Of a stretch of DNA of 64,000 nt, positions 1-64,000 are shown one piece after another. Location: NCBI GenBank assembly GCA_938048455.1, contig CALIUY010000012.1, positions 280,538 through 344,537 of the forward strand. Reading direction: 5' to 3'. Below the pieces are notes generated by a model. The model was not told the DNA's origin, made no database searches, and worked only from the letters and a program-made list of their open reading frames with translations. The DNA comes from an uncultured Desulfobacterales bacterium. GTDB taxonomy: Bacteria; Desulfobacterota; Desulfobacteria; Desulfobacterales; SpSt-501. Numbering within the stretch: position 1 is the first letter of the stretch; every line of letters begins with the position of its first letter. The position numbers and the translations under genes were made by a program.

Positions 1-510
1 GACCCCCGGGTCGCCGCCCAAGCGGTCCGCCAGGGCCTGCCCGCGCCGTGGTTGGAAGCCGTGCGCCGTTCGCCCGTGGATCGGCTGATCCGGAAATGGC
101 GGCTGGCCCTGCCCCTGCATCCGGAATTCCGCACCTTGCCCATGGTCTGGTACATCCCGCCCCTCAGCCCCGGACGAAGCCTCGACGACGGGGGGGCCGC
201 GGAGGATCCGGAAGGGATGAGGATTCCTTTGCGCTATCTCGCCCATCTCCTGGCGGCGGGCGACGAGGAGCCGGTGCGCGAGGTCCTGGAACGGATGATC
301 CTGCTGCGGGCGTTCATGCGCGCGGAACGGTTGGGGGAGACCTTGGACGGCGCACGCCTTGCCCGCGCCGGGCTGGATCCGCAGAGGCTGCGGGCGATCT
401 ACCGCCTGCTGGCTCTCGCTCCCCTGCAGGAGCGTTTCGTGATTCCCCCGCGTCCGCCCGGCCCCGAGCGCCGGGCGGCTCGGGCACAGGAACGTGCGGG
501 GTTTCCATGA
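1..510 (+). CDS. narH: Respiratory nitrate reductase beta subunit, C-terminal fragment
   Basis: This is the last 169 residues of an ORF that enters the window in frame from the left. The stretch LPLHPEFRTLPMVWYIPPLSP is characteristic of NarH, the four-cluster Fe-S electron-transfer subunit of membrane-bound nitrate reductase. NarH passes electrons from the NarI haems to the NarG molybdenum site. The Fe-S cysteine motifs lie upstream, outside the window. The stop codon (508-510) overlaps the ATG of the next gene (507), as is usual inside nar operons, and narJ and narI follow in the canonical order. NarG should lie just upstream but cannot be seen. Confidence 0.93.
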   Translation, partial: DPRVAAQAVRQGLPAPWLEAVRRSPVDRLIRKWRLALPLHPEFRTLPMVWYIPPLSPGRSLDDGGAAEDPEGMRIPLRYLAHLLAAGDEEPVREVLERMILLRAFMRAERLGETLDGARLARAGLDPQRLRAIYRLLALAPLQERFVIPPRPPGPERRAARAQERAGFP

Positions 511-1061
511 ACCCGGATGCGCCGGGGTGGATTTTCCGCGTACTCTCCGCCTGCCTGAGCTACCCCGAGCCGGAAACGCAGGCCGTGCTGGCGGAGGCCG
601 TCGCGGAGATCGGCGACGAGTCGGTGCGCCGGCGCCTGTCCGGCTTCGTGCGCGAACTGGCGGCGGAGCCGCTTCTCGTGCGGCAGGAGCGGTACACCGA
701 AACCTTCGATCTTTCCCCCTCCTGCTGTCTGAACCTGACCGCCCATGGGGTTTCGCCCGGAGAGGAACGCGGCCTGGCCCTTTGCGGTCTACTCGCCCTT
801 TACCGCAGATGCGGTTGGGAGCCGGCCGGAGGGGAGCTCCCTGATTTCCTGCCGCTGCTGCTCGAGTTTTTGTCGCTCGTGCCGGAGGCCGCGGCGGACC
901 GCGAGATCGCCTCGCTCGGGGGCGCCGTCGCTGAGCTGCAGGCCGCCCTATGCCAGCGGGGCTCTCCCTATGCCGTGCCCCTGGAGATTCTGTGCGCGGT
1001 GTTCCCGCGATCTCCCGTACCGCCCGGGGCGAAGGCGCGCCAGGAAAGGGACACCCCATGA
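507..1061 (+). CDS. narJ: Nitrate reductase molybdenum cofactor assembly chaperone NarJ
   Basis: The protein has 184 aa. It is a dedicated cytoplasmic chaperone that binds the NarG N-terminus and assists molybdenum-cofactor insertion before the complex docks on NarI. It has the all-helical NarJ/DMSO-reductase-chaperone look: an N-terminal LSACLSYPEPE segment, then the conserved YTETFDLSPSCCLNLTAHGVSPGEERG region (about residues 66-90) and LPDFLPLLLEFLS. The start is the ATG inside the narH stop (ATGA), and its own stop overlaps the narI ATG, so the three genes are translationally coupled. Length is slightly short but within family range. The identification rests on both motif and context. Confidence 0.92.
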   Translation: MNPDAPGWIFRVLSACLSYPEPETQAVLAEAVAEIGDESVRRRLSGFVRELAAEPLLVRQERYTETFDLSPSCCLNLTAHGVSPGEERGLALCGLLALYRRCGWEPAGGELPDFLPLLLEFLSLVPEAAADREIASLGGAVAELQAALCQRGSPYAVPLEILCAVFPRSPVPPGAKARQERDTP

Positions 1062-1729
1062 ATCCGACCGAGTTGGCCCTCTTCGTCGCATATCCTTACT
1101 TCTGCCTTGCCGTCTTCGTCCTCGGTCACGCCTACCGCTATGTCACCGACCGCTACGGCTGGAACGCCCATTCGAGCGAGCTGCTCGAGAAGCGCTGGCT
1201 TTTTCCGGGGACGATTCTCTTCCATTTCGGGGTGCTCGGAACCCTCGCCGGTCACGCCGCAGGCCTGCTCGTACCTCAAAGCCTCTACGACGCCGTAGGG
1301 ATCGACAGTGCCGCCCACACGGCGATCGCTCATGCCGGCGGCCGCGTGGTCGGCAGCGCCGCTTTCCTCGGTACGCTGCTGCTGCTGGCTCGCAGGACGT
1401 TCATCCCGCGGGTTCGGCGCCTGAGCCGCGCGAGCGATTTCGTGACTCTGCTCGGCCTGGCCCTGGTCACGGGGGTCGGCACCTACAGCGTCTTTGCCGG
1501 CGGCTTCGACGTGCTGCACACGATCGCCCCCTGGATCCGGAGCCTTCTTGTTTTTCAACCCGATCCTTCCCTCATGGCGGATGTCCCGTTGCGCTACCGG
1601 CTGCACGTGCTCGCCGCTTTCACCCTGCTTGCCTATTCACCGTTCTGCCGTCTGGTGCACATCTGGAGTGTGCCGATCACCTATCTGCGGCGGAGGCCGC
1701 TTGTTTTTCGGCGGCAGCCCGCCGTCTGA
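1058..1729 (+). CDS. narI: Nitrate reductase gamma subunit, cytochrome b NarI
   Basis: The protein has 223 aa and about five membrane helices. It is the di-haem b membrane anchor that takes electrons from quinol and passes them to NarH. Histidines at 56 and 66 (LFHFGVLGTLAGHAAG) fall exactly at the E. coli haem-ligand numbering. His183 and His201 (RLHVLAAFTLLAYSPFCRLVHIWSVP) match the second ligand pair, allowing for a small offset. The start ATG at 1058 overlaps the narJ stop. It is the last structural gene of the narGHJI set. The nitrate transporter begins 27 bp later and is probably co-transcribed. Confidence 0.95.
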   Translation: MNPTELALFVAYPYFCLAVFVLGHAYRYVTDRYGWNAHSSELLEKRWLFPGTILFHFGVLGTLAGHAAGLLVPQSLYDAVGIDSAAHTAIAHAGGRVVGSAAFLGTLLLLARRTFIPRVRRLSRASDFVTLLGLALVTGVGTYSVFAGGFDVLHTIAPWIRSLLVFQPDPSLMADVPLRYRLHVLAAFTLLAYSPFCRLVHIWSVPITYLRRRPLVFRRQPAV

Positions 1730-1756
1730 AGACGGGCTGGGGAAGAAAGGAGGACC

Positions 1757-3052
1757 ATGGGCGAAAAGCCGGCCGTCTGCCTGGCGGCTTCGTCGCCGCG
1801 TGCCGCTTTGGGCTGGACGACGCTTGCCTTTTTCATCGGTTTCGCCGGAGTCTCGGCCTTCGGGCCCGTGCTTCCCCGGCTGCGCCAAACCCTTGATGCG
1901 GGGCCGTTCTGGCTGGGGCTGCTGGCCGCCTCGCCGGCCCTGACCGGCTCCTTGCTGCGTATCCCCTGCGGCGCCCTCGTCGACCGCTACGGGGGCAAGA
2001 GGCCGGTCCTTTTTTTGTTGTTGCTCGCCGCCGCCGGCATTGCGGGGATCGCCGTCCTCTTCGGCGTCGTGGGGTCACCGCGGGCAGAGCATCTTCCGCT
2101 TCTGCTGGGGCTTGCCATGCTCTGCGGTTGCGGCCTCGCCGTCTTCTCGGTCGGGGTGCCGGCCGTCTCCTACTGGTACCCGCAGCGGCGGCAGGGGACC
2201 GCGCTCGCCCTTTACGGCGGCCTGGGAAATCTCGCCCCGGGCCTCTTTGCATTGCTTCTTCCCGTGCTGGTGAACCATTTCGGCTTCACCGCGGCCTACC
2301 TCCTCTGGCTGGTCGGGCTGCTGGCGGCCACGCTGGCCATCGGGTTGTGGATGAAGGACGCCCCTTATTTTCAATATCGCGCGATGGGCCTTGCGGTGGA
2401 CCCCCAGGAACTCCGCCGCGCCTGCGGCGAAGAGCTGGTTCCGGAGGGAAAGGCTCTGGCCTCCATCCGGCGGGCGGGCCGCGACTGGCGGACGTGGGTG
2501 CTGACCTATTTCTACTTGATCACCTTCGGCGGCTTCATCGCCCTGACGGTGTGGTTTCCCACCTTTTGGGTGGAGCGGTTCGAGATTTCGCTGGTCGGCG
2601 CAGGGATGCTGACCGCTCTTTTTTCGCTCTCCGCAAGCCTCTTGCGGGTTGTCGGCGGGATCGTCGCCGATCGCCTGGGCGGTGAGCCCATCGTCGCCGC
2701 CTCACTCGCCGCGGTGGGGCTCGGCGGGGCGGCGATGGCCCTTGCGCAGCATGCGTTCACCGCTTCGGTTTTGGTTCAAGGAATGCTGGCGCTCGGCATG
2801 GGGTTCGGCAATGCGGCGGTGTTCAAACTGGCCCCCCGCTACACTCCCGCTGCGGTCGGCGGAGCCGCCGGCATCATCGGTGGTCTGGGCGCTCTCGGGG
2901 GCTTCGTGCTGCCGCCCCTCATGGGAGGGATCGTCCGCGCGGCCGGACCGGCCGGTTACGGGGCGGGCTTTTGGATCTTTCCCGTGCTAAGCCTCATCGC
3001 ACTTCTTCTTTTCTACCGTCTTCGACGGGGCGGACCGGGAATTCCGAATTGA
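1757..3052 (+). CDS. narK: NarK-type nitrate/nitrite transporter (MFS)
   Basis: The protein has 431 aa and 12 predicted membrane helices of the major facilitator superfamily. NarK/NNP-family proteins import nitrate and/or export nitrite for respiration. Visible hallmarks are the loop DRYGGKRP after helix 2, the glycine-rich GGLGNLAPG stretch around residue 155, resembling an NNP nitrate signature, and a second glycine-rich segment [15 protein letters not shown] near residue 375. A strong ribosome site (AAAGGAGG, 1747-1754) precedes the ATG. Its position directly after narI supports nitrate as substrate. The sequence cannot tell nitrate/H+ symport from nitrate/nitrite antiport. Confidence 0.88.
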
Positions 3053-3159
3053 CCGCTCTCCGGGGAAGAGGCGCCTACGGGTTGCCCGCGACTCAAAAAC
3101 CGTGTACGGGAATTCATTTGCTTCGGCTTGATTCTGAACCTGCAAAAGGAAACCTTATC

Positions 3160-3321
3160 GTGGACAAGTGGCAGTGCATACCCTGCGGTTATGTGTATGA
3201 TTCTGCGGAAGGCGATGCCGAGGGAGGTATCCCGGCGGGGACGGCGTTTGAGGATTTGCCCGAAGGCTGGGTGTGCCCCATTTGCGGCGTGGGCAAGGAC
3301 CAGTTCGAAAAAATGGGCTGA
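3160..3321 (+). CDS. Rubredoxin
   Basis: The protein has 53 aa, the standard rubredoxin length. Two Cys pairs are visible, CIPCGYVY at residues 6-9 and [11 protein letters not shown] near 39-42. They form the Fe(SCys)4 site, with the conserved EGG.P.GT.FEDLPE.W core between them. The frame is open upstream, but the real start is the GTG at 3160, preceded by AAAAGGA (3144-3150). Rubredoxin is a one-electron carrier, commonly serving oxygen- or NO-stress enzymes in anaerobes. Its location just after the nar genes may indicate a role in coping with reactive nitrogen or oxygen, which is an inference from context. Confidence 0.95.
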
Positions 3322-3377
3322 GAGGCTGACTTTTTCCGCTCAAGAGGGGAAAACCCTCCCTCAAGGGGAAGAGGACT

Positions 3378-3710
3378 ATGACCCAGGAATCCACGGAAGT
3401 GCGGGGCGTGCCGCTTGTCGCCGGCCGGCTGGTCGAGTATGCCGAGGGCTCGATCGTGAGCCGGACGATCGTGAAACGGGAAACCGGAAACGTCACCCTT
3501 TTCGCCTTCGACGCCGGTCAGGGCCTGAGCGAGCACACCGCTCCCTTCGATGCTCTGGTTTTCATCCTGGAGGGCCGGGCGTCGGTGACGATCGGGGGCA
3601 AGTTGAAAGAAGTGACCGCAGGAGAGATGCTGATCATGCCCGCAAACGTGCCCCACGCTCTGCAGGCGGCCGAGCGCTTCAAGATGATGCTTGTCATGAT
3701 CCGCAGCTAA
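3378..3710 (+). CDS. Small cupin-domain protein
   Basis: The protein is a 110-aa single-domain cupin. The two conserved motifs are recognisable: the region around GLSEHTAPFDALVFILEG (cupin motif 1, residues about 52-70) and GEMLIMPANVPHALQA (motif 2, residues about 86-101). The putative metal ligands are His55 and His97; motif 1 has only one His, so metal content is uncertain. The substrate is unknown. Small cupins of this type often act in small-molecule binding or as quercetinase-like enzymes. It follows rubredoxin by 56 bp and ends just before a palindromic repeat element. Start chosen at the ATG with GGGGAAGAGG upstream. Confidence 0.85.
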   Translation: MTQESTEVRGVPLVAGRLVEYAEGSIVSRTIVKRETGNVTLFAFDAGQGLSEHTAPFDALVFILEGRASVTIGGKLKEVTAGEMLIMPANVPHALQAAERFKMMLVMIRS

Positions 3711-3714
3711 AGGC

Positions 3715-3860
3715 ATAAGGGGACGTACATTATTATATCACTTGATTACCCGCTCTCCATTGCCAGCCATAGAACGATCGGTGAAAGCGGGAAGTTAGAG
3801 GAGAGGGCGGGAACGCAAAATGAACCGGCATACCAATATATGAATGGACGTCCCCTTACT
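3715..3860. repeat. REP/MITE-like palindromic element, copy A
   Basis: A 146-bp element bounded by imperfect inverted repeats of about 23 bp. The left arm (3716-3740) begins TAAGGGGACGTACATTATTA; the right arm (3837-3859), read on the minus strand, begins GTAAGGGGACGTCCATTC. The centre is unrelated to copy B at 17185-17300. The right arm contains the TAA stop of the minus-strand gene (3856-3858). The core GGGGACGTCCATT is shared with copy B. Its structure fits a non-autonomous element mobilised by a REP-associated or IS200-type enzyme encoded elsewhere; no transposase is present here. Confidence 0.7.
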
Positions 3861-4401
3861 TTTTAGCTTTGCGCCGTTCGCGGATCATCTTCGTGTCCTG
3901 GTAGAGATCCAGGAACGCGGCTTGGAGGGCTTCCTCGAAACCGACGATCCTTCCCCCGTGAGCCTGGACGAAACGCTCCGCCTCTTCGCGCTCCGCGAAG
4001 GCCCATTTGGCGCGAGCGCTCATGACTCCCGGTCGGTCGCCGCCGAGGACCCAGAAGGCCTTTTCGGCGTCGATCAGCTTGCGGGTGCGGTAATCGCCCA
4101 CGGCAAAGGAAACCGGCGTCTGATCGAGACGGTTGACGAGCTCAACCGCCGTGCAGCGAAGGCTGCAGGTCCCCGTTTCGCTTCCGTCGTCAAACACGAT
4201 CAACATGCGGCTGTGACTGAACTGCCCGCGATCCATGCCGCAAAGCGGGCATGCAGGGTGTCGATCGATGTCGGCTTCCGCGGCTCCGGCGACGCCGCCG
4301 CCAAGAAAAACCAAGAAAATGAGAAGCGCCCGGATTTTCGAGTTTCCTCCTCTCTTGCGGTCTTGGAAAGAGCCCCAGATTGAATCGCGCTCATGGCTCA
4401 T
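3856..4401 (-). CDS. NosL-like copper-binding lipoprotein/chaperone family protein
   Basis: The protein has 181 aa as called. After a hydrophobic segment (ALLIFLVFLGGGVAGAA) comes HPACPLCGM, the NosL signature, followed by SHSRMLIVFDDGSETGTCSLRC with two more cysteines. NosL proteins bind Cu(I) and help assemble nitrous-oxide reductase; distant members occur beside other respiratory genes. No nosZ is visible here. The gene follows the SulP gene by 50 bp on the same strand. The ATG at 4401 gives a long N-terminus before the membrane segment and lacks a good ribosome site. A perfect AGGAGG instead precedes an in-frame ATC codon, so the true start is doubtful. Its stop codon lies inside the repeat element. 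Confidence 0.75.
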   Translation of the reverse strand: MSHERDSIWGSFQDRKRGGNSKIRALLIFLVFLGGGVAGAAEADIDRHPACPLCGMDRGQFSHSRMLIVFDDGSETGTCSLRCTAVELVNRLDQTPVSFAVGDYRTRKLIDAEKAFWVLGGDRPGVMSARAKWAFAEREEAERFVQAHGGRIVGFEEALQAAFLDLYQDTKMIRERRKAKK

Positions 4402-4451
4402 TTTCGAGCTTTCTGCCGTAGGGAGCTCTTGTCGTAAAGGAGTGGTGCTTG

Positions 4452-6146
4452 TCAAGCCGGATGGCTCCGACGAGGGCTGCTTCCTTCGGGTGCGCTTGGC
4501 GGCGGGGACTCGGACGGCGGGGTGCCGGAAAGACCGACTTTCATCTGCCGACGCGCGAGTTCTACGGCCCGGCGGTAGTCGGTCTGGATGCCCTCTTCGC
4601 CGAAGACCCCGGCGCAGTTCAGGTCTTTGAGGATGCGGTCCAGCCCGACCCCCTCGTTCACCACGAGGATGGCGCGGATCCCCTCGGCCTTGAGCTTTTC
4701 CACCATCTCGACCAGGGCGAAGGCGGCGGAGGTGTCCATGAAGGGGACATGATAGCAGTTGATGATGACGACCTTCGCCCCGAGGAGCCGGTTGATCTTG
4801 TCCTGCATCTGGGCGGTCATTCCGAAGAAAAAAGCGCCGCGCACGGCGATTACGCGGATGCCGTAATCGCTCTCTTCCTGAAGTTGCTTGCCCAGGTTGC
4901 GTTCCCAGTCGGCCGGAGCGACCTCGAACACGTTGACCTGGGTCTGCCGGGCCATCTGCCAGGTAAGCATCAGGGCGGCGAGCGCGATGCCGAGGGTGAC
5001 GGCGACGATCAGGTCGACAAACACCGTGACGGCGAACACGACGACCATGACCACGAGATCCGGACGGGGGGTTCGTTTCAGGAGTTTGAGCATGCGGTAG
5101 TCGAGAATGTCGACGCCGACCTTGATCAAAATTCCGGCGAGGGCCGCCATGGGGATGTGAGCCGTCGCTTTGCCGAGTCCCAGCAGGACGGCGAGCAGGA
5201 ACAGCGCGTGGATCATCCCGGAGATTCGGGTCCGGCCGCCGGCCTTGATGTTGACCACGGTGCGCATGGTCGCCCCCGCGCCGGGGAGCCCGCCGAGCAG
5301 GCCGGCGACCAGGTTGCCGAACCCCTGGCCGATGAGTTCGCGGTTGGAGTCGTGGCGCTCGCGTGTCATCGAGTCGGCCACAAGCGAGGTGAGCAGGGTG
5401 TCGATGCTCCCCAGGGCCGCCAGCGCAATCGCCATGGCGAGGATCCGGGGCAGGTGCTCCGCCGACAGCGCCGGAACTCGGAGGTCCGGCAGCCCGGCGG
5501 GGATCTCGCCGATGGTTTTCACGGGAAGGGCGAGCCCCGCCGCGAGCAGGCTGACACTGAGAAGCGCGATGAGCGGTGAGGGGACGACCCGCGTGATGCG
5601 CGCCGGCGTGAGAAACACGATCAGCAGCGTGACCCCGCCGAGGAGCAGGCTTTCGAGTTGCATCCCGGCAAGGGCCCGGGGCAGGCCGAGGAGCGCAAGC
5701 AAGGGGGAACCGACACTTTCCTGGCCGAGGAGAGGATGGATTTGCAGCAGGAGAATGATCACCCCGATTCCGCTCATGAATCCCGAAATCACCGGGTAGG
5801 GGATGTAGCGCACGAAACCGCCGATCCGGATCCCGCCGAAGACGATCTGCAGCGCCCCGGCGAGCATCACGACCGTGAACCCCAGGGAGAGATCCGCCGG
5901 AAAGGCGGCCACGGAGGCGGCGAAGACCACGGTCATGGGGCCGGTCGGACCGGAAACCTGGCAGGGGGTACCGCCGAACAGGGCGGCGAAGAACCCGAGG
6001 CCGATCGCGCCGTAAAGGCCGGCGATCGGCCCGGCGCCGCTCGCCGCGCCGAAGGCGAGCGCCAGCGGCAGAGCGACGACCCCCGCGGTGAGACCCCCGA
6101 AGAGATCTCCGCGCAGGAGGGAGAGCGAGTATCGAGACGGTTTCAT
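4452..6146 (-). CDS. SulP-family anion transporter with STAS domain
   Basis: The protein has 564 aa. It is a SLC26/SulP transporter with an N-terminal membrane domain of 10-14 helices (residues about 10-400) and a cytoplasmic STAS domain (about 415-530). Family features include LALAFGAASGAGPIAGLYGAI near residue 27 and PTGPMTVVFAAS near 67. The conserved GFGNLVAGLLGGLPGAGATMRTVVN (residues about 273-297) is the SulP signature region, and the STAS loop MDTSAA is present. Bacterial members move sulfate, bicarbonate, C4-dicarboxylates or other anions, and the substrate cannot be assigned from sequence. It forms a short operon with the NosL-like gene and is divergent from the regulator at 6400. 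Confidence 0.9.
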   Translation of the reverse strand: MKPSRYSLSLLRGDLFGGLTAGVVALPLALAFGAASGAGPIAGLYGAIGLGFFAALFGGTPCQVSGPTGPMTVVFAASVAAFPADLSLGFTVVMLAGALQIVFGGIRIGGFVRYIPYPVISGFMSGIGVIILLLQIHPLLGQESVGSPLLALLGLPRALAGMQLESLLLGGVTLLIVFLTPARITRVVPSPLIALLSVSLLAAGLALPVKTIGEIPAGLPDLRVPALSAEHLPRILAMAIALAALGSIDTLLTSLVADSMTRERHDSNRELIGQGFGNLVAGLLGGLPGAGATMRTVVNIKAGGRTRISGMIHALFLLAVLLGLGKATAHIPMAALAGILIKVGVDILDYRMLKLLKRTPRPDLVVMVVVFAVTVFVDLIVAVTLGIALAALMLTWQMARQTQVNVFEVAPADWERNLGKQLQEESDYGIRVIAVRGAFFFGMTAQMQDKINRLLGAKVVIINCYHVPFMDTSAAFALVEMVEKLKAEGIRAILVVNEGVGLDRILKDLNCAGVFGEEGIQTDYRRAVELARRQMKVGLSGTPPSESPPPSAPEGSSPRRSHPA

Positions 6147-6399
6147 CCAAGCAATCCTAACCTGTCATTCAAGAGCTGCCATTCAAGTTCCCAGGGGCGC
6201 ATCTTCTAAAGCTCGGTCATGAAAAAGGGCCGCTGCATAACATGCTCTCGGCTCACTGTCAAAAAAGATACCCCCGCATCAGACGCAAACCGCAGTTGCG
6301 AACGTCGCCAGTGGCAGAAAACAAAAAATTTGTTTGACATCAAAAAATTTGTTCGATAGTAGGCATGGTAAACGCTGTCGTTCCCTTCAGGGAGGTTCC
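6147..6399. promoter_or_regulatory. Divergent intergenic region with direct-repeat operator candidate
   Basis: The spacer separates sulP (minus) from the YheO-type regulator (plus). It contains two direct repeats CAAAAAATTTGTTYGA at 6322-6337 and 6341-6356, spaced 19 bp start to start, so on roughly the same face of the helix. The first repeat overlaps a TTGACA -35 box (6334-6339) pointing towards the regulator; a weak -10 (GATAGT, 6355-6360) lies 15 bp beyond. The layout suggests that the repeats are operator half-sites for autoregulation by the downstream regulator. Binding itself is inference. Confidence 0.6.
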
Positions 6400-7062
6400 A
6401 TGGACGAGCGGGAGTGGATTCTCCGGACCTTGGCCCGGATCGCCGATGCGCTCGCCCGGACCTTCCCGCGCAACCTCGAAGTCGTCGTCCACGATCTCTC
6501 CGATCCACGGCACTCCATCTGCCACATCGCCGGTGAGGTGACCCACCGCAAGGTCGGCGGTCCATTGACCGACCTCGTCGTGCGGGCCCTGCGGCGCGAG
6601 GGCCGGGAAATCGGTGACCGTTACAACTATCGCACCACCACCCGCGACGGCCGCGTGCTCAAATCGAGCACGGTCTTCGTCCGCAACCGCCAAGGAGAGG
6701 TCGTCGCCGCCTTCTGCGTCAACTTCGACACCACCGATTATCGCAACGCCGCCCAAGCCCTCGAGGTTTTCACGACCGCAGCGGAGAGTTTCAACGGCGA
6801 GGAGAAAACCGAAACCTTCGCCACCTCGATCACCGAGACGATCGAGGCGCTCTTCGAACAGACGGTCGCCCGGATCGGCAAGCAGCCCCCCTTCATGTCC
6901 TCCACCGAGAGGCTGGAGCTTCTGCGCGCGCTCGAGGAAAGCGGGGTCTTCCAGATCAAGGGCGCGGTCGACCAGGTGGCGCTGCGGATGGGGATCTCCA
7001 AATACACGGTCTACGGCTATCTGAAAAAAATCCGCCTGGAGCAGGAGCTGCCGCAGCTCTGA
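6400..7062 (+). CDS. YheO/DauR-type PAS-HTH transcriptional regulator
   Basis: The protein has 220 aa. An N-terminal YheO-like PAS domain occupies residues about 8-125, with the hallmark NLEVVVHDLSDPRHSI near 22-37 and a GRVLKSSTVFVRNRQGEVVAAFCVNFD sheet region. A C-terminal HTH_22-type helix-turn-helix (about 165-215) includes GAVDQVALRMGISKYTVYGYLKKI. Homologues include DauR, which controls D-arginine catabolism in Pseudomonas. The ATG at 6400 has GGGAGG upstream; an ORF extending further upstream would remove the promoter repeats. RidA and a D-amino-acid PLP enzyme follow directly, fitting a D-amino-acid-responsive regulator. The effector is unknown. Confidence 0.88.
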   Translation: MDEREWILRTLARIADALARTFPRNLEVVVHDLSDPRHSICHIAGEVTHRKVGGPLTDLVVRALRREGREIGDRYNYRTTTRDGRVLKSSTVFVRNRQGEVVAAFCVNFDTTDYRNAAQALEVFTTAAESFNGEEKTETFATSITETIEALFEQTVARIGKQPPFMSSTERLELLRALEESGVFQIKGAVDQVALRMGISKYTVYGYLKKIRLEQELPQL

Positions 7063-7093
7063 GCACCAGAGCGCCGCCCAGAAAGGAAAAACG

Positions 7094-7507
7094 ATGCGTT
7101 CCACTTCTTCCCCGCGACAGGTTGCAACCGCCGACGCCCCCGCCGCGATCGGTCCCTATTCCCAGGGGGTAGCCGCCGGGGGGTTTCTGTTCGTCTCCGG
7201 TCAGCTTCCGCTCGACCCCGAAACCGGAAATCCGGTTGCCGGCGAAATCGAAGCGCGGGTCGATCGGTGCCTCAAAAATTTGACCGCCGTCGCCCGCGCG
7301 GCGGGAACGGATCTTTCGCGGGCGGTCAAACTGACCGTCTTTCTGACCGATCTTTCGCTTTTCGCACGGGTGAACGCGGTGTACGCCCGACATTTTCCCG
7401 GGATGTGCCCCGCCCGCTCCGCGGTCCAGGTGGCCGCTCTGCCCAAAGGAGTGGACATCGAAATCGAAGCCATCATCCAACTTGGATCTGAAGGAGGTCC
7501 TGCATGA
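7094..7507 (+). CDS. RidA-family enamine/imine deaminase
   Basis: The protein has 137 aa, typical for RidA (YjgF/YER057c/UK114). RidA hydrolyses reactive 2-aminoacrylate and related enamines released by PLP enzymes, giving keto acids and ammonia. The conserved IGPYSQG (residues 19-25), the VSGQLPLDP strand and catalytic Arg108 in CPARSAVQVAALP are all present, as is the terminal VDIEIEAI motif. Its stop overlaps the ATG of the PLP enzyme at 7504, so the two are coupled. A PLP deaminase that generates aminoacrylate is the natural partner. It sits 31 bp after the regulator, probably in one transcript. Confidence 0.95.
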   Translation: MRSTSSPRQVATADAPAAIGPYSQGVAAGGFLFVSGQLPLDPETGNPVAGEIEARVDRCLKNLTAVARAAGTDLSRAVKLTVFLTDLSLFARVNAVYARHFPGMCPARSAVQVAALPKGVDIEIEAIIQLGSEGGPA

Positions 7508-8520
7508 ATCTCGCCCGATTCCCCCGTCGCCGCTATACGCCCGGGCCGACGCCGATCGAGTTTTTGCCCCGCTTCAGCGCCGCCGTCGGCGGACCCGAGA
7601 TCTACATCAAGCGCGACGATCTGCTCGGTCTCACGGCCGGGGGCAACAAGACCCGCAAGCTCGAATTTCTCGTGGCCGACGCGCTCGCTCAGGGGGCCGA
7701 CACCCTGATCACCTGCGGGGCGGTGCAGTCCAACCATTGCCGGCTGACGCTCGCCGCGGCGGTGAAGGAAGGGCTCCGCTGCCGGTTGGTCCTCGAGGAG
7801 CGCGTTCCGGGAAGCTACAACCCCGAGGCCTCGGGCAACAATTTCCTCTTCCGCCTGCTCGGGGTCGAGAAGATCGAGGTGGTCCCCGGCGGCAGCGACA
7901 CGATGGCGGCCATGCAGAAAGTCGCCGAGGAGCTCGGCCGGGAAGGCAGGAAAGGATACATCATCCCCGGCGGCGGCTCGAACCCCATCGGGGCGACCGG
8001 CTACGTCGCCTGCGCCCAGGAGATCCAGGAGCAGCTCTTCGCGCTGGGACTGGCGATCGACCGCGTCGTCGTCGCCTCGGGCAGCGCCGGGACCCACGCC
8101 GGACTGGTCACGGGGTTTATCGGCGGCAACCTGGACATCCCCGTCGTGGGTGTAGGGGTAAGCCGCGAGCCGGCGGAGCAGGAGCCGCTCGTCTACGATC
8201 TTGCCTGCCGGACCGCGGAGCGCCTCAAGGTGCGCGGCGGCATCCCGCGGGAGGCGGTCCGTTGTGTCGGCGGCTACTGGCAGCCGAAGTACTCGGTTCC
8301 CAACCGCCGTATGGTCGAGGCCGTGCAGCTGCTCGCTCGCACCGAGGGGATCCTTCTTGACCCGGTATACACCGGGAAAGCGATGGCCGGCCTGATCGGC
8401 CTGAGCCGTGAGGGACAACTGCGCAAGGGCGAAAAAGTGCTCTTCGTCCACACCGGAGGCTCGCCCGGCCTTTATGCCTACATCCGGCCTCTTCTCGGCC
8501 TCGAGCCGGTCGCGGAGTAA
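7504..8520 (+). CDS. dcyD: PLP-dependent D-cysteine desulfhydrase / ACC-deaminase family enzyme
   Basis: The protein has 338 aa, fold type II PLP enzyme. The cofactor lysine is expected at Lys49 in GGNKTRKLEFL. The substrate-site QSNHCR (residues 75-80), with Ser76, Asn77 and His78, matches D-cysteine desulfhydrases and ACC deaminases. GSAGTHAGLVTG (about 198-209) provides the phosphate-binding loop. Known members convert D-cysteine to pyruvate, H2S and ammonia, or beta-chloro-D-alanine and D-serine-like substrates. The linked RidA fits release of aminoacrylate. The family symbol is given by similarity; ACC deaminase or another D-amino-acid lyase activity cannot be excluded. Confidence 0.85.
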   Translation: MNLARFPRRRYTPGPTPIEFLPRFSAAVGGPEIYIKRDDLLGLTAGGNKTRKLEFLVADALAQGADTLITCGAVQSNHCRLTLAAAVKEGLRCRLVLEERVPGSYNPEASGNNFLFRLLGVEKIEVVPGGSDTMAAMQKVAEELGREGRKGYIIPGGGSNPIGATGYVACAQEIQEQLFALGLAIDRVVVASGSAGTHAGLVTGFIGGNLDIPVVGVGVSREPAEQEPLVYDLACRTAERLKVRGGIPREAVRCVGGYWQPKYSVPNRRMVEAVQLLARTEGILLDPVYTGKAMAGLIGLSREGQLRKGEKVLFVHTGGSPGLYAYIRPLLGLEPVAE

Positions 8521-8600
8521 GGAAAAAGTTCGCATGGGGTTCAATGTGGAAGGTCGTGCTTCCTGGCAACAAAATTGATGGTTTAAGGAAGGAGAAAACG

Positions 8601-9611
8601 ATGAAAAAGCGGGGCCCAAAAATCATTCACATCCTCATTTCTTTGGCCATCCTGTTTGGGATGGGCCTATGGAACTCGCCGGCAGCGGCGAAAGAAATCG
8701 TGATTAAACTTGCCCATCCGAACGTCCCGCAGCATCCGATGGGAGAAGGCTATGAGCTGTTTAAAGCGGATCTTGAAAAGCGATCGGGGGGTGTCTTTCG
8801 AGTAGATATTTATGACAGCTCGAAATATGGAAACTTTGATGCGGTGGTCCAGGGGCTCCAGATGGGTGTTTTGCAGATGGGCTCAGATGCCTGCAACAAT
8901 TTTTCGGTGTTTAACCCGCAATTGATGTTCTTGGATATGCCATTTATTATTCCCAGCTATGAGGCCGCAGATCGGATTACCGATGGCCCGATCGGGAAAA
9001 AACTGGCCTCCGCACTGGAAAAAAACGGAATTTTGGGATTGGGGTATATCGATATTGGTTTTCGGCAGGTCTTCTCCAGCCGCCCGATCCGGAAGTTGGA
9101 AGATGCTAAGGGTCTTAAAATTCGAGCGACCCACTCCAAGGCTCATATCGCCATTCTGAAAGCCCTCGGGATGAATCCAACGCCGGTCGCTTGGGGCGAG
9201 GTGTATACGGCGTTGCAGCAAAAGACAGTGGATGCCATAGATATTGATTTGAATTTGGCATGGTTTAATAAATTCCCGGAAATAACCAAATATGTAACTC
9301 TCACGCGCAGTTTTTACAGCGGGCATTTGGTTTTGGTATCCAAACCCTTCTGGGAAAAGCTTTCGCCGCAAGAGCAAACATGGATTAATGAATCTTTTGC
9401 TGTCATGCAGAAATTTGAACGCAACAAAATCAGAAGCAACGAATCGATGATCATCCAAAAAATCAAAGAAACAGGAGGGGAAGTCATCGAATTGTCGCCG
9501 GAAGAACGTGCCCGGTGGATTAAGGCTACCGAAGAGGTGGCGCCAGCGTTTGCCTACGCCGTTCCTCCCGAACTGATCGAGGAAATGCGGAAAACCGTTC
9601 AAGAAAAATGA
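8601..9611 (+). CDS. TRAP transporter solute-binding protein DctP family
   Basis: The protein has 336 aa with a cleavable signal peptide (residues 1-33, ending SPAAAKE). It is the periplasmic receptor of a tripartite ATP-independent transporter. The fold is recognisable from HPMGEGYELFKADLEKRSGG, the central KGLKIRATHSKAHIAILKALGMNPTPVAWGEVYTALQQKTVDAID and the arginine of KIRAT, which usually pairs with a substrate carboxylate. GGAAGGAG (8586-8593) precedes the ATG. Base use is noticeably more AT-rich than in the enzyme genes upstream. Ligand unknown; the neighbouring deaminase genes suggest an amino acid or keto acid. Confidence 0.93.
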   Translation: MKKRGPKIIHILISLAILFGMGLWNSPAAAKEIVIKLAHPNVPQHPMGEGYELFKADLEKRSGGVFRVDIYDSSKYGNFDAVVQGLQMGVLQMGSDACNNFSVFNPQLMFLDMPFIIPSYEAADRITDGPIGKKLASALEKNGILGLGYIDIGFRQVFSSRPIRKLEDAKGLKIRATHSKAHIAILKALGMNPTPVAWGEVYTALQQKTVDAIDIDLNLAWFNKFPEITKYVTLTRSFYSGHLVLVSKPFWEKLSPQEQTWINESFAVMQKFERNKIRSNESMIIQKIKETGGEVIELSPEERARWIKATEEVAPAFAYAVPPELIEEMRKTVQEK

Positions 9612-9682
9612 AACCTAATGGATAAATAACGACAAGGGGCAGGCAATAAGAGATATTGTCTGCCCCCTTCTTAAGAGATCTT
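9612..9682 (+). promoter_or_regulatory. Strong intercistronic hairpin between dctP and dctQ
   Basis: A 13-bp stem with one G:U pair, GGGGCAGGCAATA (9636-9648) and TATTGTCTGCCCC (9654-9666), closes a 5-nt loop. No U-run follows, so it is not a normal terminator. By analogy with other importer operons, such a hairpin would stabilise the upstream receptor mRNA and reduce read-through to the membrane genes. Confidence 0.6.
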
Positions 9683-10192
9683 ATGAAACCCTTCTATCAT
9701 TTTTTGAATAGATTTGAGGAAGTTTTTTCGTCGCTCGCTCTTTCGGGAATGGCCGCAATTATCATATTGCAAGTTTTCCAAAGATATATATTGCAAGACT
9801 CTTTTGATTGGCCCGAAGAGTTGGCAAGATATCTTTTTGTTTTTTCCGTTTATATCGGCGCAAGTTATGCGGCTGCGGAAAGGCGCCATCTTGAGGTTAC
9901 AGTGATTCGAACGATGTTCAGCGGAAAAAAGAGCACAATGATCGCGGTCATTGCTTACCTCATAACATTATTTTTTTGCGGATTGATGTTTGTTTGGGGG
10001 CTGAAGATGGTTGTTTTCGTTAAAGAATCCAATCAGCTTGCGCCGGCGCTTCAATTCCCGATGTATTTCGCTTATATTTGTTTGCCGCTCGGCTTCTTGC
10101 TTATGGCGGTGCGCAAAACAATTATCATTAAGAATTTGATTGTGCAAGATTTCAAGCGCTCAAACCGTGCGGACGACAAGGTTAGAATTTAG
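9683..10192 (+). CDS. TRAP transporter small permease DctQ family
   Basis: The protein has 169 aa with four membrane helices, the standard DctQ topology. The conserved W-PEELARY motif is visible as FDWPEELARYLFVFSVYIGASYA near residues 41-60, followed by the RRHLEV segment. The small subunit pairs with the large DctM subunit and recruits the loaded receptor. The ATG at 9683 is chosen; an in-frame TTG at 9656 lies within the upstream hairpin and is unlikely. The ribosome site is weak, consistent with lower expression than the receptor gene. Confidence 0.9.
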   Translation: MKPFYHFLNRFEEVFSSLALSGMAAIIILQVFQRYILQDSFDWPEELARYLFVFSVYIGASYAAAERRHLEVTVIRTMFSGKKSTMIAVIAYLITLFFCGLMFVWGLKMVVFVKESNQLAPALQFPMYFAYICLPLGFLLMAVRKTIIIKNLIVQDFKRSNRADDKVRI

Positions 10193-10428
10193 ATTGTTAA
10201 TCATTTACAATATTTTTAAAGCGCTAGAAAAATCAACGAAATAATCGCTTTTTCGATCATCAAAACAATTTGATAATGCTAGATTGAACTTTAGAAAAAT
10301 TTCTGCGTTAGGCATGAAAAAAATCGATAAACCGAACTGCCCCGCCCCTTGAAGCGGCGATAATGGCGTGTGAGGCCGATCAGAAATGCATTGCGACGGA
10401 GATCAATGATTCAATAAAAGGATAAGCA
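10193..10428. other. AT-rich spacer inside the TRAP operon
   Basis: 236 bp without a supported gene separate dctQ and dctM, which are normally adjacent or fused. The stretch is AT-rich (for example 10195-10300). It has no clear terminator or transposon end. A fresh promoter for dctM or the debris of a lost gene would both be compatible. Confidence 0.5.
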
Positions 10429-11700
10429 ATGGATGCCCCAATTCTCATTGTCGCCATTTTGCTGCCGCTATTGCTCATTTTGAGCGTCCCGATAGGAGTT
10501 GCGATCGGGTTGAGCGTCGCTCTTGCGGTCGTTGCGGCAGGACTTCCGGTACAATTCCTGATGCAAAAGATGTTTTTGTCGTTGGATGCCTTTCCATTAC
10601 TCGCCGTCCCCTTTTTCATCATGGCGGGCGAAATCATGCAAAAAGGCAGCATGGCCGGTTCCTTGCTGAAGGTCTCGCGTTGTCTGATCGGTCATATCAC
10701 CGGCGGGCTTGCGCACGTATCGGTTCTGACCTGCATGTTTTACGGCGCGTTGAGCGGATCGGCACCCGCTACCGTTGCCGCCGTGGGAGGGATCATGATT
10801 CCCTCCATGGAGAAAGAGGGGTTTTCCAAATCCTTCTCCACCGCGACCAATGTCGCCGCCGGCTGCTTAGGGGTGATGATCCCCCCCAGTGTTCCTCTCA
10901 TCATTTACGGGACGACGGCCAATGTTTCCGTTGGCGATTTGTTTATTGCAGGAATCGTCCCCGGGATTTTTATTGGTATCGTATTGATGATCGTGTGTTA
11001 TTTTCTGTCAAAATATCACGGATTCAATACTAAGAGCAACAAGGCTTCTATCAAGGAGACACTCTCGGCCCTCTACGAGGCGAAATATTCTTTATTGGTT
11101 CCCATCATCGTACTCGGAGGAATCTACGGGGGAATCACAACGCCGACGGAAGCTGGTGCCATCGCGGTGACTTATGCTCTATTTATCGAAGGCGTTGTTT
11201 TAAAAAATATAACAAAACAGAAACTATGGCTTATTTTGCGCGGAACCACAATTACCAATGCCACCATCTTCTTGGTGGTCGCCACTGCAACGGCTTTGGG
11301 TCAGATTCTGCTTATCTATAATGTTCCCAACGCCCTGGTGAAAGCGCTGGCCGGATTGGCCAATAATCCCAACCTGCTTCTTCTTGCCATCATCATCATG
11401 CTTCTTGTTCTAGGAACGTTCATGGACGCGTTGGCGAACATTCTTATTTTGACACCTCTTTTGCAGCCCTTGCTCATGCAGGCCGGTATCAACATGACGC
11501 ATTTCGGAATTATCATGATCGCATCGGCTTCCGTCGGATTTCTTACGCCTCCGGTGGGTGTGAATCTCTTTGTCGGCTGTGGAATCAGCGGGATCAGCAT
11601 CGAAAAATTGAGTTATGCGGTACTGCCCTTCGTTTTCGCCATGTCGGCGGCGATTCTTGTTCTTGCCTACGTTCCTCAAATCGCTCTTTGCCTGCTGTAA
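10429..11700 (+). CDS. TRAP transporter large permease DctM family
   Basis: The protein has 423 aa with about 12 membrane helices. It forms the ion-coupled translocation channel of the TRAP system. Family motifs include FPLLAVPFFIMAGEIM near residue 54, GALSGSAPATVAAVGGIMIPSM near 104, AAGCLGVMIPPSVPLIIYG near 143 and GGIYGGITTPTEAGAIAV near 226. It ends with the conserved FLTPPVGVNLFV. Length is typical for an unfused DctM. It is separated from dctQ by 236 bp, which is unusual, and is followed 16 bp later by an unrecognised gene probably in the same transcript. Confidence 0.95.
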   Translation: MDAPILIVAILLPLLLILSVPIGVAIGLSVALAVVAAGLPVQFLMQKMFLSLDAFPLLAVPFFIMAGEIMQKGSMAGSLLKVSRCLIGHITGGLAHVSVLTCMFYGALSGSAPATVAAVGGIMIPSMEKEGFSKSFSTATNVAAGCLGVMIPPSVPLIIYGTTANVSVGDLFIAGIVPGIFIGIVLMIVCYFLSKYHGFNTKSNKASIKETLSALYEAKYSLLVPIIVLGGIYGGITTPTEAGAIAVTYALFIEGVVLKNITKQKLWLILRGTTITNATIFLVVATATALGQILLIYNVPNALVKALAGLANNPNLLLLAIIIMLLVLGTFMDALANILILTPLLQPLLMQAGINMTHFGIIMIASASVGFLTPPVGVNLFVGCGISGISIEKLSYAVLPFVFAMSAAILVLAYVPQIALCLL

Positions 11701-11716
11701 ATGACCGGGAGATGAA

Positions 11717-12994
11717 ATGCAAATCGCATTTTCAAAGATAAAGCAAGCAAAAGCCGGCCTTGCGGGGCATATCGGGGTCAGCCATGCAAACAGCCACTCA
11801 GGCTTTGTCCAAGAGGATGGGGCGGGGTTTGCCGTTGTCACCCGCCTTATGAACCAAGCCGCACGGTTGGATCTGCGAATTTCTAAAATTCGTGTAAACC
11901 TCATCGAAAGCGTTGTAGAAGTTTGTTTATACAGTGGAGGAAAAGGAGTTGCCTTTGCGCGCCATGGAATCACACCTGCCGAAAAAGCATTGATGAACTC
12001 GGCTGTGGGAAAAAGCGCCCTTTGCCCGCAAACGCTGGCTACCGAGATCTTCGGCAGGGTCATCGGTCAAGGGGTGTCGGAGGTTCCTTCCGCCTTGATC
12101 ACCGCCGTATCCAAGGCGGTTGTCCATAGCTTTCTCACGAACTATCCCGATCGGTTCCTCTACGGTACCGAAGATACTCCGCTCAGTGTGGGTTGCACCA
12201 TCGGCACCCTTTTACGAATCGGGGACATGCCTGTTGCAACGATGATCACCATCAACGCCGGAGAGGGGGGGATCGGACCCAATGAAGACAGTGAAGGAAA
12301 TGTTCCCATTGGCAATAAAAGAAAATTGATGGAGCAGCTGGGGTTGTGTTGCCTTCCCACAATCATTGTTGAATCCAAAGCATTCGTTCCGGCGTGGAAG
12401 GATTTAATTCAAGAAACGACCCTGGTGGTCAGAGCCAATGATCACTACGATAACACCGTTGTTCAAGAATGCCTGGTCAAATCGGCGCGATCTCTAAACT
12501 TTCCTGTTTTTACTCCGAAAAACCCTTACCCGCGGATTAAAGGATCGCTGTTCCACGTCCAAAAAAATATAGCGAATCAACTTGTTGCACTTGGAAGAGG
12601 CCTTGCACGCGCAAAAACCGCCGAAGAAAAAAACCGTATCGCTGCACAACTTTCTATGCTCATAAAAACCGATTTGGGTGGCATTACATTCATGAGCAAT
12701 AAGATCAACGAAATTTTTGATAACGGTGGTCTTTTGCCTGGCACAGCGGCCGTGCTTTCGTCTGCGGTAACCAGCGATTATGCAGCGATATATAAAATTC
12801 CCGTCTTAACCCCAAAAGACATCACCATGTACGCAAAAACCATTGTTGGGGCATTCAAACTTTTAGAAACCAGATTGGACGAAGCGAAGAATCAGATGGT
12901 AAAGAAATCGATATCCAATCGAAAAATCAAAGAGATCGAAAAAGGACTCATCGCAAAGGAAATAAACAATTGCCCAAATTTAAAAGCCCGATGA
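11717..12994 (+). CDS. Unrecognised 425-aa protein encoded after the TRAP transporter
   Basis: I do not recognise the family. The protein looks soluble, without signal peptide or membrane helices. Conspicuous segments are GHIGVSHANSHSGFVQEDGAGF (residues about 17-38), AFARHGITPAEKAL (about 77-90), EIFGRVIGQGVSEVPSALI (about 110-128) and NAGEGGIGPNEDSEGN (about 179-194). The last is an acidic, glycine-rich, possibly ligand- or metal-binding loop. Further segments are PTIIVESKAFVP and GGITFMSN. The His-rich start and acidic loop give it the look of an enzyme. It starts 16 bp after dctM with GGGAG upstream, so it may act on the imported substrate. Base use is AT-rich like the TRAP genes. Function not assigned. 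Confidence 0.8.
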   Translation: MQIAFSKIKQAKAGLAGHIGVSHANSHSGFVQEDGAGFAVVTRLMNQAARLDLRISKIRVNLIESVVEVCLYSGGKGVAFARHGITPAEKALMNSAVGKSALCPQTLATEIFGRVIGQGVSEVPSALITAVSKAVVHSFLTNYPDRFLYGTEDTPLSVGCTIGTLLRIGDMPVATMITINAGEGGIGPNEDSEGNVPIGNKRKLMEQLGLCCLPTIIVESKAFVPAWKDLIQETTLVVRANDHYDNTVVQECLVKSARSLNFPVFTPKNPYPRIKGSLFHVQKNIANQLVALGRGLARAKTAEEKNRIAAQLSMLIKTDLGGITFMSNKINEIFDNGGLLPGTAAVLSSAVTSDYAAIYKIPVLTPKDITMYAKTIVGAFKLLETRLDEAKNQMVKKSISNRKIKEIEKGLIAKEINNCPNLKAR

Positions 12995-13107
12995 CATCAA
13001 TACTTTCTTGCAAACATGGGCGCCATGGAGTAAAAGGCAGGTCGGTCGGTGACATCAAAGCTTGTAACCGTCCGCATTGATGCTCCCCCAACCTTCGGAG
13101 GTGGCCC

Positions 13108-14397
13108 ATGGCAGAGGAAACGGTGCGTAAAGCGGGCTTCATGTCATGGTATTTTCAGTCCAACCTTCTTGTGCGGATCCTGATCGGCCTCATCCTGGGG
13201 GCGATCGTGGGTCTGGCTGCGGGCTCCTCGATTTTGTGGGTGAAGCCCTTCGGAGATATTTTCATCCGTCTGCTGCGCATGATCGTGGTCCCGGTCATCT
13301 TCTTTTCGCTGGTCGTGGGGGCGGCCAGTCTCAGCCCTTCCAAGCTCGGCCGGGTAGGAGTCAAGATCTTCATCTATTACATGGCGACCACAGTCCTGGC
13401 CGTGGCCTTCGGACTGCTCTCGGCCAACCTCTTCCGGCCCGGGATGGGCCTTGACCTAAGCGCCGGCCAGGCGGCGGGCAAGGCGCTCACCCAGCCCAAG
13501 GTGGTCGACACGCTGATCAACATCATCCCCGTAAACCCCATCGAATCCCTCGCCAAGGGGGATGTCCTGCCGATCATTTTCTTCGCCATCATCTTCGGCA
13601 TCTCCCTTTCCTTTCTGGCCCAGAGCCGCGATGAGCGCCTGAGCGGCGGGGCGGCGGCCGTCCTCCAGTTTTTCGACGGCGCCGCCGAGGCGATGTACTC
13701 GATTGTGCGCGGGGTGATGCAATACGCCCCGATCGGCGTCTTCGCCTTGATCGCCGTCGTCTTCGCCCAGCAGGGATCCAAGGCCCTCGGGCCGCTCGGC
13801 ATGGTGACGCTCACGGTTTATGTCGGGCTGGTTGCACATCTGCTGATCACCTACGGGATTGCGCTCAAGATCTTCGGTCTGAAATTCGGCCGCTTCCTTT
13901 CGGGAGCCAAGGAAGCCATGCTTACGGCCTTCGTGACCCGCAGCTCGAGTGCCACGCTGCCGATCACGCTGCGCAACTCGGAGGAAAACCTGGGCGTTCC
14001 CCGCAGCATCGGCTCTTTCACGCTGCCGCTCGGGGCGACGATCAACATGGACGGGACCGCCATCTACCAGGGCGTCTGCGCGCTCTTTGTGGCCTTCGCG
14101 ATCGGACAGCCGCTGGATTTCGGCGCTCAGATGACGATCATCATCACGGCGACGCTCGCCTCGATCGGCGCGGCCGGGGTTCCCGGCGCGGGCGTCATCA
14201 TGCTGCTCATGGTATTGAACTCGGTCGGCCTGGAAGTGAAGGAGGGCTCGGCAATCGCCATGGCCTACGCCATGATCCTCGGCATCGACGCCATTCTCGA
14301 CATGGGCCGCACCTGTCTCAACATCACCGGCGATCTCGCCGGCACCTCGATCGTGGCCAAGACCGAAAAGACGATCGACCTGGAGAAATGGGCCTGA
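13108..14397 (+). CDS. Dicarboxylate/amino-acid:cation symporter (DAACS/SDF family)
   Basis: The protein has 429 aa with eight helices plus two re-entrant hairpins. It is a secondary transporter of the GltP/DctA family, coupling uptake of glutamate, aspartate or C4-dicarboxylates to Na+ or H+. Signature elements are the serine-rich TRSSSATLPITL (residues about 272-283, hairpin 1), LPLGATINMDGTAIYQ (about 307-322) and GVPGAGVIMLLMVL (about 358-371). The helix-8 DMGRTCLNITGD contains the substrate-contacting Asp and Arg. GGAGGTGGCC precedes the ATG. Codon use returns to the GC-rich norm of the chromosome, unlike the preceding TRAP block. A terminator follows. Confidence 0.94.
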   Translation: MAEETVRKAGFMSWYFQSNLLVRILIGLILGAIVGLAAGSSILWVKPFGDIFIRLLRMIVVPVIFFSLVVGAASLSPSKLGRVGVKIFIYYMATTVLAVAFGLLSANLFRPGMGLDLSAGQAAGKALTQPKVVDTLINIIPVNPIESLAKGDVLPIIFFAIIFGISLSFLAQSRDERLSGGAAAVLQFFDGAAEAMYSIVRGVMQYAPIGVFALIAVVFAQQGSKALGPLGMVTLTVYVGLVAHLLITYGIALKIFGLKFGRFLSGAKEAMLTAFVTRSSSATLPITLRNSEENLGVPRSIGSFTLPLGATINMDGTAIYQGVCALFVAFAIGQPLDFGAQMTIIITATLASIGAAGVPGAGVIMLLMVLNSVGLEVKEGSAIAMAYAMILGIDAILDMGRTCLNITGDLAGTSIVAKTEKTIDLEKWA

Positions 14398-14429
14398 AGG
14401 CCGATTTGGTGAAAGAAACCTGAAGTCCC

Positions 14430-14461
14430 GGGCCGGCGGGGGTTCCCTCCGGCCCTTTTTC
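14430..14461 (+). terminator. Intrinsic terminator after the symporter gene
   Basis: The stem GGGCCGG (14430-14436) pairs with CCGGCCC (14449-14455), extended internally by GG/CC pairs, and is followed by five T residues. It lies 33 bp after the stop of the symporter gene and separates it from the CLC gene. Confidence 0.8.
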
Positions 14462-14566
14462 GTCGGCGCGCTCTTGGAAGACGGGCGTTGCGGCGGTTTG
14501 AGTCTCCCCCATGATCCGCACTCTTGGAGGATAGAGCGTTTTCCCACGAGGAAAGGGAGCCGCGCG

Positions 14567-16399
14567 GTGTTCATGGCCGAAGGGTCGCATCCGCCCCAAG
14601 ACGCATCCTCACATGGCCTTGCCCGGGCAGGCCGCTGGGCCTTTTACACCGTCGCCATCGGGCTGATCGCAGGCGCGGCCGCCGTCATTTTCTTCTTTTT
14701 GTGCCAGGCCGGCATGCGTTTTCTCTTGGACGCTCTGGCGGGTTTTCGGCCGCCTGCGGCGACGGGAGAGGCCGTGCTCTTCCCGCCGGGGGACGGGCGG
14801 TTTTCCCGCTGGGTGCTCCTTTTCCTGCCGGCGGCGGGCGGGCTTGCGAGCGGCTTTCTTGTGACTCGCTTCTGCCCTGCGGCGGCGGGCGGGGGCAACG
14901 ACGCCGCCATCCGCTCCTACCACGAAAGCGACGGACGCATCCCGGCCCGTGTGCCGCTGGTCAAAACCATCGCCACGGCGATATTGATCCCCAGCGGTGG
15001 CTCCGGCGGACGGGAAGGGCCCATCGCCCAGATCGGCGCAGGTCTGGGATCGCTTCTTGCCGGAAGACTGAATCTTACGCCCCGGGAGCGGCGCATTCTG
15101 ATGGCGGCTGGCATCGCCGCCGGCATCGGAAGCATTTTTCGTGCCCCCTTGGCGGGGGCGCTCTTTGCCGCCGAATTTCTCTACCGCGATCCGGAGTTCG
15201 AGTTTGAAGTGATCATCCCCGGGGGCATGGCATCGATCGTCGCCTACTGCCTCTTCTGCTCCGTCTACGGTTGGGAGCCGCTGCTCGCTGCGCCGGCCTT
15301 TTCCTTTCGCAACCCGCTGGAGCTCGGCCCGTATTTTCTGCTCGCCCTCTTCGTCACGGGAGGGGCCGTCGTCTTCGTCCGCCTCTACCACGGCATCGCC
15401 GCCGGCTTCCGTCGGCTGCGGGTTTGCCCGGTGCTCAAGCCCGCCATCGGAGGGATGCTCACGGGAACGATCGGTTTTTTCCTGCCGCACACGCTCTCCT
15501 TCGGTTATGGTTACGCGGAGCAGGCGATCGCCGGAGCCCTGCCGCTCTCCATCCTCATCACGCTCGCCGCCGGGAAGATGCTCACGACCTCCTTTTCCAT
15601 CGGCTCGGGGGGGAGCGGGGGACTCTTCGGCCCGTCGCTCGTGATCGGCGCCGCGCTGGGAGCAATCGCCGGGGAGCTCTTTCACCGGATGCTTCCGGCG
15701 GTCGTCTCCTCCCCGGGCGCCTTCGCGCTGGTGGGCATGGCGGGCTTCGTCGCCGCGGTCGCCAACACGCCGATCTCGATCATTCTGTTCGTAAGCGAGA
15801 TGACCGGCTCCTACCGTCTGCTCATCCCCTGCCTGCTGGTCTGCTCGGTTGCCTACCTCGCGGCACGTCGCTACAGCCTCTTTCCCGCCCAGGTCCGCCG
15901 CCGCCTCGATTCCCCGGCGCATGCCGGCGAGCTTTTCGTGGACGTCCTGCAGGCGATCCGTGTACGGGACATTCTCGAGCGGGTGCGTCCCGTCGAAGTC
16001 ATCCCGGAGCGTATGCGCTTCGTCGACTTCAAGGCGCTTTTCGCCCGGACCGAACAGCATTATTTTCCCGTGCGGGACGAAGAGGGAAAGCTCAAGGGCA
16101 TTTTTTCGATCAACGACGTGCGCGCCGTCCTCTTTTCCCCGGAAATCGAGCCGCTGGTGGTGATGAAAGACATCGCCACCGCCGACATCATTGCGACCAC
16201 GCCTTCGGAAGATCTGGGAACCGTGCTCCGCAAATTCACGATCAAAAACATCGACAGCCTCCCGGTCGTCTCCGAGGAGGACTCCGGGAAGCTGATCGGC
16301 ATGCTCTCGCGCCGTGATGTGATCGCCTGCTACAACCGCAGGGTCGAAGAATGGAAAAGCGCGCAAGAGCGGGCATCCGCAAAAGAAAGGCGGCCATGA
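14567..16399 (+). CDS. CLC-family chloride channel/antiporter with tandem CBS domains
   Basis: The protein has 610 aa. A CLC membrane domain (residues about 15-440) is followed by a cytoplasmic pair of CBS domains (about 465-600). The anion-site motifs are present: GGSGGREGPIAQIGAG (about 143-158) with the gating glutamate of GREGP, and GSGGSGGLFGPSLVIG (about 346-361). The gating Glu is characteristic of both H+/Cl- exchangers and many channels. CBS domains usually bind adenine nucleotides and regulate gating. I prefer the GTG at 14567, 7 bp after GGGAG; an in-frame ATG at 14573 is the alternative. The stop overlaps the next gene as ATGA. Confidence 0.92.
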   Translation: MFMAEGSHPPQDASSHGLARAGRWAFYTVAIGLIAGAAAVIFFFLCQAGMRFLLDALAGFRPPAATGEAVLFPPGDGRFSRWVLLFLPAAGGLASGFLVTRFCPAAAGGGNDAAIRSYHESDGRIPARVPLVKTIATAILIPSGGSGGREGPIAQIGAGLGSLLAGRLNLTPRERRILMAAGIAAGIGSIFRAPLAGALFAAEFLYRDPEFEFEVIIPGGMASIVAYCLFCSVYGWEPLLAAPAFSFRNPLELGPYFLLALFVTGGAVVFVRLYHGIAAGFRRLRVCPVLKPAIGGMLTGTIGFFLPHTLSFGYGYAEQAIAGALPLSILITLAAGKMLTTSFSIGSGGSGGLFGPSLVIGAALGAIAGELFHRMLPAVVSSPGAFALVGMAGFVAAVANTPISIILFVSEMTGSYRLLIPCLLVCSVAYLAARRYSLFPAQVRRRLDSPAHAGELFVDVLQAIRVRDILERVRPVEVIPERMRFVDFKALFARTEQHYFPVRDEEGKLKGIFSINDVRAVLFSPEIEPLVVMKDIATADIIATTPSEDLGTVLRKFTIKNIDSLPVVSEEDSGKLIGMLSRRDVIACYNRRVEEWKSAQERASAKERRP

Positions 16400-17187
16400 A
16401 CGACGCAGGAGGAATCGCCGCTCTGCGGCGGCTGGCCGAGGAGACCGTCGCCGCCGAACCGGCCCGCAGCGGAGCCCAACCCTGGTGGCGAAAGCCCTTG
16501 GTCGCCGCGGCTCCCGCCGACGAACGCTTTGCGGCGTTGCCGGCGATGGCGGCTTCCGACCATCTCCTGCCTCGGGATCTGCTTGCGACCGCGCGCTCGG
16601 TGGTCGTTTTTTTCATCCCCTTCCAAAACAAACTCGTGCGTGAAAACCGGGCCGGTGAACGCCCCAGCGCGGACTGGGGTCTCTCCTATGTGCAGACAAA
16701 CGCGCTGATCGAGCATTTGGCCCAAAGGCTTGCGGCGTGGCTCGAGGAACGGGGCTTCCGCTGCGCCCTGACCCCGGCGACGCACAATTTCGACGAAGAG
16801 CGCCTGGTCGCCCGTTGGTCGCACAAGCACCTGGGTCATCTGGTGAAGCTGGGGCGTTTCGGGACGCATCGGCTGCTCATTACGCCGGCCGGCTGCGCGG
16901 GAAGGCTGGGAAGCTTCGTTACGGAGGCCGAACTCGGGGAGCAGCCCCTTCTCCTCACCGCAGAAGCCTGCCTTCTCCGGGCGGGAAAACGCTGCGGCCA
17001 ATGCATTGCGGCCTGTCCCGTCACCGCCCTCACGCGCGAGGGGTTCGACCGCCGGCGTTGCTGGGAGCGGCTCAAGGAAAACCGTGCGGTGGTCTCCGAG
17101 TTCGCCGCACTGCCCGCGACCACCCATGTCTGCGGCAAATGCGCCGCGCTCATGCCCTGCAGCTTCCGCAACCCTCTCGTGAAATAG
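16396..17187 (+). CDS. QueG-like 4Fe-4S protein
   Basis: The protein has 263 aa. The C-terminal half has a ferredoxin-like cluster motif CGQCIAACPVTAL (residues about 211-223) and a second cysteine group CGKCAALMPC near the end. The N-terminal part resembles the catalytic half of epoxyqueuosine reductase-type proteins (ARSVVVFFIPF, DWGLSYVQTNALIEHLA, FGTHRLLITPAGCAGRLGSFV). It is shorter than true QueG, which is about 350 aa and carries a HEAT-like tail, so it is better treated as a paralogue of unknown substrate. The start lies inside the CLC stop. The TAG stop at 17185-17187 coincides with the first bases of a palindromic repeat element. Confidence 0.8.
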   Translation: MNDAGGIAALRRLAEETVAAEPARSGAQPWWRKPLVAAAPADERFAALPAMAASDHLLPRDLLATARSVVVFFIPFQNKLVRENRAGERPSADWGLSYVQTNALIEHLAQRLAAWLEERGFRCALTPATHNFDEERLVARWSHKHLGHLVKLGRFGTHRLLITPAGCAGRLGSFVTEAELGEQPLLLTAEACLLRAGKRCGQCIAACPVTALTREGFDRRRCWERLKENRAVVSEFAALPATTHVCGKCAALMPCSFRNPLVK

Positions 17188-17300
17188 GGGACGTCCATTT
17201 TTATATCATTATGGGGTGAGGATGAGCCTCGGTCGACACGCAGACCGGGGATTTCACGGCGCGTCCGGCGCATCAAGTGATATAAAAATGGACGTCCCTA
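17185..17300. repeat. REP/MITE-like palindromic element, copy B
   Basis: A 116-bp element with near-perfect 23-24-bp inverted ends (17185-17208 and 17278-17300). Both ends read TAGGG(G)ACGTCCATTTTT from outside inwards and differ by one G. The outer TAG of the left end is the stop codon of the plus-strand QueG-like gene. The outer TAG of the right end, read on the minus strand, is the stop codon of the opposing small gene. The ends match those of copy A at 3715-3860 while the centres differ. Confidence 0.78.
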
Positions 17301-17591
17301 GAGTTTTTGTTCGATGCGGCGGAGCAGTTCGCGGATTTCGCGAAGCTGGGAGAGGATGGTCTCGGGGTCGGCGGAGGGCGAGGCCGGGTTGACGCTCGAT
17401 CCGCCGATGGCGCGGAAGATTTCGTCCAGGCGCACGCCCAGAGCCACAATGAAATAGAGGAGCAAAACGAAGGCAAGTTGGCGTTCGCCCCAACCGAGGG
17501 CCAGCCAGCCTACGAGGATCGCCCCGAAGAAAACGAGGCTCGTCACCGTGTAGGGGTGCCGCGCCAGCCAGCGTGATGCCGCATGCTTCAT
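17298..17591 (-). CDS. Small two-helix membrane protein with C-terminal coiled coil
   Basis: The protein has 97 aa and no recognised family. A basic N-terminus is followed by two hydrophobic helices (TSLVFFGAILVGWLALGW and LAFVLLLYFIVALGV, residues about 16-56). The cytoplasmic tail ends in a heptad-like segment LSQLREIRELLRRIEQKL. This resembles small DUF-type inner-membrane proteins with a tail coil, which often act as scaffolds. I chose the ATG at 17591, with GGAGG further upstream. Its TAG stop lies in the terminal repeat of the palindromic element. It is downstream of the acyl-CoA ligase gene on the same strand. Confidence 0.6.
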   Translation of the reverse strand: MKHAASRWLARHPYTVTSLVFFGAILVGWLALGWGERQLAFVLLLYFIVALGVRLDEIFRAIGGSSVNPASPSADPETILSQLREIRELLRRIEQKL

Positions 17592-17634
17592 CGGGGGACG
17601 AACGCCTCCAGGGGGGAAAAGAAAAGCGGCCGGT

Positions 17635-19368
17635 TCATTTTTTGGCCCGCTCCTCCTGGCGCAGCAGCCGCCGCAGCACCTTGCCGACGTTCGACATGGG
17701 CAGGCTGTCGCGGAACTCGATGAACTTGGGCCGCTTGTACCCGGCCATCTTCTCGCGGCAGAAGGCAAGGATTTCCTCTTCGGTCGCGGTCTCGCCGGGC
17801 TTGAGCTGGATGAAGGCTTTCACCGCCTCGCCGCTTTTCTCGTCCGGGACCCCGATCACGGCCGCGATCGCCACCTTCGGGTGCTGGAAGAGGACGTCTT
17901 CCACCTCCCGCGGATAGACGTTGAAGCCGCCGACCAGGATCAGGTCCTTCTTGCGGTCGGTGATGTGGATGTAGCCTTCGGAGTCAATGTGACCGATGTC
18001 GCCGGTCAAAAAGTAGCGCTTGCCGTCGAGGGTGCGGAAGACCCGCTCATCCTCCTCGGGCTTGTTCCAGTAGCCTTTCATCACCTGGGGCCCGCAGACG
18101 GCGAGCTCGCCGTCCTCGCCCCGCGGCAGCTCCTGAAGGCCGGTCACGAGATCGACGATCTTGACGTCCGTTCCGGGAATGGGAAACCCGATCGTCCCGA
18201 TGCGCCGCTGACGCGTATTGGTGGGGTTCACGGTGACGACAGGTGCGGTTTCGCTCAGACCGTAGCCCTCGAAGATGACCGCCCCGGTCTTTTCTTCAAA
18301 CCGCCGGCAGACCTCCGGGGGCAGCGGCGCTCCCCCCGAGAAACAGCCGAGCAGCGAGGAGAGGTCATAGCGGTCGAGATGGGGGTGGTTGGTGAAGGCC
18401 ATGAAGATCGTCGGTACGGCCGGCATCACCGTCGGCCGCTGTTTCTGCACGATTTTCAACACCTCGGTGAAAGGCGGGTTGCCGGCGCGGGGGTCGGGGA
18501 CGCAGATCAGGCGGCTGGCGCTCGCACAGGCCGAGAGCATGGCGCAGGTCATGCCGAAGCTGTGATACCAGGGCAGAACCCCGAGGTAGGTGTGGAAGGC
18601 CATGCGCTGCGGCTCGGGGGGCGCCCCCGGTTCGTGGACGAGGCGGATCCAGGCCGTGATCGCGGCCAGGTCGTAGGCGAAGTTCGCGTGGGTGAGGCAG
18701 GCCCCCTTGGGCACGCCGGTCGTTCCCCCCGTGTAGAGGATGAGCGCCAGATCCTGCCGCGGGTCGATCTCGACCGCGGGCGGCTCGGGCCGGGATCGGG
18801 CCACGATGTCATCGAAAAACAGGTGGCCTTTCTCGTAGGAGGCGGCGTGGGGGATCTTGCCGAGCAGCCCCCCGAGGAGGGCCTTGAGCTTGGGCAGGTA
18901 GGATTTGACGCCGCAGATGATGACCGTTTCCACCGCCGTCCCTTCGATCGCCTTGACGGTCGTGGGGTAGAAGACGGGGTGATCCATGCAGAAGACGGCC
19001 TTCGCCCCGCAGTCCTGGAGCTGGTGTTGCAGCTCCTGGGCCTTGTAAAGAGGGTTGCAGGTAACGGCGACGGCGCCCGCCTTCAGGATCCCGAAATAGA
19101 CCGGCGGGTAGTGCGGCAGGTTGGGCAGAAAGATCGCCACCCGGTCCCCTTTGCGGATGCCGCGGTCCGCGAGAAAGCGGGCGATGCGGTCGGCGGTCTC
19201 CTTGACCTGGGCGTAGGTCCGGCCGGCGTCGCTGAAAACGGTGTAGACCCGCTCCGGGAAAGCTCGTGCCGTTTCGTCGAGAACCGAATAAAGCGGCTTT
19301 TCATAGCCCTCCATTTCGCGGGGGACACCTTCGGGCCAGTGGGGCGTGGGCCAACCGGTCGCGCTCAT
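17635..19368 (-). CDS. fadD: Long-chain acyl-CoA ligase (AMP-forming)
   Basis: The protein has 577 aa of the ANL adenylating superfamily. It activates fatty acids as acyl-AMP, then transfers the acyl group to CoA. The P-loop-like LILYTGGTTGVPKGACLTH (residues about 209-227), the A5 motif EGYGLSETAPVV (about 368-379), the hinge region GYIHITDRKKDLILVGGFNVYP (about 463-484) and the late lysine of SNVGKVLRR are all present. The start ATG has AAGGAGG at ideal spacing. Long-chain preference is inferred from overall similarity to FadD; medium-chain or aromatic acids are possible. It probably heads a transcript that includes the small membrane protein. Confidence 0.9.
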   Translation of the reverse strand: MSATGWPTPHWPEGVPREMEGYEKPLYSVLDETARAFPERVYTVFSDAGRTYAQVKETADRIARFLADRGIRKGDRVAIFLPNLPHYPPVYFGILKAGAVAVTCNPLYKAQELQHQLQDCGAKAVFCMDHPVFYPTTVKAIEGTAVETVIICGVKSYLPKLKALLGGLLGKIPHAASYEKGHLFFDDIVARSRPEPPAVEIDPRQDLALILYTGGTTGVPKGACLTHANFAYDLAAITAWIRLVHEPGAPPEPQRMAFHTYLGVLPWYHSFGMTCAMLSACASASRLICVPDPRAGNPPFTEVLKIVQKQRPTVMPAVPTIFMAFTNHPHLDRYDLSSLLGCFSGGAPLPPEVCRRFEEKTGAVIFEGYGLSETAPVVTVNPTNTRQRRIGTIGFPIPGTDVKIVDLVTGLQELPRGEDGELAVCGPQVMKGYWNKPEEDERVFRTLDGKRYFLTGDIGHIDSEGYIHITDRKKDLILVGGFNVYPREVEDVLFQHPKVAIAAVIGVPDEKSGEAVKAFIQLKPGETATEEEILAFCREKMAGYKRPKFIEFRDSLPMSNVGKVLRRLLRQEERAKK

Positions 19369-19455
19369 CAGGTCCTCCTTCTTCGAGCTGTAGGGTGGGG
19401 CTAAGGCGGAAACCGGGGGAAACGGCGGGACTATAGGAGAACTCCGCCGCAGGTG

Positions 19456-20244
19456 TCAACGCGAAGTCGGCGATTCGGATTGCAGTCGCGCGACCTCTTC
19501 CGCCAGCAGGCGATACAGCCTCTCGCCGATGGCGAGACCGGTGTCGATGAATTGCGGTCCGTAGCACCGGCCCGTGGGGGTGCGGAACGTCTCCCGGATG
19601 CGCTTCAGGCTTTCGATCCCCGCGGGCCAGCGGGCGAGCAATTCCTCCGGGGGCATCCGAGTTGCGGCCACCATCTCCCAGAGGGTATCGGTGAAATTGT
19701 CCGGGCCCCAGCGGAACTTGTCGGCATCGTAGAGGCAGTTGGAGAGAAGAGCCCCTTGCCGCGAGTCGACGGCCGCGACGGGCTTGAAGGCCTCGTGGTT
19801 GCGGATGGCGATGCGGATGTCCTCGATTTCCTCGCTCCGCAGCCGGCGGCCGGAGAGAAAACGCGCCGCCAGGGCTGCGCCGCGTTCGGCATGATTTTCT
19901 TCCCGCCGCAGCACGTCGTGCAACAAGCCGGCCGCCTGGGCGATCTCCACCCGGCGGCGCAGCGCCGGTTCCTCACTGCCGGCGGCGCGGCCTTCGATCC
20001 AGCAGAGGGCGCCGGCGTCCAGGGCGACACGCGCGGCATGCCGGAAGCCGTGACCGTATCCCTCCTCCAAAAGACCCGCGAGGTCACGGCGCAGCTCGAC
20101 AACGAGGGGGGCGGTATCGAAGATTTCAGACGACCGGGCGACGGCTTCCGCCTCCTTTCGGTAGAAGGCGAGCGGCGGTTGGCTTTGGGCGATCTCCCGC
20201 GCGCGGGTTTGCAGACGGGCATAAAAAAAGGCGGCCCCCGTCAT
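19456..20244 (-). CDS. HD-domain phosphohydrolase-like protein
   Basis: The protein has 262 aa. The HD metal-binding pattern is visible: HGFRHAARVA (residues about 64-73), LLHD in AAGLLHDVLR (about 103-112), NHAERG (about 117-122) and IAIRNHEAF (about 145-153). A late Asp lies in LYDADKFRWG. HD proteins are metal-dependent phosphohydrolases acting on nucleotides or signalling molecules. The tail has FTDTLWEMVA and no second domain. Substrate unknown. It is preceded on its strand by a hairpin and a secreted protein gene. Confidence 0.75.
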   Translation of the reverse strand: MTGAAFFYARLQTRAREIAQSQPPLAFYRKEAEAVARSSEIFDTAPLVVELRRDLAGLLEEGYGHGFRHAARVALDAGALCWIEGRAAGSEEPALRRRVEIAQAAGLLHDVLRREENHAERGAALAARFLSGRRLRSEEIEDIRIAIRNHEAFKPVAAVDSRQGALLSNCLYDADKFRWGPDNFTDTLWEMVAATRMPPEELLARWPAGIESLKRIRETFRTPTGRCYGPQFIDTGLAIGERLYRLLAEEVARLQSESPTSR

Positions 20245-20272
20245 CGACCGCCTCGCCGGAGCGGAGGGGAAA

Positions 20273-20293
20273 GGGGCCTCCGGGGGGAGCCCC
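20273..20293 (-). terminator. Candidate hairpin/weak terminator upstream of the HD gene
   Basis: GGGGCCTCC (20273-20281) faces GGAGCCCC (20286-20293), forming a very GC-rich stem with one bulge. On the minus strand it is followed by only three T residues. It lies between the gene ending at 20332 and the HD gene starting at 20244. It may be a weak terminator or attenuator. Confidence 0.35.
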
Positions 20294-20331
20294 TCTCTTG
20301 ACCGGGGGGCGCCGGAGGAAAGAGGTTGGGT

Positions 20332-20826
20332 TCAGCCTTCGAGCAACTGGAACGGACGGCCGCAAACTTTCCAGGCACCGGCTTCCTTCTTGAGAACGAG
20401 GGTTTCTTCCACGGGGTGGGTTTCGCCGACCGCAAACCAGCGCGCAATCAACCCGTAGACGGGGTTGATCGTCCGGCGCCGCTCGCCGCGGAGCAGAACC
20501 TTGGCGGTCTCGCCGTCGTTTTCGAGCGTGCGCGTATCCACGTGGTAGAGGCCCTGCTTCAGGTAGTGCGGCGGAAACCCCGAGGCGCGGGCTTCGTTTT
20601 CCTTGCGCTCGAGGAAGGAGGCGACGGGGTCGGCTTTCGCGGCGGAGGCGAGCTCACGGCACAGGCGTTCGGACATGGACGGCTCGAGCCAGAAATAGGC
20701 CGCGGCGAATTCGACGGCCGCCTTTTCCGGAGTGTCGCGCTGGTCGGCGACGGCCAGCACCACTTGCAGGATGAGAGCGAGCATGAGAATCGAGGTGAAG
20801 GTGAGAAACCGGGTGCCGCTGTCCAT
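20332..20826 (-). CDS. Membrane-anchored hypothetical protein
   Basis: The protein has 164 aa. One N-terminal hydrophobic segment (FLTFTSILMLALILQVVLAVA, residues about 7-27) acts as signal or anchor. A soluble domain of mixed alpha/beta character follows, with repeated RTLENDGETAKVLLRG and ETLVLKKEAGAWKVCGRPFQLLEG strands. The pattern recalls NTF2-like or lumazine-binding-type periplasmic domains, which commonly end in a W-V-C/D strand. No catalytic motif was found. GGAGGAGGGACCTCG precedes the ATG, so the start is well supported. It lies 113 bp downstream of nrdG on the same strand. Confidence 0.7.
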   Translation of the reverse strand: MDSGTRFLTFTSILMLALILQVVLAVADQRDTPEKAAVEFAAAYFWLEPSMSERLCRELASAAKADPVASFLERKENEARASGFPPHYLKQGLYHVDTRTLENDGETAKVLLRGERRRTINPVYGLIARWFAVGETHPVEETLVLKKEAGAWKVCGRPFQLLEG

Positions 20827-20939
20827 CGAGGTCCCTCCTCCTTTGGGTCCTTGTCGTCGCGGTCTTGCGGGGAACGGGAAAAGCCTGCGAGGCGAGCGCT
20901 TTTCCTTACCACGGCCGTCGCGGCGGGACAAGACTTTTT

Positions 20940-21638
20940 TCAGCGCAGCACGCACTCCCGAACCCAGGGGGCCGCGGCCTGCTGCAGGGCGCTCATCTCC
21001 TCGGGGCTGAAGACGGGCTCGATGCCGTCGAAAAACTCGGGGTGCATCAGCCGTCCCAGCCGCACGGGCTGGAGGGCATAGCGCCGGCAGCCCCGAATGC
21101 AGCGGGCGATGCGCTCGACGATCTCCGGGGAAACGAACGGCCGGGCGCAGGTCGTGCGAAACTCGTAGTCGATTGTGGAGTCGAGCAGGATGCGCACGCT
21201 GGCCTGGATGTCGCTGCGCCGGGCCCGGTCACAGAGGCATTCGGGGTAGCTCTCGGGGTCGGACTTGAGATCCATGGCCACGTAGTCGACCAAGCCCTCG
21301 CGGATCAGCCGCGAGAGCATCGCGGGCCGGCTGCCGTTGGTGTCGAGCTTCAAGGGATAGCCGAGATTTTTGATCCGGCGGCAGAAATCCGGCAGGCCGG
21401 CATGCAGGGTGGGCTCGCCTCCGGAGACCACGACCCCCTCGAGAAAACCGCGCCGCGCGGCGAGGAAATCGAAAATCGCCTCGGCGGGAAGCCGCTGCGC
21501 GCAGGCTTCCCCCCGCCCGGCCAGTTGCGGGTTGTGGCAGTAAGGACAGTCGAAATTGCATCCCGACAGAAAGACCACACAGCTCATCTTGCCCGGGTAA
21601 TCGATGAAGGACTGTTTCTGCAACCCGCCGATGTGCAT
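20940..21638 (-). CDS. nrdG: Anaerobic ribonucleoside-triphosphate reductase activating enzyme
   Basis: The protein has 232 aa, a radical SAM enzyme. It uses a 4Fe-4S cluster and SAM to install the glycyl radical on NrdD. The cluster motif is CNFDCPYC (CxxxCxxC, residues about 31-38), preceded by FIDYPGKMSCVVFLSG, which is typical of the NrdG2-type. VVVSGGEPTLHAGLPDF supplies the GGE SAM-binding motif and LKLDTNGS is also present. It starts 18 bp after the nrdD stop on the same strand and is certainly co-expressed with it. Confidence 0.93.
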   Translation of the reverse strand: MHIGGLQKQSFIDYPGKMSCVVFLSGCNFDCPYCHNPQLAGRGEACAQRLPAEAIFDFLAARRGFLEGVVVSGGEPTLHAGLPDFCRRIKNLGYPLKLDTNGSRPAMLSRLIREGLVDYVAMDLKSDPESYPECLCDRARRSDIQASVRILLDSTIDYEFRTTCARPFVSPEIVERIARCIRGCRRYALQPVRLGRLMHPEFFDGIEPVFSPEEMSALQQAAAPWVRECVLR

Positions 21639-21655
21639 CGACCCGCCCTCCCCGC

Positions 21656-23752
21656 TCAGAGCGCCAGACGGTAGGTTTTGCGGTTTTCGAACTCCGCCTG
21701 TTTGCCGCTGTTCCATTGCTTGACGGGACGCAGGTAGCCCACCACCCGGGAGTAGACCTCGGTCGGCTCCTGGCAGCGGGAGCAGACCGGCTGCTCGCCG
21801 GCGAGATAGCCGTGGGTCGGGCAGACGCTGAAGGTCGGGGTGAGGGTGAAATAGGGCAGCCGGTAGCCGGAGGCGATGCGGCGGACGAGGTTGCGCACGA
21901 GGAGCGGGTCCCGGATCTCCTCGCCCAGATAGATGTGCAGCACCGTACCGCCGGTGTATTTCGTCTGCAGCTCCTCCTGGAGCCGCAGCGTCTCGAAGAG
22001 ATCCTCGGTGAAGCCGACCGGCAGGTGGGTCGAGTTCGTATAGTAGGGTGCAGCCCCGCGGGAGCCCACGTCCGGCTCGTTCGCGCAGCGGATGTCGGGG
22101 AAGCGTTCCTTGTCGAGCTTGGCCAGACGGAAAGAGGTCCCTTCCCCCGGGGTCGCCTCCAGATTGAACAGCGCGCCGGTCGTCTCCTGCAGGCCGGAGA
22201 TGGTCTCGCGCAGAAAGTCCATCACCCCGAGGGCGAAGCGCTGCCCCTCCGGGGTGGTGAGATCCTGGCCCAGGAAGTTCAGGCAGGCCTCGTTCATGCC
22301 GATGACGCCGATCGTCGAGAAATGGTTTTTCCAGTAGATCCCGAAGGCTTTCTTGATTTCCCGCAGGTAGAAGCGCGAATAGGGGTAGAGGTTCTTGTCG
22401 GTGAACCGCTCGAGGACCTTGCGCTTGATCTGCAGGCTCTCGGCCGCAAGCTGCACCAGGCGGCCGAGCCGCGCGAAGAAGTCCTCTTCCGAGTCGCTGA
22501 GGTAGCCCAGACGCGGCAAATTGAGGGTGACGACCCCCACCGAGCCGGTCAGGGGGTTCGCCCCGAAGAGGCCGCCGCCGCGCTTGAGGAGTTCGCGGTT
22601 GTCCAGCCGCAGCCGGCAGCACATCGAGCGCGCGTCTTCGGGGGCCATGTCGGACTGGATGAAATTGGAAAAGTAAGGGATGCCGTATTTGCCGGTCATG
22701 CGCCACAGGGGCTCGAGTTCGGGGTTTTCCCAGTCGAAATCGCGGGTCAGGTTGTAGGTCGGGATGGGGAAGGTGAATACCCGGCCGCGGGCGTCGCCTT
22801 CCATCATGACCTCGGCGAAGGCGCGGTTGATCAGGTTCATTTCGGCCTGAAACTCGCCGTAGGTCGCCTGCTGCTCCCGGCCGCCGATCACGACGGGGAG
22901 ATCCCGCAGGTTCGCGGGCGGCCGGAGGTCCACGGTGATGTTGCTGAAAGGAGTCTGAAACCCGACCCGGGTCGGGATGTTGATGTTGAAGACGAATTCC
23001 TGGAGCGCCTGCTTCACCTCGCGGTAATCGAGACGGTCCCAGGCGACGAAGGGGGCGAGCAGGGTGTCGAAATTGGAGATCGCCTGGGCGCCCGCCGCCT
23101 CCCCCTGAAGGGTGTAGAAAAAGTTCACGATCTGCCCCAGGGCGCTTCTCAGGTGCTTCGGGGGCGAGCTCTCGACCTTGCCCTCGACCCCGCGAAAACC
23201 CTGTCGGAGCAGATCGAGGAGGTCCCAGCCCACGCAATAGACGGCGAGAAGGTTCAAGTCGTGGATGTGCAGATCCCCCTCGAGGTGGGCGCGGCGGATC
23301 TCGGGGGGATAGATGCTGTTCAGCCAGTACGCGGCGGTGATCTCCGAGGAGATGTAATGGTTCAACCCCTGCAGCGAGTAGCTCATGTTGCTGTTCTCGC
23401 GGATCTTCCAGTCGAGCTTCTCGATGTAGTGGTTGACGAGATCGACATGGGCGCGGGTGGCGATGCGCCGGATCTGGGCATGCTGCTCGCGGTAGAGGAT
23501 GTAGGCCTTGGCCGTGCGGTAGTAGGGAGAATCGAGCAGGACCCGCTCGACGATGTCCTGGATCTCTTCCACCTTGGGCACGGGCCCCAGGCGCAGCTCA
23601 TGGGCGAGGGTGAGAACGCGGAGGGTCAACTTTTTCGCTTCCCGCTCCTCGAACTCCCCGGTCGCCTGGCCCGCTTTGGCGATCGCCGCGGTGATCTTGG
23701 AGGAATCGAACTCCACAATCCTGCCGTCACGTTTCTCGATCTGTTCAAACAC
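21656..23752 (-). CDS. nrdD: Class III anaerobic ribonucleoside-triphosphate reductase
   Basis: The protein has 698 aa. It reduces NTPs to dNTPs without oxygen using a glycyl radical. An N-terminal ATP-cone (residues 1-95, KRDGRIVEFDSSKITAAIAKA) gives allosteric control. The C-terminal zinc site is C-x2-H...C-x2-C (about 644-660), and the radical glycine lies in RVVGYL near residue 672. Central catalytic cysteines fall within ARSMCCRLRL. A good promoter with an inverted repeat lies upstream. NrdD indicates growth under strict or transient anoxia. Length and motifs are complete. Confidence 0.96.
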   Translation of the reverse strand: MFEQIEKRDGRIVEFDSSKITAAIAKAGQATGEFEEREAKKLTLRVLTLAHELRLGPVPKVEEIQDIVERVLLDSPYYRTAKAYILYREQHAQIRRIATRAHVDLVNHYIEKLDWKIRENSNMSYSLQGLNHYISSEITAAYWLNSIYPPEIRRAHLEGDLHIHDLNLLAVYCVGWDLLDLLRQGFRGVEGKVESSPPKHLRSALGQIVNFFYTLQGEAAGAQAISNFDTLLAPFVAWDRLDYREVKQALQEFVFNINIPTRVGFQTPFSNITVDLRPPANLRDLPVVIGGREQQATYGEFQAEMNLINRAFAEVMMEGDARGRVFTFPIPTYNLTRDFDWENPELEPLWRMTGKYGIPYFSNFIQSDMAPEDARSMCCRLRLDNRELLKRGGGLFGANPLTGSVGVVTLNLPRLGYLSDSEEDFFARLGRLVQLAAESLQIKRKVLERFTDKNLYPYSRFYLREIKKAFGIYWKNHFSTIGVIGMNEACLNFLGQDLTTPEGQRFALGVMDFLRETISGLQETTGALFNLEATPGEGTSFRLAKLDKERFPDIRCANEPDVGSRGAAPYYTNSTHLPVGFTEDLFETLRLQEELQTKYTGGTVLHIYLGEEIRDPLLVRNLVRRIASGYRLPYFTLTPTFSVCPTHGYLAGEQPVCSRCQEPTEVYSRVVGYLRPVKQWNSGKQAEFENRKTYRLAL

Positions 23753-23910
23753 GAAACACCTCTTGGTCGTTTCCCGTTGATGGTTTGTTCAAAACGCGCG
23801 TCGGCGAAAACCTGCTCGCTTCGGGGACGGCCATAACAGGCCGGCGCCCTCCGGGGAAGAAGATTTCGGAAGAGGGCGGTTTGAAGGCTCGGAAATGATC
23901 TTTCAATTCC

Positions 23911-23963
23911 ATCCTACCCCAACATCTTGGGGATGGTCAAGGAAAATTTACAAAATATAGTGA
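23911..23963 (-). promoter_or_regulatory. nrdDG promoter with palindromic operator and NrdR-box-like site
   Basis: On the minus strand TTGACC (23935-23940) and TAGGAT (23911-23916) are spaced 18 bp. The spacer is filled by CCCCAACATCTTGGGG (23917-23932), an inverted repeat with 6-bp arms, well placed for a repressor. Just upstream, TTACAAAATATAGTGA (23948-23963, complement) matches the NrdR box ACACWATATATWGTGT at about 12 of 16 positions. NrdR itself is not in the window. Confidence 0.6.
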
Positions 23964-24015
23964 TCATTCGAAAAAATCGCTTCTCGGCTGGAAACCGGTC
24001 CGGCGGAGGGCAGGA

Positions 24016-24939
24016 TCAGTGCGCGGCGACGACGTAATCGGCGATTCCGGGGGCGACCTCTTCGCCGGGCGAGAGAGGGTAGACGGTGCGGAAAGGCAGA
24101 CCGTTTCTTCGGAAAGCGCGCGCGGGGATCCCGTAGCGGTACTGGATGTGTCCGTTTCCGGCCAGAACCACCATCCGCTTCGAGCCCAGCCGCCGGGCCA
24201 CCGCTTCGGCCATGGCCTCGTCCCAGACGCACTGGACGAGGTAGAAATCCTCGAAGCGGACCCGGTTGCGGAACTCATGCCGCGCGAAGACGGCCTCGGC
24301 GAAGCGGCGGTGCTCCTCGACGTGGAGATCGATCTCCGCGGGGAGAAACGCTTTCTCGGCGGCGGAGAGATACTCGATTCCGCCCACCCGGATCTTGGGC
24401 GGGATGTGAAAGGGGATGTTCAGGGCGTGGAGGGGAAGCCGCTGATCGCGGGCGAACTCGAGGATCGCGCGGTAGAGGCCGAAGTCGTAGCGCCAATTCG
24501 CGTACCAGTGGGTGCGGCGCAGAAACTCCTCCTCCCCCAGCTCCCCCCGCGACCAGGATTCCAGGACCGGCTGGTAGCCGGTGTCGAACATCTCGAGACC
24601 GAGCGACCAGGCCGCGGGATCCGAAAAAACAAGCGCCCGCAGAATGCCGAGCTGCAGTTCGTGGTGCGCAGCCTGGGTGTGCGTTTCGCCGATGTAAACG
24701 ACCCGCGCCGCGCGCAGCTCGGCGATCATCTCTTCCCAGGAAACGGGACGGCCTTCGGGGCCGGAGACGATCTTCCAGCGCGGAAACTCCGCGGCCGGCG
24801 GGGCGGGCCGGACAGCCGGCAGGGAGCAGCCGGCCGCGGCCGCGGCCGCAACCAGAAGCGTGGCGAAAAACCGAGCGGCGCGCGATCCGCGGTCGCTGTT
24901 TGCTTGCGGCGGCTGCGGGCTTCGCGGACGGTCGCTCAT
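24016..24939 (-). CDS. ChaN-family lipoprotein
   Basis: The protein has 307 aa. A lipoprotein signal ends in AAAAAAGCS, with lipobox Cys near residue 39. The ChaN domain follows, with VVYIGETHTQAAHHELQLGILRAL (about 78-101), SLGLEMFDTGYQPVLESW, ALNIPFHIPPKI and the late MVVLAGNGHIQYRYGIPARAF. The His-rich GETHTQAAHH and GNGH motifs are typical. ChaN of Campylobacter is a haem-binding, iron-regulated surface lipoprotein; other members are uncharacterised. The start overlaps the stop of the thioredoxin-like gene (ATGA), so it belongs to a three-gene overlapping cassette. Confidence 0.85.
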   Translation of the reverse strand: MSDRPRSPQPPQANSDRGSRAARFFATLLVAAAAAAGCSLPAVRPAPPAAEFPRWKIVSGPEGRPVSWEEMIAELRAARVVYIGETHTQAAHHELQLGILRALVFSDPAAWSLGLEMFDTGYQPVLESWSRGELGEEEFLRRTHWYANWRYDFGLYRAILEFARDQRLPLHALNIPFHIPPKIRVGGIEYLSAAEKAFLPAEIDLHVEEHRRFAEAVFARHEFRNRVRFEDFYLVQCVWDEAMAEAVARRLGSKRMVVLAGNGHIQYRYGIPARAFRRNGLPFRTVYPLSPGEEVAPGIADYVVAAH

Positions 24940-25343
24940 TGCATCTTTCCGGTGGCGTTCACGGCGTTCAGGATTTTCAGCATCTGGGGCGGGGGGATGT
25001 AGCCGGGGCGGTGGCCGATCACCTCCCCGGTCTCGCTCATGAACCAGAGGTCCGGCAGACTTTTGACCCGGAACATCTGCGCCGTCTCCTTCTCGCGGTC
25101 GGAATCGATGCGGATGGCGATGAAGTGGCGGTTCAAGGCTTCCACCACCGCCGGATCGCGCAGGGTCTTCTGCTCCATCTCGGCGCAATAGGGGCACCAG
25201 TCGGCACGGAAGTAGAGCACGGCTTTCTTTTTCTCGAAGCGGCTGCGGGCCATGCCGCTTTCGAAACCGTGCCACTGGATCTCCTGGGCTGCGGCGGCGG
25301 TAGAGGCGGCGAGCATCAGGAAGAGCAAAACGGCGGATCGCAT
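24936..25343 (-). CDS. Secreted thioredoxin-fold protein
   Basis: The protein has 135 aa with a signal peptide (residues 1-19, LLFLMLAASTAAAAQE). The redox motif is DWCPYCAEME (CPYC at about 50-53), followed by the cis-proline region KSLPDLWFM. This resembles thioredoxin_7/SoxW/DsbD-gamma-type periplasmic thiol proteins. AAGGAG at 6-nt spacing supports the start at 25343, which places its first 28 bp within the end of the radical SAM gene. Periplasmic location and overlap with the lipoprotein gene suggest a thiol-reducing or disulfide role towards a partner, possibly the ChaN protein. That pairing is inference. Confidence 0.85.
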   Translation of the reverse strand: MRSAVLLFLMLAASTAAAAQEIQWHGFESGMARSRFEKKKAVLYFRADWCPYCAEMEQKTLRDPAVVEALNRHFIAIRIDSDREKETAQMFRVKSLPDLWFMSETGEVIGHRPGYIPPPQMLKILNAVNATGKMQ

Positions 25344-26335
25344 GCGGAACTCCTTCGTCGATAGAACTCCTGGGGGGAAAGCTCCTGGGAGCGGCTCCAG
25401 CCCCGCTCGAAGAGAAAAAGCCGGATCGCATCGCAGAGGTCGCAGCGGTTCCACCAGCCTCCAGGCGCCGGCGCAAAACCCGTCTCCCGCCGGGCGAAGG
25501 CGAAAAGACCGCGAATCCCTTCGTGGACGAGGATCGTGATCAGGGGATAGCGCTCCGGGGAAAGCGTTTCTCCCAGGTCTTCCGCCGCGATCGCCAGTCC
25601 TGCGCACAGCCCGGGGATGTAATTCCCGTGGAGGTCGATGTGAAAATGGCTGGTGTCGGAGAGCTCGCGGGCGCAGGAGGCGGGGCTCTCCTCGAGGATC
25701 TGCCCGAGTCGTTTTCCCCCGAGGAGGGGCCGGAAGGTGTCGAGGGCCCGGCCCCCCGGGTGGATCCAGTAGCGCCCGGGGATGCGCCGGAGGTAGTCTT
25801 CCCCGAAACGGTCGATGAACTCCTTCCACCGATGGGGCCTGTCGGCTCCCAAGGCCTCGAGCTCGGGCAGAAAGTCCGCCACCCAGGGCAACACGCGCAG
25901 ACCCGCCTGCCGTGCAGCCGCCATCACCCCCAGGGTTTTTCGAAGGGGGATGAATTCGTTGTGGAAAGGACTGATCGAAACGAGCACCGTGCCCAGGCCC
26001 CTCGCATGCAGACGCTCGAGGATCCCCACGGCCGAAGGGAGATCCCGGAACCAGGAGGCGTTCGTCTCGACATGGTCGATCTCCACCCCGGCCCTTTGGG
26101 CGGCCTCGAGAAGTGCTTCCGCGCCTTGCGGGTTGAAGAGGGGCTCGCCTCCGCCGATGTGCACGGCGCCGCACCCGAGCGCGCGCAAGCGGTGGAAAAG
26201 GGCCGCGGCCTCCGCGGGATCGAGATCCAGGCGTTTGCGCTCCGGACCGCAGCGGTAGAGGCAGTGGCGGCAGGCGGCAGGGCAGAAATAATCGGGAATC
26301 ACCCCTCCCGAGGAGAGCCGTTCGATCGTCAGCAT
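25316..26335 (-). CDS. Radical SAM protein with SPASM-like C-terminus, function unknown
   Basis: The protein has 339 aa. The radical SAM motif CPAACRHCLYRC gives C18-x3-C22-x2-C25 plus an additional C29. HIGGGEPLFN provides the GGE SAM motif. The C-terminal half contains scattered cysteines typical of auxiliary-cluster domains: SPASCARELSD, GNYIPGLCAG and the pair CDLC. This suggests at least one extra Fe-S cluster. Such enzymes often modify peptides, but no short precursor ORF was recognised next to it. I chose the ATG at 26335; an upstream in-frame extension to 26407 lacks conserved sequence. It overlaps the thioredoxin-fold gene. Confidence 0.82.
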   Translation of the reverse strand: MLTIERLSSGGVIPDYFCPAACRHCLYRCGPERKRLDLDPAEAAALFHRLRALGCGAVHIGGGEPLFNPQGAEALLEAAQRAGVEIDHVETNASWFRDLPSAVGILERLHARGLGTVLVSISPFHNEFIPLRKTLGVMAAARQAGLRVLPWVADFLPELEALGADRPHRWKEFIDRFGEDYLRRIPGRYWIHPGGRALDTFRPLLGGKRLGQILEESPASCARELSDTSHFHIDLHGNYIPGLCAGLAIAAEDLGETLSPERYPLITILVHEGIRGLFAFARRETGFAPAPGGWWNRCDLCDAIRLFLFERGWSRSQELSPQEFYRRRSSACDPPFCSS

Positions 26336-26465
26336 CCGCCTTTGTCTCGGTTGGGCCGACGGCCGGGGGCAAGGCGCTTCATTTCCGACATGCCGGCACT
26401 GTAGCACCCCGAGGATCCGGTGGCAAACCGGGCGCTTTTCGCGAAGAGAAGGCTCTTCTTTATCC

Positions 26466-26493
26466 TTGACCTCGAGGAAAGGCGCAATAGAAT
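26466..26493 (+). promoter_or_regulatory. Sigma70-type promoter for oadGB
   Basis: TTGACC (26466-26471) and TAGAAT (26488-26493) are separated by 16 bp, 100 bp before the oadG start. No operator symmetry is obvious around it. Confidence 0.6.
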
Positions 26494-26592
26494 AGCGGCC
26501 CGAACGGCATCCCGCCGGTTTCCTCTTTGCGGTAAGGCGGGGTGCCCGCTTTGTTTGCCGGCGGACCGGTTCGCCGTCCGAGGAGGGGCAAA

Positions 26593-26724
26593 ATGGACAA
26601 CCTGAGCTTCGGTCTGACGCTTCTGGTCGTGGGCATGGGCGGAACGCTGGTTGCGCTCGCTTTGCTGGCGGCCCTCATGAACCTGCTGAAAAAGCTCTTC
26701 CCCGCCAAAGAGGAAGAGGCCTGA
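26593..26724 (+). CDS. oadG: Oxaloacetate-decarboxylase gamma-chain-like small membrane protein
   Basis: The protein has 43 aa with a single membrane helix (LTLLVVGMGGTLVALALLAALMNLL) and a short charged tail (KKLFPAKEEEA). OadG proteins stabilise Na+-pumping decarboxylase complexes and often carry a longer tail; this one is at the short end of the range. AGGAGGGG directly precedes the ATG. The assignment relies mainly on the helix pattern and on the OadB gene 41 bp downstream. Confidence 0.75.
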   Translation: MDNLSFGLTLLVVGMGGTLVALALLAALMNLLKKLFPAKEEEA

Positions 26725-26765
26725 TCGTCCTGAAACCTTAGAAAAACGCGAGGCGAAAGACTCTT

Positions 26766-27914
26766 ATGCTGGAAGCCATCCTCAACGGATTGAGCGGGCT
26801 TGCCGCCGGCGTTTTGCATCTGCACTGGTCCAACCCCGTGATGATCGCCGTCGGCTGCCTGCTCCTCTATCTCGGCATCCGCAAGGACGTCGAGCCGCTG
26901 CTTCTCGTCCCGATCGGCTTCGGGGCGATTCTCGTCAACATTCCGCTTGCCGAGCTGATGGGCGAGGAGGGCTTCCTGCGCACGATCTACAACATGGGCG
27001 TGGCCAACGAGCTCTTTCCGCTGCTCATCTTCATCGGAATCGGCGCGATGACCGATTTCGGCCCCCTGCTCGAAAACCCCAAGATCTTTCTCTTGGGCGC
27101 GGCCGGGCAGTTCGGCATTTTCCTCACCATCGCCCTGGCGCTGCTCTTCGGCTTCGACAAGCTCGATGCGGTCGCCATCGGCGTCATCGGGGCCTGCGAC
27201 GGCCCGACGGCGATCTACGTCTCCTCGAAGTACGCCCCGCACCTGCTCGCCGCGGTTTCCGTGGCCGCCTATTCTTACATGTCGCTCGTTCCCATCATCC
27301 AGCCGCCGATCATGCGGCTGCTCACCACCGAACGGGAACGCCGCATCAACATGTCCGAGATCACCTCGACCACGCCCGCCTCCAAGACCACGCGCATCCT
27401 CTTTCCGATCGTCGTCACCATCTTCGGCGGCTTCATCGCTCCGGGCGGGTTGCCGCTGCTGGCGACGATCATGCTCGGCAACCTGATGAAAGAGTGCGGC
27501 GTCGTCGGGCGGCTGGTCAAGGCGACCGAAAACGAGATCGCCAACGTGGTCACGCTGTTTCTGGGGATCTCGATCGGCGCGACCATGGACGGCCGTGCCT
27601 TTCTCACCCCGCAGACGATCATGATCCTCGTCTTCGGCTTTGTCGCCATCTGCCTCGACACGGTCTGCGGGGTGCTCTTCGGCAAACTGATGTGTGCGGC
27701 GACCCGGGGCAAAATCAACCCCCTGATCGGTGCGGCGGGCATTTCCGCCTACCCCATGGCGGCGCGGGTGGTCCACAAGGAGGGGCTCAAGTATGACCGC
27801 AACAACTTTTTGTTGATGCACGCCGTGGGGGCGAATACGGGGGGGCAGGTGGGCTCGGTGATGGCCGCCGCCATCATGCTCTCGGTCCTCAAGGGGATGG
27901 GGGTCATCCCCTGA
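26766..27914 (+). CDS. oadB: Na+-translocating decarboxylase beta subunit (OadB/GcdB family)
   Basis: The protein has 382 aa with nine to eleven membrane helices. It couples decarboxylation of carboxybiotin to Na+ export. Conserved stretches include PLLIFIGIGAMTDFGPLL near residue 88 with the essential Asp region, GACDGPTAIYVSSKYAP near 145 (conserved Asp), and the C-terminal NPLIGAAGISAYPMAARVVHKEG and NFLLMHAVGANTGGQVGSVMAAA. Length and motifs match OadB, GcdB and MmdB. No alpha carboxyltransferase or biotin carrier gene is linked, so the substrate (oxaloacetate, methylmalonyl-CoA or glutaconyl-CoA) stays undetermined. It forms a two-gene unit with oadG, closed by a terminator. Confidence 0.95.
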   Translation: MLEAILNGLSGLAAGVLHLHWSNPVMIAVGCLLLYLGIRKDVEPLLLVPIGFGAILVNIPLAELMGEEGFLRTIYNMGVANELFPLLIFIGIGAMTDFGPLLENPKIFLLGAAGQFGIFLTIALALLFGFDKLDAVAIGVIGACDGPTAIYVSSKYAPHLLAAVSVAAYSYMSLVPIIQPPIMRLLTTERERRINMSEITSTTPASKTTRILFPIVVTIFGGFIAPGGLPLLATIMLGNLMKECGVVGRLVKATENEIANVVTLFLGISIGATMDGRAFLTPQTIMILVFGFVAICLDTVCGVLFGKLMCAATRGKINPLIGAAGISAYPMAARVVHKEGLKYDRNNFLLMHAVGANTGGQVGSVMAAAIMLSVLKGMGVIP

Positions 27915-27947
27915 GCCGTTGAGCCGTCTCTTTTCCCGCCGGTGCGG

Positions 27948-27976
27948 ACCGGGCGGTTTCCCCGCCCGGTTTTTTA
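27948..27976 (+). terminator. Intrinsic terminator after oadB
   Basis: The stem ACCGGGCGG pairs with CCGCCCGGT, separated by a short TTTCC loop, followed by TTTTTATT. The T-run overlaps the end of the convergent carbonic anhydrase gene (stop at 27974-27976). Confidence 0.85.
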
Positions 27977-28552
27977 TTCGGAGGCCAGCCGGCGGTAGGC
28001 TTCGCGCAGGGCCGCGGTCGCGTCGTAGATGTCTTTCTTGTGTTTCTCTTCCTTGAGGTCGACCAGGCGGAATCCCCGGATTTCGGTCTCCGAGCGGATC
28101 ACCGATCCGGCCGGGATCCAGACATGGGCAGGGATGCGGCTGCGCATGACAATCGAGCCGACCCCCACCCAGACCCCCTCGCCGATCTCCGCCTGGTAGA
28201 CGACCGCCCGCAGGGCGATGAAGCTGTCGGCGTGAATCTCGGCCGGGCCGTGGATGACGACCCCGTGGGAAATGTTGCAGCGCGGGCCGATCCGCACTTC
28301 GGATCCGGCGCGGGTGTGGACGATGACTCCGTCCTGGAGGCAAGCGTCCTCTTCGATGACGATGGGGTGCACCCGGCCGGCCTTGTCGGGCTCGTCGGCC
28401 CGCAACACGGTCTGCGGGCCGACGAAGACCCGCCGCCCGATCACCACGTGGCCGATGAGCTGAGCGCTCGGGTCCACGAAAGCGCTCGCATCGATGCGCG
28501 GCAGATCGCCCGAGGGGTTCGGTCGGATTCCGGGGTGCGGCGCGGGTGCCAT
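27974..28552 (-). CDS. Gamma-class carbonic anhydrase-like hexapeptide protein
   Basis: The protein has 192 aa with a left-handed beta-helix of hexapeptide repeats (IGHVVIGRRVFVGPQTVLRAD..., residues about 30-150) and a C-terminal helix. Three zinc-ligand histidines typical of gamma-carbonic anhydrases can be placed in IVHTRAG (about 78) and NISHGVVIHGPA (about 94 and 99). The N-terminal PRIDASAFVDPSAQLIG is common to Cam/CamH-type proteins. Activity towards CO2 hydration is likely but some YrdA-like members are inactive. It lies 13 bp downstream of proC on the same strand. Confidence 0.85.
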   Translation of the reverse strand: MAPAPHPGIRPNPSGDLPRIDASAFVDPSAQLIGHVVIGRRVFVGPQTVLRADEPDKAGRVHPIVIEEDACLQDGVIVHTRAGSEVRIGPRCNISHGVVIHGPAEIHADSFIALRAVVYQAEIGEGVWVGVGSIVMRSRIPAHVWIPAGSVIRSETEIRGFRLVDLKEEKHKKDIYDATAALREAYRRLASE

Positions 28553-28565
28553 GGGAGGCTCCTTC

Positions 28566-29426
28566 TCAGGACGGGTGGTTCGCTTCGGCGAAATAGCGGA
28601 TCATCGTTTCCCCGAGTTCCTTCGAGCGCAGGGTCGCCGCCTCGACGGCGTTGATGAGGGTCGTCCGCAAGCCTCCTTTCTCGAGCGTGTGGATGCCGGC
28701 GATCGCGGTGCCGCCCGGGGAGGTGACGCGATCTTTGAGCTGTCCGGGGTGCTCGCGCGTTTCCATGAGCATCTTGGCCGCGCCGAGCAGGGTCTGGGCG
28801 GCGAGAAACTGGGCGTCCTGGCGCGAAAGGCCCATTTTCACGCCGGCGTCGGCGAGCGCATCGACGATGATGAAGATGTAGGCCGGCCCCGAGCCGCTCA
28901 GACCCGTGATCGCGTCCATGAGGTAGTTTTCGCGCAGAAAGACCGTGCGGCCGACGCCGTTGAAGATCTCGAGGGCGAGATCGATGTCTTCGCGGCGGGC
29001 GTGCCGGCCGGCCGAGATGGCGGTCGCCGACTCCTTGACCGAGGCGGCGATGTTGGGCATGGCGCGGATCAGGCGCAGCTCCTTGTGCAGCAGCGATTCG
29101 ATCGCCCGCAGGGGCACCCCGGCCGCGATCGAGATCACCAGCCGCGAGAGGTCGAGCGCCTCCGCGGTCTCCTGGAGGACCTCGGCCATGAGCTGCGGCT
29201 TGACCGCGTAGATCACGATTTCCGAAGCGGCGACCGCCTCGAAGTTCTCCGCCGTCGTGCGCACGCCGTAGCGGGCGTGCATCTCTTCGAGCCGCTCCGG
29301 TCGGATGTCGGTACAGAGGATGTCCTCCGGGGCGGCGGCCCCGGATTGCACCAGTCCGGCGACGAGGGCTTCGCCCATGTTCCCGGAGCCCAAAAAGGCG
29401 ATTTTCTTTCCGCGAATCGCGCCCAC
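28566..29426 (-). CDS. proC: Pyrroline-5-carboxylate reductase
   Basis: The protein has 286 aa. It catalyses the last step of proline synthesis, reducing pyrroline-5-carboxylate with NAD(P)H. The Rossmann motif FLGSGNMGEALVAGL is at residues about 9-23. VIYAVKPQ, IRAMPNIAASVKESAT and the C-terminal DAITGLSGSGPAYIF and RDRVTSPGGTAIAGIHTLE-type signature (here KDRVTSPGGTAIAG) are all conserved. The GTG at 29426 is preferred because AAGGAGG lies 5-8 bp upstream; a farther ATG at 29456 would include the ribosome site. Confidence 0.95.
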   Translation of the reverse strand: MGAIRGKKIAFLGSGNMGEALVAGLVQSGAAAPEDILCTDIRPERLEEMHARYGVRTTAENFEAVAASEIVIYAVKPQLMAEVLQETAEALDLSRLVISIAAGVPLRAIESLLHKELRLIRAMPNIAASVKESATAISAGRHARREDIDLALEIFNGVGRTVFLRENYLMDAITGLSGSGPAYIFIIVDALADAGVKMGLSRQDAQFLAAQTLLGAAKMLMETREHPGQLKDRVTSPGGTAIAGIHTLEKGGLRTTLINAVEAATLRSKELGETMIRYFAEANHPS

Positions 29427-29521
29427 GAAATCCTCCTTCCCCGGGACGGCAGGCATCCCGCCTGCCGCCTTGTAAAAAGTCCCCGGGCGAGTGTCAACCC
29501 TGCAAGGCGCGACCGCGGGGC

Positions 29522-29564
29522 TTGACCGCCGGGCAAGGTTCGGGTATAAATGGTCAGACCATTT
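29522..29564 (+). promoter_or_regulatory. Promoter and perfect GntR-type operator of the FAD/AOR operon
   Basis: TTGACC (29522-29527) and TATAAA (29545-29550) are spaced 17 bp. Overlapping the -10 box is AAATGGTCAGACCATTT (29548-29564), a perfect 17-bp palindrome. Its TGGTC-N-GACCA core is of the FadR-subfamily operator type. Occupancy would block RNA polymerase, so the downstream GntR regulator very probably represses its own operon. Confidence 0.82.
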
Positions 29565-29578
29565 AGCGGAGGGGGTTT

Positions 29579-30385
29579 TTGTTCCAGACGGTCCGTCCGA
29601 CCAAAATCTTTCAGGATGTGGTCGCCCAGATCGAGGAGGCGATCCTCTCGGGGAAAATCGCCGCCGGCGAAAGCCTGCCCGCGGAGCGCGAGCTCAAGGC
29701 GCTGTTCGGGGTGAGCCGCCCGACCCTGCGCGAGGCGCTGCGGGTCCTCGAGGAGAAGGGCTTGATCGAAATCCGCCTCGGCACCGGGGGGGGGCCGGTC
29801 GTCAGCCGGCCGGACCCCGGGCGCGTGACCGAGACCCTCGCGCGACTCATCCGGTTGCAGAAAGTCTCCCTGGCCCACCTGGCCGAGTTCCGCGAGGGCA
29901 TCGAGGCCCAGGTCGCCGCCCGGGCCGCCCGGCGGCGCCGCCCGGCCGACATCGAGCGGCTGCGGGGGCTTCTGGCGCAGGCGCGCACCGCTCTCGAGGC
30001 CGGTCCCGCGCGTCGCGAGGAGTTCCTGGAGGCGGACCGGCGGATACATCTGGCGATCGCCGATGCGACCGGGAATCCGATCTACCAAAGCGTCCTCGCC
30101 TCCGTCCACGAGAACATCCACCGTTACTACGACCGGTTTTTGTCCATGGCCGAGCCCGAACTGCGGGAGAACTACGAGGACCTCGAGGCCCTCGTCGCCG
30201 CCGTCGCCGGGGGCGATGCGGAAAAAGCCCGTCGCATCGCCGCCGGCCACGTGACCCGCTTCAACGCCCGCATGCAACGCCGTGCCGCAGCCGAGGGACG
30301 ACCCGTCCGCGATCTTCCGCACCGCCGGAGCCCTGCGGGCCGCCTCCCCCTCCGCGCCCGCCGGATCGAGGATTCTCGAACATGA
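29579..30385 (+). CDS. GntR/FadR-family transcriptional regulator
   Basis: The protein has 268 aa. A winged-helix DNA-binding domain occupies residues about 5-75, with LPAERELKALFGVSRPTLREALRVLEEKGLIEIRLGTGGGPVV, the classic GntR motif. An FCD all-helical effector domain (about 95-225) includes EFREGIEAQVAARAA and FLEADRRIHLAIADATGN with metal-site His and Asp residues. The C-terminus is a short Arg-rich tail. The start is a TTG at 29579 after AGCGGAGGGGG. FCD regulators usually sense carboxylates or amino acids. The gene overlaps the following oxidoreductase gene (ATGA). Confidence 0.9.
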   Translation: MFQTVRPTKIFQDVVAQIEEAILSGKIAAGESLPAERELKALFGVSRPTLREALRVLEEKGLIEIRLGTGGGPVVSRPDPGRVTETLARLIRLQKVSLAHLAEFREGIEAQVAARAARRRRPADIERLRGLLAQARTALEAGPARREEFLEADRRIHLAIADATGNPIYQSVLASVHENIHRYYDRFLSMAEPELRENYEDLEALVAAVAGGDAEKARRIAAGHVTRFNARMQRRAAAEGRPVRDLPHRRSPAGRLPLRARRIEDSRT

Positions 30386-32463
30386 ACCGCATCGAGCGCC
30401 ACCCCATTGTCTCCATCCCCGCCCGGGAGGAAGTCCCCTTCACCTGGGACGGCCGGCCCCTGTTCGGCTTCCGCGGCGAGATGATCGCCTCCGCCCTCGC
30501 CGCCTGCGGCATCCACGTCTTCGGACGGCATGTAAAGGACGGAAGCCCCCAGGGGCTCTTCTGCGCGAACGGGCAGTGCTCCCAGTGCCTGGTGATGGCC
30601 GACGGCCAACCCGTCAAGGCCTGCATGACCCCGCTTCGGCCGGGCATGCGCCTCGAAAGCCTCCGCGGCCTGCCGCGGCTGCCCGCGGAGGATGCCCCCG
30701 TCGCCACCGGTCCGGTCGAGGAGATCGAGGTTGCCGTGCTCGTGATCGGGGGCGGGCCGGCCGGGCTTGCGGCGGCGATCGAGCTCGGCCGCAGGGGGGT
30801 CAAAACACTCCTGCTCGACGACAAGGATCGGCTCGGCGGCAAGCTCGTCCTGCAGACGCACAAGTTTTTCGGCTCGGTCGAAGACAGCCATGCCGGAACG
30901 CGGGGTTTCGAAATCGGGCGCCTGCTCGCCGCCGAAATCGAACGCTGCCCCGCGGTCGAGGTGCGCCTTCAGACCACGGCGGTCGCCGTGTTCGCCGACG
31001 GCCGGATCGGCGCCGTGGAGCGGGGGCGCTACAGGCTCATCCGTCCCCGACACCTGCTCGTCGCCTCCGGCGCCCGCGAGAGGATGCTTTCCTTTCCGGG
31101 AAACACCCTTCCCGGCGTTTACGGCGCCGGGGCGTTCCAGACGCTGGTCAACCGGGATCTCGTACGCTGCGCCTCGCGGGTGCTTATTGTGGGAGGAGGA
31201 AACGTGGGGCTCATCGCGGGCTACCATGCCCTGCAGGCGGGGATCGAGGTCGCCGCGCTGGTCGAGGCCCTGCCCGAGGTGGGCGGATACCGCGTGCACG
31301 CCGATAAGCTCAAACGCCTGGGGGTGCCGATCCTCACCCGGCATACGATCGTCTGCGCCCACGGCGAGGAACACGTGACCGCGGCGACGATCGCGGAAGT
31401 GGACGAGCGCTTCCGCCTCCTGCCGGCGAGCGCCCGGACCCTCGAGGTGGATACGGTGCTCGTCGCCGTGGGCCTGGCGGAAGTGAACGAGTTCGCCCTC
31501 AAGGCGAAGCAGTTCGGGATCCCCGTCGTCTGCGCCGGGGATGCGCAGGAGATCGCCGAGGCCTCGGCCGCCCTGTTCAGCGGGAAGATCGCCGGGCTGC
31601 GGATCGCCCGCGCGCTCGGGGCCGATGCGGGGGAGATCCCGCGCGACTGGGAGCGGAAGCTGGAGATCCTCAAATCGCGCCCCGGATCCGTCCGCGGCCT
31701 CCGGCCGCCCGCCTCCCCCGCGGGAGCGGTCTACCCGGTCTTTCACTGCTTCCAGGAGATTCCCTGCAACCCCTGTACCGCGGTCTGCCCCCGGCAGGGC
31801 ATCCGCACCGAGAACGACGCGATCACGGGGCTGCCCTATTTCGTCCCCGGGACCGAGTGCACCGGTTGCGCGAGCTGTGTGGCCGTCTGCCCGGGGCTTG
31901 CCGTGACCCTGGTCGACGCCCGGCGCGACCCGGAGCACCCCCTCGTGGTGCTGCCCTACGAGATCTGGCGGGAGAAGGTCGAGGTCGGAACCCTCGTTTC
32001 CGTGACCGACGCCGAGGGGGCGATCCTCGGGCGGTTTCCCGTCGTGAAGGTGAGGACCCGCAAAAAGCACCCGGGCACCTTGCTCGTGGGCGTGCGGCTC
32101 GAGCGGCTCTTGGCCGATCGGGCGGCCGGGATCTGGGTGCAGGAGCGGCGGCTTGATCCGCTGCCCCTCTACGAGAAGGCCCCGCCGCCCGACGAAGCCG
32201 TCGTCTGCCGCTGCGAGCGCGTCACGGCGGGCGAGATCCGGGCCGCGATCCGCGAGGGAATCCGCGACCTCAACCAGCTCAAGGCCCTCACCCGGGCCGG
32301 CATGGGTGCCTGCGGCGCAAAAACCTGTCGGCCGCTCGTCTTCCGGATCTTTCAGGAGGAGGGGATCGACCGCGCCGCGGTCACCGACCGCGTCGACCGG
32401 CCGCTCTTCGTCGAGGTGCCGATCGGCGCCTTCGCCGGCGTGCGGGAGGAAGGCGATGCCTGA
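30382..32463 (+). CDS. Multi-cluster FAD oxidoreductase (HcnAB / opine-oxidase alpha-like fusion)
   Basis: The protein has 693 aa and is a fusion of several redox modules. In order: a plant-type 2Fe-2S domain with C61, C66, C69 and C81 (CANGQCSQC...C, HcnA-like); an FAD/NAD(P) disulfide-reductase-like core starting VLVIGGGPAGLAAAIELG (about 119-136) with a second dinucleotide motif VLIVGGGNVGL (about 271-281); two 4Fe-4S motifs CNPCTAVCP (about 461) and CTGCASCVAVCP (about 493); and a BFD-like 2Fe-2S region VCRCERVTAGEI...GACGAKTC (about 607-650). The set resembles the alpha subunits of hydrogen cyanide synthase, opine oxidase and heterotetrameric sarcosine oxidase, with extra ferredoxin clusters inserted. 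It likely relays electrons from the partner flavoprotein. Confidence 0.88.
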   Translation: MNRIERHPIVSIPAREEVPFTWDGRPLFGFRGEMIASALAACGIHVFGRHVKDGSPQGLFCANGQCSQCLVMADGQPVKACMTPLRPGMRLESLRGLPRLPAEDAPVATGPVEEIEVAVLVIGGGPAGLAAAIELGRRGVKTLLLDDKDRLGGKLVLQTHKFFGSVEDSHAGTRGFEIGRLLAAEIERCPAVEVRLQTTAVAVFADGRIGAVERGRYRLIRPRHLLVASGARERMLSFPGNTLPGVYGAGAFQTLVNRDLVRCASRVLIVGGGNVGLIAGYHALQAGIEVAALVEALPEVGGYRVHADKLKRLGVPILTRHTIVCAHGEEHVTAATIAEVDERFRLLPASARTLEVDTVLVAVGLAEVNEFALKAKQFGIPVVCAGDAQEIAEASAALFSGKIAGLRIARALGADAGEIPRDWERKLEILKSRPGSVRGLRPPASPAGAVYPVFHCFQEIPCNPCTAVCPRQGIRTENDAITGLPYFVPGTECTGCASCVAVCPGLAVTLVDARRDPEHPLVVLPYEIWREKVEVGTLVSVTDAEGAILGRFPVVKVRTRKKHPGTLLVGVRLERLLADRAAGIWVQERRLDPLPLYEKAPPPDEAVVCRCERVTAGEIRAAIREGIRDLNQLKALTRAGMGACGAKTCRPLVFRIFQEEGIDRAAVTDRVDRPLFVEVPIGAFAGVREEGDA

Positions 32464-33610
32464 ACGCTGGGATGCGATCGTCGTCGGCGCCGGCTCGGTC
32501 GGTTTGCCCACCGCGCTCGCGCTCGGCCGGGAGAAGCTGCGCGTCCTGGTCCTCGACCGGCATCCCTCGCCGGGGCAGGGCGAAAACAAGCACGCGATCG
32601 GCGGCGTGCGGGCGACGCACTCCGCACCCGGAAAAATTCTCGTCTGTCGGCGTTCGCTCGCGATCTTCGCCGCCTGGCGGGAGACGTACGGCGACGATAT
32701 CGAGTGGCTGGAAGGCGGCTATCTCTACCCCGTTTACCGCGAGGAGGACGCCCGACTGCTTCAGGGCCTGCTTCCCCTGCAGCGCTCCTTCGGCCTCGCG
32801 ATCGATTTCATCGGCCCCGAGGCGGTAGGGGAGATCGTGCCCGGCATCCGCCGCGACGGGCTGCTCGGGGCGACCTTCGCCCCCAAGGACGGCTCGATCT
32901 CGCCGCTTCTCGTGGCCCACGCCTACTTCCGTCACGCCCGGCGGCTGGGGGTCTCCTTCCGCTTCCAGGAATCGGTGGGGGGGATTGAGATCGAGGGCGG
33001 CCGCGTGGCCGGGGTGAAGACCGACCGGGCTCGGTACGCCGCACCGGTCGTGATCGACGCCGCGGGCCCCTTCTCCGCGGAACTCTGCCGGAGCGTCGGG
33101 GTGAGTCTTCCGGTCGTCCCCGACAGCCACGAGGCCGGCATCACCGAGCCCGTCGCGCCGTTTTTTCACTGCATGGTGGTCGACATGCGGCCCGCCCCCG
33201 GCTCCAAAAATTTTTACTTTTACCAGAACCGTCACGGCCAAGTGGTTTTCTGCCTCACCCCCGAGCCGCCCATCGTCGGCACCGACAAGCGCGAGACCTC
33301 GGCCTTCCTGCCCCAGGTCTGCACGCGTCTGGTCGAGCTTGTGCCGCGCCTGCGTTTCTTGCGGGTGCGGCGCACGTGGCGCGGGCTCTACCCCATGACG
33401 CCCGACGGCTCGCCGATCGTCGGCTGGAACCGGGAGGTGCCGGGGCTGTTGCACGCGACCGGGATGTGCGGACAAGGGCTCATGCTCGGCACCGGGGTAG
33501 GCGAGATCCTCTGCCGCATGATCACGGGGAGGACCGACGCCGAGGACGAGATCGTGCTGGCGGAGTTTTCACCCTACCGGGACTTCCATCGCGTCGAAAA
33601 ACTGAAATGA
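32456..33610 (+). CDS. DadA-like FAD-dependent amino acid/amine dehydrogenase subunit
   Basis: The protein has 384 aa, of the DAO/GlpO/sarcosine-oxidase-beta family. An N-terminal dinucleotide fold is visible as DAIVVGAGSVGLPTALALGREKLRVLVLDR (residues about 6-35). The C-terminal GLYPMTPDGSPIVGWN and HATGMCGQGLMLGTGVGEILCRMI form the second FAD-binding region typical of sarcosine oxidase beta and HcnC. It overlaps the preceding gene by 8 bp and probably forms a complex with it, oxidising a secondary amine or amino acid at the FAD. Substrate not identified. It is followed 16 bp later by AOR. Confidence 0.88.
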   Translation: MPERWDAIVVGAGSVGLPTALALGREKLRVLVLDRHPSPGQGENKHAIGGVRATHSAPGKILVCRRSLAIFAAWRETYGDDIEWLEGGYLYPVYREEDARLLQGLLPLQRSFGLAIDFIGPEAVGEIVPGIRRDGLLGATFAPKDGSISPLLVAHAYFRHARRLGVSFRFQESVGGIEIEGGRVAGVKTDRARYAAPVVIDAAGPFSAELCRSVGVSLPVVPDSHEAGITEPVAPFFHCMVVDMRPAPGSKNFYFYQNRHGQVVFCLTPEPPIVGTDKRETSAFLPQVCTRLVELVPRLRFLRVRRTWRGLYPMTPDGSPIVGWNREVPGLLHATGMCGQGLMLGTGVGEILCRMITGRTDAEDEIVLAEFSPYRDFHRVEKLK

Positions 33611-33626
33611 ACCCAGGAGACGATTC

Positions 33627-35774
33627 ATGAGCGTGATCCGACTCGAACCCAGGCTTTCCTTTCCCTACCGCCGGAGTGCCGTCGAACGCGGCTACACCCG
33701 CCGCACCCTCCACGTCGATCTGTCGCCGCCGGCGGTGACCGTCAAGCCCGTCAGCCCGGAGATGGAGCGTCTCTTCATCGGCGGCAAGGGCTTCGACCTC
33801 TGGCTTCTCTGGCAGGCGGTCACGCCCCAGACCCGCTGGAACGACCCCGAAAACGAGGTTTGCATCGCCTGTGGCCCTCTGGGGGGAACGCCGACCTACC
33901 CGGGCTCGGGGAAGAGCATCGCCGCCACGATCTCGCCGCTCACCGGCACGGTCATCGACTCGAACGTGGGCGGCTACTTCGGCCCCTTTCTCAAGTTCGC
34001 GGGCTTCGACGCCCTCGAGATCCAGGGCCTCGCCGCGGAAGAGGTCGTGCTCGTCGTGGACGGCATCGAGCAGAACGTCACGCTCTATGCGGCCGAAGGG
34101 CTCCCCGAAGATGCTTACGCGCTCACGGCGTTTTTGACCGATCGCTTCGCGCAGGGCCGGCCGCGGGACGTCTCGGTCGTCTCGACCGGGCCGGCCGCGC
34201 GGCACACCCGCTTCGGCTGCCTCAACTTCAGCTGGTACGACCCCAAGCGCAAGCGGGCGCGATACAAGCAGGCCGGCCGCGGCGGGATCGGCACGGTCCT
34301 GGCGCACAAGAAGCTCCGCGCCGTCGTCGCCCGCACCGAATCCTCGGTCACGATCGACACGAACGCCCCCGCCGACCGCGAGCGGCTGAGGGCGGTCTCC
34401 CGGCTGCATTCGCGGGAGATCGTCGAGCTCGACGCCAAACAGAACGAGATGGCCGTGATCGGAACGACGCACCTGGTCACGATCATGAACGATCACGACC
34501 TTCTGCCCACGCACAACTTCCGCTTCGGAAGCCACCGCGAAGCCGAGAACCTGGGCCAGGCCGTCTTTCGGCGCCTTTTCGACCCCGGTTTCGACGGCTG
34601 CTGGATGGGCTGCACGGTCGCCTGCTCGCACGGGGTGCGCGATTTCGTGCCCCTCACCGGTCCCTACCGCGGCATCCCCGTCTTCGTCGACGGCCCCGAG
34701 TACGAAACGATCGCGGGACTGGGCTCCCTGCTCGGCATTTTCGATCCCCACACGGTGATCGAGATGAACTTCTATTGCGACGCCTACGGCCTGGATACGA
34801 TCTCGGTCGGCACGGCGACCGCCTTCGCCATGGAATGCTTCGAGCTCGGGCTGATTCCTCCGGAGGCGACGGGCGGGCTCGAGCTGCGCTTCGGCAACCG
34901 CTTCGCCGCCCTGGAGCTGTTGCACCAGATGGCGCGCGGCGAGGGCTTCGGCTGCCTCGTGGGCGAGGGGGTGCGGCGGATGAAGGCGCTCTTCGCCGAA
35001 CGCTGGGGGGCCGATCCGGGGCTGCTCGCCGACATCGGCATGGAGGCGAAGGGGCTGGAGTTCTCCGAGTACATGACCAAGGAATCGCTCGCCCAGCAGG
35101 GGGGCTACGGCCTCGCCCTGAAGGGCCCGCAGCACGACGAGGCCTGGCTCATTTTCCTCGACATGGTGCACAACTTCATGCCGACCTTCGAGCAGAAGGC
35201 CGAAGCCCTGCACTGGTTTCCGATGTTCCGCACCTGGTTTTCGCTCTGCGGGCTCTGCAAGCTGCCCTGGAACGACATCGTCCCCGAAGACAACCGTGAC
35301 ACCCCCGAGCCGGCCAAGGTGATGAAACACGTCCGCTGGTACGCCGAGTACTTCAGCGCCGTGACCGGCCGCGAGTCCACCCCGGAGGATCTCATCCGCA
35401 TGAGCGAGGCGGTGTACAACTTCCAGCGGCTTTTCAACCTGCGCATGGGCTTCGGCCGCCGCGAGCACGACGGCATTCCCTACCGCGCCGTCGGCCCGGT
35501 GACCGATCTCGAATACGAGTCGCGCGCCGAGCGCTACGACCGCCAGCTCGCGGAGATCCACCCCGACCGGGACATCGCCGCCCTCTCCACGGCCGAGAAG
35601 CGGGCGCTGCTTCGCGCTCACCGCGAGGCTCAGTACAAGCGGCTGCAGGACGCCGTCTACCGCCGGCGGGGCTGGACCGCGGAGGGGATCCCGACGCTGG
35701 CCACGGTGAGGCGGCTGGGGATCGACTTTCCCGAGGTGGTCGCGCTCCTCGCCGCCCACGGGGTGCGGGAATGA
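33627..35774 (+). CDS. Aldehyde:ferredoxin oxidoreductase (tungsten/molybdenum)
   Basis: The protein has 715 aa. AOR-family enzymes carry a bis-pyranopterin W cofactor and one 4Fe-4S cluster. They oxidise aldehydes to acids with ferredoxin, or run in reverse. The N-terminal fold has FIGGKGFDLWLLW, GPLGGTPTYPGSGK and DSNVGGYFGPFLKFAGFDALEIQG. The first cluster cysteines are in CWMGCTVACSHG (about 325-333) and the last in GLCKLPWND near residue 541. Its location directly after amine/amino-acid flavoenzymes suggests that it removes an aldehyde product. The stop overlaps the ThiS-like gene. Confidence 0.93.
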   Translation: MSVIRLEPRLSFPYRRSAVERGYTRRTLHVDLSPPAVTVKPVSPEMERLFIGGKGFDLWLLWQAVTPQTRWNDPENEVCIACGPLGGTPTYPGSGKSIAATISPLTGTVIDSNVGGYFGPFLKFAGFDALEIQGLAAEEVVLVVDGIEQNVTLYAAEGLPEDAYALTAFLTDRFAQGRPRDVSVVSTGPAARHTRFGCLNFSWYDPKRKRARYKQAGRGGIGTVLAHKKLRAVVARTESSVTIDTNAPADRERLRAVSRLHSREIVELDAKQNEMAVIGTTHLVTIMNDHDLLPTHNFRFGSHREAENLGQAVFRRLFDPGFDGCWMGCTVACSHGVRDFVPLTGPYRGIPVFVDGPEYETIAGLGSLLGIFDPHTVIEMNFYCDAYGLDTISVGTATAFAMECFELGLIPPEATGGLELRFGNRFAALELLHQMARGEGFGCLVGEGVRRMKALFAERWGADPGLLADIGMEAKGLEFSEYMTKESLAQQGGYGLALKGPQHDEAWLIFLDMVHNFMPTFEQKAEALHWFPMFRTWFSLCGLCKLPWNDIVPEDNRDTPEPAKVMKHVRWYAEYFSAVTGRESTPEDLIRMSEAVYNFQRLFNLRMGFGRREHDGIPYRAVGPVTDLEYESRAERYDRQLAEIHPDRDIAALSTAEKRALLRAHREAQYKRLQDAVYRRRGWTAEGIPTLATVRRLGIDFPEVVALLAAHGVRE

Positions 35775-35968
35775 TCCGCGTGGGGGGGAAAGAGCATCCC
35801 TGGCGCGAAGGACTGACCGTGGCCGAGCTTTTGGCCGAGCTCGGCCGCGCCGCGGACACCCCCCTGGTGCGCGTGAACGACAGCTACGTCTCCCGTCCGC
35901 GCTTTGCGGCCACCCTCATCCCCGACGGCGCCGAGGTCTTTCTCGTCCCGATGATCGCCGGGGGCTGA
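35771..35968 (+). CDS. ThiS/MoaD-like ubiquitin-fold sulfur carrier
   Basis: The protein has 65 aa and ends in the diglycine GG needed for thiocarboxylate formation. It contains the beta-grasp pattern LTVAELLAELG ... VRVNDSYVSRPRFAATLIPDGAEVFLVPMIAGG. Such carriers supply sulfur for thiamin or for molybdopterin/tungstopterin. Overlap with the AOR gene favours a cofactor role: MoaD-like proteins are often encoded beside AOR genes. Thiamin synthesis is less likely, as no thi genes are nearby. Confidence 0.85.
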   Translation: MIRVGGKEHPWREGLTVAELLAELGRAADTPLVRVNDSYVSRPRFAATLIPDGAEVFLVPMIAGG

Positions 35969-36121
35969 ACCGGGTCCCGTCCCGGCTTTGAGCCCGGAGG
36001 CGATCCGTGGTATTCTGACCGTTCAGGGCCTTCACTTGCGGAGGCTCCTCGGGGGGGCCCGGCCTTCCGCTCAAGTCACCGTCCCGCCCGGCCGAAAATA
36101 CCATCAGCATGGGAACGACCG

Positions 36122-36421
36122 ATGTTTCTGGCAAGCCATTTCCTGTTCGCCTTGGCCAAGGTCCTGAGCGTGGTGCTCAACGCCTATCTCTGGATCGTGA
36201 TCGCCCGTGCCGTGCTCTCCTGGGTGAGCCCCGATCCCTACAACCCGATCGTGCGCTTCGTGCACAACCTGACCGAGCCCGTCCTGTGGCGCATCCGCCG
36301 GCGGCTTCCGGTCGTCTTCGGGGGGATCGACCTCGCCCCGCTCGTCGTGGTCCTGGCGATCCTGTTTCTCGAGCACTTCGCCGTGGCGAGCCTCTACGAA
36401 CTCGCCTACGGGCTGCGATGA
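36122..36421 (+). CDS. yggT: YggT-family membrane protein
   Basis: The protein has 99 aa and two YggT-type hydrophobic segments. The signature ARAVLSWVSPDPYNPIVRFVHNLTEPVLWRIRRRLP (residues about 29-64) is diagnostic. YggT proteins are small inner-membrane proteins linked genetically to cell division and osmotic or turgor stress, often next to DivIVA, ProC or YggS. DivIVA follows by 22 bp here. No clear ribosome site was seen before the ATG. Confidence 0.92.
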   Translation: MFLASHFLFALAKVLSVVLNAYLWIVIARAVLSWVSPDPYNPIVRFVHNLTEPVLWRIRRRLPVVFGGIDLAPLVVVLAILFLEHFAVASLYELAYGLR

Positions 36422-36443
36422 CCGCAGGCGAAAGGAGGCCGGC

Positions 36444-36947
36444 ATGACGCTCACCCCGCTCGAGATCCAGCAGCGCCGCTTCCGGACCGTTTTCCGCGGC
36501 TACGACCCGCGGGAGGTGGAAGGGTTTCTCGAGGAGGCGGCCGCGGCCTGCGAGGCGCTGCAGCGCGAAGTGCTGCGGCTGACCGAGGAACTGCACCGGG
36601 CGCAGGAGGAGCTCGAGGAGCTCCGCGGACGCGAGGGGACGATCAAGCGGGCGCTTTTGCATTCGCAGAAGGTTCTCGACCAGATGCAGGAAAACGCCCG
36701 GCGACAGGCGGAGCTGATCGTCGCCGAGGCCCGCGGCCGGGCGGAGCAGCTCGTGCGCCAAGGCCAGAAGCGGCTCTCCGAGCTCCAGGAGTCGATCGCC
36801 GAACTGCGGCGGCGGCGGGCGCGCTTCGAGTCCGAGATCGCCTCCGTGATCGACGCCCACCGGCGCCTGCTCGAGGCCGACCGGGAAGAGCAGGCCGAGC
36901 GCGACCGGGAGGACGAAAAACTCCAAATCTTCACCCCCGGCGGCTGA
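36444..36947 (+). CDS. DivIVA-domain coiled-coil protein
   Basis: The protein has 167 aa. The N-terminal DivIVA motif LTPLEIQQRRFRTVFRGYDPREVEGFLEEAA (residues 3-33) is followed by a long Glu/Arg-rich coiled coil to about residue 155. DivIVA proteins bind curved membrane at poles or septa and organise wall synthesis or chromosome anchoring. They are common in Gram-positives and occur sporadically in Desulfobacterota. Two heptad-rich stretches separated by QMQENARRQAELIVAEARGRAEQLV fit the family. Co-transcription with yggT (22 bp) and with pilT (22 bp) is likely. Confidence 0.92.
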   Translation: MTLTPLEIQQRRFRTVFRGYDPREVEGFLEEAAAACEALQREVLRLTEELHRAQEELEELRGREGTIKRALLHSQKVLDQMQENARRQAELIVAEARGRAEQLVRQGQKRLSELQESIAELRRRRARFESEIASVIDAHRRLLEADREEQAERDREDEKLQIFTPGG

Positions 36948-36969
36948 TCCGGGGCGCACAAGGCGGACC

Positions 36970-38052
36970 ATGGCCAAGATCGACGCTTTCTTCCGGTTGA
37001 TGCACGAGCAGGGCGCATCCGACCTGCACCTGATCGCCGGCCAGCCGCCGGCGTTGCGCATCCGCGGCGAAATCGAGCGCGTGAAATACAAGGTCCTCAC
37101 GAGCGACGACTTGCGGGCGATGCTCTACGAGATCACCCCCGAGCACAAGATCAAGGTGTTCGAAGAAACCGGGGATGTGGACTTCGGCTACGAGATTCCG
37201 GGTCTTGCCCGCTACCGGGCCAACTACTTCATGCAGAAAAACGGGGTAGGTGCCGTATTCCGCGAAATCCCGAGCACGATCCTGACGGCCGAGCAGCTGG
37301 GGCTGCCGCCGGTCGTCGCCAAGCTCGCGCTGTTGCCCCGGGGACTGGTCATCGTGACCGGCCCGACGGGCAGCGGAAAATCGACGACGCTGGCCTCGAT
37401 CATCGACGTCGCCAACCGCCAGCGCAAGGATCACATCATCACCATTGAAGACCCCATCGAGTTCGTGCATCAGAGTCAGGGGTGCATCATCAACCAGCGC
37501 GAGGTCGGCATCCACACGAAGAGCTTCTCGGCCGCCCTGCGCGGGGCGCTGCGCGAGGACCCGGACATCATCCTGGTCGGCGAAATGCGCGATCTCGAGA
37601 CGATCTCGCTCGCGGTCGAGGCCGCGACCACCGGCCACCTCGTCTTCTCCACGCTCCACACCTCCGGGGCAACCAAGACGGTCGACCGCGTGATCGAGGT
37701 CTTCCCCGCCCAGGAGCAGGCCCTGATCCGTTCGACCCTGGCCGACGGCCTGCGCGCGGTCATCTCCCAGGTGCTCTTCAAGCGCATCGACCGCGTCGGC
37801 CGCATCGTGGCCCTCGAGATCATGATCGCCACGCCGGGCGTGCGCAACCTGATCCGGGAGGGAAAAAGCCATCAGATCCCCTCCATGATCCAGACGGGGA
37901 AGAAATACGGAATGACGCTGCTCGACGATTCGATCATGGAGCTCCTGAAACGCGGGGCGATCAGCGCCGAGGAAGCTTACGCCAAGGCGAACGACAAGGC
38001 CCGCTTCCGGCCTCTGATCAAAGGCCCGCCCGTCGATTTCACCGAGGCCTGA
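36970..38052 (+). CDS. pilT: Type IV pilus retraction ATPase PilT
   Basis: The protein has 360 aa. The Walker A motif is VTGPTGSGKSTTLASI (residues about 133-148). The Asp and His boxes follow as EDPIEFVHQSQG and TLHTSGATKTVDRVIEVFP. The C-terminal GVRNLIREGKSHQIPSMIQTGKKYGM corresponds to the AIRNLIRE motif required for retraction in true PilT proteins. The enzyme powers pilus retraction for twitching, DNA uptake or surface sensing. A second PilT-type ATPase follows 40 bp later. No pilB or pilin is visible in this window. Confidence 0.93.
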   Translation: MAKIDAFFRLMHEQGASDLHLIAGQPPALRIRGEIERVKYKVLTSDDLRAMLYEITPEHKIKVFEETGDVDFGYEIPGLARYRANYFMQKNGVGAVFREIPSTILTAEQLGLPPVVAKLALLPRGLVIVTGPTGSGKSTTLASIIDVANRQRKDHIITIEDPIEFVHQSQGCIINQREVGIHTKSFSAALRGALREDPDIILVGEMRDLETISLAVEAATTGHLVFSTLHTSGATKTVDRVIEVFPAQEQALIRSTLADGLRAVISQVLFKRIDRVGRIVALEIMIATPGVRNLIREGKSHQIPSMIQTGKKYGMTLLDDSIMELLKRGAISAEEAYAKANDKARFRPLIKGPPVDFTEA

Positions 38053-38092
38053 GGCCGGCCGCAGAGCGGGGCGTTCCCGCCGGGGGTTGCCG

Positions 38093-39259
38093 ATGAAAAA
38101 GCAGGAAATCGATCACATTCTGGTCAAGATGCTCGATTCCCACCGCGAGGTCTCCGACCTCAACTTCACGGTGGGCAAACCCCTGCAGGTCGAGACCGCC
38201 GGCGAGCTTGTCCCCGTGGAAATCCGCAACCACACCCGTCCGCTCACGGCCTTCCAGACCGAGACGATCGCCCTCAACCTGATCAACCAGGACCGCCGGC
38301 TGACCGAGGCGCTTTTGCGGACCGGCTCCTGCGATCTCTCCTACGCCCTTCCCGGCAAGGCCCGCTTTCGGGTGAACATCTTCTCCCAGGGGGGCCACCT
38401 CTCGATTGTCTGCCGCAAGCTCGAATCCAAGATCCCGACGATCGAGGACCGCGGCTTGCCCAAAGCCATGTACCAGATCGCCCGCGAGAAAAACGGGATC
38501 GTCTTCGTGACCGGGGCCACGGGCTCCGGCAAGACGACCACGCTCGCCGCCATCCTGAACGACATCAACGAGCGGCGCCCGGTCCACATCGTCACCCTCG
38601 AGGATCCCGTCGAATACCAGCACCCGCACAAGAAGGCGACCTTCAATCAGCGGGAGCTGGGCATGGATTTCGATTCTTACGCCAACGGCCTGCGCGCCGC
38701 CCTGCGGCAGGCACCCAAGGTCATTCTGGTCGGCGAAATGCGCGACCGGGAAACGGTCGAGATCGGGTTGAGCGCGGCCGAGACCGGCCATCTCGTGCTG
38801 ACGACCCTGCACACGACGGATGCGGGATCGACCGTGAACCGCATCCTCGGCATGTTCCCGAACGAAGACGAGCGTCAGATCCGCATCCGCCTGGCCGACG
38901 CCCTGCGCTGGATCGTCTGCCAGCGGCTGCTGCCCAAGGTCGGCGGGGGGCGGGTGGCGGCCTTCGAGATCCTGTGCACCAACCTGCGCGTGAAAGACGC
39001 GATTCTGAACGGCGAGACCGAGGGCCGTACCTTCTATGACATCATGGAGACGGGGACCGCCTTCGGCATGACGACCTTCGACCAGAATCTGATCGCGCTC
39101 TTCGAGCAGGGCAGCATCACGCAGGAGACGGCGATGGCCTACGCCTCCCACCGCGGGGTGGTGGGCCGCGGCATCGACATGATCAAGAGCGCCCGCGGCG
39201 AGGCGACGACCGACATCGGCAAGCTCGAGATCGACAAATCCTACAGCCGGATGATCTGA
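38093..39259 (+). CDS. Second PilT/PilU-type retraction ATPase
   Basis: The protein has 388 aa. The Walker A motif is VTGATGSGKTTTLAAI (residues about 138-153), with LEDPVEYQHPHKKATFNQRELG and GEMRDRETVEIGLSAAETGHLV. The C-terminal region contains GRTFYDIMETGTAFGMTTFDQNL, closer to PilT/PilU paralogues than to a PilB extension ATPase. Tandem retraction ATPases let bacteria tune force or switch motors. The start is ATG at 38093; a TTG six bases upstream is weaker. A regulatory receiver-like gene follows 30 bp later. Confidence 0.9.
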   Translation: MKKQEIDHILVKMLDSHREVSDLNFTVGKPLQVETAGELVPVEIRNHTRPLTAFQTETIALNLINQDRRLTEALLRTGSCDLSYALPGKARFRVNIFSQGGHLSIVCRKLESKIPTIEDRGLPKAMYQIAREKNGIVFVTGATGSGKTTTLAAILNDINERRPVHIVTLEDPVEYQHPHKKATFNQRELGMDFDSYANGLRAALRQAPKVILVGEMRDRETVEIGLSAAETGHLVLTTLHTTDAGSTVNRILGMFPNEDERQIRIRLADALRWIVCQRLLPKVGGGRVAAFEILCTNLRVKDAILNGETEGRTFYDIMETGTAFGMTTFDQNLIALFEQGSITQETAMAYASHRGVVGRGIDMIKSARGEATTDIGKLEIDKSYSRMI

Positions 39260-39289
39260 TCGCCGAAGAGGCCGGCCGGGAGGAAGACG

Positions 39290-39946
39290 ATGGCCACGAT
39301 TGCCTGCAGCCGTTGCCACAGCCGCTTCAAGCTGCCGGAGGGAAAACCGCTGCCCTCGGGCCCGGGGGCGGCCCTGCCCTGCCCGCGCTGCGGAACGCCG
39401 ATCGCGCTCGGCGCCGCCCCCGTCCCGGCGGGCGCCGAATCGATCGTCTCGCTGCGGGAGATCGACCCCGGCGCCTACAACGACGCCGACCGTCCTTTCG
39501 ATTTCATCGAGGAGGAGGGCAAGACCGCGCTGCTCTGCGAGCAGCACCCGCTGTTGAAGAAGCCGATCCTCGAGAGCCTGCAGCAGATGGACTACCAGAT
39601 CACGGTCGCCGACAACGCCCGCGAGGCGCTCAAGCGCATGCGCTACCACACCTATGACGTGGTGGTCGTGGACGAGGAGTTCGACACCGACGACCCCGAG
39701 ACGAACGGCGTGCTGCTGTTCCTCGAGCGGCTGGGGATGTCGATCCGCCGCAACATGTTCGTCGTTCTTCTCTCGAACCGCCACCGCACCATGGACAACA
39801 TGACCGCGTTTCTGAAAAGCGTGAACCTCATCGTGAACGCGAAGAACATCGAGGATTTCCCGAAGATCTTGAACCGCGGCCTGACCGACCACCTTGCCTT
39901 CTACCGCATCTTCCGCGAGAAGCTCAGGGAGACGGGCCGGGCCTGA
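39290..39946 (+). CDS. Zinc-ribbon plus receiver-like domain protein
   Basis: The protein has 218 aa. An N-terminal zinc ribbon (ACSRCHSRFKLPEG...CPRCGTPI, residues about 5-38, CxxC...CxxC) precedes a response-regulator-like domain (about 78-205). In the latter, the phospho-acceptor region is YDVVVVDEEFDTDDPETNGVLLFLERL and the switch Lys region is NLIVNAKNIEDFPKIL. The DNA-binding output typical of response regulators is absent. It looks like a partner or sensor of the adjacent PilT motors. Similar proteins occur next to pilT in Desulfobacterota, but their roles are unproven. Confidence 0.75.
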   Translation: MATIACSRCHSRFKLPEGKPLPSGPGAALPCPRCGTPIALGAAPVPAGAESIVSLREIDPGAYNDADRPFDFIEEEGKTALLCEQHPLLKKPILESLQQMDYQITVADNAREALKRMRYHTYDVVVVDEEFDTDDPETNGVLLFLERLGMSIRRNMFVVLLSNRHRTMDNMTAFLKSVNLIVNAKNIEDFPKILNRGLTDHLAFYRIFREKLRETGRA

Positions 39947-39981
39947 GCCCCCTTCCCCTTGCGCTTCGGGCCCGCGGCCGT

Positions 39982-40908
39982 TCAAGGCCGGCGGGAAGCG
40001 ATCCACCCCCGAAAACCGTTGAGGCTGTTTTCCAGGAAGTAGCGCTCCCGTTCCTGCGTCGGCGCCGGGAAGGCGGAAAACGCCGCCAGGAGGGGATCCC
40101 GGGCGAGGAGCTCGCGGGCGATCTCCTCGAGGGTCCGGCCCGTAAGGCCGGAAATCCGGCGTTCCCAGTCCTCCAGCTGCAGACGGTGGCGGCGGAGAAG
40201 GGAGGCGCCGTCGGCGTAGAGCCCCGAGTGCCCGACGACCATGCGTCCGGGCCGGCGGGCGAGGAGAAGATCGAGGCTCGCCAGCGCCTGCTGGAGATCG
40301 AAGACGGGCGGGGTGGCGGGGCGCATATAGAGGCCGGCATCCCCCCGGTCGTAAACCACGCCGCAGGCCTCGCCCGCAAAGAGGAGGTCGCCCACGGCGA
40401 AGCTCACGTGGTGGGCGGCGTGACCGGGGGTGAGCAGCGGTGTGATTTTCTCTTCTTCGAAGCGGTCCGCGGCGAGCAGCCGCTCTGCGGGCACGGCTTC
40501 GACCGGCCCGTAGACGTCGGCCAGGGATCCCAAGACCTTGCGCGAGCCCTCCCAGAGGCGCGTGGGATCCGCAAGGTGAGCGACGGCCTTGGGGTGGCAG
40601 ACGACCCGGGCCTGGGGGAAGCGGCGGGCGATCCCGCCGACGCCCCCGGCGTGATCGAGATGGATGTGGGTGAGAAGCAGAAAATCGATCCCGGAGACGC
40701 CGTGCGCCGCAAGCGCGGCGAAAAGCTGATCGGCGGTCGCAGCCGGACCCGGGTCGACCACGCAGACGGGGGGGCCGGGGACCAGCCAGGCGCTGAGGAA
40801 GTCCTCGAAACCCGGTCGGCCGAGGACGAGCGGGATGCGGATCGGGTCGGGGACCGCCGGCGGGGGGGCGTTCACGGTCGGCGGCGCTCCGAAGGGAGGG
40901 CTGTGCAC
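39982..40908 (-). CDS. Metallo-beta-lactamase-fold hydrolase
   Basis: The protein has 308 aa. The metal motif THIHLDHAGG (HxHxDH) is intact, with further ligands in FAGEACGVVYDRG (Asp region) and VVGHSGLYADG. The fold is that of glyoxalase II-like MBL proteins; a C-terminal helical extension follows. The substrate is unknown: a thioester or lactone is possible. The start is uncertain. I prefer the GTG at 40908, with AGGAG 8 bp upstream; an ATG at 40929 lies further inside folP. In both cases the gene overlaps the end of folP, so it belongs to the ftsH-folP operon. Confidence 0.78.
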   Translation of the reverse strand: MHSPPFGAPPTVNAPPPAVPDPIRIPLVLGRPGFEDFLSAWLVPGPPVCVVDPGPAATADQLFAALAAHGVSGIDFLLLTHIHLDHAGGVGGIARRFPQARVVCHPKAVAHLADPTRLWEGSRKVLGSLADVYGPVEAVPAERLLAADRFEEEKITPLLTPGHAAHHVSFAVGDLLFAGEACGVVYDRGDAGLYMRPATPPVFDLQQALASLDLLLARRPGRMVVGHSGLYADGASLLRRHRLQLEDWERRISGLTGRTLEEIARELLARDPLLAAFSAFPAPTQERERYFLENSLNGFRGWIASRRP

Positions 40909-41791
40909 GCTTGGGGCTCCTGAGCGCAAAGGGCGTCGATCACCTGCAGCAGGGCCCGTGTCCGTTGGACCTCGTGGACGCGGACGATGTGGGCGCCGTT
41001 TAAAGCCGCCGCGGCGACGGCGCCCAGGGTGCCGTCCTCCACGGCGGGACTGCGGGGCGCGGGTTCTTCGCCTCCGGGGGGGGTGAGCAGCCTGCGGAGG
41101 AAGGACTTGCGCGAGGGGCCGACGAGCAGGGGATAGCCCAAGTCGGCGAACGCGGAGAGACCGGCGATCAGCGCGAGGTTCTGCGCCGCGTCCTTGCCGA
41201 AGCCGATCCCGGGGTCGAGAAGGATCAGCTCGCGCGGAATGCCCGCCGCGAGGGCCGCCTCCGCGGCGGAGGCGAGAAAGCCGCGGATCTCCCCGATGAG
41301 ATCCGCGTAGCGGGTGTCAATTTGCATGGTCCGGGGCTCGCCGCGCATGTGCATGAGCACGACGGGCACGCCGGATTCGGCCGCCACCGCGGCCATTTCG
41401 GGGTCGAAGCGCAGGGCCGAGACGTCGTTGATCAGGGAGGCCCCGGCGGCGAGCGCCGCGCGGGCGACCGCCGCCTTCGTGGTGTCGATCGAAACGGGAA
41501 CGGGCAGATGCGGGGCCAGGGCCGCGATCACGGGAACCACGCGCCGGATTTCCTCCTCGGCCGACACGGGGGTGGAGAAGGGGCGCGTCGATTCGCCGCC
41601 GACATCGAGGATGTCGGCGCCTTCGGCGACGAGCCGCTCGCCCTGGCGGCGGGCGCTTTCGGGATCGAGAAAGAGTCCGCCGTCCGAGAAAGAATCGGGG
41701 GTCACGTTCAGGACCGCCATGATCGCCGTACGGCGGCCGAGCTCCAGCCGGAATCGCCCCCAGCGAAGTGTGTAGGACCTGCGGGCCGTCA

Positions 41792-41792
<1 letters not shown>
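40872..41792 (-). CDS. folP: Dihydropteroate synthase
   Basis: The protein has 306 aa. It joins p-aminobenzoate to dihydropterin pyrophosphate in folate synthesis. Hallmarks are MAVLNVTPDSFSDGG (residues about 25-39), ILDVGGESTRPFS (about 61-73), SLINDVSALRFDP, VVLMHMRGEPRTMQ and the late GPSRKSFLRRLL (about 225-236) and HIVRVHEV. A short C-terminal extension is unremarkable. Its ATG overlaps the ftsH stop by one base, so the genes are translationally coupled, as in many proteobacteria. Confidence 0.96.
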
Positions 41793-43690
<1,898 letters not shown>

Positions 43691-43832
43691 GGCTCTCTTC
43701 CTCCGGGTGAATCGTCGCCCTCGGCGCTGACGTCCGCAACCTGAGAGTATCCCGCAGGAGGCTTCGGGATTCAAGGAAAAATCCGTTGTGCGGCCTGAAG
43801 CGGGGAAGGGCGGTCAGAAGGGTTCGATACGC

Positions 43833-45311
43833 TTAGGTTTCTAAAATAGACATTCCTTCCGGCTCTGCCAACCGGATTTCGGCGCGGACGGCCGTGGGGC
43901 TACCCTCCGTCAGCCGAGCCGCCTCGTCGATGCGTAGGCCCGCCACCCAGAGGATGCGTCCTGCGGAAACCAGAATCGGGCGCCGGGCCCGCTCTTCCCG
44001 CGGGACCCCGGCGTCACGGAGGAATTTTTTGAGCTTGCGCGATCCCGGGGAGCCGAGCGGTCGGAAGCGGTCGCCCGGCCGACGGTTACGCACGGTTACC
44101 GGGAAGCGCACGGCCGCGGCGTCGAGAAAGGCGACCCGCGGGTCGTCCCGGAGCGCGATGCGGGCCGTGGCGGCCGGCACCGGTTGCAACTCGAACCTCA
44201 CCCCGGCTTCGCGGATGTAGACGGCGCCGAAGTCCTCGAGGCGGTAGGCGAATTCCTCCCCCGGGGCCTGCCGCCCTGGGGTCTCTCGTGGATCGCCCCC
44301 CCCCCGCAAAAGAAGACCCGCGGGGGACCGCAGGGCCTGAACGCCATGCGGCAGGCGAACGGGACCCGCGGCGTCGTTTCGCTCGAGGAGGGCCAGCACC
44401 GCCTCCACGTGGACGAAGGCCAATCGCTCCAGGGTCCCGGTCAGCCTCAGAAACGCCCGGCGCACGAGGCGGCGCCGGGCGGCCGGCGGAAGAGCCAGCA
44501 GACCGGCGGCATCGAAGACAATGCGGTCGACGCTTCGGGAAAGGCAGATCTTCTCTTCCAGAGGATCGACCAGGGACTCGAGCCAGGCGTCTTCGTCGGC
44601 GCAGATGCCGGCGGCGCGGCGCAGGGCCTCCGCCGCCCCGCAGCGGTATTCCCGCTCGAGCAGGGGAAGCAGGCGCTGACGGATGCGGTTGCGGGCGAAG
44701 CCGAGATCGGCGTTCGTCGGATCGCTGCGGGAAGGGATCCCCCGGATCACCAGGTATTCGCGGATCTCCGCCCGCCTTGCGGCAAGAAGCGGGCGGACCA
44801 GGCCGTCGGGGCGAAACGGCCGGATGCCGGAGAGCCCGAGAGGGCCTGCGCCGCGCAAGAGGTTCAGAAGCAGGCCCTCGGCGAGGTCGTCCCCGTGGTG
44901 CCCGAGCGCCACCCGCCTATAGCCGAGGCTGCGGGCGGTTTCTTCGAAAAACGCCCGGCGTGCGCGGCGGCCGGCCGCTTCGAGCGAAAGTCCGAGCTTG
45001 CGGCCGAGGGCGCGCACGTCGACCCGCCGCAGATGGAAGGCGGCCCCGAGGGCTGACGCCGCCTGTTCCACGAAGGCGGCCTCTTCGCCCGATTCCGGTC
45101 GCAACCGGTGGTCGAGGTGGGCAACCCCCAGGGAAAGCCGTAAGGCCTCCTTTCGGGCGGCGAGAAGATAGAGCAGCGCCATGGAGTCCGGGCCGCCGGA
45201 AACCCCGACCAGCACCCGGTCTCCCGCGTCGATCAAGCGGCCCCGCGCGAGCGCCCGGTCGAAGAGGCGATCAAGGCGCGTCGGGGGCTGAAGCAGGGGG
45301 GTGGGAAACAT
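43833..45311 (-). CDS. tilS: tRNA(Ile)-lysidine synthetase
   Basis: The protein has 492 aa. It modifies C34 of tRNA-Ile(CAU) to lysidine. The N-type PP-loop SGGPDSMALLYLL (about 37-49) is followed by AHLDHRLRPESGEEA, the second motif. ALGHHGDDLAEGLLLNLLRGAG and FARNRIRQRLLPLLE are also typical. The C-terminal TilS substrate-binding domain (NRRPGDRFRPLGSPGSRKLKKFLRDAGVPREER) is present. It is upstream of ftsH and folP on the same strand, the common order tilS-ftsH-folP. Confidence 0.95.
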   Translation of the reverse strand: MFPTPLLQPPTRLDRLFDRALARGRLIDAGDRVLVGVSGGPDSMALLYLLAARKEALRLSLGVAHLDHRLRPESGEEAAFVEQAASALGAAFHLRRVDVRALGRKLGLSLEAAGRRARRAFFEETARSLGYRRVALGHHGDDLAEGLLLNLLRGAGPLGLSGIRPFRPDGLVRPLLAARRAEIREYLVIRGIPSRSDPTNADLGFARNRIRQRLLPLLEREYRCGAAEALRRAAGICADEDAWLESLVDPLEEKICLSRSVDRIVFDAAGLLALPPAARRRLVRRAFLRLTGTLERLAFVHVEAVLALLERNDAAGPVRLPHGVQALRSPAGLLLRGGGDPRETPGRQAPGEEFAYRLEDFGAVYIREAGVRFELQPVPAATARIALRDDPRVAFLDAAAVRFPVTVRNRRPGDRFRPLGSPGSRKLKKFLRDAGVPREERARRPILVSAGRILWVAGLRIDEAARLTEGSPTAVRAEIRLAEPEGMSILET

Positions 45312-45360
45312 GCCCGATGTGGAGTTTTTACGGCAGCAGGCCGGGCAAGTCAAATTTTCC

Positions 45361-45388
45361 TTGCAAAATCGGGTGATCCGGCTATGCT
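45361..45388 (+). promoter_or_regulatory. Promoter for the SRP RNA gene
   Basis: TTGCAA (45361-45366) and TATGCT (45383-45388) are separated by 16 bp. The expected transcription start near 45395 lies shortly before the long SRP RNA stem at 45421. Confidence 0.6.
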
Positions 45389-45420
45389 GCACTTTGCCCT
45401 GCGAACAGCGGCCGGCTTGC

Positions 45421-45587
45421 TGCGGGGCGTTGGGGCGTGTGGTCCGGGGCTCCTCCTTCGGGCCCTGCGCAACAGGCGGTCACGAACCTCGTCAGGTCCG
45501 GAAGGAAGCAGCGATCAGTGATGCGGCCTGTGTCGCGGGAGGCTCCGGGGTGGTGGAAACCCGGGCCACCCGCCCCAACGCCCCGCA
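45421..45587 (+). other. Extended closing stem around SRP RNA
   Basis: A 28-base inverted repeat brackets the SRP RNA core. The 5' arm is 45421-45448 (starting TGCGGGGCGTTGGGGCG) and the 3' arm is 45560-45587 (ending CGCCCCAACGCCCCGCA). Only one mismatch and one G:U pair interrupt it. It would close the RNA with an unusually long helix, giving a transcript of about 167 nt rather than the usual 100-115 nt. The extra stem may be precursor sequence or part of the mature RNA. Confidence 0.7.
45445..45555 (+). ncRNA. ffs: Signal recognition particle 4.5S RNA (small bacterial type)
   Basis: The RNA contains the near-invariant Ffh-binding apical domain GTCAGGTCCGGAAGGAAGCAG (about 45491-45511), including the GGAA tetraloop region and asymmetric loops. 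The flanks pair as CTGCGCAACAGG... with CCTGTGTCGCGGGAGG. SRP RNA binds Ffh and docks ribosomes to FtsY for co-translational membrane targeting. The core ends are placed by helix pairing and are accurate only to several bases. It lies divergent from tilS and upstream of grpE. Confidence 0.93.
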
Positions 45588-45652
45588 GGGCGCGAATTTC
45601 CCCCACCCTCCCATAATTCCCGAATTCATTTGCAAATCATTCCAACCCGCGC

Positions 45653-45680
45653 CTTGACAGGGGGGGCTTGCGCCTTATCT
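45653..45680 (+). promoter_or_regulatory. Heat-shock (sigma-32-like) promoter of grpE-dnaK
   Basis: CTTGACA (45653-45659), 13 bp, then CCTTATCT (45673-45680) matches the sigma-32 consensus CTTGAAA-N13-CCCCATNT closely. A housekeeping reading TTGACA-N16-TATCTT is also possible. No CIRCE repeat was seen. The position about 47 bp before grpE fits. Confidence 0.65.
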
Positions 45681-45727
45681 TTCCCGCGGATTGAAAAACG
45701 GCACCTGTCGGTTTTTTTTGAGGATGC

Positions 45728-46441
45728 ATGGATTCCAAAGGTCACGAAGGGCTGAAGGCGAAATCCGTGGAGGAAACCGGACCCGCCGGTGCGGAGCCGG
45801 CCGTCGAAGTTGAGCCAGGGGAGGAATCTTCGGATTCCGCCTCGGCGCAGGGGGCCCGCGGGGGAGAGTCGGTTGCCCCCTCCGGCCCGGCGGGCCGAGA
45901 TCCGGCGGAACTCTCGCGCCGCCTCGAGGCGAGCGAGAAGGAGGCGCGGGAGAACTACGAGCGTCTGCTGCGGGTGTCGGCCGAGTTCGAGAACTTCAAA
46001 AAACGACAAGCGCGGGAGATGGACGATCTGCGGAAGTTCGCGAATCAGTCCCTCCTGCGCGAGATGCTCTCGGTCGTCGACCATATGGAAATGGCCCTCC
46101 AGGCGGCGGCCGACCGGAGCGCGCAGGATCCGCTGAAGCAGGGTCTGGCGCTGACGCTGCGGGAGCTGCAACGGGTGCTCGAAAAATTCCACGTCAAGCC
46201 GATCGAAGCCGAAGGTCAGCCCTTCAATCCCGAGTTTCACGAGGCGATCCTGCAGGAGGAAACCGCGGCGGTGGCCCCGAACACGGTGCTGCGGGTGATG
46301 CAGCGGGGCTATCTGCTCAACGACCGGCTGCTCCGGCCGGCACTGGTGGTCGTCTCCGCCGCGGCGGTGGATTCGACCCGTGAAGGGGGGAGCGGGGGGA
46401 ACCGCGACTCGGGAACCGAGCGGGATCGGCCGCCGGCTTGA
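45728..46441 (+). CDS. grpE: Nucleotide exchange factor GrpE
   Basis: The protein has 237 aa. GrpE dimers release ADP from DnaK. After an acidic low-complexity N-terminus (about 1-70) comes the long helix ENYERLLRVSAEFENFKKRQAREMDDLRKFANQSLLREMLSVVDHMEMAL. The beta-domain HVKPIEAEGQPFNPEFHEAILQEETAAVAPNTVLRVMQRGYLLNDRLLRPALVVVS carries the GrpE signature. A Ser/Gly-rich tail follows. The gene is 55 bp upstream of dnaK behind a heat-shock-like promoter. Confidence 0.96.
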   Translation: MDSKGHEGLKAKSVEETGPAGAEPAVEVEPGEESSDSASAQGARGGESVAPSGPAGRDPAELSRRLEASEKEARENYERLLRVSAEFENFKKRQAREMDDLRKFANQSLLREMLSVVDHMEMALQAAADRSAQDPLKQGLALTLRELQRVLEKFHVKPIEAEGQPFNPEFHEAILQEETAAVAPNTVLRVMQRGYLLNDRLLRPALVVVSAAAVDSTREGGSGGNRDSGTERDRPPA

Positions 46442-46496
46442 GGATCCATCCGAACGATTTTTTCGTCATCAAGCGATTTGAAGGAGGAAATACGTT

Positions 46497-48413
<1,917 letters not shown>

Positions 48414-48440
48414 TCCGGCGCCCTCGGCGGAAAGAAGCAA

Positions 48441-48480
48441 AGCCCGCGAGCGGCCGAACAGGCCGCCGCGGGCTTTTTTT
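48441..48480 (+). terminator. Strong intrinsic terminator after dnaK
   Basis: A two-part stem (GCCCGCG...CGCGGGC enclosing GCGGCC...GGCCGC) is closed by a GAACA loop and followed by seven T residues. Confidence 0.92.
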
Positions 48481-48591
48481 GCGCCTCGCCCCTCTGCGGC
48501 GATCCGCGCCCGTTTACAACCGCAACGGCGGAAATTATGTTCGGCGCAAACCCAAAGACGCGTGGCTTAAGGAACCCGCGAGGAGGAACGC

Positions 48592-49041
48592 ATGGACGTG
48601 AAGAAAATCCTCTGGCCGACCGATTTTTCGAGCACCTCCCAAAAGGCCCTGCCGCATGTCAAATCCCTCACCGGGCAGTCCGGGGCCGAAATCCACGTCC
48701 TCTACGTCATCGAGGACATCGCCCACCACGCCGGCTGGTACGGCGCCTTCGAGGAAAAACGGGTGCAGGAGCTCATGGAGCACGCCCGCAAGACCGCAAC
48801 CCAGAGGCTTTCCCAGATCTGCGAAAAATACCTCGAGGGCTGCCCGCTCTACATCAAGCATGTCGCCGTGGGGGATCCGGCGCAGGAAATCCTCAAGAAG
48901 ATCGAAAGCGAGAAGGTGGACCTGGTCGTCATGACGAGCCACGGCGAGAAAGGAAATTTCCGTTTCGGCAGCGTGGCGGAGAAAGTGCTCAAGCACTCGC
49001 CCGTTCCGGTCACCGTGATTCCCGTGGATCCTTCCCGGTGA
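48592..49041 (+). CDS. Universal stress protein UspA family
   Basis: The protein has 149 aa, a single Usp domain. KKILWPTDFSSTSQKALPHV begins the Rossmann-like fold. The ATP-binding motif G-x2-G-x9-G(S/T) appears near the end as SHGEKGNFRFGSVAEKVLKHSPVPVTVIP (about residues 116-144). The ATP-binding class of Usp is therefore likely. These proteins help survival under starvation and oxidative or redox stress. It is transcribed alone downstream of dnaK and convergent with the ferritin-like gene. Confidence 0.92.
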   Translation: MDVKKILWPTDFSSTSQKALPHVKSLTGQSGAEIHVLYVIEDIAHHAGWYGAFEEKRVQELMEHARKTATQRLSQICEKYLEGCPLYIKHVAVGDPAQEILKKIESEKVDLVVMTSHGEKGNFRFGSVAEKVLKHSPVPVTVIPVDPSR

Positions 49042-49060
49042 CGGGCCGGGCCGTCTCGGT

Positions 49061-49525
49061 TCAACCGCCCGAGGTCTGGGGGAAGGCCGTGTTCGCGTAA
49101 AGGTACTCCATCTTCTCCTTGTGGCGCAGTTCCTCGGTCGCCATGCGTGCGAGCAGCTCCCGGGCCGGACCTTCCCCGTGCTCCGCGGCGAGCGCGCTGT
49201 AGAAGCGGTGAGAGCGAAGCTCGCGGTGCGCGGCGATGAGAAAAACGTCGGGCCGGCCCAGATCCTCGCGCACTTCGGGCTCCCGCTGGTGTTCGGCGAT
49301 GCGGTAGTAGACGGGATCGGAGAGGCGAAGCTCGCCGACTTCCCAGTCCCCCCGGCGGTACCGTTCGAGAAACTCCTTGTGTTTTTTTTCCTCCTCGGCG
49401 ATCCCGTCGATCGTCTCGCGCGAGGCCTCATCCACCACCCGGCCGCGGAGTTCGCGGTAGAAGGCGTAGGCTTCCTCCTCGCGCCGAATGGCGGTATCGA
49501 TCAGCGTCAAAAGCTTCGCATCCAT
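49061..49525 (-). CDS. Ferritin-like (rubrerythrin-type) di-iron protein
   Basis: The protein has 154 aa, a four-helix bundle. Di-iron ligands can be traced in RREEEAYAFYRELRG (first helix), IAEEEKKHKEFLERY (second, E-x2-H), AAHRELRSHRFYSALA (third) and MATEELRHKEKMEYLY (fourth, E-x2-H). There is no C-terminal rubredoxin domain, so this is the erythrin or short rubrerythrin class, acting on peroxide or iron. A rubredoxin is available elsewhere in the window. Position is convergent with UspA. Confidence 0.88.
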   Translation of the reverse strand: MDAKLLTLIDTAIRREEEAYAFYRELRGRVVDEASRETIDGIAEEEKKHKEFLERYRRGDWEVGELRLSDPVYYRIAEHQREPEVREDLGRPDVFLIAAHRELRSHRFYSALAAEHGEGPARELLARMATEELRHKEKMEYLYANTAFPQTSGG

Positions 49526-49561
49526 CGCCCCTCCTGACTTGCGTCCTCCTTGCCTGGCGTT

Positions 49562-50338
49562 TCAAGGCCGGCGGCGGGACATCCAGAAAACGAAGGCGCC
49601 CAGGTAAGCCGTCGCCGCGGCGAAGGCCGCCGCCGTCCCCCAGCCGATTCCCCAGGCGGGGTAGGCTAAGGAGACGCACAGGGCGTAGACGGCGATTGCC
49701 CCCATGCCGCGGGGGAAGTGCTTGATGATCGTGTGCACGTGGGCCTTATCATAGGTGAGATGCACGATCAACAAGAGGGGGTAGAGGGCGATCGGGAAGG
49801 CCGAGAAGAGCCCCGCCCATGCCGGGCCGACGGCATGGGCCGCGGCGGTGACGGCGACGATGATGAGCGCGGCGAGCAGGGCGCGCAAGGCGAAGACGGC
49901 CGGCGTGAAACGCACGCTGTGCGCGATGCGGGCGTCCGGAATGCGCCGGAAAAGCACGGTGAAGACCGCCATCGCGCCGAAAGCGGCCGAAAGCGCCGCG
50001 GCCCGGTTGAAGGGGATCGGCCGCAGGGCCGCGGCGGCGGCGAAATAACCGGCCGTGGCGGCAAGCGTCGATGCGGCGATACAGCCGCGTCGGATGCGGC
50101 GGGAGGCGAGGTAGTAAACCCAGACGAAGGTTTGGGTGGCGCACAGGCCGGCGATCGCGAACACGGCGCTTTGCGCGGCGAATTCGGGGGAGATCTCCAG
50201 GCCGATGAAGAAGAGGCTGAGCGCCACCCCCAGGGGGTAGCCGGAGAGCACGCCCGCCATGCGCGGCCCGGCCCGTTCGGCCACCAGCGAGAGGGCGAGC
50301 ACGATGCCCACGGTGGTGAGGATTTTGATCAAAACCAC
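49562..50338 (-). CDS. Polytopic inner-membrane protein, unknown function
   Basis: The protein has 258 aa with about eight hydrophobic helices. Conspicuous segments are the first-helix region MVLIKILTTVGIVLALSLVAERAGPRMAGVLSGYPLGVALSLFFIGLEISPEFA and, in the second half, GLFSAFPIALYPLLLIVHLTYDKAHVHTIIKHFPRG. The two halves share a G-x(2)-SG/AFP-P-LGV/IAL pattern, suggesting an internal duplication. It resembles small two-repeat transporters, but no family is assigned with certainty. It is 70 bp downstream of glpB on the same strand. Confidence 0.7.
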   Translation of the reverse strand: MVLIKILTTVGIVLALSLVAERAGPRMAGVLSGYPLGVALSLFFIGLEISPEFAAQSAVFAIAGLCATQTFVWVYYLASRRIRRGCIAASTLAATAGYFAAAAALRPIPFNRAAALSAAFGAMAVFTVLFRRIPDARIAHSVRFTPAVFALRALLAALIIVAVTAAAHAVGPAWAGLFSAFPIALYPLLLIVHLTYDKAHVHTIIKHFPRGMGAIAVYALCVSLAYPAWGIGWGTAAAFAAATAYLGAFVFWMSRRRP

Positions 50339-50408
50339 GGAGCCGACCCCTGAATCTCCGAAGGCGGTCTCCCCGGGCGGTACCGGATTCGAGAGGAGAA
50401 AGACCGCA

Positions 50409-51695
50409 TCAGGCGAGCTCCCCCCTCAGCCCCTCGACCGCCGCGCAGGCGGTGGCGATGGAGAGCGCCGCGCCGCAACGCTCCCGGACCCAGTCCTGGT
50501 GGGCAAGCAGACTTCCCGCGGCGAAGAGCCGGGGATGGAAGGGTTCGCCTCCCGGACCCAGGGGGCGGAAGAAGCGATCGGTTTCGATCCCGGCACGGTT
50601 GAGCGGGTGGCCGCCGGCGTGGAGGAAATCCATGCGGTGCCAGTCCTCGCGGTCCGGGGGGAAGACGACGGGAAGCCCGAAGAGCGCCTCCGTCAGGCGG
50701 CCCCGTTCCGCGCGCAGGCCGCCGCCGAGGAAGCGGCCGGTGGCGAGAATCACCCCGCGGGCCTCGAACGGCGGCGAGAAATCCCGGTTTTCGGTCTCCA
50801 GCCGGAAACCGCCCTTTCCCAGCGCTTGCACGCGGACCACGCTCTGCCCGGAGATGCGCCGTACGCCCACGGCGTCCAGGGCGCGTTCGAAGGCCTCTTT
50901 GAACCGCGGTCCGGTCGCCCCCGGCGGGAGGGTGGGGATCTCGAAGAGGGGGATGCCCAGGCGCGCTTCGAGGTCGCGATGGACTTCGGCCGATCGCGAG
51001 ATGCCGAACACGGCGGGCAGCCCCAGGACCTCGACGCCCTCGCGGCAGGGTTCGAGAGCCCGGGCCAGGGCCGCACGCGCCTCCGCCGTTTCGAGCGCGC
51101 GCGCCATCCTTTCGGGGAAGATCTCGCCCCCGGCCGCGACCGTCGGAAAGGAAAGGGTCGCCGCCTTCAGTCCGCTCCAGTGTTCTGCGGCGCAGGCGAT
51201 GATGCCTCGGGCGCTGAACCCCCGCAGGCCCTGAAACGAGACGATCCGGGCTGCGGCTTGCGCCTCGCGGGCGGCGATGCCCGCGGCCATCGTGGCCGGG
51301 ACGCGAAAGGTGGGCCGGAAGGTGCCGAGCGCGGTCAGGACCCAGCGGTTCCGCTCCGTCGCCTCCAGGTAGGCCATGCCGCTTTCCTCAAGCGCGCCGG
51401 TGACGGCCTCGAGCGCCTCGCGGATGCGGGCGGGGGCGATCCGGGCCAGCGGGTGCGCGGGTTCGTCGGCCGCGAGCCGCGCGAGCGCCTCCCAGGGGTT
51501 CTCCCACAGGCGCCGCGGTGCGAGCGGGTGCACCGCCAGCAGATCGATCATGCCGCTGGCGAAGAGGATTCCGCCCGCCCGCCCGATCAGGATCGTCGAG
51601 AGACCGGCGCGCGCGGCGAACCAGGCGGCGCTCATGCCGGCCATGCCGCTTCCGATCACGGCGACGTCGGAATCGCTTTCGTGGGTGGTCGTCAT
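50409..51695 (-). CDS. glpB: Anaerobic glycerol-3-phosphate dehydrogenase subunit B
   Basis: The protein has 428 aa. GlpB forms the flavin-containing partner of GlpA and passes electrons to the quinone-linked subunit. The N-terminal dinucleotide motif DVAVIGSGMAGMSAAWFAARAGLSTILIGR is intact. AARIVSFQGLRGF and GVILATGRFLGGGLRA are GlpB-like, as is the C-terminal FAAGSLLAHQDWVRERCGAALSIATACAA. The ATG at 51695 overlaps the glpA stop. No glpC follows, which is unusual. Confidence 0.9.
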   Translation of the reverse strand: MTTTHESDSDVAVIGSGMAGMSAAWFAARAGLSTILIGRAGGILFASGMIDLLAVHPLAPRRLWENPWEALARLAADEPAHPLARIAPARIREALEAVTGALEESGMAYLEATERNRWVLTALGTFRPTFRVPATMAAGIAAREAQAAARIVSFQGLRGFSARGIIACAAEHWSGLKAATLSFPTVAAGGEIFPERMARALETAEARAALARALEPCREGVEVLGLPAVFGISRSAEVHRDLEARLGIPLFEIPTLPPGATGPRFKEAFERALDAVGVRRISGQSVVRVQALGKGGFRLETENRDFSPPFEARGVILATGRFLGGGLRAERGRLTEALFGLPVVFPPDREDWHRMDFLHAGGHPLNRAGIETDRFFRPLGPGGEPFHPRLFAAGSLLAHQDWVRERCGAALSIATACAAVEGLRGELA

Positions 51696-53251
51696 CGGCG
51701 GTTTTCGAGATCCAGGCTGAAGAGGCCGCAATGCAGCGCTTCCTGGAGTTCCTCCTGGGCGAGCGCGGTCCCCCAGAGGATCGGCCGCATGCCGCGCCAG
51801 CGGGCCCCGAGAAAGGTAAGCAGATCGGCGATCCCCTGCCGGCCCTGAAGGATCCCGCGGTCATAAAGGTGGGCGTTCACGCGGAGGCCGCAGAACGCCC
51901 CCTGGCAGATTCCCTTGCCCACCCGGCTGCGGCGCCCGATGCCGTAAAGCGAGGGGCGTCCCCCCTGGCGCCGGATCGCTTCGCAGACCTCGTCCACGGC
52001 GGAGGCGTGGATCATCTCGCATTCGCACAGAAGCCGTTCCTGCGCTTCGCGGCAGGCCTCGAGCCAGCCGCGGGGGCCGGCGCCCGCTTCCACCCAGCGG
52101 CTGGCCGCCCGGGGCGCGATGGGCACATCCGCCGTCCGGCAGGGGACATCGAGGCCGAGCTTGCGGCAGGCGAGGTCGGCGGCCTTTTCGGCCATGCGGC
52201 GGTAGGTGGTGAGCTTCCCGCCGGTGATCGTGAGGAAGTTGTCGAGGCCTTGGGCGGCGTGATCGAAGAGCGCAAAGCCGCGGCGGAGCAGGCGGTCGCC
52301 GGGGGCCTCCCCTCCCCCGCCGACCAAGGGCCGCACCCCGGCGTAGGCGCGGATGAAACGCGTCGACGCCAGGGCGGGGACCATGTCGCAGGCGGCTTCC
52401 AAAATGCCGTCGATTTCGGCGAGGCTCGGGGTGATCTGATCGAGGGAATCGAGCCGCACGGAGCTGGTGCCCAGGATCGAGACCGTCCCGCCGGGAACGA
52501 GAATATCGGCATCCGAGGCCGGCCGCAGACGGTTGATGACCCGCTGGGTGAGCCGGCGGTCGGTGATGAGCAGGCTTCCCTTGGACCAGGTCATCGAAAG
52601 CGGCACGCCGGCGAGGGCCGCGACCTCCTTCGCCCACGCGCCTGCCGCGTTGACGACGACTTGGGCGGCGATCCTCCGGCGTTCCCCCGTCGTGGGCTCG
52701 AGGATGCGGACGCTCCGGATCCGCCTTCCCTCGATCTCGAAGCCCTCCACGCGGGCGGCGAGCAAAACCCGGCAGCCGCGGTCCATCGCTTCCCCGAGGT
52801 TGTCCAGGGCGAGCCGAAAAGGGTCGATCGCCGCGTCGTCCACCGCATAGGCGGCGATCAGCCGATCCGCGAGCAGCGGCTCGAGCTCCCGCGCCTGCCC
52901 CGGCGCCAGCTCCCGGCAGTCGATGCCCGCACGGCGGCAGAGCTGGGGGAAGTCGGCGGCGTAGCGCTCGTCGTCTCCGGCCACGGCCACGAAGAGGCCG
53001 CCCGTTTCCTCAATGCAATGGGGCGCGATCCGCCGCAGGATGCGGTTTTCCTCGCGGCACTCCACGGCCGATTCGGGGTCGCTGCGCACATAGCGCGCCC
53101 CGCTGTGGAGCAGTCCGTGATTGGCACCCGAAGCCCCGGCGTTGATGTCGCGGGCCTCGACGAGCGTGCAGTCAATGCCGCGGAGGCTCAAGTCCCGGGC
53201 CAGACCGACCCCGGTCACGCCGCCCCCGATGATCAGAACACAGGTTTCCAC
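51692..53251 (-). CDS. glpA: Anaerobic glycerol-3-phosphate dehydrogenase subunit A
   Basis: The protein has 519 aa. It oxidises sn-glycerol-3-phosphate to dihydroxyacetone phosphate. The FAD fold starts VLIIGGGVTGVGLARDLSLRGIDCTLVE (residues about 5-32). GANHGLLHSGARY is the GlpA/D signature, and FLTITGGKLTTYRRMAEKAAD is present. The C-terminal BFD-type 2Fe-2S domain shows CECEMIHASAV...RVGKGICQGAFC. It acts in anaerobic respiration with nitrate or other acceptors. The ugp importer at the right end of the window could supply the substrate. Confidence 0.95.
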   Translation of the reverse strand: METCVLIIGGGVTGVGLARDLSLRGIDCTLVEARDINAGASGANHGLLHSGARYVRSDPESAVECREENRILRRIAPHCIEETGGLFVAVAGDDERYAADFPQLCRRAGIDCRELAPGQARELEPLLADRLIAAYAVDDAAIDPFRLALDNLGEAMDRGCRVLLAARVEGFEIEGRRIRSVRILEPTTGERRRIAAQVVVNAAGAWAKEVAALAGVPLSMTWSKGSLLITDRRLTQRVINRLRPASDADILVPGGTVSILGTSSVRLDSLDQITPSLAEIDGILEAACDMVPALASTRFIRAYAGVRPLVGGGGEAPGDRLLRRGFALFDHAAQGLDNFLTITGGKLTTYRRMAEKAADLACRKLGLDVPCRTADVPIAPRAASRWVEAGAGPRGWLEACREAQERLLCECEMIHASAVDEVCEAIRRQGGRPSLYGIGRRSRVGKGICQGAFCGLRVNAHLYDRGILQGRQGIADLLTFLGARWRGMRPILWGTALAQEELQEALHCGLFSLDLENRR

Positions 53252-53386
53252 GCTTCTCCTTGGCCGCCCGTCCGGAGATCGCCTCCGCGCGGGGGCAAAC
53301 GTCCTTTTACCACAAAAGCGCCCCCTGCGGAACGCGGGGCGCCGTTCTTTACATTCCCGATCCGCCGCTTTATCGTTTCCGCGCCG

Positions 53387-54007
53387 ATGGCGAATCCGAA
53401 AGCCGCGATGGAAGACGCTTCGAGCCCGATCGTTTCCTGCCCCGCCTGCGGGGCGAAGAACCGCCTTGCCGCGCAGCGCCTGGGCGCGCCCGAGGCGCGC
53501 TGCGGCCGCTGCGGGAGAGCGCTTTTTCCCGCGCGTCCCGGCGAAGCGCCGGGGGCGGATCCCCCCTTTGTCCTGCGCTGCCCCGGGTGCGGGGCGAAAA
53601 ACCGCATCCCCGCCTCGAAGATCGATTCCGCCCCCCGCTGCGGCCGCTGCGCCGCACCGCTTCCGACCGGGGAGCTGCGCATCGCCCAGCCCGTGGCCGT
53701 GAGCGACGCCGACTTCGAGGAGCGGGTTTTGAAATCTCCGCTTCCGGTGCTGCTCTTCGCCTGGGCGCCCTGGTGCCCGAGTTGCCGGGCGGCCGCCCCG
53801 GAAATCGACCGTCTGGCCGCCCGGATGCGGGGTCGGCTGCGCGTGGCCAAGGTGAATGTGGAGGCGAATCCGCAGACCGCCTCCCGCTTGGGGGTGCTGA
53901 GCGTTCCCTTTCTCTTCGTCTTCGATCGCGGGGAGCTTCAGGAAAGCATCCCCGGCGCCCTCGCCGCCGAAGAGCTCGCGTTGCGTCTTTCGGCCTATCT
54001 AACCTGA
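53387..54007 (+). CDS. Thioredoxin with two tandem N-terminal zinc ribbons
   Basis: The protein has 206 aa. Two near-identical zinc ribbons (CPACGAKNR...CGRCG and CPGCGAKNR...CGRCA, residues about 14-85) precede a thioredoxin domain with APWCPSC (CPSC at about 127-130) and the cis-Pro segment VLSVPFLFVF. E. coli thioredoxin 2 has one such ribbon, so here the module is duplicated. The active site CPSC differs from the canonical CGPC. The start is ATG 53387 or ATG 53408; no strong ribosome site was seen at either. The gene is divergent from glpA. Confidence 0.85.
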   Translation: MANPKAAMEDASSPIVSCPACGAKNRLAAQRLGAPEARCGRCGRALFPARPGEAPGADPPFVLRCPGCGAKNRIPASKIDSAPRCGRCAAPLPTGELRIAQPVAVSDADFEERVLKSPLPVLLFAWAPWCPSCRAAAPEIDRLAARMRGRLRVAKVNVEANPQTASRLGVLSVPFLFVFDRGELQESIPGALAAEELALRLSAYLT

Positions 54008-54015
54008 GGCAGGAG

Positions 54016-54933
54016 ATGGCTTCTTCGCCCGCCCCATCCGAACCCGCGGCCGACGCGATTCGGGATCTGCTGGCGGAGATTCTCGCCGGCGGCCTCGAGG
54101 TCCCCGCCGCGACCGCGGCGTTCCTGGCGGGCACCTGGGGGGAGCGGGCGGCGGAGCGGCTTGCGGCCGGCGCCCAGGGGGAAGAGGCGGAAGCGGAGAG
54201 TCTGATCGCGCTGCTCTTCAGCCCCCCCGAAGAACTGGTCGAACGGGTCGAGGCCTTGCTCGGCGAGAGGGGATGGAGCCGCCGGAAGATCGAGGAGACG
54301 GCACAAAACCTCTGCCGGCAGGTCCGGCAGGTCGCTTTCCGCCTGCCGGGCGGGGGGGAGGTGCGACTTCCCTCGACCCCCGAGCGTCTCGAGGGCTTCA
54401 TTGAACGGCTCGGCGTGGGGCGCGATCTGCCGGGGATCTTTCTTGAGGCCCTTGACGGGTTGGGCGATACTTCGCTGCGGTTGCGCTTGCGCACGCGGAT
54501 CCGGCGGGCGCGCATCTCCTCCGGGGCCCCGCAGAGCGCTTCCTTTCTTCTGCGCCTTCTTGAGCGGCTGGACTTTGATCGGCCGCAGGACGAGGAGGCG
54601 TTTTCCTACGCGCTGGAGCTTCTGGCCGAGCCTCTTCCCCCGGGGGGGATCGAGACGCTGCTTGCGGCACGAAAAGGGCTGCTGCTGCGCGCCCGCGAGC
54701 GCGGCCGCCGGCAGCGGGAGCTTCTGGCCGCGGCCCCCGTCGAAACCTTGCTCGCCCGCGGCGAGCGCCTGGTCGCCGTGGACGAGGAGCGGCTCGGCCG
54801 GGAGACGGCCTGCATCGACCGCCTGAGCCAAGCGGGATTCGGCCGGATTTTTCATGCGGACGCCGCGATCGCGGGGGCGGCGGCACCGAAGGAGGCGGCG
54901 GATCTGGAGGAGATCTTCCGGCGGCTCCTCTAA
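54016..54933 (+). CDS. Hypothetical helical protein
   Basis: The protein has 305 aa and no recognised domain. It is very rich in Ala, Leu, Glu and Arg, predicted nearly all-helical and cytoplasmic. Repeated ERLE/RLG-like stretches and short helices (ELVERVEALLGERGWSRRKIEETAQNLCRQVRQVAF) suggest a helical-repeat scaffold rather than an enzyme. It starts 9 bp after the thioredoxin stop, with GAGG and AGGAG close upstream, so the two are probably co-transcribed. The composition (high GC, few Cys) matches the chromosome. Confidence 0.65.
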   Translation: MASSPAPSEPAADAIRDLLAEILAGGLEVPAATAAFLAGTWGERAAERLAAGAQGEEAEAESLIALLFSPPEELVERVEALLGERGWSRRKIEETAQNLCRQVRQVAFRLPGGGEVRLPSTPERLEGFIERLGVGRDLPGIFLEALDGLGDTSLRLRLRTRIRRARISSGAPQSASFLLRLLERLDFDRPQDEEAFSYALELLAEPLPPGGIETLLAARKGLLLRARERGRRQRELLAAAPVETLLARGERLVAVDEERLGRETACIDRLSQAGFGRIFHADAAIAGAAAPKEAADLEEIFRRLL

Positions 54934-55046
54934 AGGGGTTGCCGCGGGATTTGACAAGGCCGGGCGGGGCTTCTACCCTGAGGGCGCTCATCCCCGCAGC
55001 TGATTCCGGGGGAAGCGAGGACGCCCTGCGAAGAGGGGAGTGCGAC

Positions 55047-55724
55047 ATGGTTGACCGGCATCGCTTGCTTTTCTTTCTGTGCTGGGGGATCGGGCTTTGC
55101 CTGATCGTCCCGGGGGTCTGCGCGCGGGCCGCCGGTTTGCCGCCCGTCGAGGCGGTGCTGAAGGAACTCGAACGGCGTTACACCGGCTCTCAGTTTGCGG
55201 CCGAGTTTCTCCAAGAGTCCACGATCCGCTCCATGGAGATCACCGACTTCGCCTCCGGCCGCCTTTATGTCCGCTATCCCGGCATGATGCGCTGGGAGTA
55301 CGAAAAGCCCGAGCGCCAGGTGATCATCACCGACGGCAAAACGCTCTGGATCCACCGGCCCCAGGACAACCTCGTCATGACCGGAGGCGCGCCGGCGTTG
55401 TTCCGCGACGGAACAGGGGCGAGCTTTCTCTCGGACATCTCCCTGGTGCGCACGAAGTTCCACATCACGATGGCGCAGGCCGAAGGGGAATACCTCTACG
55501 AGTTGAAGCTTACGCCGCGCGAGCGGGGGAGCCTCAACCTCTCCGAGGTCAGGCTCTATGTCACCCCGCGCGCGCATTACATCGTGCGCATCGTGACCTT
55601 GAACGAGCTCGGCGACGACACGCGCATCGACATCCTCCAGCCGCAGTTCAACGTGAACCTGGATCCTTCGCTTTTCCGCTTCGAGATTCCCCCGGGTGCG
55701 GACGTGCAGAAGATCGAGGAGTAA
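55047..55724 (+). CDS. lolA: Outer-membrane lipoprotein carrier protein LolA family
   Basis: The protein has 225 aa with a signal peptide (residues 1-24). LolA shuttles lipoproteins across the periplasm to the outer membrane. Recognisable are FAAEFLQESTIRSMEITDFASGRLYVRYPGMMRWEYEKPERQVIITDGKTLWIHRPQDNLV (about 45-104) and the C-terminal NVNLDPSLFRFEIPPGADV. The conserved aromatic RWEYEKPE strand is a family hallmark. AGGGGAG precedes the ATG at 55047. No LolB-like protein is visible nearby, as in most Desulfobacterota. Confidence 0.9.
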   Translation: MVDRHRLLFFLCWGIGLCLIVPGVCARAAGLPPVEAVLKELERRYTGSQFAAEFLQESTIRSMEITDFASGRLYVRYPGMMRWEYEKPERQVIITDGKTLWIHRPQDNLVMTGGAPALFRDGTGASFLSDISLVRTKFHITMAQAEGEYLYELKLTPRERGSLNLSEVRLYVTPRAHYIVRIVTLNELGDDTRIDILQPQFNVNLDPSLFRFEIPPGADVQKIEE

Positions 55725-55725
55725 A

Positions 55726-55766
55726 AAAAACCCCGCCCCGGGCGCTCGTGGCGCAAGCCGGGGCGG
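55726..55766 (-). terminator. Intrinsic terminator for yebC (minus strand)
   Basis: Read on the minus strand, CCGCCCCGG pairs with CCGGGGCGG around a 16-nt loop and is followed by GG and eight T residues. It lies 33 bp after the yebC stop and next to the lolA stop on the opposite strand. Confidence 0.85.
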
Positions 55767-55799
55767 AAAACGGGGCGGGGACGAAGATGGCAACGCCGC

Positions 55800-56543
55800 T
55801 CAGGCGCGGCTGACGAGTTCTTCGGGAATGTCCGCGTTCGTGTAGACCTTCTGAACGTCGTCGCAATCTTCGAGCATCTCCATCAGGCGGACCATCTGCT
55901 CGGCGTCTTTGCCCGTGAGCTCGGTCGTGTTCTGGGGCAGCATTGTGATCTCGGCCGTGACGTAAGGTACCCGGAGCTCGTCGATTGCGGCCTTCACGGT
56001 CTCGAAATCTTCGGGCGCGGTGATGACCTCGTAGACGTTTCCCTCCTCGCGGACGTCTTCGGCGCCGGCTTCGAGCGCCTTTTCCATGAGCGCCTCTTCG
56101 CTGACCGCCGAGCGCTCGATGGCGAGATAGCCCTTCTTCTTGAACATCCAGGCGACACAGCCGGCAGCCCCGAGGTTTCCGCCGTTTTTCGAGAAAATGT
56201 GGCGGATCTCGGCGACGGAGCGGTTCTTGTTGTCGGAGAGCGATTCGACCAGCACCGCGGCCCCGCCCGGGCCGTAGCCTTCGTAGATGCTCTCCTCGTA
56301 ATTGACCCCCTCGAGCTCGCCGGTGCCCTTCTTGATCCCGCGCTCGATGTTCTCCTTGGGCATGTTCTCGGCCTTGGCCGCCAGGATGGCGGCCCGCAGC
56401 CGCGGGTTGGAGGCGGGGTCCCCGCCGCCCAGGCGTGCGGCGACCGTGATTTCCTTGATCAACTTGGTGAAGATTTTTCCGCGCCGGGCGTCGTTGGCGC
56501 TTTTTTTGTGTTTGATGCTTGCCCATTTATTGTGGCCGGACAT
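55800..56543 (-). CDS. YebC/PmpR-family DNA-binding regulator / translation factor
   Basis: The protein has 247 aa. [37 protein letters not shown] is the diagnostic N-terminus. [35 protein letters not shown] and [30 protein letters not shown] follow. YebC proteins were described as transcription regulators, and some members are reported to aid translation of polyproline stretches. Length is normal. Its first 85 bases overlap the end of the rlmE gene in another frame. It is closed by the strong terminator above. Confidence 0.94.
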
Positions 56544-57157
56544 GGATCCTCCTCGCGTTTTCCTATGCCGATGAGGTAGATTTCACGGCTCGCCTTGCGG
56601 CTGCTTTGCGGTTTGTGGATGCGGAAAGCCGAAAAGGAGGCGCGCACGGCCTGGGCGAAGGCCGCAAACCCGTCTCCCTGGAAAATCTTGCACACGAAAC
56701 CGCCGCCGGGGCGCAACACGGCGCGGGCGATCGCCAGCGCGGCTTCGCAGAGCCGCTCGGAGCGCGCGGCATCGACCCCGGAGCTTCCGGTCGTGGCGGG
56801 GGCCATGTCGCTCAGGACCGCATCGAAGCGGCGTCCGAAAAAGGCCTCCGCGTCCGCGGCGATCGCCAGCACGTCGGCGGTGAGTGCGCTCACCTGCGGG
56901 GGAAGCGCGATCGTCACCGGGCTCAGGTCCACGCCCACCACCCTTCCTTTGTCCCCGACCGTCTTGGCGGCGTAGAGGAGCCACGAGCCCGGGGCGCAGC
57001 CGAGGTCGAGCACCGCATCTCCGGGGTGCAGGATGCGAAAGCGTTTCTGGATCTCCTCCAGCTTGTAGACCGAGCGTGCGGGATACCGCTCGCGGCGGGC
57101 GCGCCGTGCGTAATGATCCTCCCAGCGGTTCGCCGCCGCCGTGAACTGCCGACGCAT
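56459..57157 (-). CDS. rlmE: 23S rRNA 2'-O-ribose methyltransferase RlmE
   Basis: The protein has 232 aa. It methylates U2552 in 23S rRNA. The SAM-binding [16 protein letters not shown] (about 47-62) and catalytic K-D-K-E tetrad are visible: [23 protein letters not shown] and SREIYLIG. The homology ends near IGKREEDP; the last 27 residues, rich in Thr/Pro/Ser, overlap yebC out of frame. The start ATG at 57157 lacks a good ribosome site; an upstream in-frame TTG at 57211 is the alternative. Downstream of radA on the same strand. Confidence 0.88.
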
Positions 57158-57238
57158 CACCAGAAAGCCGATCTTTTCCGGTAGAAGAAAACGATTGAAA
57201 ATTGTTACCAATACACCGGTATAGCGAAAAAAGTCAAT

Positions 57239-58606
57239 TTAGAAGAGCGCCGCGACGGCCTCGCTGACCGAGCGCACGCCCAGGATCTCGATTCCCTCGG
57301 GGGCCGGGAGCCGCTCGAGGTTGCTTTGGGGAAGCAGGCAGCGCGTGAAGCCCATCTTGCGTGCCTCGAGGATGCGCACTTCGGCCTGGCCGACCGCCCG
57401 CACCTCGCCGGTGAGTCCCACCTCGCCCACGACCACGGTGCCTGGGGGGACGGGCTTGTCGAGAAAGCTCGAGGCGATCGCCGCGGCGACGGCGAGGTCG
57501 ACCGCAGGCTCGGATACCTTGACCCCGCCGGCCACGTTCATGAAGAGATCCAGACCCATGAGAGGCATCCCCGCCTTTTTCTCGAGCACGGCGGCGAGCA
57601 GCGCGACGCGGTTGGCGTCCAGCCCCAATATCGTGCGCCGCGGCGTGCCGTAGCTCGCCCCGGCGGTGAGTGCCTGGAGTTCGACGAGAATGGGGCGGGT
57701 TCCTTCGAGGCTGGCCGCGACGACCGACCCGGGGGCCGCCGCGGGCCGCTCGGAGAGAAAGACGGCCGAGGGGTTGGTCACCTCCTCGAGCCCTGCATCC
57801 TTCATCTCGAAGACGCCGATCTCGTTGGTCGAACCGAAGCGGTTTTTCACCGCGCGCAAGACGCGGAAGATGTGGTTGCGGTCGCCCTCGAAGTAGAGCA
57901 CGGTGTCCACCATGTGCTCGAGCAACCGCGGCCCGGCGATCGCCCCTTCCTTGGTCACGTGGCCGACGAGGAAGATGGAGACCCCCGTGCGCTTGGCGGC
58001 GAGCATGAGCCGTACGGTTGCCTCGCGCACCTGACTCACGCTGCCCGGGGCGGAGCCGAGCTCGGGGGAATAAAGCGTCTGGATGGAATCGACGACCACG
58101 GCCGTGGGGCGCAGCTCCTCGATCATCGCGAGAATGGCCTCGACCTCCACCTCGGAGGCGACGAGCAGGTTCGACGAACCGCAGGCGAGCCTCCGGCTGC
58201 GCAGCCGGATCTGGCGGGTCGACTCCTCGCCCGAGACGTAGAGCACGCGCAGGTTCTGCCGCGCCAGCCCGTCGATCGCCTGCAGCATGAGCGTCGATTT
58301 GCCGATCCCGGGATCGCCGCCGATCAAAACGAGGGTCCCGGCCACGAGTCCCCCGCCCAGCACGCGGTCGAACTCGGCGATTCCGGTCCGCAGCCGGGTT
58401 TCGGTCTCGATTTCGATCGCCTCGATCGGAACGGGCGGATTCGAAGCGTGACTGCCGGGCCGCGAAAGCGTCCCCCTCGCCGCGGACGGACGCTCCTCCA
58501 CGAAAGAGTCCCAGGCCCCGCAGTCGGGGCACTTGCCCATCCAACGGGGGGCGCGGTAACCGCAGGCCTGACAGGTAAAGAGGGTCTTGGCGGCTTTCTT
58601 CACCAT
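57239..58606 (-). CDS. radA: DNA repair protein RadA
   Basis: The protein has 455 aa. The N-terminal zinc finger CQACGYRAPRWMGKCPDCGAW (residues about 12-32) is followed by the RecA-like ATPase with Walker A GGDPGIGKST (about 96-105). The KNRFG motif (VKNRFGSTNEIGVFEM) is specific to RadA. A Lon-like domain completes the protein (EPAVDLAVAAAIASSFLDKP). RadA promotes branch migration of recombination intermediates and aids repair. Start at ATG 58606. It precedes rlmE on the same strand. Confidence 0.96.
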   Translation of the reverse strand: MVKKAAKTLFTCQACGYRAPRWMGKCPDCGAWDSFVEERPSAARGTLSRPGSHASNPPVPIEAIEIETETRLRTGIAEFDRVLGGGLVAGTLVLIGGDPGIGKSTLMLQAIDGLARQNLRVLYVSGEESTRQIRLRSRRLACGSSNLLVASEVEVEAILAMIEELRPTAVVVDSIQTLYSPELGSAPGSVSQVREATVRLMLAAKRTGVSIFLVGHVTKEGAIAGPRLLEHMVDTVLYFEGDRNHIFRVLRAVKNRFGSTNEIGVFEMKDAGLEEVTNPSAVFLSERPAAAPGSVVAASLEGTRPILVELQALTAGASYGTPRRTILGLDANRVALLAAVLEKKAGMPLMGLDLFMNVAGGVKVSEPAVDLAVAAAIASSFLDKPVPPGTVVVGEVGLTGEVRAVGQAEVRILEARKMGFTRCLLPQSNLERLPAPEGIEILGVRSVSEAVAALF

Positions 58607-58732
58607 CGGAGCGCTCTGTGGTAGGTTGAATCAAGCTACCATGCAGCGCAGGGCGGAGCAACGCTTCAGGCCTCGGCCCGGCGGGCGGCCCGGGACATTT
58701 CCTCCGGGCCGATTCTCCTCCAAGGATCGGGC

Positions 58733-59590
58733 ATGAACCGGAAATGGCTTTTCTCATTGGGGGTTTTGTTTGGCTTGTGGCTGGGGCAGGCCGCAGGGCA
58801 GGAGGGTGCGGCGACCGCCTTCGAGGCGCTCAAGAAAAGGCTCGTCGCCGACGGCTTCTCCCCCGAGACCGTGGAGCGGCTCTACGCCCGGCCCGAGGTC
58901 TTCGTCGAAGCCGACGGGGTCTCGCGTTTCTTTCTGCACAGCGAGGCGAAGCTTAACTACGACCAGTTCACTACGCCCGAGTCGATCGCCCGCGCGAAAG
59001 CCTACCTCTCCGACCACGCCGAGCTGCTCGAACGCGTCGAGGCGGCCTTCGGGGTGGAACGGGAGGTGATCACGGCCATCCTGCTCGTGGAAAGCCGGCT
59101 CGGCACGGTGACGGGCGGGCGTTCGGCGCTGAACATTCTCTCCACGCTCGGTGCGCTGACCGATCCCTCCTTCCAGGAAGACTTTTACCGCATCCTGCCT
59201 CCCGAGCGCCGGATCAGCCGCGAACGTTATCTCGAGCGCGTGCAGAAGCGGGCCGAATGGGGCTACCGCGAGCTGAAGGCGCTCTTGCGCTACGCCGAGC
59301 GCGAAGGGATCGACCCCGCCGCCGTCCCCGCCTCCTACGCGGGAGCCGTGGGGTTCGCCCAATTCATGCCGACCAACATTCTCGCCTACGGGGAAGACGG
59401 CGACGGCGACGGCCGGGTCGACCTCTTCGCGCACGCCGATGCCGTGGCGAGCATCGCCAATTACCTCCGGCGCCACGGCTGGCGGCCGGGGCTTGAGCGT
59501 GAGCGCCGGGAAAAGGCGATCCACGCCTACAACCCGAGTGTCTACTACGTGAACGCGATCCTTGCGGTCGCCGAACGGTTGAGGAATTGA
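58733..59590 (+). CDS. Lytic murein transglycosylase MltB-type
   Basis: The protein has 285 aa, with a signal peptide (residues 1-22) lacking a lipobox, so a soluble periplasmic form like Slt35. It cleaves peptidoglycan between MurNAc and GlcNAc. The catalytic Glu is in ITAILLVESRLGTVTGG (about 115). Typical motifs ALNILSTLGAL, GAVGFAQFMPTN, DGDGDGRVDLFAHADAVASIANYLRRHGW (EF-hand-like, calcium site) and the final AYNPSVYYVNAILAVAERL are present. It is divergent from radA. Confidence 0.93.
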   Translation: MNRKWLFSLGVLFGLWLGQAAGQEGAATAFEALKKRLVADGFSPETVERLYARPEVFVEADGVSRFFLHSEAKLNYDQFTTPESIARAKAYLSDHAELLERVEAAFGVEREVITAILLVESRLGTVTGGRSALNILSTLGALTDPSFQEDFYRILPPERRISRERYLERVQKRAEWGYRELKALLRYAEREGIDPAAVPASYAGAVGFAQFMPTNILAYGEDGDGDGRVDLFAHADAVASIANYLRRHGWRPGLERERREKAIHAYNPSVYYVNAILAVAERLRN

Positions 59591-59593
59591 GGC

Positions 59594-59800
59594 ATGGCGG
59601 AGTTGCAGACGATCCTGATCTTCCTCGCCCTCTGCGTTCCTTTCGTCATCGGGACGATCTGGGCGGTCGTCGACGTCGCCCAGAAGGATTTCGGCTCCCC
59701 CGGGGCGAAGGCCGCCTGGTGGGTCATCGCCTCGATTCCCTTCGTCGGCTTCCTCGTCTACCTGTTGGTCGGCTTCCGTCGCGGCCGGAGATCCGGCTGA
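59594..59800 (+). CDS. Small PLDc_N-type membrane protein
   Basis: The protein has 68 aa with two membrane helices (ILIFLALCVPFVIGTIWAVVDV and WVIASIPFVGFLVYLLVGFRRG). The pattern with WAVVDVAQKD and the second-helix P-x-VG-x-L-x-Y matches the PLDc_N family (phospholipase D-nuclease N-terminal). These proteins occur alone as small membrane proteins of unknown function. It begins 4 bp after the MltB stop, so probably co-transcribed. Confidence 0.78.
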   Translation: MAELQTILIFLALCVPFVIGTIWAVVDVAQKDFGSPGAKAAWWVIASIPFVGFLVYLLVGFRRGRRSG

Positions 59801-59818
59801 GGCGTTCGCGGAAAGCGA

Positions 59819-59848
59819 TTGACAACAGAAACCGAGTTGGGCTAAGAA
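59819..59848 (+). promoter_or_regulatory. Promoter of the tRNA-Glu gene
   Basis: TTGACA (59819-59824) and TAAGAA (59843-59848) are spaced 18 bp, 14 bp before the first tRNA base. Confidence 0.6.
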
Positions 59849-59861
59849 AACAACTCTTTCC

Positions 59862-59937
59862 GGTCCCATCGTCTAGCGGCCTAGGACACCGGCCTCTCAC
59901 GTCGGTAACACGGGTTCGAGTCCCGTTGGGACCACCA
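59862..59937 (+). tRNA. tRNA-Glu (anticodon CTC)
   Basis: A complete cloverleaf of 76 nt including encoded CCA. The acceptor stem GGTCCCA (59862-59868) pairs with TGGGACC (59927-59933), discriminator A. The anticodon loop CTCTCAC gives anticodon CTC, reading GAG. The T-loop GGTTCGAGTCCC and D-arm AGCGGCCTAGGA are standard. It is followed by an intrinsic terminator. Confidence 0.97.
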
Positions 59938-59951
59938 AATTTAGACGATCG

Positions 59952-59987
59952 AGGGCTGATGATGATTCATCAGCCCTTTTTATTTTT
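59952..59987 (+). terminator. Terminator after tRNA-Glu
   Basis: A perfect 11-bp stem AGGGCTGATGA / TCATCAGCCCT around a TGAT loop is followed by TTTTATTTTT. Confidence 0.92.
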
Positions 59988-60690
59988 CCTTCGAAACAGT
60001 TTCCCACCCCATTTCCAACCGCCGGCCTCTTCGGATTTCGCTGTTATGGACGCCACAAGATCGTTGATTCATGGTTCTGGAAAGATTTCAAAGGCAGCGC
60101 CAAGACAAATCCCAACGTCATTACAGCAGGGGGCAACATGAAATTGGGGCTATCGTATGGATGTTGTGGATGGCCGTCCCCCCATTTGATCCGTGTAAAA
60201 AAGACCGTGTTCTTTATCTTTTTTGGTTGAGTCGTTTTGCTTCGCATGGGATGGTCAAGATGCAAAATGCAAGCAACGTATCTCCTCTTCATGACTTTGC
60301 CGCACGCCAAGTGCCCGTAGCCGGTCGGAGGCCAAACCCAAGCGATTAGACCCGATTCGAGAAGCTCTTCGCTCCCGCCATTACAGCCGCCGCACCGAGC
60401 AGACCCATTGCCGTGGGGCCAAGCATTTCATTGACTTTCCGAACGTCGCCTCCCGTCCGAGATGGGGAACCCGAAGAGCAACACCTTTCGGACTGAGGCA
60501 AGTGGAAAAGGTGGACACCAAAGCCTATGATAAGATACAACCAGTTGATTTTTCATTCATTTCTTATGCGGCGGTTGACTCGTAAGGCGACTAACGGTAA
60601 GCTTATTTTTAATTGTGCTTGCCGGGGAAAAAGCCGGTGACGATGCTTGGTGCCCCGGGAAATCCAGCCGACGAAAGGAGCTGCGGAATC
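59988..60690. other. Gene-poor, AT-richer region downstream of tRNA-Glu
   Basis: About 700 bp without a supported gene. Short ORFs of 64-92 codons on both strands lack family motifs, ribosome sites and consistent codon use. The base composition is more AT-rich than the flanks. A position just downstream of a tRNA is a typical place for integrated DNA, but no integrase or direct repeat of the tRNA end was recognised. A stem-loop (CCGGGG ... CCCCGG, about 60624-60659) lies immediately before the next gene. Confidence 0.5.
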
Positions 60691-61074
60691 ATGGTGAGAC
60701 GGGTCTGTGCGGTTGTGGCGTGCGGTGCGTTCCTTCTGCTCAGCGGTGGCCCGGCCGCGAGGGCGGCCGACGAGGCTCAGACCACGGAAAAACCCCGAGT
60801 CGTCAAGCCGGAAGCGGAGGTGAAGAAAAAGGTGCAGGCGGCCGAAAAGAAGCCGGTGGCGACAAGCAAACGCGAGCAGGCCTCCGCGGTAGGTTTTGGG
60901 CCAAACGGCGGGGCCCAGGGCCCCAGCGAGGAGCCCTGGCAGGAGCAGCGGCCCAACCCGGTCGACTCCAAAGGTCTAACCGGGGCGGCCAACTCGAAAA
61001 ATGCCTCGCAGGCCCCGGCGGATCCTCTGCGCGACCCCGTGCGCGGGCCCATCAAGCCCCCGGCCGGCAATTAA
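60691..61074 (+). CDS. Secreted low-complexity hypothetical protein
   Basis: The protein has 127 aa. A signal peptide (residues 1-28, ending AARAADE) is followed by a Lys/Glu-rich stretch (KPEAEVKKKVQAAEKKPVA) and a Gly/Pro/Asn-rich tail. No fold is recognisable; it is probably disordered in the periplasm. AAAGGAG precedes the ATG at 60691. The function is unknown. A clean terminator follows. Confidence 0.6.
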   Translation: MVRRVCAVVACGAFLLLSGGPAARAADEAQTTEKPRVVKPEAEVKKKVQAAEKKPVATSKREQASAVGFGPNGGAQGPSEEPWQEQRPNPVDSKGLTGAANSKNASQAPADPLRDPVRGPIKPPAGN

Positions 61075-61097
61075 TCCCCGGCCGGCAGGATCGCCCG

Positions 61098-61133
61098 AAA
61101 ACCGCCTTCCCTTCAAGGGGAGGCGGTTTTTTT
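61098..61133 (+). terminator. Terminator after the secreted hypothetical gene
   Basis: A stem built from AAAACCGCCT and AGGCGGTTTT, with CCC/GGG inside and a TTCAA loop, ends in a run of seven T residues. Confidence 0.9.
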
Positions 61134-61472
61134 CCGCCCTCCCCGGGAAGCCTGCCGGACAGGCGCTGATGCTGGCTTCCCTCCACATGGCTCCTACCGC
61201 GCGGGTTTTTCTGTCTGCTCCTGCCCGAACCTCTCGCCCATCCCCATCGAGTTATCACGAATCTCACGATCCTCTAATCGGATTCGAACATACTCCTACA
61301 ATGTTCTTTGGTATCGTGCTCCGTTCGGAGGTGGAATGGTCGCCGAAACAAATTCTAACCGGCTAAAAGAACTCGCTATTTCCCAAGCCTTATCCTGGCG
61401 GCTTCCAGAAGCTACCCCGTAAGAACAAGACAGTGCGGGTTATTCGACGACATTTGGGGAGATCGCTGCGCA
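61134..61472. other. Spacer before the ugp genes with hairpin and mini-ORF
   Basis: 339 bp. It holds an inverted repeat GGGAAGCC (61145-61152) / GGCTTCCC (61174-61181) enclosing a smaller CCTG/CAGG stem. A 28-codon ORF (61336-61422) is preceded by GGAGGT at short spacing. The mini-ORF has no recognisable homology; it may be a leader peptide or a relict gene start. A promoter for ugpC was not identified with confidence. Confidence 0.45.
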
Positions 61473-62570
61473 ATGCGGATCGAGCTCGAAAACATCGTCA
61501 AGGCCTGGGGGAACCTGCGGGCCGTAAATGGGGTGAGCTTCACCGCCGAAGAGGGCCAGTTGCTTGTGGTGCTCGGCCCGTCGGGTTGCGGCAAGTCCAC
61601 CCTTTTAAGGCTGATCGCCGGGCTCGAAAGCGTGACCGAGGGCGTGATCCGCATCGGCGGCCGGGAGGTCACCCACCTTCCTCCGGCTGCCCGCAACGTC
61701 TCCATGGTGTTCCAGTCTTATGCCCTGTTTCCCCATCTGACCGTGGACGAAAACATCGTCTTCGGCCTCAAAGTGCGCAAAATTCCGCCGGCCGAGCGGC
61801 GGCGGCGACTGGATCGAGCCGTGGAGCTGCTCGGCCTGCAGGGGCTGCTGCAGCGCAAGCCCTCCGAGCTCTCCGGCGGCCAGCGCCAGCGGGTCGCCCT
61901 GGGTCGGGCCATCGTCAGCGAGGCCCCGGTCTGTCTGATGGACGAGCCGCTTTCCAACCTGGACGCCAAGCTGCGCCACGAGATGCGTCGTGAGATCCGC
62001 TCGTTGCAGCAGCGTCTGGGGATCACCATGGTCTACGTCACCCACGATCAGGTCGAGGCCATGACCATGGCCGACAACATCGTGCTGCTGAACGCCGGTC
62101 ATGTCGAACAGTTCGCCCCACCCGACGAGCTTTACGCCCGCCCGTCCACTCTTTTTGCGGCCGGATTCATCGGCACCCCGCCGATGAATTTGCTGCCCTT
62201 GGACGATCCGGAGGCGGCCCGCCATGCAAGCACGCTTCCGATCGAGGATTCTTTGAAAACGCCTCTCGACGGCCTCGTCTTGGGGGTACGCCCGGAGAAG
62301 ATCACCCTTACGGATTCGGGGCTCCCGGCGGAAGTGCTCAGTCTGGAGTACCTCGGAGCCGACAGCCTCATCGCCTGCCGGGTGGGGAGTCAGGAATGGA
62401 TCGTACGCCGCAGCGGCAAGATCAAGCTTTCCGCCGGGGCACGCATCCATCTTTCGTGGCCGCTCGTCGAAACCCACTGGTTCGATGCCGCCACCGGAAA
62501 ACGCCGGGACATCAAACAGCCCGATTTCTCCGCAGCGCAGCAGACGATGCGCGCTGTCGGGTCGACATGA
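61473..62570 (+). CDS. ugpC: ABC transporter ATP-binding protein, UgpC/MalK type
   Basis: The protein has 365 aa. Walker A is GPSGCGKST (residues about 36-44), the Q-loop is VFQSYALFPHL, the signature is LSGGQRQR and Walker B is VCLMDEPLSNLDAKLR. A C-terminal TOBE/MalK-like regulatory domain (about 240-350) contains GVRPEKITL. It energises a CUT1-type importer of sugars or glycerol phosphate; the adjacent UgpB-like receptor suggests sn-glycerol-3-phosphate. The gene stands ahead of the receptor gene, an order seen in several ugp operons. Confidence 0.88.
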   Translation: MRIELENIVKAWGNLRAVNGVSFTAEEGQLLVVLGPSGCGKSTLLRLIAGLESVTEGVIRIGGREVTHLPPAARNVSMVFQSYALFPHLTVDENIVFGLKVRKIPPAERRRRLDRAVELLGLQGLLQRKPSELSGGQRQRVALGRAIVSEAPVCLMDEPLSNLDAKLRHEMRREIRSLQQRLGITMVYVTHDQVEAMTMADNIVLLNAGHVEQFAPPDELYARPSTLFAAGFIGTPPMNLLPLDDPEAARHASTLPIEDSLKTPLDGLVLGVRPEKITLTDSGLPAEVLSLEYLGADSLIACRVGSQEWIVRRSGKIKLSAGARIHLSWPLVETHWFDAATGKRRDIKQPDFSAAQQTMRAVGST

Positions 62571-62592
62571 AACCAAAGCAAGGAGGATCATC

Positions 62593-63879
62593 ATGAAACA
62601 GAAGTGGATGCGGGTGTTGGGCGGGCTGGTGTTGGCCGTCGTTTTGGGTGCGACCGCGGCCTCCGCCGCCGTCGAACTGAACATGTACTACCCCGTCGCC
62701 GTGGGCGGACCGATCACCAAGATCATCGACGACATGATCGCCGAATTCGAAAAGACTCATCCGGCAATCAAGGTCAAGGCCGTCTATGCCGGCAATTACG
62801 ACGACACGCGCGTCAAGGCGCTTGCCGCTCTCAAGGCCAATCAGCCGGTGCAGCTGAGCGTGCTTTTTTCGATCGACCTCTTCGAGCTCATGGATCAGGA
62901 TGTCATCGTGCCCTTCGACGATCTGGCGACCTCGGCCGAGGACAAGCAGTGGCTGTCCTCGTTTTATCCCGCGCTGATGCAGAACTCCAAGGCCAAGGGC
63001 AAGATCTGGGGCATTCCCTTTCAGCGCTCGACCATCGTGATGTACCACAACAAGGAGGCCTTCAAGGAAGCCGGCCTCGACCCCAACAAGCCGCCGGCCA
63101 CCTGGAAGGAGATGGCCGAGATGGGCCAGAAACTGACCAAGAAAGACGCTTCCGGCAACGTCACGCGCTGGGGCGTGCTGATCCCTTCGACCGGCTACCC
63201 ATACTGGATGTTCCAGGCGTTTTGCATTCAGAACGGACGCGAGCTCATGAACCAGGACGGGAATCAGACCTACTTCGACCGGCCCGAAGTCGTCGAAGCC
63301 CTGCAATACTGGCGGGATCTCGCGGCGAAGTACAAGGTGATGCCCGAGGGGACCGTCGAATGGGGCACCCTGCGCCAGAAATTCTTGGAAGGCGCAACGG
63401 CGATCATGTGGCACACCACCGGCAACCTCACGGCCGTGCGCGAGGGCGCCAAGTTCGACTTCGGCGTGAGCATGCTGCCGGCCAACAAACGCCGCGGCTC
63501 GCCCACCGGCGGCGGAAACTTCTACATTTTCAAGAAAGCCTCCGCCGAGGAGCGCCAGGCGTCGCTCCAGTTCATTAAATTCATGACCTCGCCGGAGATG
63601 ACCGCGCGGTGGTCCATGGCCACCGGCTACGTGGCCACCAGCCCGGCCGCCTATAAAACGGCAACGCTGGAAAAGTACATCGCGGATTTTCCGGCCGCGG
63701 CCGTGGCCCGCGACCAGTTTGAGTATTCGGTGGCCGAACTCTCGGTGCACGAGAACGCCCGCGTGAAGAAATTCCTGGATGACGCCATCCAGAGCGTGCT
63801 CACCGGCGCCAAGTCGCCCCAAGACGCCTTGAGCGGCGCCCAGCAACAGGCCGAGCGCGTACTCAAGTCCTACCGCTGA
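62593..63879 (+). CDS. ugpB: ABC transporter substrate-binding protein, UgpB type
   Basis: The protein has 428 aa. Signal peptide 1-25. The extracellular solute-binding family 1 pattern includes NMYYPVAVGGPITKIIDDMIAEFEKTHPAIKVKAVYAGNYDDTRVKALAALKANQPVQLSVL, which is close to UgpB. It also has GKIWGIPFQRSTIVMYHNKEAFKEAGLDP and a late FLEGATAIMWHTTGNL. It is preceded by AGGAGG at 62581-62586. Glycerol-3-phosphate or glycerophosphodiesters are the expected ligands, consistent with glpAB nearby. Confidence 0.9.
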   Translation: MKQKWMRVLGGLVLAVVLGATAASAAVELNMYYPVAVGGPITKIIDDMIAEFEKTHPAIKVKAVYAGNYDDTRVKALAALKANQPVQLSVLFSIDLFELMDQDVIVPFDDLATSAEDKQWLSSFYPALMQNSKAKGKIWGIPFQRSTIVMYHNKEAFKEAGLDPNKPPATWKEMAEMGQKLTKKDASGNVTRWGVLIPSTGYPYWMFQAFCIQNGRELMNQDGNQTYFDRPEVVEALQYWRDLAAKYKVMPEGTVEWGTLRQKFLEGATAIMWHTTGNLTAVREGAKFDFGVSMLPANKRRGSPTGGGNFYIFKKASAEERQASLQFIKFMTSPEMTARWSMATGYVATSPAAYKTATLEKYIADFPAAAVARDQFEYSVAELSVHENARVKKFLDDAIQSVLTGAKSPQDALSGAQQQAERVLKSYR

Positions 63880-63897
63880 GGAGATCCTTCGGCGTCG

Positions 63898-64000
63898 ATG
63901 GCCGCCGCACTTCGGAAAGCCATGAGCTTCAACTCCAAAACCGCTCGATGGGTGAATGCGTGGCTGCTGCTCTCGCCGGCGGCGGTGTTGATGGTCGCCT
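63898..64000 (+). CDS. ugpA: ABC transporter permease, UgpA type (5' fragment)
   Basis: Only the first 34 codons lie in the window, running off its end. The start of the first membrane helix (VNAWLLLSPAAVLMVA) is visible. The position after the receptor gene, 18 bp downstream, fits UgpA. An internal ATG at 63922 is an alternative start. Confidence 0.7.
   Translation, partial: MAAALRKAMSFNSKTARWVNAWLLLSPAAVLMVA

Follow-up and report, generated by a model that had tools for sequence, protein, structure and literature searches.

Which reaction is carried out by the protein encoded between a TRAP transporter and an acidic amino acid symporter in a presumed cysteate operon of an uncultured Desulfobacterales bacterium? 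Cysteate is an organosulfonate, the sulfonate analogue of aspartate (its carboxylate analogue), and its degradation releases sulfite for reduction to sulfide by sulfite-respiring anaerobes. A first reading of the window, by which we mean the whole stretch of 64,000 nucleotides analysed here, had singled out this 425-residue protein as the best candidate there for an undescribed enzyme, linked to a TRAP transporter. According to the available text of PMC11382572, CuyB racemises cysteate and D-cysteate is the preferred substrate of CuyA; the same text notes that in Ruegeria pomeroyi the cysteate racemase has no known gene, which leaves room for alternative racemases. We propose, at a probability of about 0.45, that the 425-residue protein is a racemase of a new family acting on cysteate/aspartate-like acids.

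Organization of the operon

The operon comprises, in order, a YheO-type regulator, ridA, cuyA, dctP, dctQ, dctM, the gene for the 425-residue protein and a GltP-type symporter (Table 1). An open reading frame starting with ATG occupies exactly the predicted position on the forward strand, and the 16-bp spacing reported for dctM was reproduced by measurement, dctM ending at 11700. The ribosome-binding-like motif GGGAG lies directly 5' of the start codon and stop codons interrupt the reverse strand of the gene, which occurs as a single copy in its genome. The symporter gene follows 113 bp downstream and is named at the family level only, as its GltP score of 269.8 bits lies below the model cut-off of 638. 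The same genome encodes DsrA over cut-off. The window operon resembles the cuy pathway of cysteate dissimilation in that it combines a transporter with RidA and an over-cut-off CuyA, whereas the 425-residue protein is not among the components named in the available text of PMC11382572.

Table 1. Positions of the operon genes and of the conserved segments of the 425-residue protein within the window.
Feature	Position	Strand	Evidence
YheO-type regulator (PAS_6 + HTH_22), probably the operon regulator; start possibly further in	6334–7062	+	
ridA, Rid family enamine/imine hydrolase	7094–7507	+	TIGR00004, 159.6 bits (cut-off 106.25)
cuyA, D-cysteate sulfo-lyase (PLP)	7504–8520	+	NF052482, 519.5 bits (cut-off 450)
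dctP, TRAP solute-binding protein	8544–9611	+	NF037995 and TIGR00787 over cut-off
dctQ, putative TRAP small permease	9656–10192	+	Position and hydrophobicity
dctM, TRAP large permease	10429–11700	+	TIGR00786, 396.5 bits (cut-off 268.45)
Family gene, 425 aa, proposed cysteate/aspartate racemase	11717–12994	+	ORF, 47-locus family, invariants, AlphaFold2 model
Conserved loop after strand 13–20, proposed active-site loop 1	11765–11827 (codons 17–37)	+	Invariants, model secondary structure
Conserved loop after strand 171–180, proposed active-site loop 2	12254–12301 (codons 180–195)	+	Invariants, model secondary structure
Invariant E219, R239, D245	12371–12451 (codons 219–245)	+	36-member alignment
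D319 nearly invariant; G321, G322, M326 invariant	12671–12697 (codons 319–327)	+	36-member alignment
GltP/DctA-type acidic amino acid/dicarboxylate symporter	13108–14397	+	NCBIfam GltP, 269.8 bits

Two further features of the region were recorded. An AT-rich gap of 236 bp (10193–10428), unusual in a tight operon, separates dctQ from dctM, and a 619-bp gap occupies the same place in the relative L004. Beyond the symporter, a long open reading frame (14474–16399) presumably encodes a CBS-domain chloride channel of the ClC type, judging by the look of its sequence. An Rfam scan of positions 5500–16500 gave no match at the gathering score, and promoter and terminator scans stayed near the shuffled expectation.

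A family undescribed in the libraries searched

Searches with the 425-residue protein gave no match in Pfam and NCBIfam (E 5), PHROGs (E 0.1) and PDB sequences (E 10), in agreement with the original prediction that no family could be named for it; none of these libraries yielded a confident match to a characterised family. Profile searches of the PDB with two family alignments (A1 and A2) returned nothing credible (best E 0.18), and phage records gave no match. A genome scan with the single sequence found no relative, and the three-sequence alignment A1 used as query recovered 39 family loci in the genome collection. With a further member on plasmid pZRK30-3 of Fusobacteria bacterium ZRK30 and additional loci in genomes of the window's phylum, the family set comprises 47 distinct loci after removal of duplicates, the window included (two loci, L006 and L007, are short contigs). 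It occurs in Desulfobacterota, Bacillota, Fusobacteriota, Synergistota, Sutterellaceae and a single archaeon of the Desulfurococcaceae, and its distribution is sparse, with members in 2 of 395 genomes of the phylum, 7 of 241 of the class and 4 of 146 of the order. The available portions of five papers (PMC11382572, PMC10507020, PMC6278857, PMC9594981 and PMC12421959), a set outside which the primary CuyB paper falls, contain no description of the family. The gene thus belongs to a family undescribed in the libraries searched. Of the earlier description as an undescribed enzyme linked to transport, the lack of a known family and the transporter neighbours are observed, and the enzymatic role is what we infer.

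Genomic neighbourhoods of the family

At 38 of the 47 loci the same-strand gene directly upstream encodes a transporter, either dctM (17), a GltP/DctA-type symporter (17) or a TauE-type exporter (4); at the other loci it encodes an Amidohydro_3 protein (4), CuyA (1) or another product (3), or is missing (1). The proposed TRAP linkage is therefore real, with dctM directly upstream at 17 of 47 loci, but not exclusive, and widens to importers and exporters in general. CuyA is encoded at 19 of the 47 loci, across Desulfobacterota, Bacillota and Fusobacteriota; NCBIfam scoring covered nine of these 19, the window among them, and all nine proteins exceeded the CuyA cut-off. Four loci from Fusobacteria/Tissierellia combine CuyA with a TauE-type exporter. 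A type I asparaginase is encoded immediately downstream at 11 loci, and an amino acid permease precedes the Amidohydro_3 gene at three of the four loci where the latter is directly upstream.

In a tree of 44 members, CuyA linkage requires three changes, at least one of them forced by well-supported branches (in this run L051 was labelled as lacking CuyA, although it carries CuyA), and asparaginase linkage likewise requires three, at least two of them forced. These changes suggest that the genomic contexts have probably switched during the history of the family, a pattern that fits an enzyme acting on related substrates.

These contexts bear on alternatives to a racemase. A lyase, or another enzyme breaking C–N or C–S bonds directly in aspartate or cysteate, would fit the same operons, and at the asparaginase loci an ammonia-lyase activity would be of use in aspartate catabolism; we consider it very unlikely, because such an enzyme would be redundant at the 19 of 47 loci where CuyA already breaks cysteate bonds. 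The main rival is a metal-dependent hydrolase: a deacylase, amidase or dipeptidase would release cysteate or aspartate from N-acyl or peptide conjugates that the neighbouring transporter imports. Hydrolase genes are indeed common near family members, but the loci with an asparaginase, Amidohydro_3 or M20 gene already own such an enzyme; this and the evidence set out below lead us to regard the hydrolase as unlikely.

Another alternative broadens the substrates, such that the family would consist of epimerases or isomerases of C3/C4 acids whose alpha stereocentre adjoins a carboxylate, with sulfolactate or malate among the substrates and not amino acids alone. It draws on a single Desulfovibrionaceae bin (L029:1138–2618), in which genes for a 104-residue and a 390-residue protein precede the TRAP genes and the family member. 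The larger protein belongs to the galactarate/altronate dehydratase family, and the pair has what we take to be the layout of the sulfolactate sulfo-lyase SuyA/SuyB. That assignment follows from family and size only, the locus is one of 47 and sits on a long branch, and amino acid partners dominate at the other loci, all of which make this broader specificity quite unlikely.

Some other neighbourhoods are of interest in themselves. In L032, AbgT and M20 genes lie near the family member, and a gene for a 472-residue protein without NCBIfam or Pfam match (L032:4568–5986) follows them and has a 4-bp overlap with the beginning of the family member. A Mailhella bin (L013:5342–7254) encodes the family member followed by pyrroline-5-carboxylate reductase (ProC) and a 364-residue protein without Pfam match. 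On pZRK30-3 of ZRK30 (L003:5126–11188), a gene for a cyclic-nucleotide-binding-type regulator lies upstream of the family member, which is divergent from a (2S)-3-sulfopropanediol dehydratase cluster (NF048009) with a TauE/SafE exporter, another sulfonate setting.

Most invariant polar residues lie in loops after predicted strands

Conservation mapping, a check suggested by the original prediction, was carried out on 36 full-length members (the window protein and 35 others at 33–68% identity to it) and identified 31 invariant columns, with His, Asp and Glu among the invariant residues. Loop 1 contributes G17, H18, G20, H23, S26, Q32, D34 and G37, and loop 2 contributes N180, G185, P188, E190, D191, E193, G194 and N195. 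The two patterned segments noted earlier are present, at about residues 21–38 and 180–195. Their reading as parts of an active site gains from the finding that most invariant polar residues fall there, after strands 13–20 and 171–180 of a confident model, and we propose them as such. According to the alignment and model, conserved loops follow strands 13–20, 171–180 and 235–239, and together they may form one site. A conserved cysteine is absent from the 36 members, the best column holding Cys in 12 of them.

A predicted nucleoside-phosphorylase-I-like core

AlphaFold2 modelled the window protein (pLDDT 93.9, pTM 0.93) and the asparaginase-linked relative L026 (pLDDT 95.1, pTM 0.94) with high scores. 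VIA-align placed an MTA/SAH nucleosidase (MTAN) first for both, with Z 12.2 over 177 aligned residues (3.1 rmsd) for the window protein and Z 12.7 over 169 residues (3.0 rmsd) for L026, at about 10% identity, and nucleoside phosphorylases occupy the matches listed for either model. Foldseek retrieved nothing for the window model at E 0.001, its best match being the M42 aminopeptidase 2gre (E 0.044); for L026 it returned the uridine phosphorylase 3qpb_C (E 2.9e-5), followed by the PNP 3mb8 (6.7e-4) and then 2gre (1e-3). The structure-prediction search, likewise suggested at the outset, thus found a distant fold relative in nucleoside phosphorylase-I (NP-I), and no characterised family emerged by sequence.

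We interpret the models as a predicted NP-I-like core with large insertions, the nearest fold to the family and a resemblance visible only in structure. The NP-I superfamily (MTAN, PNP, uridine phosphorylase; PF01048) and the family would have in common a core fold of about 170 residues, but they differ in the approximately 10% identity, the large insertions and the unrelated operon context, and the family has no profile match to PF01048. Profile–profile alignment with hhalign gave E 0.21 against a PNP set made up mostly of class II phosphorylases, no better than unrelated controls, and no signal against M42, CuyB or seven operon families. The family had no Pfam or NCBIfam match to PLP enzyme families, and a viral fold library returned weak matches only (best E 0.05). 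Three of the 36 members matched DapF (TIGR00652) weakly, at E 0.008 for the best; this was treated as chance and dropped, as L026 alone gave no family at E 0.02 and neither the fold matches nor the absence of a conserved cysteine, in which the family differs from DapF, was supportive.

Taken at face value, the closest fold would argue for a nucleoside phosphorylase- or nucleosidase-like enzyme that cleaves the N-glycosidic bond of a glycosylated amino acid (Z 12.7 to MTAN and E 2.9e-5 to 3qpb_C). The family shows no PNP_UDP_1 profile signal, however, and no recurring sugar or nucleotide genes were recognised in its neighbourhoods, so that we regard this activity as most improbable.

The models also bear on the metal-dependent hydrolase. 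Their likeness to M42 aminopeptidases (2gre in both models) speaks in its favour, as does the possibility of metal binding through the invariant His, Asp and Glu residues. The likeness is weak, and the family has no profile match to M42 (PF05343) or to any other peptidase, the ligand motifs of M42/M20 metallopeptidases were not identified in it, and nucleoside phosphorylases rank above peptidases for L026 in Foldseek and in the listed VIA-align matches of both models.

Comparison with the cysteate racemase CuyB

Enzymes of the Asp/Glu racemase superfamily use two catalytic cysteines. CuyB belongs to this superfamily (NCBIfam model NF052483, cut-off 190 bits), and no match to its model was found in the 36 family members at E 0.1, although the same model detects CuyB elsewhere. 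CuyB and the 425-residue protein have in common the proposed reaction and a place beside cuyA, CuyB being absent near most cuyA genes that adjoin a family gene. CuyB spans about 240 residues against about 400 in the family and shows neither a profile match nor a profile–profile signal with it. The two catalytic cysteines have no counterpart among the family members.

CuyA exceeds its cut-off in 15 of 395 phylum genomes, and both of the phylum genomes with a family member are among these 15. For comparison we used 14 over-cut-off CuyA loci without a family gene (L088–L101) and scanned all frames with the CuyB model, so that the counts include the CuyB genes of L007 and L094. CuyB was found within about 2.5 kb of CuyA at 9 of these 14 loci, as opposed to 2 of the 19 CuyA loci with a family gene (Fisher p 0.0023), in a small sample whose loci are not independent and in which most family loci and the comparison loci were drawn from different collections. 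Eight of the nine CuyB genes are adjacent to CuyA; the nine include L098 (CuyB about 2.4 kb from CuyA) and L092 (CuyB cut by the contig end), and L102 and L103 (CuyA below cut-off) as well as L106 and L108 (found through CuyB) were left out. With L106 and L108 added, CuyB occurs at 11 of 16 family-free CuyA loci (p 0.00055). L034 has a weaker CuyB-like gene at a distance of about 7 kb, which was excluded from the counts, and the remaining 5 of the 14 loci have neither CuyB nor a family gene. Both arrangements occur in the genomes G499 and G567, each with one CuyA locus that carries the family gene and another that carries CuyB.

CuyB nevertheless lies in the same operon as the family gene in L052 and L007, and it exceeds the cut-off elsewhere in four family-bearing genomes (G000, the window's own, G420, G499 and G567). 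We therefore reject a strict replacement of CuyB by the family gene. In the L007 and L052 operons CuyB would already cover racemisation, which favours the metal-dependent hydrolase, but a hydrolase leaves unexplained why CuyB is so rare beside CuyA where a family gene is present.

Proposed function of the 425-residue protein

We favour a racemase, as it provides the simplest fit to the transport genes, to CuyA with RidA, to asparaginase with GltP and to the CuyB pattern. The TRAP transporter would import cysteate, the 425-residue protein would interconvert L- and D-cysteate, and CuyA would cleave the D form, giving sulfite, ammonia and pyruvate, with RidA hydrolysing the 2-aminoacrylate formed on the way to pyruvate; the sulfite would then enter the Dsr pathway. 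Family members next to an asparaginase and a GltP-type symporter may act likewise on aspartate. The putative mechanism would proceed without PLP and without two-cysteine chemistry on the nucleoside-phosphorylase-like core, invariant His, Asp, Glu and Lys residues in the loops after strands 13–20, 171–180 and 235–239 providing two acid/base groups or metal ligands. The reaction, its presumed substrates and the candidate catalytic residues are all deduced from the data above.

Counting for a racemase are the partners in the window operon, CuyA at 19 of 47 loci, the anti-association with CuyB, GltP upstream (17/47) and asparaginase downstream (11/47), dsrA in the window's genome and the absence of a conserved cysteine. 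Counting against it are the coexistence with CuyB in two operons and four genomes, the five CuyA loci with neither gene, and the M42 likeness together with the hydrolase neighbours (asparaginase 11/47, Amidohydro_3 4/47, one M20), which fit a hydrolase equally well; moreover, we know of no racemase with the nucleoside phosphorylase-I fold. The contexts of L013 (ProC), L029 (SuyAB-like pair) and L032 (AbgT, M20) are not specific to an amino acid racemase.

If correct, the racemase assignment would define a catalytically new family that the searched copies of Pfam and NCBIfam lack and that connects sulfonate respiration with the use of D-aspartate among anaerobes. More tentatively, it may represent a third class of amino acid racemases, PLP-free and cysteine-free and built on a nucleoside-phosphorylase-like core, which would extend from Desulfobacterota to an archaeon and serve both cysteate respiration and D-aspartate/asparagine use.

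Other racemase genes came to light in the survey. Contig 21 of the window's genome encodes a CuyB-type racemase over cut-off (L104:7477–8274) with no CuyA within the surrounding 16 kb, and a genome of the same genus (L105) also carries a CuyB-type racemase. In L103 (3017–5218), the gene right after a CuyA-like gene belongs to the alanine racemase family (TIGR00492 over cut-off) and may supply a further racemase in the same role.
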